Positions 1-24,751 of a stretch of 24,751 nucleotides of DNA are shown piece after piece. Location: the IMG/VR virus record IMGVR_UViG_3300036900_000398, positions 1 through 24,751 of that record. One strand, written 5' to 3'. The position numbers were made by a program, and so were the translations under genes. Source of the stretch: a virus. The notes under the pieces are model-generated. The model was not told the origin of the DNA, searched no databases, and saw nothing but the letters and a program-made list of their open reading frames with translations. Numbering within the stretch: position 1 is the first letter of the stretch; each line of letters begins with the position of its first letter.

Positions 1-3000
1 GCTTCACCGCGGATCAGGTCGTACACCGCTGAGCCATTGACTTCAGGACGCGACCAGCTCGCGACCTCGGCGGCCGTGTCGGGGTCCTGCAATGCATTCG
101 GGCCCCAGAGCCGTTTCGCGATTGCCTCGGCCTGCGCCTGCGGAAGCGGCGCGTCCATGTCGAGCAGGTTCAGGTCATTCGGCACGCTGAGCGGACGCAC
201 CACTGCCCCGGGTGCGCGGTCCGCGGCTTCAAGCTGCTGCCGCTGACGAGCGAGGATGTCCTGCGCCTGCTGCAGCTTGGCTTGCAACTCTGCCCGCTGA
301 GCGGGACGTGTTTCCGTCTCCAGCGCGCGCTGATACGTCGCGATGCTCGGCTCCAGGCGAGCGATGTTGCGCTGGAGCGCGTCGTAGGTCTCCTGCGTCG
401 GCGCCCCCGCGCGCGTGGCCGCGGACTGCGCGTAGCCCTCTTCCGTAACGCGGGCTGGCTCGCTCGCAGGCACGATGTCCCACTTCGGCAGCATCGACCG
501 ATCCAACCCCGAGTACTGCGACAGGAGGTTGTCCTCCTCCATACGCATCGCCTGGCGAGCCTGCTGCGCGCTGGGGAAGACCTTGCCTCCCTGCGCCTCG
601 TCGATGCTGCCGTCGCGCTTGAAGAAGCGTGCGCGCCAGCCTGTTTGCGCGGGATTGACGATGCCGCCGGCGATGCGCGGGTCGTCGGTCGTGTAGAAAC
701 CTGGCCCGTACAGCGCGTTCTCGTCCGCGCGCCCCAGGTCCGCGCGCTCGAAGTCGCCGGCGGTGCCCGAGTAGACACGCGTCATGTTGTCCTTGATCGA
801 CGTGGCGACCTGGCGCAGCTTGTCAACGTCGAGCGCGCCCGACTCATCGGTCAGGAAACGGCCGATGGGCCCCTGGCTGAGCTCGCGCATGATGTCGTCG
901 ACACTCGAGCGCGCCCAGCGGCCGATCGCGCTGGTGGCCACCGTCGTGGCCTGGCGCGCATTCTGGATTTGACCACCTGCCCAGCGAAATGGGGGAAGCT
1001 GCTGCGTTGGGCCGAACGCGGCACGATCGGCGGCCCTCGAGGCCGCACCGGCCGCCCCGCCGGCGAAGCGCTCCTCCATGCCCGTCGGGATCAAGAAGTT
1101 GGCGGCCTGGCCAATGATGTCGGCCACCGGCGTCGGGCCCAGGAACGGCAGTGTCCAGGTCTGCTCGGCCGGCACGACGTTGCTCGACTTCAGAAAGGCT
1201 GACAGTGGTCCGGAGATGTCGGGGGCTTGCGCGCCCGGCGGCATCGGTGCGGCGCTGGCGGCCTCGGTGAGGCCAGACGGCAACTGGCGGCCGGTGAGCT
1301 CCTGCGCCAGGTTGAGGCCAGCGCCGATCGGGTTCTGTTCGCTCGCCTGGCGCTGCGCCTCGGTGTTCGCCGCCTCGAGGCCCGCGCCGAGACGGCCAAG
1401 GTTGTCGGGCAGGCCCAGCACACTGTCGCGGATCTCACTCGGCGTCGAACCCGTCAGGCTGCGGCTGACGAAGTCGGCGGCCGGCCCAGCCACGGAGCCC
1501 ACCGCCTGGCCGACGGGTGACTCGAGCGCCGGCCTGGCGTAGTTGTTGAGCGCGTCAAAGCCCGGCCGCGCTGTCTGTACGCCCTGGTCAAACGAGCTGC
1601 TCAACTGCTGGCGCGCCGCGTCCAGGTTGGCCTGCATCTGCTGACGCCACTGCTCGTTGGCCTTGGCCTGGTCGTCGAGCTGCTTCTGCAGCGCCTGCAT
1701 GCTGGCGTTCAACTGGTCGTTGGCCTGCTGCAGCGCGGTCTTGCCCTGGTTGACCAGCTCACCCGCCTGGTTGGCCACGTCGGTACTGGTCCTGGTCGCT
1801 GCGTCCAGCGCACTCTGGCCAGCGCTGGTGACGGCATTGCCTGCAGTGCTCAACGTCTGATTGACCGTGCCGCCCAGGTTGTTGGCGATGCTCGAGACGA
1901 TGCCCAGGTACTCGGGCTCCGCCGCGGTGAAGTAGCCGCCACTCTTCAGACCGTGGATGAACGTCGGCAGGTCGGACGCGTTGACGGCGCCCTTGTAGCG
2001 ATTCTTGATCAGGTCGATCCAGGCATTTACCGAGTCGAGCGGCGTCTTGTACTGGGCGAAGTCCGCATTGGTGGCCACGCCGCCGTACTCGCCTTCGTGC
2101 GTGGCCATCGACGCCGAGCCGGCGTTGCCGCTGCCTTTGACCCCGAAGAGCTCGTTACCCCCGGCCTTGCCGTAGTTCGACTCGCTGGCCATCATCGCCA
2201 CGATCCAGCTCGGATCGAGACCGAGCTGCTTGGCCGCGTACGCGGCGTACGGCGCCGCGGAGCGCGCGAAGGCCTGCGGCGAGCTCGAGTCGATCGGGCC
2301 CAGGTCCGTCGAGCTAGTGGCCGGAGCTGTGGCCGCAATGGCCGGGTTTGCCGTTCCGGCCAGCGCGCCTGATGGTTGCTTGGCGCCGGTCTCGTACGGC
2401 CGCGGGTCGATGAGCTGGTTGAGCGGGTCGCCGTTGCTGGCGTTTTTGCGTACCTCGTAGTGCAGGTGCGGGCTGCCCTCGGTGCCACTCTCGCCCATCT
2501 GCGCGATCGGCGTGCCGCGTTGCACCTGGTCGCCGATCTTCACGTTGGCGCTCTTGAGGTGCATGTACGCGTGCGTCAGCCCGTCAGCGTCCTGAACGTA
2601 GACGATCAGCCCGCCGGCACCGCCTGGATCGCGGAACACGTTGGTGACCGTGCCCGGTGTGAACGCGTCCACCTCGGTGCCGATGCCGCCGCCGTTGCTG
2701 GGCACCAGGTCGACGCCGCGGTGCGGCGTGCCCGTACGGTAGTCGCCCGTGTAGGTCGCGCCGAAGTCGAACTGCGTCTTCCAGTTCTTGCCCAGGTCGG
2801 GGCCGGCGCTCGCCGACGGGGTGACGCCCACGTCGGTCGGAGTGGCCGGCTCCTCGGCGTGCGGTAACGCAGTCGTCCCGGTGCCCTGCTGCTGCTGGGG
2901 CTGGGGCTGGGTGACGGACCTGAACCAGTCATCGAACTGCTTCAGCGCACCGCTCGGATCGGGGATCTGCGACGGCGACAACTGAGGGGAGCTCGTACCT

Positions 3001-3287
3001 GTCAGTTCAGGGGCAGGCGCTGCCGCCGGCGCAGGCTGAGACTGTACCGGCTGCGGCTCGGGGACCAGCCGCTGGTTGATCTTGGCCTGCTGCTGCGCGA
3101 ACCAGGTGTCAAAGTCGTTTAGTGCCTGCTGGCCCTGGTCAGTGACCTGCTGACCGGCCGAGGCCGCGGCCTGCACCGCGGGTTGAGCCGCGGCCGCGAT
3201 CTGTCGCTTCTGCTGCTCGAACCAGCTGTCGAAGTCGTTCAGCGCCGCCTGGCCGGCATCGTCCTGGAGCAGGAAGCCGCCAGGCAT
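1..3287 (-). CDS. Giant multi-domain virion protein: M23 endopeptidase, glucosaminidase and ADP-ribosyltransferase-like domain (C-terminus cut by window edge)
   Basis: The reading frame is open from an ATG at 3287 (TAAATG, directly after the upstream stop) to base 1, giving at least 1095 residues. Three copies of an A-L-x-x-F-D-x-W-F motif lie near residues 15-23, 55-63 and 114-122, followed by a Pro/Gln linker. An M23/LytM domain (about 165-290) has the zinc motifs HRGVD (His189, Asp193) and HLH (His274, His276). A FlgJ-type glucosaminidase domain (about 345-460) has the WIVAMMASES helix with candidate catalytic Glu369 and an NELFGVKG motif. A Gln/Ala coiled-coil stretch follows. Near residues 837-875, a VYSGT strand and an LYGPGFYTTDDP motif look like the ADP-ribosyltransferase fold of phage polyvalent proteins. 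It follows the portal and a proline-rich gene, so it is probably an injected or tail-associated protein that cuts peptidoglycan during entry. The peptidase and glucosaminidase calls are firm; the ART call is a fold-level guess. Confidence 0.88.
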   Translation of the reverse strand, partial: MPGGFLLQDDAGQAALNDFDSWFEQQKRQIAAAAQPAVQAAASAGQQVTDQGQQALNDFDTWFAQQQAKINQRLVPEPQPVQSQPAPAAAPAPELTGTSSPQLSPSQIPDPSGALKQFDDWFRSVTQPQPQQQQGTGTTALPHAEEPATPTDVGVTPSASAGPDLGKNWKTQFDFGATYTGDYRTGTPHRGVDLVPSNGGGIGTEVDAFTPGTVTNVFRDPGGAGGLIVYVQDADGLTHAYMHLKSANVKIGDQVQRGTPIAQMGESGTEGSPHLHYEVRKNASNGDPLNQLIDPRPYETGAKQPSGALAGTANPAIAATAPATSSTDLGPIDSSSPQAFARSAAPYAAYAAKQLGLDPSWIVAMMASESNYGKAGGNELFGVKGSGNAGSASMATHEGEYGGVATNADFAQYKTPLDSVNAWIDLIKNRYKGAVNASDLPTFIHGLKSGGYFTAAEPEYLGIVSSIANNLGGTVNQTLSTAGNAVTSAGQSALDAATRTSTDVANQAGELVNQGKTALQQANDQLNASMQALQKQLDDQAKANEQWRQQMQANLDAARQQLSSSFDQGVQTARPGFDALNNYARPALESPVGQAVGSVAGPAADFVSRSLTGSTPSEIRDSVLGLPDNLGRLGAGLEAANTEAQRQASEQNPIGAGLNLAQELTGRQLPSGLTEAASAAPMPPGAQAPDISGPLSAFLKSSNVVPAEQTWTLPFLGPTPVADIIGQAANFLIPTGMEERFAGGAAGAASRAADRAAFGPTQQLPPFRWAGGQIQNARQATTVATSAIGRWARSSVDDIMRELSQGPIGRFLTDESGALDVDKLRQVATSIKDNMTRVYSGTAGDFERADLGRADENALYGPGFYTTDDPRIAGGIVNPAQTGWRARFFKRDGSIDEAQGGKVFPSAQQARQAMRMEEDNLLSQYSGLDRSMLPKWDIVPASEPARVTEEGYAQSAATRAGAPTQETYDALQRNIARLEPSIATYQRALETETRPAQRAELQAKLQQAQDILARQRQQLEAADRAPGAVVRPLSVPNDLNLLDMDAPLPQAQAEAIAKRLWGPNALQDPDTAAEVASWSRPEVNGSAVYDLIRGE

Positions 3288-3830
3288 TTAGAAGGGCGTC
3301 CCTGGCGGCATCGGCGGTGGCACGGGTGGTGCGTTCTGTTGCTGCAGCATGGCCTGCTGAATCGCCGCCTGCACCAGAGCCGGGGGCACCGCCTGGGTTT
3401 GCGGCACGAGAGGCGGTGGCGGCACTGGTACAGGGGCCGGCGGCGCCGCTGCCAATGGAGGCACGGGTGGCGGCGCCGCAGCCAGGTTGATGGGCGCAAT
3501 CGCTGGCGGAGGGCCGGCCGGCAATGACGGCGGCATGGCCTGGAGGCCGTTCTGCTCGAGGCGATCGGGATGCACCAGACCGATCGCCTCGGCGACGCGC
3601 ATGAACTGCTGCGGGTCGCGCTGCGCCTCGTTGCCGAGCCACTCGCGGTCGCCGTCCAGGACCTTCTGACGGTAGAGCGTGCGCAACAGCTCGTCGCTGA
3701 CGTGGGTAATGTCCGGCTCGCGCTTATCTGCGGCGCCGCTAAACAGTTGGTTGCCGATGACCTCAGCGTCGCGGTTGACCTCTTCGGTGATCTGATCCCG
3801 CAGCAGCGAGACCTCGTTCTGGCTGGGCAT
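3288..3830 (-). CDS. Portal-adjacent protein with helical N-terminus and Pro/Ala-rich C-terminus, function unknown
   Basis: This 180-residue protein starts at ATG 3830, one base after the portal stop, and ends immediately before the start of the giant virion protein, so all three are almost certainly translated from one message. Residues 1-95 are charged and mostly helical. From about residue 98 it becomes a low-complexity tail of Pro, Ala and Val (runs such as APPPVPPLAAAPPAP) with a short Gln-rich helix near 155-168. I recognise no family. Its position between the portal and a virion lysin suggests a minor structural or connector-associated protein. Disordered Pro/Ala tails also occur at the C-terminus of the neighbouring portal, so the two may share a packing or assembly environment. 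Confidence 0.8.
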   Translation of the reverse strand: MPSQNEVSLLRDQITEEVNRDAEVIGNQLFSGAADKREPDITHVSDELLRTLYRQKVLDGDREWLGNEAQRDPQQFMRVAEAIGLVHPDRLEQNGLQAMPPSLPAGPPPAIAPINLAAAPPPVPPLAAAPPAPVPVPPPPLVPQTQAVPPALVQAAIQQAMLQQQNAPPVPPPMPPGTPF

Positions 3831-3831
3831 G

Positions 3832-5805
3832 TCAGTAGCGGATGCTCTGCTGACCCGGCGGCAGTCCACCCGGTCCTATGCCGCCACCACCTGCGGCCGC
3901 GGCGCCGGCCATGACCTGGGGCCCTGGCGGTGGCTGAACGCCCGCACCGTTCGGGGCCGCTGCCAGAGCACCCATGTCCGGCACAGCCGGCGACCCCTCG
4001 AACACGCCCGGAGCGGGCGCGCCTTGCGGCACCGCCTGTGTCTGATCGGCCAGCACCCCATTCGCTGCCAGATCGGATGCCTGCTGCGCGAGCTGCAGGA
4101 TGTCGCCGCGGCCAGCGAACATGAACACCTGACTGTCGAGCCACTTCTGGTACTGCGGCGTCTGACGGATGCGGTCGCGCTCTTTCGAGCGGCGGATCTC
4201 GTCCGGGTTATCCCCCAGGTACTCGATCGCCTCGTCGGCGCCCCACGTGCCCGCAGCCAGGCGCTCGTGCGCGTAGCGCGCGCGCATCATGTCGTCGGTC
4301 GGGAGCTGCTGCTGCACCTCCCAGCGGATGCGCACGGGCCGATCGAAGTCCTTCGGGCCCAGGCCGATGTAGCCACCTGATCCGATCTCGGCTTCACTAT
4401 CGCCCGCCGAGTATCCGACGTAGATCTTCTCTTTGACCTTGTAGCGCGCCAGGTCCCAGAGTTTCTCGGTCTGGCCCTTGAGCAGCGTCTCGAGGCCGCG
4501 GCTCACCGGCGCGACGCGCGTCCGCGAGTAGCTCAGCACCTGGCTGATGGCAAAGCCGGCGCCCTCCATGCCGCCCAGCGTGGTCACCTTCGGGCTCTCA
4601 AGCTGAGCGATCGCGCCATCGATCAGACTCATGTGCTTTTCGAGCGTCGCCGCGTCGGGGTATTCGATGCGCGCAAGCTGGCGACCGGGCCCGTTATTGA
4701 TGATCTCGCCGGGGAGGGGCCCAGGATCGCGCTCACGCGGCTTGCCGTCGTTGCCGATGACGGGCGCTGCGCTCGAGTCGCCGAAGCTCTGGAGTGGACT
4801 CAGCAGGTCACGCGCAACGTATTGGGCGTGCATTGCGCGAAGGTACTGGCGGTACTTCACCAGCCAGAGCTTGGTCTGGCTGATGCCCCAGCCCACCTTG
4901 CGGTTGCGCCAGTAGCTCATCCACAAGCCTGGGCCGAAGTCATACGGCACGCCGAACGGGTAGCCGTGCTCGAACTGCTTGACGATCGCGCTGGTCGGGT
5001 TGCCGTTGTAGTTGGTGCCGGCCACGGTCCACGTGCACCACTTCTCGTCCCAGTGCTCGTGCATCGTCACGCTGTACGGCAGCACGCGCGGGTTGTTCTC
5101 AGCCTGGGGACGGCCGAGCGCCTCGGGCACGATGTTGCCGACCGCGTCCAGGTCGAGGCGGTAGCGGCGCAGCGTCGAGCGCAGCGGGCGCTCGGTGATC
5201 TCGAGCACCTCGCACAGACGCCCGCCGCTGAACACGGGATAGACGCAGCGCGGGTCGACATACATCCACGAAAACGGCGGCCCTGCGGCCTTCTTCGCCT
5301 CCTCGGTCGCGCGGTCGTAGCTGGTGTATGTCTCGGTCTCGTCGCCTGGTCCAGGCTCCTCGAGGCCGTAGCGCAGGTCCCACGCGTCGCGCGTGAACAG
5401 CAGCTTGCTCCAGGCGCCGCCGTCGTTCAGCGCGGCGTCGGTGCACTGTGCCATGGTGTCCTGGCCTGGCTCGCGCGTGCCGCACTCCCAGAGCGTCTCC
5501 TCGGTCCAGTGCTCGCGCAGGCTGGCGTTGGTCTGCGCCGTGTCACCCTCGCCCGCTTTGAGCGTGAGCTTCGGGCGCTCCATGGTCATAATCGCCGTCT
5601 GCTGGAAGGCTTCCTCGGTGACGTCCGGGTCACGCGGGTCGACGTTGACCAGCGTGTAGCGCTGGTCCGCGCCGGCCATTGCCGGCACGCGCATCTCGCG
5701 CTGCTTGCGCGCGTCGTCGAGCTGGCGATCGTCGTCGAGGTACAGGTCGCCGAGCTCACTGGCGAGCGCGCGCAGATACTCCGCGCTCGGCGGCTTGTCA
5801 GCCAT
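3832..5805 (-). CDS. Phage portal protein
   Basis: This 657-residue protein forms the dodecameric ring through which DNA enters and leaves the capsid in tailed phages. The assignment rests on overall architecture. There is an acidic helical N-terminus, then a mixed core with W-rich segments (SWMYVDPRCVYPVF near 180; FGPGLWMSYWRNRKVGWG near 290). A long helical part follows (MSLIDGAIAQLESPK; VLSYSRTRVAPVSRGLETLL), then a disordered Gly/Pro/Ala C-terminus after about residue 585. The VDPR...YP motif and the stem-like helices are typical of portals in this size range. It lies downstream of the terminase genes and directly before virion genes. The start has GAGGT about 8 bases upstream and overlaps the end of the preceding 58-residue gene. 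No single residue proves the family, but size, order and composition all agree. Confidence 0.85.
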   Translation of the reverse strand: MADKPPSAEYLRALASELGDLYLDDDRQLDDARKQREMRVPAMAGADQRYTLVNVDPRDPDVTEEAFQQTAIMTMERPKLTLKAGEGDTAQTNASLREHWTEETLWECGTREPGQDTMAQCTDAALNDGGAWSKLLFTRDAWDLRYGLEEPGPGDETETYTSYDRATEEAKKAAGPPFSWMYVDPRCVYPVFSGGRLCEVLEITERPLRSTLRRYRLDLDAVGNIVPEALGRPQAENNPRVLPYSVTMHEHWDEKWCTWTVAGTNYNGNPTSAIVKQFEHGYPFGVPYDFGPGLWMSYWRNRKVGWGISQTKLWLVKYRQYLRAMHAQYVARDLLSPLQSFGDSSAAPVIGNDGKPRERDPGPLPGEIINNGPGRQLARIEYPDAATLEKHMSLIDGAIAQLESPKVTTLGGMEGAGFAISQVLSYSRTRVAPVSRGLETLLKGQTEKLWDLARYKVKEKIYVGYSAGDSEAEIGSGGYIGLGPKDFDRPVRIRWEVQQQLPTDDMMRARYAHERLAAGTWGADEAIEYLGDNPDEIRRSKERDRIRQTPQYQKWLDSQVFMFAGRGDILQLAQQASDLAANGVLADQTQAVPQGAPAPGVFEGSPAVPDMGALAAAPNGAGVQPPPGPQVMAGAAAAGGGGIGPGGLPPGQQSIRY

Positions 5806-5974
5806 TGGCGACGACCTCGCGCGCCGCGGCGATCCACGCGGTCTTGAGCGCGTCGGTCATGTCGTCCCATTGCGGCAGGACCTCGCCGCTGATCAGCGAC
5901 ACCCAGCCCGTATTCGTGCAGTACGCCTCGTAGCAGATCCGCCCCAGGCGCTCGTCCTCAGCTTGCATCGTCAT
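5798..5974 (-). CDS. Small conserved-type phage protein (58 aa), function unknown
   Basis: The ORF runs from ATG 5974 (an ATG at 5968 is also possible) to TGA 5798. It overlaps the preceding primase-like gene by ATGA and the portal start by 8 bases, which strongly supports translation. The product has an N-terminal ERLGRICYEAYC helix, a central GWVSLISGEVLPQWDDM segment and a C-terminal helix with AWIAAAREV. The pattern of a W after a loop, then a short acidic stretch and an AW.AAA helix recurs in small phage proteins of unknown role. I can give no function beyond its fixed place directly before the portal gene. Confidence 0.72.
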   Translation of the reverse strand: MTMQAEDERLGRICYEAYCTNTGWVSLISGEVLPQWDDMTDALKTAWIAAAREVVANG

Positions 5975-6657
5975 CCGCGTACATACCTCGCCCAGACGTC
6001 GTACAGGCCGCGCTGATTCGATTGAATCGTTGCCGGCGCCTCGGTCAGCCTGTGGCCGGTGACGGAAAAGAAGCGACGAGTTGTCATCTCCACCCAGTCA
6101 CGGCGTCGACGACCCTCGGGCAGCGTGCCGCGCACGAAGATGCGATACCCGTCACCGCTCGGCGAGTGCTCGGTGTACGAATCAACCGTGCGCACGATGC
6201 GGTCGGCGTCGAGGCGGTGTTCGCTAATGTGGTCCAGGTCGATGCCGACCAGGCCAAAGCGATAGTTGAGCGCGAAGCTGACACCGTCGTACGGGCGCTG
6301 CCCCTGCTTCGGCACCAGGCGGTCCTGGTACGCGCGCCAGCAGTCCTCGAAGTCCGACCAGGTTGCGATGTCCGCCGGATCCGCCACCTCGCCAGTGAAC
6401 GGGTCATACGGTGGTTTGGACCATCGGTTGTCCGCATACTCGTACGCCCAGTTGGCCCAGGCGTGGTGGCGGCGCAGCTCGAGCGGAATGCTGAGCGGGT
6501 CGACACGGAGCGGCCCATTCGGCGGCGGACCTTTCTGCGGCGCGCGCGCCTTCGGGGTCTGGTACTGCTCAAGCCAGCGCGGCGTGATCACGGCTCGCGC
6601 GTGAGTGTAGCGCGCACAGGTCATGGACTCCATTACCTGTTTAGGAATGGACTCCAT
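5971..6657 (-). CDS. Stand-alone AEP/PrimPol-like protein (NrS-1-type catalytic domain)
   Basis: This is an archaeo-eukaryotic-type primase/polymerase domain without a helicase. With the start at ATG 6657 it is 228 residues. The WANWAYEY...WSKPPYDPFTGE stretch (about 68-90) matches the N-terminal strand region of NrS-1-like prim-pols. Motif I is GLVGIDLDH (Asp140, Asp142), motif II is HSPSGDGYRIF (about 164-174), and motif III is VEMTTRRFFSVTGH (about 189-202). All three metal- and nucleotide-binding motifs are therefore present. No downstream HBD or helicase is attached. In-frame ATGs at 6633 and 6624 are alternative starts, the last with GGAG only 3 bases upstream. It overlaps the next gene by ATGA. 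The location between terminase and portal is odd for a replication gene, and the genome also carries a separate primase-helicase at 10495-12561. Confidence 0.78.
   Translation of the reverse strand: MESIPKQVMESMTCARYTHARAVITPRWLEQYQTPKARAPQKGPPPNGPLRVDPLSIPLELRRHHAWANWAYEYADNRWSKPPYDPFTGEVADPADIATWSDFEDCWRAYQDRLVPKQGQRPYDGVSFALNYRFGLVGIDLDHISEHRLDADRIVRTVDSYTEHSPSGDGYRIFVRGTLPEGRRRRDWVEMTTRRFFSVTGHRLTEAPATIQSNQRGLYDVWARYVRG
6623..6657. repeat. Pair of identical 11-bp palindromes at the 5' end of the PrimPol-like gene
   Basis: ATGGACTCCAT occurs at 6623-6633 and 6647-6657. Each copy is a perfect dyad (ATGGA-n-TCCAT), and the following 6 bases match at 5 positions. Centres are 24 bp apart, a little over two helical turns. 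The palindromes coincide with the candidate start codons of the PrimPol-like gene, so they could be operator half-sites, RNA structure at the ribosome binding region, or simply a duplicated start region (the protein repeats QVMES). Confidence 0.5.
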
Positions 6658-6680
6658 GACCTGGGGTAGGCGGTGCAGTG

Positions 6681-6923
6681 CTACGTTGCCGGCTGCACCG
6701 CAGCCGGCGCTGCCAGGCGAGGCCGCGGCCGCGGAATCGGGACCGGCGAGCTGCCGAGCTTGGTGTTCGTGTTGCGCGTCACCTGACTCAGCCACCGACT
6801 AAGCGTCGCGATATCGGGCGGTGCATCTGTACGCACCACAATGCTGAGGCTCGTGTACCAACCATCACTGCCCTCGCGGCTCTGAAACCCTACGAGCTGG
6901 CCTGATCCTGTCGAGTCAATCAT
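6681..6923 (-). CDS. Hypothetical small protein (80 aa)
   Basis: It starts at ATG 6923 with GAGAGGA 7 bases upstream and shares TGATG with the end of the preceding gene. It ends at TAG 6681, 23 bases before the PrimPol-like start. The N-terminal part reads as alternating strands (GQLVGFQSRE, WYTSLSIVVRTD), followed by a helix (ATLSRWLSQV) and a Pro/Arg/Ala-rich tail (PVPIPRPRPRLAAPAAV). I recognise no family. A GTG further upstream (6944) would add seven residues, but the Shine-Dalgarno favours 6923. Confidence 0.68.
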   Translation of the reverse strand: MIDSTGSGQLVGFQSREGSDGWYTSLSIVVRTDAPPDIATLSRWLSQVTRNTNTKLGSSPVPIPRPRPRLAAPAAVQPAT

Positions 6924-7216
6924 CACACTGTCCTCTCTTGCCACTCATGAATCCATGGATCGGGGACCACTTCACGCGCCATCACCCAGCAGAGCAGCAC
7001 CCCATCGTGATCGAAGGCTGTCACCTCAAGACCTTGAGCCAGCCCCCAGCGAATGAACGCTTCGTTGGCGTTTCGGAGTCGCTGAGCAGATGTCAGCGGA
7101 TACACCTCGAGCTTCTCCACCATCTGCCGATCACTCGGCCGACGTCGGCACGTGCCGAAGGCTTCCAGATAGTCCCCCCAAAACTCGGATGGGTTATGCA
7201 ACCGCGGTCGACCCAT
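6923..7216 (-). CDS. Hypothetical protein (97 aa)
   Basis: ATG 7216 is followed by a frame that ends in the TGATG overlap with the next gene. The product is basic at the N-terminus (MGRPRLHNPSEFWGDYL), has a helical middle (RQMVEKLEVYPLTSAQRLRN) and then strands (LEVTAFDHDGVLLCWVMAREVV). The start has AAGG about 8 bases upstream. No family is recognised. The 62 bases upstream (7217-7278) hold only a weak GACCC/GGGTC inverted repeat and no clear promoter, so this gene is probably read through from the HTH gene. Confidence 0.7.
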   Translation of the reverse strand: MGRPRLHNPSEFWGDYLEAFGTCRRRPSDRQMVEKLEVYPLTSAQRLRNANEAFIRWGLAQGLEVTAFDHDGVLLCWVMAREVVPDPWIHEWQERTV

Positions 7217-7278
7217 AGCCCGACCTTACGCCTGGACGCGGCAGACCCAGGCGTTTTGGGTCAGGAATGCTGAGAAAT

Positions 7279-8400
7279 TCAGTGCTTTACCCGCGCGACG
7301 CTGATCACCTCGTAGTCGCCGTCGTCCTCTAGATGGACAGCATTCGCGGCCTGCTGGAAGTCCTTGGCGTGCACGATGGTGGTCTCGGTCACCGTCCTGG
7401 TGTAGGTGACCAGCCACTCAGTCAACCCGGAAACTACCCCATTGGTGGGTGCGGCCTCAACGTGTCCGTTCGATGATGGCGCCGTGCTTTGACTCATAAC
7501 GTCCTCCCGGGACTCGAGCTCACGGTTGCGCTCCTCAACGAAGAGGCGCGCGCTCTCAGTGATCGCGGCGTAGTTCGGCCGGTACGGCCGCGGCGGCCGA
7601 GGCGGCGGTGACGACCAGCGCTGCTGCCGGCGCTGGACCTGGTCTGCGTTCTGAAGATGTGTGCGCAGCGGCACGCCCGCCTCGCGCAGGATGTTGTAGA
7701 GCGTCGTCGTCACGATGCTCGTCACGTTGCAGATGTCGTTGACGAACATGCCGTCACGGTAGGCGGTGATCACCTCCTGGACCTCAGACTCGGTCAGGAT
7801 CGTCGGCGGCGGGTCGCCCGCATTGGCGCCACCTTTGTGAAAGTGCTTCATGCCCACATGCTCCTGCCGTTCAGACGCCGGCGGCCCATCGAGCGCGGTC
7901 CGCTCCGGCTCGGGCTCCGCGGCTGGCTGCTCGTCAGTGTCCGCGGTCTCGACGACGATCGTCAGCCCTGGCGGGAGTGTCAGCGGCATATTTCGTTCGC
8001 TGAGCTTGAACAGCTCCTGGTGCACCGTTTCGAACTGCTGCTCCGGCGTTTTGCCGTCGAGCTGCTGGTGGATTTCGACATCCAGAATCGCATCATGAAT
8101 CACCCCGTTCGGCCTGGTTTCCAAGTTCAAATACCCCAGCGTTCCGCCTTCTTGCTGCGCGTGGTTGTCAAGGACGCCGCCCCTTCTTGCGGCACGTTTC
8201 AACGCGCGTCTCCCCTTCACGGCTTGCCTTTCTGCTTGAAGTGCCGGCTTGACGAAGTCGAAATAGCACCGCGCGCACTGATCGTGGCCGGCGTGCGCGG
8301 TGCCCATGCACCCCGGCCCCTGGTACTGACACCTCCGATGTGACGTTGAGGGCATCTGTTTATCGTTCCGCGGGGCGATCACCAGCGGATCACCACGCAT
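7279..8400 (-). CDS. Zinc-finger-like and helix-turn-helix protein (373 aa), role unknown
   Basis: It begins 8 bases after the TerL stop; an ATG at 8355 is an alternative start. The N-terminal C-x6-C-x10-C-x2-C pattern (Cys24, 31, 42, 45, with several His between) looks like a metal site followed by a basic helix. The middle is acidic and Pro-rich (about 150-180). A resolvase/Hin-type HTH follows at about 202-248 (LTESEVQEVITAYRDG, then VTSIVTTTLYNILREAGV). After a Pro/Arg linker comes a C-terminal mixed domain (WLVTYTRTVTETTIVHAKDF) resembling a small alpha/beta fold. DNA binding is likely from the HTH. Sitting just after TerL, it could regulate late genes or recognise packaging DNA. I cannot place it in a named family. 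Confidence 0.75.
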   Translation of the reverse strand: MRGDPLVIAPRNDKQMPSTSHRRCQYQGPGCMGTAHAGHDQCARCYFDFVKPALQAERQAVKGRRALKRAARRGGVLDNHAQQEGGTLGYLNLETRPNGVIHDAILDVEIHQQLDGKTPEQQFETVHQELFKLSERNMPLTLPPGLTIVVETADTDEQPAAEPEPERTALDGPPASERQEHVGMKHFHKGGANAGDPPPTILTESEVQEVITAYRDGMFVNDICNVTSIVTTTLYNILREAGVPLRTHLQNADQVQRRQQRWSSPPPRPPRPYRPNYAAITESARLFVEERNRELESREDVMSQSTAPSSNGHVEAAPTNGVVSGLTEWLVTYTRTVTETTIVHAKDFQQAANAVHLEDDGDYEVISVARVKH

Positions 8401-8408
8401 TCACCAGA

Positions 8409-9668
8409 TCAGCGCGAGAACGAGTAACTCGAGCGCCGAGGCGCGACGTCCACCGCGGCGCCGAGATTCGCCAGGCATAACGCGATGACGGTGTCATCGT
8501 GCATGCCGGACGGCGCCGCGTAGCGGATCATGCCCGTCGCCGTCTTCGTGCTTTCGAACGCGAGGAGCTCTGCCTGCTGCACCTGGTCGTCGAGCAGTGT
8601 GAGCTCGCCGCGCTCGATGTTCAGCGCGAGCCTTTCGATCGCCGCGGCTTTGCTGGCGTTGTCGTTATGCCAGCCGTACACCGGCAGCGCCGCGCGCGGC
8701 TTGCCGATCAAGCGCGCGTAGCCGCGCTGCAGGCGCTCGACCAGCGGGCCACCCATGCTGTTGCGCTCGGCGACGATCTGCGTCGGGCGGTACACGCCCA
8801 CCCACTCGTGCAGGCGCTCCGTTTGTACCTCGAAGTCCAGGTCGGTGAAGCGATCCAGCGCGACCTGCTCGAGCGTCGTCGCGTCAACGACGCTGATGAC
8901 AGTGAAGTCATTGCTGCGCCCCCAATCGCAGCCGAAGACGTACGTGTGGCCGCGCTCCGGCGGCCGCGGTTTCAGCCTGGACACCGCGCGCACGCCGCGG
9001 AACACGCCCGCGCCCTCAAGGCTCAGGAACTGCGCGAGGTACTCCTGGGCAAAGACGCGCTCCGGCAGCTCGTGGCGCGCCGCTTCGATCTCTGCCGCTG
9101 CGATGTAGGGATTCACCGACGTCGGCATCTGCCACGAGCGCCAGTCCGTCTCGAGCGGATCCTGGCCGCGCGTGAACAGCGTGTAGAAGTCGTTCAGTCC
9201 ACGCGGTGTGGACATGAACCAGCCGTCACCGCGGAAATCGGTCAGCGTCGGGCGGATCGCCTGACCCCACACGTCAGCCAAGTGCGGGATCATCGCGGCC
9301 TCATCGACGACCGCGAGCGCGTAGCGTCGACCGCGCGCAGGATCGCCCGTGTCCGTACTCCAGCACTCCAGTACGCCGCCGCCATACAGCTCGAGGCGGT
9401 GCTCCTGCTCACTCTTATCGACGATGACCTCGGCGACGACCGCCTTCAGCTCGCGCCAGAACTCCTCGAGCAGCTTGTACGTCGGCGCGAAGTACGCCGC
9501 CGGCCGCTGGGTAAGCGCGCACTTCGTGAGCAGGCGCTGCGCAAGCTTGCTCTTGCCGGCGCGGCGCCCGAGCGCCACCGCATTGAAGCGCGCGGCCTCG
9601 GCAATGATCTGCGCCTGGGCCGGATGTGGGGCGGCGAGCCTAACTGTGCGCTCGACCGTTGAGCTCAT
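8409..9668 (-). CDS. terL: Terminase large subunit (ATPase and nuclease)
   Basis: This is the packaging motor that pumps DNA through the portal and cuts it. The 419-residue length is typical. The Walker A is the terminase-style GRRAGKS (34-40) with the Arg/Lys finger. Walker B is YALAVVDEA (about 116-124, Asp122 Glu123), and the coupling motif is STP at 153-155. The RNase H-like nuclease acidic residues are in VFGCDWG (Asp248), IVAERNSMGG (Glu301) and GMHDD (Asp391/392). The ATG at 9668 lies inside the end of the small-terminase-like gene (29-base overlap), so translation is probably coupled. All catalytic motifs are intact and the call is secure. Confidence 0.96.
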   Translation of the reverse strand: MSSTVERTVRLAAPHPAQAQIIAEAARFNAVALGRRAGKSKLAQRLLTKCALTQRPAAYFAPTYKLLEEFWRELKAVVAEVIVDKSEQEHRLELYGGGVLECWSTDTGDPARGRRYALAVVDEAAMIPHLADVWGQAIRPTLTDFRGDGWFMSTPRGLNDFYTLFTRGQDPLETDWRSWQMPTSVNPYIAAAEIEAARHELPERVFAQEYLAQFLSLEGAGVFRGVRAVSRLKPRPPERGHTYVFGCDWGRSNDFTVISVVDATTLEQVALDRFTDLDFEVQTERLHEWVGVYRPTQIVAERNSMGGPLVERLQRGYARLIGKPRAALPVYGWHNDNASKAAAIERLALNIERGELTLLDDQVQQAELLAFESTKTATGMIRYAAPSGMHDDTVIALCLANLGAAVDVAPRRSSYSFSR

Positions 9669-10008
9669 ACGCCTGTTCGATGACGATCGGCTGCGGCTCG
9701 TCGATCACACGGATGACGACCTCGTGCTCACCCTTGACCTCCACCGTCGCCTTGAAGCCGGCCAACTCAAGCACGTACTTGCTGGCATTCAGGCGCACGG
9801 AGTCCTGGTCGGCGCTTTCGATCATCTGCGCCAACGCGTTGATGGCCGGGTGGACCAGCGCGCGCAGGCGCTCCTCCGCCTTCGCCAGGTTCTGCGGTGC
9901 CTTGCCGCCGTGCATGTGGCACACGAGCTGGCCGCGCATGGGACGGTGCTGGCAGCGGTCGCCGTCGCGTGTGAGCGCCTTGCAGAGCATGGGGTTGACG
10001 TTGACCAT
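9640..10008 (-). CDS. Probable terminase small subunit with N-terminal zinc knuckle
   Basis: This 122-residue protein starts at ATG 10008 with GAGGT 5-6 bases upstream and overlaps TerL. Residues 9-34 form a C-x9-C-x10-C-x2-H motif (Cys9, Cys19, Cys30, His33) ending in MHGGKAP, a small zinc module common in phage small proteins. The rest is helical (ALVHPAINALAQMIES; NASKYVLELAGFKAT) and then strand-rich (VEVKGEHEVVIRVID), matching the helical oligomerisation part of many small terminases. The role in recognising pac or cos DNA is inferred from position directly before terL. A nearly identical zinc motif recurs in the 59-residue protein at 21903-22082. Confidence 0.72.
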   Translation of the reverse strand: MVNVNPMLCKALTRDGDRCQHRPMRGQLVCHMHGGKAPQNLAKAEERLRALVHPAINALAQMIESADQDSVRLNASKYVLELAGFKATVEVKGEHEVVIRVIDEPQPIVIEQAYELNGRAHS

Positions 10009-10017
10009 GGGGTTACC

Positions 10018-10245
10018 TCAGCGCCGCCCGCTCGACTTCTTCGTTTCCTTGCGCGGCACGATCTCTGGCTCGTGGTCGTAACAGAGCTCCAGGCCACGTC
10101 CGCAGCCGCCGCAATACTGCCCCATCAGGAACCGGAGCTGCAGTCCTCTCACATGGTCGTCGCACCGCGGGCACACACCACACACCAGCTTTTCTCCAGG
10201 CTTCGGCGGGTACCGCGGGTCGAGCACCGCGCGGCGCGCGCTCAC
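10018..10245 (-). CDS. Small six-cysteine zinc-binding protein (75 aa)
   Basis: A GTG start at 10245 overlaps the TGA of the previous gene (GTGA), and the stop is 9 bases before the small-terminase-like start. Six cysteines form CGVCPRC (22, 25, 28) and YCGGCGRGLELC (45, 48, 55), typical of a zinc ribbon. The C-terminus is basic (PRKETKKSSGRR). Extending this frame upstream to a TTG at 10383 only reads through the neighbouring gene in the wrong frame, so the shorter form is preferred. Function is unknown; a nucleic-acid-binding or accessory packaging role is possible. Confidence 0.65.
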   Translation of the reverse strand: MSARRAVLDPRYPPKPGEKLVCGVCPRCDDHVRGLQLRFLMGQYCGGCGRGLELCYDHEPEIVPRKETKKSSGRR

Positions 10246-10418
10246 TGCGCGAACTCCCGCTGGATCACATACGGCGACGACCTGAGCAGCTTTCTCACCG
10301 CGCCTTGCTCCTTCGCATGGTGCGACACACAGCAATACCGACGCTTTGGATAGTTGGCACTGCGCGGGATCAGCCGCCCGCAAAACAGGCAGTACCGGCC
10401 ACGTTTCAGCAGCCTCAC
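10242..10418 (-). CDS. Very small zinc-finger protein (58 aa)
   Basis: GTG 10418 to TGA 10242 encodes 58 residues with a Y-C-L-F-C-G start (Cys10, Cys13) and a YCCVSHH motif (Cys29/30, His33) around a basic turn, a treble-clef-like pattern, followed by a basic C-terminal helix. It overlaps the next gene by GTGA. Only a weak GGAT lies upstream of the GTG, but the long hairpin at 10427-10471 lies just in front of it and may control its translation. It is short and starts with GTG, so it is easily missed. Residue pattern and overlap make it credible. Confidence 0.6.
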   Translation of the reverse strand: MRLLKRGRYCLFCGRLIPRSANYPKRRYCCVSHHAKEQGAVRKLLRSSPYVIQREFAQ

Positions 10419-10426
10419 GCGGCTAT

Positions 10427-10471
10427 CCGTATTTCTATATTCCTATATTCCATAGGAATACAGAAATACGG
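10427..10471 (-). promoter_or_regulatory. 20-bp near-perfect AT-rich hairpin between the primase-helicase gene and small zinc genes
   Basis: The left arm is 10427-10446, the loop 10447-10451 and the right arm 10452-10471. 19 of 20 positions pair. The only exception, 10437/10461, is A.C on the plus strand but a U.G wobble in RNA made from the minus strand, the direction of the flanking genes. It is much richer in A/T than its surroundings. There is no T-run downstream in the leftward direction, so it is not a classic intrinsic terminator. It may block or process the late operon message, protect a 3' end, or act as a DNA cruciform or binding site. Confidence 0.75.
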
Positions 10472-10494
10472 AAACTCCATCGAGTTTTGGGCTC

Positions 10495-12561
10495 TCACGA
10501 GCCCAACGTCCGGCGGTGGTATTGGAACGGATCGCGGGGCTTCCCAGCGCCTCGAACCTGGATCTCGCCGAGCTCCGCGAGCTCCTTGACGGCACGCCAG
10601 CAGAGGTTACGCTCGAGCCCCGCGGACTCGCGGATCTTGTCCGTCACCGGCCAGTAATCGTCGGCAAATTTCTCGAGCGTCGTGAGCACGCGCGCCTTCG
10701 CATCATCAAGCTTCAACACCGTCACCAGCTCGCCGAGGCCGACCGTGCCGTGTTCCTCATCCATGGGCACTGCTGTCTCCGCCAGGTCGGTGCCATAGCG
10801 CTGCACGCTGTTGATGGTGCGCTGGTTGTCCTTCAGTCGCCGCATCAGCAGCAGCGTGTCCACCGCGCCGAAGATCGCCGTGCTTCCGAGCACGTCGTCG
10901 CCGCCCTCGCGCACCATCTTGCCCAGGTGGTGCGTCAGGGCGATATGGCAGCCCGTGGTGCGCGCCATCTCGATGATCGGCTCGAGCTCGCGCGTCAGCT
11001 CGGCGTAGTCGGAGCTGTCCTTAACGCGAACAAGCTTGAAGATCGGATCGACCACTACCAGCACCGGCTGGTACATCGCGATCGCCACCGCCAGCGCCTG
11101 CAAGCCTTCCCTCGAGCTCGCCGGCGCCGCGCCGACGTGCAGGTGGAGCGATTCATCCGTGCCGCCCATCATGCGGAAGTGGTTGATCACCTCCGCGCGT
11201 TTTTCCTCCAGCGCCAGGTACAACACCGTGCCCTGATGGCACTGCCGCCCCAGGAACACGCCGCCGCGGGCCACCGCCATCGACAGGTTGCGGACCATCA
11301 CCGACTTCCCAACCTTCGGCTTGGCTCCGAATATAGAAACTCCACCGCTCGGCAGCAGGCCCTCCGCCAGATACGCTGTAAGTTCGAGCGGCTCGGACAA
11401 AACCATCTCGAGCGCGGAGAATTGGAAGCCTTTCTGACTTCCAGTATTCTGCGTATTTCCCGTATTCGGGAACACGCTGGGGACGATGAAAATCGCGCTG
11501 AGAAAGTCCGCGAGCTCCGGCCACCGCTTGCCGATGGTGGGCAGTCCCTCCACTGGCTGGTTGCCCAGGATCTTCGCCGCGCTACCCTCGCACAGGCGGT
11601 CGATCTCCTCCGACCAGCGACGCTGCTTGTCGCCGATGAACTCCAGGTCGCCCGACGCGAGCGCAACTTCTTTGAGCATCGCCGCGGCCGGCTCCGCGCC
11701 GATCTGACGGGTCAGGAAGCCTGACAGGGGCAGCAGGTAGTCCGTGTGTCGACTGACGCCCAGGTCCGTCGGCCAGGACGCCGCCATGGCCGCGACGACC
11801 GCCGCGTTGTGCACGACGTTGCTGCGCGCCTCCGACCAGGCCGTCGTCGGAGGCTCCGACAGCTCAGCCGTTTCCCCGAGCTGCCGCGCGCGCGCCCAGA
11901 CGCCGACGAGGTACTCGTTCGGACTCCACTCCTCGTCGGGCGCCGTCGGGATTGCTGCCCGCGGATGCTCGGCGAGCTCCAGGATGGCGGGCATGTCCTT
12001 GCCCAGCACCTCGGCGAGCTCGAGCCGCACCTTGTAGTGGTTGCCTTTTGCGTTCAGCGTGTTGGGCAACCGCCACAACCGCAATTTGTCGTAGATGCTC
12101 TTGTCGAACAGGATCTTGCCCATGAGCTCGACCGCGGCGCGGCGCTCGTACACGTGCAACTCGGTTGATGGCTCGAAGCCACCGAAGAGCACATGGGGGA
12201 TCTCGAGATGGAAGCCCTTCGACCCTGAAAAGTAAAAACGCAACGCGTCGAGCGGGACGTCCTCCATCGCCAGCTTGTGGACGAACTGACGCACCCACTC
12301 GAGCGCGTTGGCAGGGTCGTTGCGATCATCGAAATCGAAGGGGAGCGACGCGTCCCAGACCTCCCCCTCGTAGCCGGCAACGCTCTGATGCTCAGCGACC
12401 CACTCCGCCAGCGCGATCGGACCGCGGCGGTGGGTGATGTACCGCTCGGCGCCCTGGTCGTCGAAGTTGACCTCGCGCAGACGCTGGACGTGGTTGCGGC
12501 GGTTCACGCCGCCGAAGGCCGTATCGACGTACACGTACGTCGCCGCGACGTTGTCAAGCAT
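10495..12561 (-). CDS. Primase-helicase fusion: AEP small-primase-like domain plus RepA/DnaB-like ATPase
   Basis: This 688-residue protein would prime and unwind DNA for phage replication. The N-terminal AEP domain has LPFDFDD (Asp76, Asp78), the FYFSGSKGFHLEI motif (Ser112 to His118) and a third motif in LWRLPNTLNAKGNHYKV (about 162-178), as in eukaryotic-type small primases. A helical linker (about 210-360) follows. The ATPase has Walker A GAKPKVGKS (412-420), Walker B PVLVVVDP (499-506) and the ALTHHLGK motif (541-548) of RepA/AAA_25 helicases. The C-terminus looks like a winged helix. The start ATG 12561 overlaps the SSB-like gene by 8 bases. Both catalytic centres look intact. This is the core of the replication module. 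Confidence 0.9.
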   Translation of the reverse strand: MLDNVAATYVYVDTAFGGVNRRNHVQRLREVNFDDQGAERYITHRRGPIALAEWVAEHQSVAGYEGEVWDASLPFDFDDRNDPANALEWVRQFVHKLAMEDVPLDALRFYFSGSKGFHLEIPHVLFGGFEPSTELHVYERRAAVELMGKILFDKSIYDKLRLWRLPNTLNAKGNHYKVRLELAEVLGKDMPAILELAEHPRAAIPTAPDEEWSPNEYLVGVWARARQLGETAELSEPPTTAWSEARSNVVHNAAVVAAMAASWPTDLGVSRHTDYLLPLSGFLTRQIGAEPAAAMLKEVALASGDLEFIGDKQRRWSEEIDRLCEGSAAKILGNQPVEGLPTIGKRWPELADFLSAIFIVPSVFPNTGNTQNTGSQKGFQFSALEMVLSEPLELTAYLAEGLLPSGGVSIFGAKPKVGKSVMVRNLSMAVARGGVFLGRQCHQGTVLYLALEEKRAEVINHFRMMGGTDESLHLHVGAAPASSREGLQALAVAIAMYQPVLVVVDPIFKLVRVKDSSDYAELTRELEPIIEMARTTGCHIALTHHLGKMVREGGDDVLGSTAIFGAVDTLLLMRRLKDNQRTINSVQRYGTDLAETAVPMDEEHGTVGLGELVTVLKLDDAKARVLTTLEKFADDYWPVTDKIRESAGLERNLCWRAVKELAELGEIQVRGAGKPRDPFQYHRRTLGS

Positions 12562-12940
12562 CGGCGAGTTGCTCCCTCAGGGACTTTTTGGGCGCCGGTC
12601 CTGCTGCCACCTTCGACGTGCGCCCGAGCGCCGCGTGCACGCCGGCCTGGGAGTGATTGGTTTCGTCGGGATTCAGTGGCAATACGTCGCTCGCCTCAAC
12701 CAGGTACGCCGTCCGCACACCGCCGGTGCCTTCCGCCCAGGTCTTGACCTCGAGCAGCCCGATGACGCTCAGGTGCTTGCCGACGGCACACCAGCGCGCG
12801 AGCTGCGCCTGGTGCTGGCCGGCGTAGCGCACAACCATGGCAGGTTGTGCGTGCCGGCTGTCCACGACCTTGCCGCGGATCTGGAGCAGCTCGTTGCCGT
12901 CGACGTCGAAGCGCGCGTCGGGCGCATGCGTCACGGTCAT
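12554..12940 (-). CDS. Single-stranded-DNA-binding-like protein (OB fold, shortened)
   Basis: It starts at ATG 12940 (ATGA overlap) and encodes 128 residues. ELLQIRGKVVDSRH, then MVVRYAGQ, GKHLSVIGLLEVKTW and VRTAYLVEASDVLPL reproduce the strand order of bacterial SSB. The segment that usually holds the WxDVVAWGKLAE signature is shortened to LARWCAVGK. The C-terminus (KKSLREQLADA) lacks the acidic DDDIPF-type tip that recruits partners. It directly precedes the primase-helicase gene and probably coats template DNA. The family call rests on pattern only. A TTG further upstream would add 13 residues, but the coupled ATG is better. Confidence 0.65.
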   Translation of the reverse strand: MTVTHAPDARFDVDGNELLQIRGKVVDSRHAQPAMVVRYAGQHQAQLARWCAVGKHLSVIGLLEVKTWAEGTGGVRTAYLVEASDVLPLNPDETNHSQAGVHAALGRTSKVAAGPAPKKSLREQLADA

Positions 12941-13134
12941 TCGGAATTCAGCCCGAATGCCCTCCAATCCTCCAACCAACGATCGACCTCTTTCTCGAGC
13001 CGCTTTGACTCCACCAACGCGGCGTTCGTGTGATCTTTGAAGAAGCGCTTCTGCGCGCGGCGCATGTCGAGCGCGAGCTGCAAGAACGCCTCAACGTCGA
13101 CGATGAACGACGTTTCAGAATGGGAGCTCGCCAT
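12937..13134 (-). CDS. Small helical protein (65 aa), function unknown
   Basis: ATG 13134 has GAGG just upstream and overlaps the end of the OB-like gene by 20 bases; the stop overlaps the SSB-like start. The product is almost entirely helical and rich in charge (VEAFLQLALDMRRAQKRFF; LVESKRLEKEVDRWLEDW) with a heptad-like spacing that suggests a short coiled coil. It lies between two single-strand-binding-like genes, so an accessory role in replication or annealing is plausible but not shown. I do not recognise a family. Confidence 0.7.
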   Translation of the reverse strand: MASSHSETSFIVDVEAFLQLALDMRRAQKRFFKDHTNAALVESKRLEKEVDRWLEDWRAFGLNSE

Positions 13135-13522
13135 CGCCCTCGTATGCCTCGTCCGCCGTGGGCACCGCCGCGACGGGCGTGCCGCGCTCCAGCTTGAGGA
13201 CGTAGTTGTGGTACGAGTTTTTGCCAGCCTGACGTGGCTGCTCCAGCCCGACGTATTTCACCGCCACGCGGTCGCCCGGACGCGGCTCGAGCTGATCGAA
13301 CTTCTTCTTCAACACCGCGCGGAACAGCGCCACGCCGTACGCCACACCGTCGTCCTCGTCCTCAACGATGGCGATCTGCGACGGACCGAAGTCGGTCACG
13401 ATCGTCTCGTAGCGCAACAGCTCGCCGACGATCATCGTGCCTGGGATGTCGTCGGGGTTCCAGCGCAGCGGCAAGCTGCCATCATCGATCTCTGCTGCAT
13501 GGCGCAGCGCGTCCTGGGTCAT
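13115..13522 (-). CDS. OB-like replication protein with SSB-type acidic C-terminal tip (135 aa)
   Basis: ATG 13522 is preceded by AGAGGA and joined to the previous gene by ATGA. The protein is strand-rich (GTMIVGELLRYETIV; SQIAIVEDEDDGVAYGV; GDRVAVKYVGLEQ; HNYVLKLERGT), consistent with an OB or related barrel. It ends in the acidic, aromatic-final EGDGELPF, resembling the DDDIPF tip that SSB proteins use to recruit replication partners. The adjacent SSB-like protein lacks such a tip, so this protein may supply the recruitment function. No named family is recognised; the tail is seen directly, and the role is inferred. Confidence 0.68.
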   Translation of the reverse strand: MTQDALRHAAEIDDGSLPLRWNPDDIPGTMIVGELLRYETIVTDFGPSQIAIVEDEDDGVAYGVALFRAVLKKKFDQLEPRPGDRVAVKYVGLEQPRQAGKNSYHNYVLKLERGTPVAAVPTADEAYEGDGELPF

Positions 13523-13731
13523 TCGACTTTCCTCTTTCGATGTGTCCTGGGTTTCACCAGGCTTTCTTCGGCGGGCAAACACCACTCCTTGATCGTCTCG
13601 AGTGACAACACCTCCAGGTCGTTGATCTGGCGCACACCAGTCATCGCCGCGATGTCGCGCAGCAAACCGCCGCGCAGCCCCGGGTGCAGCGCCGCCCAGG
13701 GCTCGAGCTCGACGTGCAGGTGCAGGCTCAC
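13519..13731 (-). CDS. Small protein (70 aa), function unknown
   Basis: A GTG start at 13731 overlaps the nuclease stop (GTGA) and the end overlaps the next start (ATGA), so it sits in a coupled chain. The N-terminal strand (SLHLHVELEPW) leads to a helical region (GGLLRDIAAMTG), a short strand-helix (DLEVLSLETIKEWCL) and a basic tail (KPRTHRKRK). I recognise no domain. No independent Shine-Dalgarno is evident, so it probably depends on reinitiation after the nuclease gene. Confidence 0.65.
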   Translation of the reverse strand: MSLHLHVELEPWAALHPGLRGGLLRDIAAMTGVRQINDLEVLSLETIKEWCLPAEESLVKPRTHRKRKVE

Positions 13732-14090
13732 GCGTACGCCAGCGCGCGCTGAATGAGCTCGACAGCGCTGCCGTCCAGGATCATGTCGTCGGTCACGCGG
13801 ATCACCCTCCAGCCCAGCGCCGCGGCCAGCGAGTACTTGCGGCAGTCTTCGCTGTAGCCGCTGCCGCGCGTGTGGCGCCCCTGGGCCCAGATCGCACCTT
13901 CGACCTCGACGCCCAGGCGCTGCGCCAGGTACGCGCCGTCGAAGCGGTAGCGCCGCCCCTCAGCCTGAGCAAACGGATACTCGAGTGCGGGCCGCGGCAG
14001 TCCAGCCTGCGCCAGGCGCCCCCACAATGCCCACTCCAGCTTGTGCGTCGCGGCGTTATGGAGGATCTTCTGCGCCGGTGTCGGCTTCAC
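13728..14090 (-). CDS. Vsr/DUF559-like PD-(D/E)XK endonuclease
   Basis: This is a predicted nuclease of 120 residues. The core RRYRFDGAYLAQRLGVEVEGAIW (about 47-68) supplies Asp51 and Glu62/Glu64 of a PD-(D/E)XK centre. The following GRHTRG...EDCRKYSLAAALGWRVIRVT (about 71-100) matches the Vsr/DUF559-type arrangement of His, Arg and a conserved GW-x-V-x-R strand. Phages often carry such single-domain nucleases in their replication modules, where they may resolve branched DNA or nick it. The GTG start at 14090 overlaps the stop of the upstream gene (GTGA). Family membership is clear; the biological substrate is inferred. Confidence 0.82.
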   Translation of the reverse strand: MKPTPAQKILHNAATHKLEWALWGRLAQAGLPRPALEYPFAQAEGRRYRFDGAYLAQRLGVEVEGAIWAQGRHTRGSGYSEDCRKYSLAAALGWRVIRVTDDMILDGSAVELIQRALAYA

Positions 14091-14563
14091 GGCAGAACTT
14101 CGACCAGCGCGTAGTTGCCGTATACGCGCGCCAGGTCCGCCCGTCGCCAGAGGTCCAGCCAGCCCGTGCTGCCCAGGCGCCCGCGGTCAGTGCACACAAA
14201 CGTCTCCCCGTTGTCGAAGCGGAAGCGCGACCAGAGCGGGAAGTTGCTCGAGCACGCCGTCTGGCCTGGGCCCGTGCGGACTCCAGAAAAGGTGACGCCG
14301 TACTCGGTGTAGTAGGTCAGCCGCACCTGGGCGACGCGGGCCCGCACCGTCAGGTCTCGTGACTCCGGTGGCAGGGGCGCAGGACTGGGCTCTTCGGCCG
14401 ACACCGCTTCAACCCCCGAGGCATCGCCGTCCGCCCCACCTTTGTTCGCTTCACCTGTCAGAGGGCCCTCGCCGCCCATGTCATACGCGCGCGCCGGCTG
14501 GCAGAACGCCAGGAGCGCTAGCGCCACGAGCGTGGCCGCGGTCATGGCCATGCGGCAGCTCAC
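14087..14563 (-). CDS. Secreted double-psi-barrel (RlpA/3D-like) protein
   Basis: GTG 14563 has AAGGA 9-10 bases upstream. Residues 1-26 form a signal peptide: a Met-Ser-Cys-Arg n-region, a hydrophobic core TLVALALLAF, and a PARA cleavage motif before Tyr27. A disordered acidic/Pro stretch follows (about 28-70). The C-terminal domain has RLTYYTEYGVTFSG, a Gly-Pro-Gly-Gln-Thr loop, and VCTDRG (Asp126) with Cys104 and Cys124 placed to form a disulfide, resembling the 3D/RlpA double-psi barrel of cell-wall-acting proteins. Export to the cell wall from an otherwise cytoplasmic replication operon is unusual. It may modify the envelope, block superinfection or assist lysis. Catalytic activity cannot be proved from sequence. 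Confidence 0.7.
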   Translation of the reverse strand: MSCRMAMTAATLVALALLAFCQPARAYDMGGEGPLTGEANKGGADGDASGVEAVSAEEPSPAPLPPESRDLTVRARVAQVRLTYYTEYGVTFSGVRTGPGQTACSSNFPLWSRFRFDNGETFVCTDRGRLGSTGWLDLWRRADLARVYGNYALVEVLP

Positions 14564-14754
14564 TACGCCGCGTCCTTGGTCTCGCCTGCTCGTGTGCCCA
14601 GGACGTAGTACTCGAGCGGCGTGATCTCGAGGTGCGGACAGTCGAGCAAGCGCCCTCTGGCTACCTCATACCGCTCCTCAGCGGGCGCCGGCATGGCCAG
14701 GAGCTCATCGACGACGCACTCACAGCAGCAGCCGTGATGGCCCATGTGGCTCAT
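14563..14754 (-). CDS. Small Cys/His-rich N-terminus protein (63 aa)
   Basis: ATG 14754 overlaps the end of the ribbon-helix-helix gene (ATGA), and the TAG shares a base with the next GTG. The first dozen residues are striking: several His then a Cys cluster (GHHGCCCEC), which could bind a metal. The rest is acidic and helical (DELLAMPAPAEERYEVARG; LEITPLEYYVLGTRAG). I recognise no family. Its position second in the operon, after a regulator, fits an early accessory protein. Confidence 0.62.
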   Translation of the reverse strand: MSHMGHHGCCCECVVDELLAMPAPAEERYEVARGRLLDCPHLEITPLEYYVLGTRAGETKDAA

Positions 14755-14915
14755 GCCGCCCGCGCCCTGACCGTCAGGCGCCGAATGGCGCGCTCGAGCA
14801 GCGTCCTCGCCAGCTCCTCAGGGTCAATACCAAGCGCGAGCGCCTCGGTGCAGACGCGCTCCCATAAGTCGTCGCGTACGCGTAAGCGCACCTTGCGTTC
14901 GGTGTCGTTTGCCAT
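14751..14915 (-). CDS. Ribbon-helix-helix-type DNA-binding protein (54 aa), first gene of the leftward operon
   Basis: ATG 14915 to TGA 14751 encodes a basic protein with an N-terminal strand (RKVRLRVRDDLW), a helix (ERVCTEALALG), a turn, and a second helix (PEELARTLLERAIRRL), the Arc/CopG layout. An in-frame ATG at 14930 would add five residues. The second helix ends in a basic tail. As the promoter-proximal gene next to the divergent control region it is a good candidate repressor or autoregulator of the replication operon. The overlap with the next gene (ATGA) supports translation. The fold assignment is by pattern over a very short sequence. Confidence 0.66.
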   Translation of the reverse strand: MANDTERKVRLRVRDDLWERVCTEALALGIDPEELARTLLERAIRRLTVRARAA

Positions 14916-14930
14916 CGTGGCGGCGAGCAT

Positions 14931-15200
14931 GCCGCCGCCCCGCGTAAATCGAAAAGTCCCCGCTTATTGGCAACGAGAACGTAAAGATTGGTGATGCGTG
15001 CGTGCGCTCCGCGTCACAATTCGCGACGTATGCGCCGCCGTTACACGATCAGGAAGCTGTTTGTCACTCGGTTTTTCCCAAATCTTTTCCCTTTCCGTTG
15101 CCGGTCGGGTGGTGCACACTACTGCTCCTCACATCTTCTTGATGCCGTCGGTCGGGGTAGTGGCGTCGTCAGGTACCGCAAGTGAGGGAGATTGGAAGCA
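14931..15200. promoter_or_regulatory. Divergent intergenic control region between the leftward replication operon and the rightward 312-aa gene
   Basis: No gene is supported in these 270 bases. Both flanking operons must start here. The region is less GC-rich than the genes and includes a pyrimidine-rich tract at about 15059-15098 on the plus strand. I see a TTGTCA-like hexamer near 15061-15066 but no convincing matching -10 element, and no clean leftward promoter. The rightward gene has GGGAG at 15186-15190, 10 bases before its ATG. Promoters are inferred from gene order rather than recognised. Confidence 0.5.
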
Positions 15201-16139
15201 ATGGTTCAGGGCAGCAGTTGGAAAGCCAACCCCGGCAGAACACCGGGCCCCCGAACGCCGCTCGAGAAGGTCCTCAGCGACCTCGAGGGGAGTGCGGCGT
15301 ATTTGCGTACTAACCCATCGTTGAGACGCGTGCCACTCGAGCACCGTGTGAACAAGAAGGCGACCTGCGATCGACTGGCGCCGCTCTCGCGCCCCACGCT
15401 GAACAAGTGGCTGAGCGGCGCCGGCATCCCCTGGCCATTCCCGATGCCTGACCACCTGGTCATCGCCATCGACGCCATCGACCTCACCATCCTGTGGACC
15501 AATGCCGTGGTCGAGAGTGCCCTGCGCCGCGGCCTCATCGGCAAGCACGGCAGCATCCTGCGCGGCAACCGCCCCTCCGAGCCTGGTCACCGTGAACAGC
15601 TCCAGGAGCTAGTCGAGGGCAGACTCGACGTGCACCAGTGCCGCGCATTGTTCGAGCGTGACGACGGCGCGCTGGTGCCCTTCTGCATCGACGTCACTTA
15701 TGGCTGGTGGTACCGCAACTTCCTCATCGTGGGGCTGCAGGCCGGCGACCCAATCCTTCCGCCGCCGCGCGTCAGGGAAGAGCCCAACACTTACAACCAG
15801 ATCATCGTGCTCGATGGCGGCAGCACGCTCGAACTTGGCCCGCGCCTGGCCGTCAATAACCAGATGTCCATCATCGAGCTGAGCAAGAAGGCGTACACCC
15901 TGCACTTCCCCGAGCTCCCATCGCTCACTCTGCCAAGCACGATCATGCTCAACAGCCCGCCGCCGCTACGTCTGACCAGCCAGGACAATCAGCAGTACAT
16001 GCTGGCCGCGGAGCGCGAGCTGAGCGGGCAGTCACCCGTCAAGTGCGCCACCTGCCAGGACCGCGGCCTGGTGCACTATGACCTGCCGGTCGACCATCCC
16101 GATTTCGGCAAGGCGTTTCCCTGCCCAAATTGTCACTGA
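15201..16139 (+). CDS. HTH and C-terminal zinc-module protein (312 aa), possible phage regulator
   Basis: It starts at ATG 15201 with GGGAG 10 bases upstream. Residues about 53-73 (KATCDRLAPLSRPTLNKWLSG) look like a helix-turn-helix. The middle is mixed alpha/beta with aromatic strands (VTYGWWYRNFLIVGLQAG). The last 31 residues carry a CxxC...CxxC module (Cys282, 285, 308, 311) around LPVDHPDFGKAF, like the zinc module seen at the N-terminus of some DnaC-like loaders, though no ATPase is present here. It is the only rightward gene between two leftward operons and has its own terminator, so it is expressed separately. Regulation of the adjacent divergent region is a reasonable guess. Family unknown. 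Confidence 0.75.
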   Translation: MVQGSSWKANPGRTPGPRTPLEKVLSDLEGSAAYLRTNPSLRRVPLEHRVNKKATCDRLAPLSRPTLNKWLSGAGIPWPFPMPDHLVIAIDAIDLTILWTNAVVESALRRGLIGKHGSILRGNRPSEPGHREQLQELVEGRLDVHQCRALFERDDGALVPFCIDVTYGWWYRNFLIVGLQAGDPILPPPRVREEPNTYNQIIVLDGGSTLELGPRLAVNNQMSIIELSKKAYTLHFPELPSLTLPSTIMLNSPPPLRLTSQDNQQYMLAAERELSGQSPVKCATCQDRGLVHYDLPVDHPDFGKAFPCPNCH

Positions 16140-16141
16140 GA

Positions 16142-16175
16142 GCAATCGTCAACCCGTCGTTGACGATTGCCTTTA
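16142..16175 (+). terminator. Terminator hairpin after the 312-aa gene
   Basis: A perfect 12-bp stem (16142-16153 with 16159-16170) and 5-base loop begin two bases after the TGA of the 312-aa gene, followed by a short CTTT run. The stem is strong, but the T-run is weak, so it may work as a factor-independent terminator or as a 3' end stabiliser. Confidence 0.72.
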
Positions 16176-16201
16176 CCAATCGCGCAGCCTTTTTCGTTTC
16201 C

Positions 16202-16225
16202 GCCGGCAGACTGCACACTGCCGGC
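16202..16225. repeat. 8-bp perfect inverted repeat upstream of the small ORF
   Basis: GCCGGCAG (16202-16209) and CTGCCGGC (16218-16225) are separated by 8 bases and lie one base before the candidate GTG start at 16227. It could be an operator or an RNA structure that sequesters the start. The region from 16176 to 16226 holds nothing else I can name. Confidence 0.45.
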
Positions 16226-16226
16226 C

Positions 16227-16439
16227 GTGGACAAGGACGAGCGCTCGCCGCGGGCAGCCCACGAGGCAGACCTTCGCAGGCAGGCGCGCGCCTTGGCGCC
16301 GGCGTACGACTACATTCGCGCGCTGATCGCACAGTGGGACGTCGAGGACCGCGGGCGCGAGTGTCGCTGCGACCCGCCTGGCTCTGGCGAGGAGTTCTGC
16401 ACCAGGCACTGCCTACGCCGCGAAGATCAGGCGTCCTGA
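16227..16439 (+). CDS. Possible small Cys-rich protein (70 aa)
   Basis: GTG 16227 opens a 70-residue frame with a basic N-terminal helix, AYDYIRALIAQWDVED, and a C-terminal Cys cluster (ECRCDPP, then FCTRHC) that could bind zinc. The amino acid order looks protein-like rather than random. No Shine-Dalgarno is visible, and it overlaps the 3' end of the opposite-strand recombinase gene by 27 bases. Its stop lies one base before the att-like dyad. A longer in-frame start at 16167 exists but crosses the terminator hairpin and the inverted repeat. Moderately supported only. Confidence 0.42.
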   Translation: MDKDERSPRAAHEADLRRQARALAPAYDYIRALIAQWDVEDRGRECRCDPPGSGEEFCTRHCLRREDQAS

Positions 16440-18164
16440 CGGTAGTAATTGCACCGCGAACTTCAAGAACGACGCGGCAGAATTACTACCATCGTCCTGG
16501 CCAAGCACTAGCGCACCGGACCAGGCGATCGGCACCTCGCGGCGAGGCTTCATCTGCGCCAGGATCGGCTGGCCGTCGCCACCGACGCGCGCGTGGATGT
16601 CCACCAGCTCGATCAACTGTCGTCGTTGCGCTGGCGTGGCGCGCACGCCGACCTTGGCCACCATCGCCGCCAGGCGCTCGATCTCCGCGGCCTCATCGGC
16701 GCTGATGCCGACACCGGGTGCCGCCTGAACCTGCTTCAGGTCGCGGCGCAGTCGGACCAGGAGCTGCTTGGTCTCGTCGCGGGCGGCGACATGGATGGGC
16801 AGCTCTTCATCAGCCTCGTCGGTGCCTTCGGCCTCCAGCTCCGTCACACGCTTGACGTGGATGGCCAGCAGGCGCTCCTGCTGCTTGATGCTGGCAGCGA
16901 TCGCCTGCTCGCGATCCTCGCGGCCCTGGTCGTCGAAACGGCGGCATTCGCGCGCGTCCTGGAGGTCAGCCCGCAGGCGCTCAGGGTCGCTCATGGCCGC
17001 GATCAGCTCTGACCAGGCGCGCTCCTCGAGGACCTCCGCGCGAATCGTCGGCAGCTCGCACTGCGGCACATCCTCGAAGCGGGCGCGCTGCTTGACGCCC
17101 CAGTGGAACGGGCAGAGGTAGTACCGATCGCCCTGGCGGTTGGCGCGCTTGGAGTGCAGGTACACGTCGCTGCCCTGGCGCGCTGAGCACGGCTCGCACA
17201 CCAGGCGCCCGCGGAACAGGAACTCGTCGTCGTCGGTGCCCTTGCGTCCTGGGCCGCGGCGGCTCTTGCGCTCGGCCAGCGCGGCCTGCACGCGCTCGTA
17301 CAGGTCCTCAGTGACAATCAGCGGGATCTGTCGCGTCTGCTTATGGAAGGTGTACACACCGTGGTACAGGTGCGAGGTGAGGATGCGGTACACCGAGTCG
17401 TCGCCCCAGCGGACACCGGCGTTGGCGGTGTACTTCGCCTTGCGGAAGGTGCGCGCCGCGCCAGGCGGCGGGATGCGCTCGTCCTGGAGCCACTGTAATA
17501 GGTCGCCGACGGGTGAGCTCAACGCGCGTCGATAGAGCTCACGAACGATCTTCGCCTCGGGCTCATACACCTCGTAGTCACACACGCGGTGCTTCGGCGT
17601 GGTGTCGCGCAGGTAGCGATAGCCGTACGGCGCGGTGCCCTGGCCAACCACCTTGCCGGCGGCTGCCTTGTCGCGGCGCGAGTTCATGGTGCGCCAGCGG
17701 ATCTTGGCCTTCTCCAGCTCGTTGTCCATGAAGGCTTCGACTTCCATCTTCTGACGCCAGTGCTCGGCGTATGGGTTGCCGTCGGTCGCCTCAGGCACCT
17801 CAGGGATGTCGGCAAACACCACGCGGACGCCGTACTCGCGCACCTGGCGCGTCATCCACAGACCCTTGGCCGTGTCGCGCGTCCAGCGATCAGAGCCCGG
17901 AATCAGCAGCGTCTTGAACCGCCCCGAGCGAGCCATTTCCACGCAGCGGTCCAGGTCGGGCAGGCTCCAGAGCGCACCGCTGGCGTTGTCTTCGACGCCG
18001 TCGCGGAACCGGAGATCATCAGGGACGACGACGTGGAGGTCGCGCGCCATCTCATCGACGCTGCGCTCCTGGCGTCTGAATCCGTACCCGTAGAGCGCCT
18101 GGACCTGGCGACTGACGCGCTCGTACGACGCCGCGGTCTCGGCAGGGTCAGTTGCCCAGCTCAC
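16413..18164 (-). CDS. Large serine recombinase (phage integrase)
   Basis: This 583-residue protein would integrate or excise the phage by cutting at attP/attB. The N-terminal resolvase domain has YERVS with catalytic Ser18 and Arg16, and SDRWTRD (91-97) with the conserved arginines. The recombinase domain (about 175-300) contains APYGYRYLRD and VYRILTSHLYHGVY. A zinc ribbon follows (Cys323, Cys326, Cys351, His354), then a coiled coil (about 400-500) and a C-terminal DNA-binding tail. The C-terminus ends LIFAA. GTG 18164 has GGAG 8 bases upstream and overlaps the XRE stop by GTGA. The last codons overlap a dyad that looks like an attachment site. The family is certain; use of this site is inferred. 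Confidence 0.95.
   Translation of the reverse strand: MSWATDPAETAASYERVSRQVQALYGYGFRRQERSVDEMARDLHVVVPDDLRFRDGVEDNASGALWSLPDLDRCVEMARSGRFKTLLIPGSDRWTRDTAKGLWMTRQVREYGVRVVFADIPEVPEATDGNPYAEHWRQKMEVEAFMDNELEKAKIRWRTMNSRRDKAAAGKVVGQGTAPYGYRYLRDTTPKHRVCDYEVYEPEAKIVRELYRRALSSPVGDLLQWLQDERIPPPGAARTFRKAKYTANAGVRWGDDSVYRILTSHLYHGVYTFHKQTRQIPLIVTEDLYERVQAALAERKSRRGPGRKGTDDDEFLFRGRLVCEPCSARQGSDVYLHSKRANRQGDRYYLCPFHWGVKQRARFEDVPQCELPTIRAEVLEERAWSELIAAMSDPERLRADLQDARECRRFDDQGREDREQAIAASIKQQERLLAIHVKRVTELEAEGTDEADEELPIHVAARDETKQLLVRLRRDLKQVQAAPGVGISADEAAEIERLAAMVAKVGVRATPAQRRQLIELVDIHARVGGDGQPILAQMKPRREVPIAWSGALVLGQDDGSNSAASFLKFAVQLLPSGRLIFAA
16441..16490. other. Candidate serine-integrase attachment site (attP-like dyad) inside the recombinase gene 3' end
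   Basis: Two 24-bp half-sites (16441-16464 and the reverse complement of 16467-16490) match at 18 of 24 positions around a central AA at 16465-16466. The outer 10 bp match perfectly (GGTAGTAATT), the inner CCGCG matches, and the three bases next to the centre match. Size, dyad symmetry and a central dinucleotide are what large serine integrases use for attP. Its place at the integrase gene fits. It is more A/T-rich than the surroundings. No second copy was seen in the window. Confidence 0.55.
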
Positions 18165-18487
18165 CCGATGAGCTCCGACGGCTTGACCTTGAGGGCACGC
18201 GCGATCTTGCGCAGGGTGGAGGGCAGCACGTTCGGGTCTCCGCCCTCGAGGCGGACGATGGTGGTGTGCGCGACGCCGGCGAGCTTGGCGAGATCGCGCT
18301 GCGAGAGCGCCGCGCGTGTGCGGAGGGTCTTCAGGTTGGCGAGGGCGGGCACTGCTGATTCCTCTCGAAGGATGCGGCGGGCCGCGCCATCAAGGATGCG
18401 CTGGACCTCTTGCCGCACCGGCTCGGGCAACTCAGACACGATAGCTGATGGTACGGCGGCGGTCGCGCCACGAACTTGTGGGAGCAT
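18161..18487 (-). CDS. XRE-family HTH regulator co-transcribed with the recombinase
   Basis: With the start at ATG 18487 it has 108 residues. Residues 1-50 are a helical region (VSELPEPVRQEVQRILDG). Residues about 52-107 are a classic lambda-repressor-type HTH: LKTLRTRAALSQRDLAKLAG, then AHTTIVRLEGG and TLRKIARALKVKPSELIG. No Shine-Dalgarno precedes the ATG. Instead an extended -10 (TGCTATCAT) ends 7 bases upstream, so the message is probably leaderless. The stop overlaps the recombinase start (GTGA). It likely represses its own and the opposing promoter. Alternative roles are a recombination directionality factor or an antitoxin-like regulator, but no toxin gene adjoins it. Confidence 0.88.
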   Translation of the reverse strand: MLPQVRGATAAVPSAIVSELPEPVRQEVQRILDGAARRILREESAVPALANLKTLRTRAALSQRDLAKLAGVAHTTIVRLEGGDPNVLPSTLRKIARALKVKPSELIG

Positions 18488-18493
18488 GCCATG

Positions 18494-18499
18494 ATGATA
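18494..18499 (-). promoter_or_regulatory. Leftward extended -10 promoter element of the XRE-recombinase operon
   Basis: Read on the minus strand, TGC-TATCAT is an extended -10 (TGn plus 5 of 6 consensus bases). It ends 7 bases before ATG 18487, so transcription would start at or within a base or two of the start codon. No good -35 is present, as is common with extended -10 promoters. Confidence 0.55.
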
Positions 18500-18508
18500 G
18501 CACAGTGG

Positions 18509-18538
18509 TTGCATGGCGATGCGATGGTGAGGTATTAT
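18509..18538 (+). promoter_or_regulatory. Rightward promoter of the accessory operon
   Basis: The -35 TTGCAT (18509-18514) and -10 TATTAT (18533-18538) are separated by 18 bases. The -10 ends 7 bases before ATG 18546, which has no Shine-Dalgarno, so transcription should start at the ATG and produce a leaderless message. It lies back to back with the leftward element within 60 bases. Confidence 0.68.
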
Positions 18539-18545
18539 TCCAGGC

Positions 18546-18926
18546 ATGCAGAGCCTCAAGCTCCACGCTTACTTCACCTCCCCGTACTTCAGCGACAGTC
18601 ACGCGCCGACGCACTTCGAGTTCCGCCAGGACTTCCCCACCATCGAAGCTGCAACCGCCTTCGTGGCGCAGTTCCCGAAGACGACCAAGATGTTCACGTT
18701 CACGGTCCACACAAGCGAAGGCGGCAAGTACTACGGCGTCGCCACTCGCGCGAACCTGGCCAGCGACCGCAATAACGGCGGCATCAACGAGACCGGACTT
18801 CGCCGCTACCAGGCAGTCACCAAAGCTGCCGCCAAGCTCGGCATCGAGATCGTCTGCGTCCCCAATGCCGCAAACGCCTACGAGACGCGCGAAGCGTTCG
18901 AGCAGGCAATCGGAGGCGCCCGATGA
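18546..18926 (+). CDS. Hypothetical protein (126 aa), first gene of the rightward operon
   Basis: The ATG at 18546 immediately follows a near-consensus promoter. The product has an N-terminal strand-rich half (LKLHAYFTSPYF; MFTFTVHTSEGGKYYGV) and a C-terminal helical half (TGLRRYQAVTKAAAKLGIEIV; TREAFEQAI). I recognise no domain. As the leaderless first gene opposite the XRE regulator it occupies the position of a cro-like or early gene, but no HTH is visible. It overlaps the next gene by ATGA. Confidence 0.72.
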   Translation: MQSLKLHAYFTSPYFSDSHAPTHFEFRQDFPTIEAATAFVAQFPKTTKMFTFTVHTSEGGKYYGVATRANLASDRNNGGINETGLRRYQAVTKAAAKLGIEIVCVPNAANAYETREAFEQAIGGAR

Positions 18927-19222
18927 GCCACACCGCCTACGCCCAGCGCCTGGGGGCGAACTCGCTGCGCAAGTACTTCGCCCGCGGCAAGTGCAACTGC
19001 GGCTGGCAGGGGCGCCTGTGGGGCGCCTCGACCCAGTCCGCCGCGGCGCAGAGCGCGAAGGTCGAGGCCGACGCGCACATGCGCGAGGCGTGCGCCTGCA
19101 CCAACTACGCCGGCGACAATGGGCCCTGCGGGGCCCACGCCGCGACGGCCACCTGCGACGAGCAGTCCTTCCGCGATGAGCTAGACGCCTGGCGGCGCAT
19201 CGGCCAGCCCAAGGACTGGTAA
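18923..19222 (+). CDS. Cys-rich small protein with CxCGWxG module (99 aa)
   Basis: ATG 18923 is coupled to the previous stop. A KCNCGWQG motif (Cys24, Cys26) is followed by an Ala-rich helix with AHMREACAC and further Cys residues (57, 59, 68, 78), which suggests one or two small metal sites. CxCGWxG followed by a conserved-type His in the helix appears in small phage proteins. Function unknown. The end overlaps the SWIM gene by one base (TAATG). Confidence 0.68.
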   Translation: MSHTAYAQRLGANSLRKYFARGKCNCGWQGRLWGASTQSAAAQSAKVEADAHMREACACTNYAGDNGPCGAHAATATCDEQSFRDELDAWRRIGQPKDW

Positions 19223-19485
19223 TGGCCATCACGATCGCGGCTGACGACTCCCGCGGCCCGGCCGCGATCGCGCTGGTGGTCGAGGACAAGTGGACGCGCC
19301 ACTTCGACCTGGCCACCCGCCGTGTGTGCTTTGACATTCCGTCCTCGCGCCCCGGGCGCAATTACCGCACCACCGCCGACGGCTGCACCTGCTCCGACCT
19401 GAAGTACCGCCCCTGGATCGTCTGCAAGCACATGCTGGCGGTCCGCCTGCAACTCGAGCTCGACGCTCAGGAGTACGCCTTCTAA
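19222..19485 (+). CDS. SWIM zinc-finger protein (87 aa)
   Basis: The SWIM signature CxC-x10-CxH is complete: Cys55, Cys57, Cys68, His70, in GCTCSDLKYRPWIVCKHM followed by a Leu/Val helix. Preceding strands (KWTRHFDLATRRVCFDI) are typical of the region before a SWIM. SWIM domains bind DNA or protein, and stand-alone versions occur in phages and mobile elements with unknown targets. It is tightly coupled (TAATG) on both sides. The motif is certain; the role is open. Confidence 0.85.
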   Translation: MAITIAADDSRGPAAIALVVEDKWTRHFDLATRRVCFDIPSSRPGRNYRTTADGCTCSDLKYRPWIVCKHMLAVRLQLELDAQEYAF

Positions 19486-19634
19486 TGCGCACCGTTGCCA
19501 TCTTCGCCTTCTGCCGCAAGTGCGGGGCGAAGCGCATGTTCGACCGCCGATCCAAGGCCGGCTATAGCTGCCGCATCTGCAAGGGGCCCAAGCCGCAGTC
19601 CAGCCCAATCATCAGAAGGGAAGTCCAACGATGA
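19485..19634 (+). CDS. Zinc-ribbon mini-protein (49 aa)
   Basis: ATG 19485 shares a base with the SWIM gene stop (TAATG), and the TGA overlaps the next ATG (ATGA). Two CxxC pairs (Cys10/13 and Cys29/32), separated by a basic turn, make a standard four-Cys zinc ribbon, with a basic C-terminus. It is too short to place in a family, but position and motif support a real gene. It could be a nucleic-acid-binding or transcription accessory factor. Confidence 0.62.
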   Translation: MRTVAIFAFCRKCGAKRMFDRRSKAGYSCRICKGPKPQSSPIIRREVQR

Positions 19635-19954
19635 CACTTGAAGGCACCGTCGAGTCGCGCAACGAGCGCGGCTTCAAGCTTGACGGCGACTGGATCAACC
19701 TCTCGAAATACCGACCGAACCTGCCGCTGCCCGAGGTCGGCACATACGTTCGTGCCGAGGTCGACGCGAAGGGCTTCCTGAAGTCGTTCATCACCTACGG
19801 CGGCGAAGGGGAGCAGTCCTCCACGGCGCCTGCGAGCTCGCCGCGTCTCGAGGTCCTCAAACTGGCCGCGGGCTTCGCGGCCGGCCGTGAGGAGATCAAG
19901 TCCGCGGACGTGCTGCGCATCGCCGACTGCTGGCTCAAGTGGCTCGAGCAATGA
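19631..19954 (+). CDS. Small OB-like protein (107 aa)
   Basis: AGAAGGGAAG lies 5-15 bases before ATG 19631, the clearest Shine-Dalgarno of this operon. The first 60 residues are strand-rich with turns (TVESRNERGFKLDG; TYVRAEVDAKGFLKSFITYG), like a small OB or related barrel. A short linker leads to a C-terminal helical part (RLEVLKLAAGFAAG; LRIADCWLKWLEQ). This resembles single-strand-binding accessory proteins in shape only. It overlaps the next gene by ATGA. Confidence 0.66.
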   Translation: MTLEGTVESRNERGFKLDGDWINLSKYRPNLPLPEVGTYVRAEVDAKGFLKSFITYGGEGEQSSTAPASSPRLEVLKLAAGFAAGREEIKSADVLRIADCWLKWLEQ

Positions 19955-20133
19955 AGCGCGCGCACGGAGTCTGGCCCCTGCTCATAGCAGGGGCCGTCGT
20001 CGTTGTCGGACTCTGGTGGGTGGGCATGAATCTGTTGCCCGCCCGCGCGCCCTGGCTCCTGGTGTACGCCGCGTTCGTCTGGCCGATCTTGCCCGTGTCC
20101 ATGATGGCCACGCTGCTCGGCCTCCAGGACTGA
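19951..20133 (+). CDS. Small two-helix membrane protein (60 aa)
   Basis: ATG 19951 is coupled to the previous stop. A short basic N-terminus (KRAHG) precedes two membrane segments: WPLLIAGAVVVVGLWWVG (about 7-24) and APWLLVYAAFVWPILPVSMM (about 32-51). It is the last gene before a strong terminator. Such proteins serve as antiholins, exclusion proteins or unknown membrane factors in phages; nothing here decides which. Confidence 0.7.
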   Translation: MKRAHGVWPLLIAGAVVVVGLWWVGMNLLPARAPWLLVYAAFVWPILPVSMMATLLGLQD

Positions 20134-20182
20134 TTCGTCGAACCGTCATAAAGCCTTTACACTTCCAGGATGTCGCCCAACT

Positions 20183-20219
20183 AAAAGGCCTCGGCGCCCA
20201 GCGCGCGAGGCCTTTTTTG
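20183..20219 (+). terminator. Strong intrinsic terminator
   Basis: AAAAGGCCTCG (20183-20193) pairs with 20206-20216, with a GC-rich loop and a T-run ending the right arm (TTTTTT at 20213-20218). The A-run on the other side suggests bidirectional function. It separates the small-gene block from the ParB-like gene. 20134-20182 and 20220-20285 hold no gene I can support. Confidence 0.88.
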
Positions 20220-20285
20220 GTAGGCGCCACACCTGGTTCGGAGGTGGAGCACCTAGTGGTCAGTGTAGCTTCAGAATTACCGCAC

Positions 20286-21428
20286 ATGGAGCGCGCGGTC
20301 CCGACACCCGGCAGTCGCTGGCTGCGAAAGAACGGCAAGCACCGCGACGCGGAAGTGGAAGTCACCGAGTCGAACGGACTCAGCGTCTTCTTCAAAAACA
20401 TCGGCGGCGGCGATCGCATGGGAAACCAGAAGGTGGACCCGAGCAAGGTCCACGCGCTGCCCTACGAGACGTTCCTGCGCCAGTACACCCGCGGCGTCGT
20501 CGGCGTGCACACCGGCGGCCCGGCATTTCGGCAGGTCAATGTGCCGAAGCCGCACATGCCCGAGCTGCGCCCGGTCGTCGCGTTGCCGGCTGACGGCATC
20601 ACCACGTCGATCGAAGACATCTCGCCTCCGCAGGCGCAGGCCTGGCTCGACCGCGGCGGGCACAACCGCCCGACGACGCGTGGTCGCGTCGCTCGCTACG
20701 CGCGGGTGATGGCTCGTGGCGAGTGGCGACTCAACGGCGAGGCGGTGAAGCTCGATCGCGAGGGGTGCGTCATCGACGGCAAGCACCGCCTGCTGGCGTG
20801 TGTCGAGTCGGGCGCCACAATCCGCTCGCTGATCATCCGCGGGCTCGAGCCTGAGATCTTCACCGTCCTCGACATCGGCAAGAACCGCACGCCCGCTGAC
20901 GTCATGGGCATCGCTGGCTATCAGAACCGTGTCGCCGTCGCCTCAGCCGCGCGCGGGCTGGTCACCATCGATGCCACTGGGCGGCTTGACCCTCCATCGC
21001 GGGTGGAGATCGAGCCACTCGTCACCCACGCCGCGCTGCTGCAATATGTCCAGGAGCATCCGGAAGTTGTCGATGGCGTACTGCTGGCGAACCACGTCCG
21101 CAACGGCGGTCTCTCGGGCGGCTCGGGCTTGCTGGGCACGTTGTTCACGCTGCTGCTGCGCGTCGATCGTCACGCCGCGGAGGTCTTCGCCGAGGCGCTG
21201 ATGACTGGTGCCAACCTGGACGTCAACAATCCAATCCTGCGCTTTCGCAACCGCCTGATTACCGACCAGCGCCTGCCGAACGATAACGCCACGCGTGAGC
21301 ACCTGCTGGCACTTGGCATCAAGGCGTGGAACTTCTGGCGCGCTGGCGAGGAGGTCGGGCAGCTCACCTGGCACGCCGAGCGGACCTCCGGTCGCCGCGG
21401 CGGCGAGGCCTTCCCGGTGCCGGCGTGA
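20286..21428 (+). CDS. ParB-like nuclease-domain protein (380 aa)
   Basis: ATG 20286 (no Shine-Dalgarno seen; an in-frame extension upstream crosses the terminator and is rejected). An N-terminal part of about 85 residues (KHRDAEVEVTESNGLSVFF; YETFLRQY) resembles small strand-rich phage domains. Residues about 105-215 carry the ParB/Srx-type domain with VMARGEWRLNGEAVKLD and DGKHRLLAC (164-172), the catalytic-type DGQHR motif of ParB-like nucleases or CTPases. A helical C-terminal half follows. Phage members of this type occur widely; their substrate is unknown and no parA partner or centromere repeats adjoin it. It must have its own promoter because of the upstream terminator. Confidence 0.8.
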   Translation: MERAVPTPGSRWLRKNGKHRDAEVEVTESNGLSVFFKNIGGGDRMGNQKVDPSKVHALPYETFLRQYTRGVVGVHTGGPAFRQVNVPKPHMPELRPVVALPADGITTSIEDISPPQAQAWLDRGGHNRPTTRGRVARYARVMARGEWRLNGEAVKLDREGCVIDGKHRLLACVESGATIRSLIIRGLEPEIFTVLDIGKNRTPADVMGIAGYQNRVAVASAARGLVTIDATGRLDPPSRVEIEPLVTHAALLQYVQEHPEVVDGVLLANHVRNGGLSGGSGLLGTLFTLLLRVDRHAAEVFAEALMTGANLDVNNPILRFRNRLITDQRLPNDNATREHLLALGIKAWNFWRAGEEVGQLTWHAERTSGRRGGEAFPVPA

Positions 21429-21667
21429 GAATCGTCGCCATGAACCGCACCGCCAGCATTGCCGAGGTGCTCACGCCGATCGTGTTGTGGGCAACCACCA
21501 TCGTGATGATTGTCCACAACGAAAGCGCGCTCCCGGTTGCGCTCAGCGCCGGCAGTGCGGGCATGGTCTCAGGCGCGTACTTCGCGCGGTGGATCCACCG
21601 TCGCGCCCAGGCTGAGCACGACGAGCGACTACTCGATCAAATCCTCAACGAGCTCGAGACGCGATGA
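21425..21667 (+). CDS. Small membrane protein (75-80 aa)
   Basis: GTG 21425 overlaps the preceding stop (GTGA); an in-frame ATG at 21440 gives 75 residues. Two hydrophobic segments (IAEVLTPIVLWATTIVMIV and ALPVALSAGSAGMVSGAYFA) are followed by a charged cytoplasmic-type tail (HRRAQAEHDERLLDQILNEL). The layout resembles small holin or antiholin-like proteins, but it lies away from the endolysin-like gene. It overlaps the next gene by ATGA. Confidence 0.72.
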   Translation: MRIVAMNRTASIAEVLTPIVLWATTIVMIVHNESALPVALSAGSAGMVSGAYFARWIHRRAQAEHDERLLDQILNELETR

Positions 21668-21903
21668 GGCTCAAGTTGCTGACGCTCGGCGTCGCCATCA
21701 TCATTGCGCTGGCGTTCAGACTGATCGGCTTCCCGGACATCTCGCGCGTGGTCGCGGCGTTCCTGACGGGCGCCGGCATCGTGAGCGGTGCCGTCGCTGG
21801 CGCCGTCGGCATCATCGTCGCCGTGCTGATCTGGTGGGCCGTCGCCTACTTCGTAGCGAAGCAACTCTCGAGGCGTGATGTTCATGCGCCTGGAGGAAGC
21901 TAA
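21664..21903 (+). CDS. Small membrane protein (79 aa)
   Basis: ATG 21664 is coupled to the previous gene. The N-terminal hydrophobic segment LLTLGVAIIIALAFRLIGF and a long second region AAFLTGAGIVSGAVAGAVG continuing into IIVAVLIWWAVAYFVA suggest two to three membrane passes, with a basic end (KQLSRRDVHAPGG). With its partner upstream it may form a two-component membrane system such as holin/antiholin or exclusion. The TAA overlaps the next ATG. Confidence 0.72.
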   Translation: MRLKLLTLGVAIIIALAFRLIGFPDISRVVAAFLTGAGIVSGAVAGAVGIIVAVLIWWAVAYFVAKQLSRRDVHAPGGS

Positions 21904-22082
21904 TGGTGCTTAGCTCTACCAAAGATAACGTAGAGACCGAACAGTGCCGAGGGATCACGCGGGACGGCACACGCTGCGAGCGCAGATTGCTGGACGAGGA
22001 TTATTGTCCCTGGCATTGGGAACAAGGCGAATACGAGCGCGAGTTACAGCACGCCTACGCAGCCCATACAGCGGTTTACTAG
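21903..22082 (+). CDS. Zinc-knuckle mini-protein (59 aa) sharing the small-terminase zinc motif
   Basis: ATG 21903 overlaps the preceding TAA and runs to TAG 22082. The C-x9-C-x9-C-x2-H pattern (Cys15, Cys25, Cys35, His38) with ITRDGTRCERR closely resembles LTRDGDRCQHR in the protein at 9640-10008. The remaining residues are charged and helical. Base composition is visibly less GC-rich than in neighbours (codons such as AAA, GAT, TTA, TGT), which may point to recent acquisition. Function unknown. Confidence 0.62.
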   Translation: MVLSSTKDNVETEQCRGITRDGTRCERRLLDEDYCPWHWEQGEYERELQHAYAAHTAVY

Positions 22083-22096
22083 AGATAAGTGCCGCT

Positions 22097-22408
22097 ATGA
22101 CTGACAAAGAGGACCGTGCCTGGCGCGACTACTCGAATCGCTTTCGGCGCGAAGTGCTGCCGAAACTCTTGGACTCGGCCATCTTCATGTCCATCGGTTC
22201 GGAGGTCGGCACTTTCGACGTGCGTCAGGCAACTGAGCTTGGTGCGGCGCTGTTGATGGGTAAGCCGATCCTGCTCGTGATCCCCCGCGGTCGAAAGATC
22301 AGCCCTCAACTACGCCGGGCCGCTGATGAGGTTATCGACGACTGGGTAGCCGGTGAGTCGGATTCTGAAGAGCGCATGCTGGCAGCGATGCATCGCCTCA
22401 ATCTTTGA
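22097..22408 (+). CDS. Nucleoside 2-deoxyribosyltransferase-like protein (103 aa), phage type
   Basis: ATG 22097 has GAGATAAG about 8 bases upstream. The core LLDSAIFMSIGSEVGTFDVRQATELGAALLMGKPILLVIP places an acidic residue and the E-L-G-x-A-L-x-M-G-K-P-I strand-helix-strand of the nucleoside deoxyribosyltransferase-like Rossmann fold. A charged C-terminal helix follows (LRRAADEVIDDW; ERMLAAMHRL). Such short phage proteins have no established substrate. They may act on free nucleotides or NAD-related ligands. Catalytic residues cannot be assigned with confidence, so an inactive binding version is possible. Last gene of the rightward operon. Confidence 0.66.
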   Translation: MTDKEDRAWRDYSNRFRREVLPKLLDSAIFMSIGSEVGTFDVRQATELGAALLMGKPILLVIPRGRKISPQLRRAADEVIDDWVAGESDSEERMLAAMHRLNL

Positions 22409-22423
22409 TAGAGCTAACTGCCC

Positions 22424-22582
22424 TTAGAGCAGGTACGCCAGCGCGAGCCCTCCGATGAGCAGGCCTGTCTTGAGCTCCATCTGCCCGGTGGCCAGGAACA
22501 CGACGTCGAGCACGAGCACGAGGAGCGCGATGATTGCCCCGATCCACGAGCGAGCGATGGGGTAAGCGGGCAGTCCCTGCAT
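22424..22582 (-). CDS. Very small two-helix membrane protein (52 aa), candidate holin partner
   Basis: ATG 22582 shares a base with the stop of the preceding gene (TAATG) and ends at TAA 22424, 15 bases from the end of the convergent rightward operon. After a short N-terminus (MQGLPAYPIARS) come WIGAIIALLVLVLDVVFLA and TGLLIGGLALAYLL, two hydrophobic helices with a charged turn. Its place after the endolysin-like gene suggests a holin or antiholin, though nothing in the sequence proves pore formation. Confidence 0.65.
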   Translation of the reverse strand: MQGLPAYPIARSWIGAIIALLVLVLDVVFLATGQMELKTGLLIGGLALAYLL

Positions 22583-22782
22583 TAGCGGTTTGTCTCCCTT
22601 CCAAAGATAAAGCCGACGGCTGAGCCGATGACCACGAGCGCAGCCTTGGCCGTCTCGTCAGTCGTCGGGCTCACCACGATCCACGTCATCGCCAGAATCA
22701 GCGTGATTGCGATGATCGCCATCGCGATCGTTTTGACCAGCTCGAGCTGACCGTCGCCAGCGGACCCATCGGGCTCTGGCAT
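22582..22782 (-). CDS. Small membrane protein of the lysis region (66 aa), candidate holin
   Basis: ATG 22782 gives an acidic N-terminus (PEPDGSAGDG), a first membrane segment (IAMAIIAITLILAMTWIVV, about 19-37), a polar turn (PTTDETAK) and a second segment (AALVVIGSAVGFIFG, about 47-61) ending in charge. This topology and its place after a putative endolysin fit a holin. An upstream GTG at 22830 exists in frame but adds a non-hydrophobic stretch. An out-of-frame ORF overlaps its start and may be related (see the entry at 22658-22882). Confidence 0.68.
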   Translation of the reverse strand: MPEPDGSAGDGQLELVKTIAMAIIAITLILAMTWIVVSPTTDETAKAALVVIGSAVGFIFGRETNR

Positions 22783-22882
22783 CAGCACCCACAATGCCAC
22801 CGACGAAGCCCGCGAAGGTGGGTAACCCATGGTTGGTCAGCCAGTCGGCCAGCGCGAGCAGACCGGTATTCGAGTCGCTCAC
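22658..22882 (-). CDS. Out-of-frame ORF overlapping the candidate holin; possible frameshifted N-terminus
   Basis: GTG 22882 lies three bases after the peptidase stop. Its first 33 residues (TGLLALADWLTNHGLPTF then AGFVGGIVGA) look protein-like, ending in a hydrophobic stretch. Beyond about 22782 the frame becomes a shadow of the membrane-protein gene (Arg/His/Asp-rich). A +1 shift near 22785 would join this N-terminus to the membrane protein at 22582-22782. It may be an overlapping small ORF, a programmed frameshift, a point deletion, or chance. Confidence 0.25.
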   Translation of the reverse strand: MSDSNTGLLALADWLTNHGLPTFAGFVGGIVGADARARWVRWRRSARAGQNDRDGDHRNHADSGDDVDRGEPDD

Positions 22883-22885
22883 ACA

Positions 22886-23551
22886 TCACGTGTTGTCGAG
22901 CCACACGCACGAGAAGGGTCCGAGTTGGTTGAACTGCTCGCGTGTCAGCGTGTCATAGACGCCGCAGTAGCCGGGTGCGGAATTGGCGATGTTCAGCACC
23001 CCACCGCTGGCACCGCGGACCCCAATCCAGTGATACCAGGCGCCGCCTGAGGCCATCCCCGCGGTCTGGGAGTAGATCGCGTACGCCGAATCGAAGCTCA
23101 GCCAGGACTGGTCGGAAGGGACCCCGTACTCGGCCAGGACACGCTGGAGCTGCGCGCCTGAGCCGTCCATCAGGCCGTATGTGGGGTTGATGTTCTGGGG
23201 CTGGCCGATTTCGGCGACAGCGCTCCACTCGTCGGCGCCGGGGTTGATCTGGGTTGCGCGCTCAACCCAGGCCAGGCTGCAGGCGGAGCAGGTCCAGGAC
23301 ACGGTCTGGCGCGGCATGTACGTGTTCGGATCGTAGTTCCGCCACCAGTCGGGGCCGATGACCTCGCCGACCTCTGAGGTCAGCAGATAGTCAGCAACCG
23401 TCAGCGGTGCAAGTGTTGGATTGATCGCCAGCAAGAACGCCTCGACACTCGGCGGCGCACCGCTCCACTGCCCCTGCAGCATAGCGACCAGCGTCTGAAC
23501 GGTGAGCGCCTGCTGCGCCTGGAGCTGGGTGATGTCCGCCGTCGTGGTCAC
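22886..23551 (-). CDS. C39/papain-like cysteine peptidase, candidate endolysin
   Basis: GTG 23551 overlaps the preceding stop (GTGA). The first 50 residues (TQLQAQQALTVQTLVAML; SVEAFLLAINPTLAPL) duplicate the neighbouring gene. The catalytic-type region has TCSACSLAWVERA (Cys88/Cys91), AWYHWIGVRG (His174) and VLNIANSAPGY (Asn187 or Asn190), the Cys-His-Asn/Asp order of papain-like C39-type peptidases. Located between structural-type genes and small membrane proteins, it probably cleaves peptidoglycan cross-links at lysis. No signal peptide, so it would need a holin. No wall-binding domain is recognised. The fold call is good; the lytic role is inferred. Confidence 0.62.
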   Translation of the reverse strand: MTTTADITQLQAQQALTVQTLVAMLQGQWSGAPPSVEAFLLAINPTLAPLTVADYLLTSEVGEVIGPDWWRNYDPNTYMPRQTVSWTCSACSLAWVERATQINPGADEWSAVAEIGQPQNINPTYGLMDGSGAQLQRVLAEYGVPSDQSWLSFDSAYAIYSQTAGMASGGAWYHWIGVRGASGGVLNIANSAPGYCGVYDTLTREQFNQLGPFSCVWLDNT

Positions 23552-23745
23552 GGCTGCTCGCTCTGCGTCACCGGCGGATCGCTGGTGATCATGCCCTGGA
23601 GGCCAGGGTCGATGGCGTACAGATACGCCTCCACCGAGCCGGCGCCGGTCCAGTTACCCGCAAGCGCGGCGACGAGCGCCTGAACGGTGAGTGCCTGTTG
23701 TTGCTGAAGCTGAGTGATCTGCGCCGCGTAGTCCTCGTCAGTCAT
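23548..23745 (-). CDS. Small protein (65 aa) duplicating the N-terminus of the peptidase
   Basis: ATG 23745 to TGA 23548. The segment ITQLQQQQALTVQALVAAL and the following GAGSVEAYLYAIDPGL match the first 50 residues of the adjacent peptidase at most positions, so the two genes share a domain by duplication. The module is a Gln-rich helix plus a helix-turn. The rest is a short linker (MITSDPPVTQSEQ). It overlaps the genes on both sides. It could be a structural or targeting module. Confidence 0.66.
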   Translation of the reverse strand: MTDEDYAAQITQLQQQQALTVQALVAALAGNWTGAGSVEAYLYAIDPGLQGMITSDPPVTQSEQP

Positions 23746-24007
23746 GCGCCACCCCATTGGCGACGAGCTCGCCGAACTGCGGCACCGCTGGCGCCTCGAC
23801 CTCGACCTCGCCGTTTTGCCAATTGACGGTGACGCGATCGCCTGGGCCCAGATCGATGCCCGCGGCGAAGGCGACCGCCTCGAGGTAGCTCTTGACCAGG
23901 TCCTGGGCGTCGTTCTGGACGAGCTGCGCGAGCTGGAGCGCGCCTTGCACCGCGGCGAAGCGCAGCTCGAGCGCGCGGAGCTGCGTCTGCGACTCGATGC
24001 GTGGCAT
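23738..24007 (-). CDS. Small structural-type protein (89 aa), function unknown
   Basis: ATG 24007 overlaps the preceding stop (TGATG). The first half is a long helix (QLRALELRFAAVQGALQLAQ; VKSYLEAVAFAAG) and the second half has strands (DRVTVNWQNGEVEVEAP). The helix plus strand pattern fits a minor tail or baseplate-associated protein or a chaperone. No domain is recognised. The overlap with the following small gene is 8 bases. Confidence 0.66.
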   Translation of the reverse strand: MPRIESQTQLRALELRFAAVQGALQLAQLVQNDAQDLVKSYLEAVAFAAGIDLGPGDRVTVNWQNGEVEVEAPAVPQFGELVANGVAHD

Positions 24008-24309
24008 CAGCCGCCCAGGTACAGACCCATCAAGCGTCGCGAGAACACGCCCAGGTCGCTGGCTGGCGTGTGATCTACCAGGCCCTTGTAGACGCTGGCG
24101 ACGGTGGCCATGTCCGTGGCGGCGCTCTTGATGTTGTCCACGTCCGCCTGCTCATAGCTGAACGGCGGTTCGAGCAGCGTCGCGTCAGGCGTGGCGTCCA
24201 GGTACTGCTTGAATTGCAGCGCCTGATTGGCGAATTGCTCGATCGCACGAGCCAGATTGCCGGATTGCTGATCCAGGCTATATCGGTCTACGGGGATCCC
24301 AGCGGGCAT
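24007..24309 (-). CDS. Hypothetical helical protein (100 aa), late region
   Basis: ATG 24309 has AAGGAG 7 bases upstream, the strongest Shine-Dalgarno of this part, and 11 bases separate it from the preceding stop. The product is largely helical (GNLARAIEQFANQALQFKQY; DVDNIKSAATDMATVASVYKG) with a short loop and a Gly-Gly end. The in-frame extension to 24375 is rejected because it reads through the upstream gene. It is probably a tail or appendage component from its position. Family unknown. Confidence 0.7.
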   Translation of the reverse strand: MPAGIPVDRYSLDQQSGNLARAIEQFANQALQFKQYLDATPDATLLEPPFSYEQADVDNIKSAATDMATVASVYKGLVDHTPASDLGVFSRRLMGLYLGG

Positions 24310-24320
24310 TGCGTGCTCCT

Positions 24321-24751
24321 TTAGTTCCAGTACGGGAAGTAGCAGACGGTGGCGCCAACCATGAACTTCACCCAACCCACACCGCTGCCACCTGTGGGTC
24401 CAAATCCAGTGCCTTTCTGCAATGGCAACACTGAAGCAGCACCATTGCCCTGGCCGACCTCAGCGCCGATACACAGGCCCGCGCTGGAGACCGCCGGCCC
24501 CAGCGCAATCATGGCGCCGCTATGCACCAGGTTGCCAATGACCTGGTTGGTGACGACCAGGTTGTTGGTGCGGACCTGGCTGTTGCCGCTCAGCGCCTCG
24601 AACGAGTGCTCGCCGCTCCCCATAGACATGTAGCGGATCGACGGGTTGAGCGGCAGGATGTACGAACCACCGGTGCCGATGTTGTACTGACCCGCGCTGA
24701 CCGCATTGGGCGTGGTCAGAGCTCCCACCGACGCGGTGCCGGTGGTCGTCA
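24321..24751 (-). CDS. C-terminal part of a beta-rich tail or appendage protein (cut by right edge)
   Basis: The frame is open to the last base of the window (reading T-T-T-G-T-A-S-V before the GTG at 24728), so the visible 135 residues are the end of a longer protein; GTG 24728 is an internal codon. The sequence is rich in Gly, Ser, Asn and short strands (VSAGQYNIGTGGSYILPL; RTNNLVVTNQVIGNLV; GVGWVKFMVGATVCYFPY), the profile of phage tail fibres or appendage tips. It stops 11 bases before the next start with a strong Shine-Dalgarno between. No specific family is recognised. Confidence 0.6.
   Translation of the reverse strand, partial: TTTGTASVGALTTPNAVSAGQYNIGTGGSYILPLNPSIRYMSMGSGEHSFEALSGNSQVRTNNLVVTNQVIGNLVHSGAMIALGPAVSSAGLCIGAEVGQGNGAASVLPLQKGTGFGPTGGSGVGWVKFMVGATVCYFPYWN

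Follow-up and report, generated by a model that had tools for sequence, protein, structure and literature searches.

A hairpin downstream of a phage primase-helicase gene as the probable core of a replication origin

Our computational analysis of a 24,751-nucleotide stretch of viral DNA (positions 1 to 24,751 of IMG/VR record IMGVR_UViG_3300036900_000398, hereafter the window) pointed to a hairpin at positions 10426-10472, in the sense of the minus strand, that is probably the core of the phage's replication origin and would be bound by the phage's own primase-helicase. The computation revealed the structure of the element, its fixed place after the helicase gene, its symmetry without conserved sequence, the repeat make-up of its arms and the co-variation of these arms with a winged helix of the helicase. 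From these features we infer that the protein binds to the hairpin, that the DNA opens there and that replication starts there. In the mechanism that we propose, the arms would be inverted pairs of 7-8 bp sites for the winged helix of the primase-helicase encoded immediately upstream, and several copies of the protein would bind them symmetrically. The AT-rich element would then open or extrude, helicase rings would load onto the exposed strands, and the primase domain would start primers.

The hairpin is real and lies far above chance expectation. Its arms (10427-10446 and 10452-10471) form 19 of 20 possible base pairs around a 5-nt loop at the centre of the inverted repeat (10447-10451), and the sole mismatch, A10437 against C10461 on the plus strand, becomes a G.U pair in the leftward RNA. 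The hairpin, the number of its pairs and the kind of its mismatch had been described in a first-pass annotation of the same DNA, to which our search added an outermost T-A pair, so that 20 of 21 positions are paired over the whole element. No inverted repeat of the window is stronger: the element scores 17.75, and 60 dinucleotide shuffles of the full sequence reached 12.75 at most. Folding of 85 nt gave -41.7 kcal/mol for the leftward RNA (z -8.3), -33.9 for the RNA in plus-strand sense (z -7.3) and -23.2 for the DNA of the leftward strand (z -7.9), and in each case 0/200 shuffles equalled the result. The element is also AT-rich in a GC-rich setting, as had been annotated, with a GC content of 32% versus 66% for the window; 47-nt stretches that are equally AT-rich amount to 0.06%.

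The arms consist of two 7-8 bp direct repeats opposite two inverted ones, giving four half-sites in all. In gene sense, the left arm carries on the minus strand a first octamer, GTATTTCT (10462-10469), and a second one, GTATTCCT (10454-10461), both delimited from the sequence and from the periodicity of the arm. The opposite arm carries on the plus strand the inverted copies of the first octamer (GTATTTCT, 10429-10436) and of the second (ATATTCCT, 10437-10444), as read from the sequence, the latter beginning with the mismatched A. The period of 8 in the left arm was reached by 0/300 shuffles.

The hairpin lies 22 nt past the stop codon of a gene encoding a 688-residue primase-helicase (10495-12561, minus strand), the presumed initiator, which was recognised by PHROG primase and helicase matches and by an AAA_25 match; it thus falls within about 60 bp downstream of the gene, as in an origin of the pRN1 type. 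On its other side it is flanked by a small Cys-rich reading frame that directly follows it (10246-10418, minus strand, 57 codons, with a GTG start where the counterpart in locus L039 starts with ATG) and by terminase genes, in line with the annotated position between replication and packaging genes. No turn of the GC skew was found at 10.4 kb in the window, where the flanking genes run leftward and whose record may be a fragment. The PHROG primase matches cover the region of residues 64-202, while a Pfam scan of the 688-residue protein gave no primase match; the protein contains DxD and SGxKGxH motifs, by which it may be an archaeo-eukaryotic primase. The helicase domain (residues 392-548; 10918-11388, minus strand) was identified by a domain match to AAA_25, which was found in 8/9 family members scanned and which we take to be RecA-like. 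The last ~75 residues are predicted to form a winged helix, with a pLDDT of about 90 over most of the domain, and this C-terminal domain (residues 611-683; 10513-10731, minus strand), delimited by predicted structure and profiles, presumably reads the hairpin repeats. As AlphaFold modelled the whole protein poorly (mean pLDDT 52), only the C-terminal end of that model was used, and this end was then predicted separately. The best structural matches of this domain were Z-alpha, NsrR and other winged helices, and they indicate the fold only, with no family assigned. Elsewhere in the window, a 657-residue frame (3832-5805) had neither a Pfam nor a PHROG match.

In most relatives of the phage the place of the element is kept and its letters are not. 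The closest relative (L006, contig IMGVR_UViG_3300013306_000009) carries the identical 47 nt, with 294/300 identical positions in the right flank. A 17-base scan of viral contigs yielded 35 stretches, of which only the one in L006 contained both arms, and the other 34, with one exact match each, are probably due to chance. A DNA similarity search in phages with positions 9600-12600 gave no match, and scanning genomes with the helicase alignment turned up a single locus (L119), matched in its primase part only. At the position of the hairpin, L121 has a related but rewritten repeat, and L122, L123, L125 and L128 have repeats of quite different letters, in L128 as two copies in tandem; the contig of L127 stops before this position is complete.

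A search with the helicase domain provided 41 loci, from which L142, cut inside the helicase, was removed and to which the window was added, resulting in 41 loci in 31 clusters after the merging of near-duplicates. Twenty-nine clusters reach far enough downstream; those of L132 and of L155 (with its near-duplicates L156 and L157) were left out as too short. In 21 of these 29 clusters, the window included, the best inverted repeat of the locus fell in the tile at the helicase end, a 400-nt stretch that starts 60 nt short of the end of the helicase domain and extends 340 nt beyond it (2.4 clusters expected, Wilcoxon p 6e-7). For the L155 cluster the shortest member had been taken as representative; as the longer L156 and L157 have no strong repeat there, inclusion of this cluster would give 21/30. 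Twenty-two of the 29 beat all 20 shuffles, and the mean inverted-repeat score was 11.2 at this tile, 6.5 in the other tiles and 6.1 in the shuffles. The eight clusters in which the element is not the top repeat include L140 and L145, where one other tile scores higher, and L158, L161, L162, L163, L166 and L169, about 31% identical or less, where nothing strong was found. In annotated phage and plasmid records, 13 of which were hand-picked from the search matches and not drawn at random, six had their top inverted repeat at -2 to +148 nt relative to where the gene or match ends, and seven did not show the pattern. Within the elements found, the arm sequences differ between most phages while the pairing is kept, so that structure is conserved without sequence. 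The first-pass annotation had suggested a maintained structure near the replication genes and had proposed a comparison of relatives for compensatory changes; this comparison upheld the suggestion, as pairing persists through changing letters.

The relatives also bear on whether a mobile palindromic repeat or a recombination site was inserted here. Such an insertion would fit the length difference of 12 nt directly at the edge of the hairpin, where the next start codon is 7 nt away in the window and 19 nt away in L006. However, no second copy of the hairpin was found in the window or in a 40.7-kb relative, the sequence varies between phages and hence is not that of one inserted family, and arm similarity follows the winged helix, as described below; we therefore regard an insertion as extremely unlikely.

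The make-up of the arms is consistent with an array of protein binding sites, as an origin core of the proposed kind would have. A left arm formed as a tandem of two 7-8 bp units (p<=0.04) was seen in nine of 23 elements, eight of them from the ten closest relatives. The helicases of L130 and L131 are 95% identical, and in the first repeat of their elements the same unit position differs in all four copies (CTGTC versus CTGTA), a pattern that would be expected where all copies are read by a single protein. Remoter relatives have at the hairpin position arrays of one short word in both orientations, such as 11 x GGAACC in L145 and 9 x CGGTTC in L159. In Streptococcus phage Javan311 (L183, 3670-4030) 15 x GGGACA in both orientations stand directly after repA, and an Azospirillum plasmid has 9 x CGGGAC. 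By a count of 6-mers, 17 of 42 loci had the helicase-end place as their one best tile, and the window was not among them because its four units are too unlike each other. The feature table of Javan311 has no feature over the gap after repA, and CGGGAC arrays were seen after an AAA_25-like ATPase match or gene in both Azospirillum and Xanthobacter plasmids (L180, 3340-3740, and L181, 3478-3878).

The arms change together with the winged helix. Over the ten closest loci, arm similarity and winged-helix identity correlated with r 0.61, and with the helicase held constant the partial r with the winged helix was 0.55 (permutation p 0.004, n=10), versus 0.01 (p 0.47, n=10) for the arms and the rest of the helicase. 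Over all loci (n=23) the partial r was 0.28 (p 2e-4) for the winged helix and 0.17 (p 0.03) for the helicase. The correlation changes along the protein, from near zero at residues 489-588 to a peak of 0.63 at residues 639-688; the downstream DNA that follows the element gives 0.14-0.23, a weak control given the few 7-mers shared there. Winged helix and hairpin are neighbours, and shared descent explains part of the co-variation.

This co-variation is as compatible with an operator as with an origin, and the winged helix in some family members gave profile matches to MarR-, IclR- and GntR-like domains, thus resembling regulators of these types. The winged helix might accordingly bind the repeat to regulate downstream genes or its own gene, the element not being an origin. 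Against such regulation, the element is placed at the 3′ end of the gene or inside it, no promoter-like site was found within 10000-11000, and arrays of up to 15 copies, as in the relatives, would be unusual for an operator, so that we consider it unlikely.

Returning to the element as an origin core, two relatives suggest how its specificity might change. L127 (IMG/VR 3300026023_000020) and L128 (3300014745_000129) are 99-100% identical per 100 columns over 2.9 kb, primase included. Identity drops to 84-91% in the final 400 nt of the helicase and to 62-67% in the winged helix, whose protein sequences are 44% identical. Judged from the alignment, this divergence from the helicase end onward appears to be a natural domain swap, with a swap of the hairpin not visible in the cut-off L127. 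We tentatively raise the possibility, itself doubtful, that winged helix and hairpin form an exchangeable specificity cassette that is swapped as a unit onto an unchanged primase/RecA-like helicase. If this were true, near-identical phages would be compatible replicons, the origin would in many phages be translated as the tail of the initiator, followed by a zinc-finger-like peptide, and a RecA-like primase-helicase of hypervariable specificity would act as an initiator that loads itself at a hairpin origin.

The first-pass annotation had read the G.U position as a sign that RNA is what is maintained, and a hairpin in the leftward transcript could serve as a processing site, as an mRNA stabiliser or in translational control of the next gene. 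The very stable RNA fold, the single mismatch that is G.U in the leftward RNA and the pairing that stays while letters change are all compatible with such a role. Over the 23 elements, however, sense-strand G.U is not favoured among the arm mismatches (three G.T, five A.C and six other): in L134, which shares its contig with L121, the sense RNA has A.C, and in L135 there are two C.A mismatches and one G.G. Maintenance as RNA only would bias the leftover mismatches to sense-strand G.U, and as no such bias is seen, the G.U position provides no argument for RNA; the hairpin of L006 is identical to that of the window, hence its G.U is not an independent case. Moreover, the arms are made of direct repeats, which are not needed for RNA pairing, and 11 of the 23 elements are embedded in the helicase reading frame, several of them followed by a CxxC peptide, the other 12 standing after the stop codon. 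This location and the unequal distances to the start codon in the window and L006 also make the annotated option of translational control of the GTG-started gene at 10418 unlikely. No Rfam match was obtained at the element at gathering score, and the lack of a T-run noted earlier agrees with a search within 10000-11000 that found no terminator-like site. Altogether a function as RNA seems quite improbable. The mismatch counts and the elements inside reading frames indicate that the symmetry is most simply that of DNA binding sites, and of the roles listed in the annotation the cruciform or DNA element comes nearest to the origin core favoured here. Among specific candidates, a known structured RNA was rejected on the Rfam result, and an intrinsic terminator on the stem of 32% GC and the absent T-run.

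Several characterized replicons offer parallels. In SaPI and SCCmec, the C-terminal domain of a helicase is described as reading short repeats just downstream of its own gene, the putative SCCmec origin being located downstream of cch2 and the SaPI iteron origin downstream of rep (PMC7581432, citing Ubeda 2007). The phage resembles them in its four half-sites, and its remoter relatives in their repeat arrays, directly downstream of a presumed initiator helicase gene, and the co-variation suggests that the C-terminal domain may set specificity here as well; the SaPI and SCC helicases are described as other families (PMC7581432). The same source reports that in SCCmec inverted repeats are dispensable for binding and direct repeats are needed (PMC7581432). 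By analogy, it may be the words of the repeats, and not the hairpin form, that matter in the phage. The ssiA and ssiB hairpins of RSF1010, as described in PMC4234260, are recognised by the primase RepB′; they resemble our element in being a hairpin start site for a plasmid-encoded primase, and differ in that three separate proteins are involved and that an iteron origin has to be unwound before the hairpins come into play.

In the Sulfolobus plasmid pRN1, the gene for a primase-helicase-winged-helix protein has downstream of it a tested stem-loop of 100 bp, which is described as the only cis element required besides the replication operon; the fold but not the sequence of this stem-loop is conserved in the pRN1 family, and the authors extend the idea to Bordetella phage BIP-1 (PMC4234260, PMC3869888). 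Going by these descriptions, the two systems have in common a stem-loop directly downstream of a primase-helicase gene with a C-terminal winged helix and a structure that is kept while the sequence is not. The pRN1 stem-loop is larger (~100 bp, with a 21-nt stem and a 58-nt loop, 54 bp after the stop codon) than the element here (47 bp with a 5-nt loop), and only the latter has octamer-repeat arms and is in many relatives translated as part of the initiator. The pRN1 helicase is of SF3, in contrast to the AAA_25, presumably RecA-like, helicase of the phage, which did not classify as SF3; for this reason the phage is not a member of the pRN1 family, and by analogy it most likely works alike, its initiator gene being followed by a compact origin.

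Phage lambda has its origin inside gene O (PMC6022878). Elements within the initiator coding sequence, as in the 11 cases above, follow that described arrangement, unlike the element of the window, which lies after the stop codon. Gene O of lambda is not known to encode a primase-helicase. The present element differs from the cited precedents, as far as they are described, in its RecA-like initiator, its two-by-two octamer hairpin, its frequent in-frame position and its co-change with the winged helix, and a literature search of titles and abstract beginnings found no treatment of the origins of phages with AAA_25 primase-helicases.

If the proposed origin is right, a sequence would suffice to find the origins of such phages, by inspection of the 3′ end of the primase-helicase gene, and every phage would present a matched protein-DNA recognition pair. 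The rewritten hairpins and winged helices would then constitute a ready series from which the rules of DNA reading by such domains could be learned, and which would serve for testing whether origin specificity allows related phages or plasmids to coexist in one cell. The window contains further inverted repeats: a second one at 6617-6663 (18 nt, 94% complementary) within a primase-like frame (5971-6795), and another at 16438-16493 (21 nt, 81% complementary), where a gene for a large serine recombinase (16413-18164) has its 3′ end.

Follow-up and report, generated by a model that had tools for sequence, protein, structure and literature searches.

The locus described here raises the question of whether a serine integrase may have its attachment site within its own coding sequence and, if so, what integration would do to the enzyme. 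The window, which is the whole stretch of DNA analysed, is a linear IMG/VR virus record of 24,751 bp. The original prediction held that an inverted repeat of the type used by large serine integrases lies in the last codons of the recombinase gene, and that integration at this repeat could replace the C-terminus of the recombinase and alter its stability or activity.

The integrase gene and its neighbours

The following genes of the window are relevant to this question.

16413..18164, minus strand: large serine integrase gene (int), an ORF of 583 aa with the C-terminus ...LLPSGRLIFAA
18161..18559, minus strand: HTH (Cro/C1-type) regulator gene (Pfam HTH_3, 2.9e-11; PHROG transcriptional regulators)
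16227..16439, plus strand: small convergent ORF of ~70 aa with a putative GTG start, the last codons of which overlap the 3' end of int

The int product matched the Pfam domains Resolvase (2.8e-11) and Recombinase (2.8e-9), both above the cut-off, and PHROG 95, integrase (9.6e-48). A Pfam zinc ribbon match (3.4e-4, 21.4 bits) was under the 25.3 cut-off but was located at the expected place. With its Resolvase and Recombinase domains and a sub-threshold zinc ribbon, the recombinase of the window is, as judged from its sequence, a large serine integrase. A sequence search among solved structures gave no match to it. A structure model of low confidence contained long helices at residues 394-481; apparent strands in the tail (residues 569-582) were discounted, since the AlphaFold model was poor, with a mean pLDDT of 59 and values under 40 in the tail.

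The HTH regulator gene overlaps the start of int by 4 nt, and the two genes are likely to be expressed from one shared transcript. For the small convergent ORF, which had no family match, a homologue was found in all five relatives of the window (described below), with a conserved core, LAPxYxxIR, and an end located 23-29 nt within int. In L003, L005 and L006, an HTH gene of the same orientation lies ahead of this ORF. In three relatives, its TAG stop is the complement of an invariant CTA codon of int. Its position, and only its position, suggests that the ORF is a candidate directionality factor.

An inverted repeat at the 3' end of int

The dyad and the parts of int that it concerns are as follows.

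16438..16493, no strand: predicted attP dyad of about 50-56 bp, an inverted repeat within the int coding sequence, codons ~558-576
16473..16493, no strand: int-proximal half-site, a dyad arm predicted to remain joined to the main part of int once the phage has integrated
16438..16458, no strand: distal half-site, a dyad arm predicted to go to the other prophage end
16465..16466, no strand: dyad centre and predicted crossover dinucleotide, AA (plus strand) or TT (coding strand), bases 1 and 2 of the TTG codon for Leu567
16413..16463, minus strand: codons of the 16-residue tail, KFAVQLLPSGRLIFAA, and the stop, predicted to be swapped for host codons on integration

The two arms are complementary at 17 of 21 positions, and 18 of 25 half-site positions match about the centre at 16465-16466. 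The dyad falls within the final ~27 codons of int; of the 583 residues encoded, the 16 after Leu567 form the tail. Its position, its centre, the Leu codon and the 16-residue tail ending in LIFAA were all as originally predicted.

When the window alone was scanned for dyads, this one ranked third among ~49,000 centres, and synonymous-codon shuffling of the window gene alone reached its score in 8.5% of trials (p = 0.085); the single sequence is therefore suggestive and no proof of the dyad. Inverted repeats were also present elsewhere in the window. At 10427-10472, a near-perfect palindrome (21/25), CCGTATTTCTATATTCCTATATTCCATAGGAATACAGAAATACGG, lies between two minus-strand ORFs; it is operator-like and outscores the attP dyad. 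Two near-identical repeats, ATGGACTCCAT[TG]ACCTG, form a strong dyad (19/25) at 6617-6664, in or near the minus-strand ORF 5971-6795, and a perfect 12-bp inverted repeat, GCAATCGTCAAC / GTTGACGATTGC, which is terminator-like, is present at 16142-16170, directly past the plus-strand ORF 15192-16139.

Conservation of the dyad in relatives

We compared the window gene with those of five IMG/VR relatives (L003, L002, L005, L006 and L010), the integrases of which are 56-69% identical to that of the window over the full length; all comparisons of six homologues refer to these six sequences only. All six had a dyad centred at one position, the TT of a Leu codon, TTG, that is invariant among them. Summed over the homologues, 103 of 156 half-site positions paired at this centre, with other homologous centres in int having a mean of 43.3 (sd 9.0) and a next best value of 74 of 156. 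Redrawing of the synonymous codons gave 73.7 pairs (sd 5.0), and 103 was reached in 0 of 20000 trials. When the flanks (500 nt upstream and 400 nt downstream of int) were aligned and scanned at fixed offsets, no competing dyad exceeded 63/156.

Across the six homologues, 92% of the pairs of the named dyad structure were formed. Six pairs had changed on both sides, for example from GG/CC to GA/TC in the arms, indicating covariation, and pairing fell to 25-51% when the partner arm was slid by one to three bases. Synonymous-codon identity among the six genes, compared over all intervals of int, peaked over the dyad, the TTG codon at the centre and the CTA codon in the arm being identical in 15 of 15 pairs of genes (4.7 expected). 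The presence of the dyad at the same codon in six homologues, together with compensatory changes in its arms, removes the doubt attached to the single sequence, and this conservation and covariation back the earlier claim that the dyad is of the large-serine-integrase type and lies within the integrase gene.

Identification of the dyad as a putative attP

The attP of the A118 serine integrase is 50 bp long with a central 2-bp crossover (PMC3556126), and in the solved Listeria integrase-attP half-site the RD contacts lie in the inner ~12 bp, with positions 16-24 forming a ZD motif of 9 bp (PMC3783163). The conserved dyad pairs at offsets 1-3, 7-10 and 14-24, a spacing of the arm that fits the solved Listeria half-site. 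In most phages, attP is adjacent to int (PMC5311408). The same dyad scan, applied to two positive controls, placed the top dyad of A118 45 nt past the int stop and that of R4 33 nt ahead of the int start, the latter being next to a published primer site for R4 attP (PMC6549336). The dyad of the window, likewise, is an imperfect dyad of ~50 bp with a 2-bp centre, located near int and conserved with the integrase. It is almost certainly the attP of the serine integrase, and the location of this putative site within the int coding sequence is strongly supported by the comparison of homologues.

Alternatively, the dyad might be an operator, form a hairpin in RNA, or terminate transcription in both directions between the convergent genes. 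It does sit between two convergent genes, and an RNA stem would also give base-pair covariation. However, a T-run is absent after both arms, the 14-nt centre and the symmetric non-pairing positions are conserved as well as the pairs, and no other att candidate was found near int in this integrase family; in addition, the length, the two-part half-site and the non-palindromic central dinucleotide all fit serine-integrase sites. The hairpin or terminator reading was rejected because of the missing T-run, the conserved centre and the serine-integrase-like layout, and we regard any such function in place of attP as highly improbable.

Predicted exchange of the integrase tail

With the dyad as attP, one integrase dimer would bind the ~50-bp site and cut at the central TT, and the attP halves would then each be joined to one half of the host attB. 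As the site occupies codons ~558-576, the prophage int is predicted to have a host-coded tail, consisting of residues 1-566 plus Leu or Phe, followed by read-through into host DNA. An attP in this location means that integration would exchange the C-terminus of the integrase, the phage-coded 16-residue tail being replaced by a host-coded tail and regained after excision. The small convergent gene, with its stop on the distal side at 16439, would stay whole at the other prophage end. In the free phage, the tail would contribute in some way to the function of the enzyme, a contribution that the lysogen form would lack.

Searches of genome contigs with two alignments revealed no relative, and hence no host genome, attB, attL or attR for the family of the window. 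Searches of viral contigs for this integrase family yielded the five relatives only, none of them integrated, and a search of viral contigs with the distal half-site returned just the known relatives and chance matches. Terminase matches were scattered, all being under 34% identical, and a search for tRNA found none. Since an integrated member and an attB were not found for this family, we infer the crossover at 16465-16466 by the window integrase from the symmetry of the dyad.

Tail exchange in Janus-like phages of Streptomyces

We examined the integrases of the Streptomyces Janus-like group (Arquatrovirinae), comprising Janus, Animus, Andris, Diane, Sentinel, Spernnie and phiScoe1, as the most similar annotated serine integrases, these being about 25% identical to that of the window. 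The best dyad in these phages is found within int, 60-66 nt short of its 3' end, and has 115 of 208 pairs, compared with a null of 95.5±4.9 in which 0 of 5000 trials reached this value; synonymous conservation of int is at or near its peak over this dyad.

A search of viral contigs with the Janus-like integrases yielded 24 loci. Complete loci with phage-type ends had tails such as STKGIRGTASGFEFEIGSTKAS, and in two loci, L055 and L069 (IMG/VR 2934171749 and 2767802072), the integrase directly adjoined the contig edge and had the tails STQGITRAEAERAAA and STKGITGAGLVGSAA, respectively. These two were taken as isolate proviruses from their identifiers, their contig-edge position and the altered junction, rather than from a stated annotation. 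Their DNA matches that of the phages through CCACC[AC]AGGGGAT, a stretch that includes the centre of the dyad, and diverges immediately thereafter. At its opposite end, L055 runs only as far as the beginning of a gene with 72% identity to the one that comes after int in phage Tefunt, indicating that the provirus corresponds to the phage genome opened at a point past the 3' end of int and ahead of the neighbouring gene. The attR of L055 and L069 was looked for and not recovered, in L055 because the contig ends at the start of that gene. Thus, in the Janus-like proviruses, the Int C-terminus is replaced right after the dyad centre by a host-coded tail. For a phage of the Janus group, the integration junction is predicted to fall within CCACCAAGGGGAT, with a host-coded Int tail. 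The host tails of L055 and L069 both start with GATCACC[AG]G and both end in AA. Their common start suggests that the two proviruses share one attB.

The predicted replacement of the C-terminus on integration is therefore seen in L055 and L069, whereas no integrated copy was found for the family of the window, in which a tail swap is well supported by analogy. The Janus-like phages resemble the window in having a dyad in the 3' end of int and frozen synonymous codons, but differ in the integrase itself (~25% identity), in an unrelated site sequence, in a centre located in a Thr codon and in a following gene that is co-directional with int. Their layout is apparently an independent instance.

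Constraint on the tail and possible reasons for the layout

The last six integrase codons had a pairwise amino-acid identity of 0.71 among the six homologues, the rest of the enzyme averaging 0.62, and 28% of the other six-residue stretches of the enzyme were at least as conserved as the tail. Past the arm, synonymous sites were free as expected (CTG/CTT/CTC and GCG/GCC/GCT), with the residues R-L-x-F-[AV]-A being kept, and the differences at the three codon positions of the tail were 14, 24 and 44 of 90. Residues 550-563, ahead of the site, were poorly conserved (0.31 identity). Conservation of the tail solely through the overlapping antisense ORF was rejected, the identity being 0.71 in the int frame compared with 0.36 in the in-phase antisense frame. 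The pattern is that of arms constrained as DNA and of last residues constrained as protein at an ordinary level.

This constraint may be viewed in two ways. The layout could represent a two-state switch, in which the free-phage tail tunes the stability of Int, for example as an ssrA-like FAA/FVA degron, or its activity, such that an infecting phage would have a short-lived or integration-competent Int, and the Int made in the lysogen would behave differently. In line with a switch, the tail codons past the arm are constrained in the int frame, and all six integrase tails end in hydrophobic-x-F-[AV]-A (FAA or FVA), which is compatible with a degron; of ~100 other genes called in the window and the contigs of the relatives, 3 have a product ending in AA. 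LAA and LVA are known forms of the ssrA tag (PMC9382460). BPs-type phages do likewise on their repressor (PMC4557955, PMC8092301), the attP-dependent C-terminal change acting on that protein in combination with a tyrosine integrase (PMC4557955, PMC8092301, PMC9934374), and some BPs-type integrases also bear C-terminal proteolysis signals (PMC4557955, PMC8092301). However, many six-residue stretches of the enzyme are equally or more conserved, as noted above, and, since conservation of the tail is ordinary, a plain structural role explains it equally well. In addition, the Janus-like free-phage tails end in KAS, KTA, KSA or STR and it is the provirus tails that end in AA (AAA or SAA), which reverses the logic of BPs. 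The tail is a possible degron, but a switch of this kind seems to us rather unlikely.

On the other hand, attP may have moved into the 3' end of int, by drift or by selection, in a neutral compaction owed only to the enzyme and its site travelling together, with the tail being replaceable and the swap of no consequence. As attP normally adjoins int (PMC5311408), 45 nt after it in A118 and 33 nt before it in R4, a small overlap would be a short step. The poor conservation of residues 550-563 favours this possibility, and archaeal suicidal integrases have been argued to gain from compact modules (PMC8371274). The purifying selection on the last six residues in the int frame, however, would be unexpected for a fully dispensable tail, and we consider the chances of compaction with an inconsequential swap to be about even. 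The layout is most likely kept mainly as a compact enzyme-plus-site module. The best explanation overall, to which we assign a probability of about 0.87, is that the dyad is the attP of its own integrase, that integration would exchange the tail, and that a compact module is the main reason for the layout. A bolder proposal, that bacterial phages have a serine integrase with two heritable forms, one with the phage tail that integrates and one with the host tail in the lysogen, such that the reaction reprograms the enzyme, and that this arose at least twice, is put forward only tentatively and is at present doubtful.

Comparison with other systems

The Listeria A118 / LI integrase is likewise a large serine integrase with an attP of ~50 bp, a central 2-bp crossover, and inner RD and outer ZD motifs (PMC3556126, PMC3783163), but its attP lies about 45 nt past the int stop, outside the gene, and integration therefore leaves Int unchanged. 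R4 and phiJoe also have a serine integrase with attP beside int, but upstream of the gene (18 bp upstream in phiJoe, PMC5311408). The archaeal suicidal (SSV-type) integrases have the att site in their own gene, which is altered by integration (PMC8371274), as is predicted for that of the window; they differ in being tyrosine enzymes, and integration breaks their gene into two fragments, both inactive, whereas in the serine integrase of the window only the 16-residue tail is predicted to be exchanged. The BPs-type phages have an attP in a coding sequence, different C-termini in virus and prophage, and -AA tags (PMC4557955, PMC8092301), and are matched in this by the putative attP of the window, its predicted tail exchange and the possibly tag-like FAA or FVA endings of the integrases, but they have attP in the repressor gene and a tyrosine integrase, and their switch acts on immunity. 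In the window, the dyad lies in int, the HTH gene at 18161-18559 is upstream and untouched, and the recombinase has serine recombinase domains. The likeness to BPs drawn in the original prediction is a loose one, as BPs has a tyrosine integrase and its attP is located in the repressor gene (PMC4557955).

Our search, which covered the open-access literature, turned up no description of attP lying within the coding sequence of a serine integrase. Among published arrangements, that of the archaeal suicidal tyrosine integrases comes closest, and the integrase of the window would be a serine, tail-swapping variant of it.

Significance

In a recent review, self-disrupting recombinases were stated to be found only in archaea (PMC8371274); here, two unrelated groups of bacterial phages with serine integrases appear to have the target site in their own int, and in one of them, the Janus-like group, the altered int gene can be read directly in proviruses. 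The Int sequenced from a lysogen would accordingly differ from the Int that carried out the integration. This would affect the mining of integrases from prophages for genome engineering, since the cloned gene would bear a host-coded tail and attP would be split. The layout also makes it possible to test cleanly whether the direction or the lifetime of the reaction depends on the C-terminal tail of a serine integrase.
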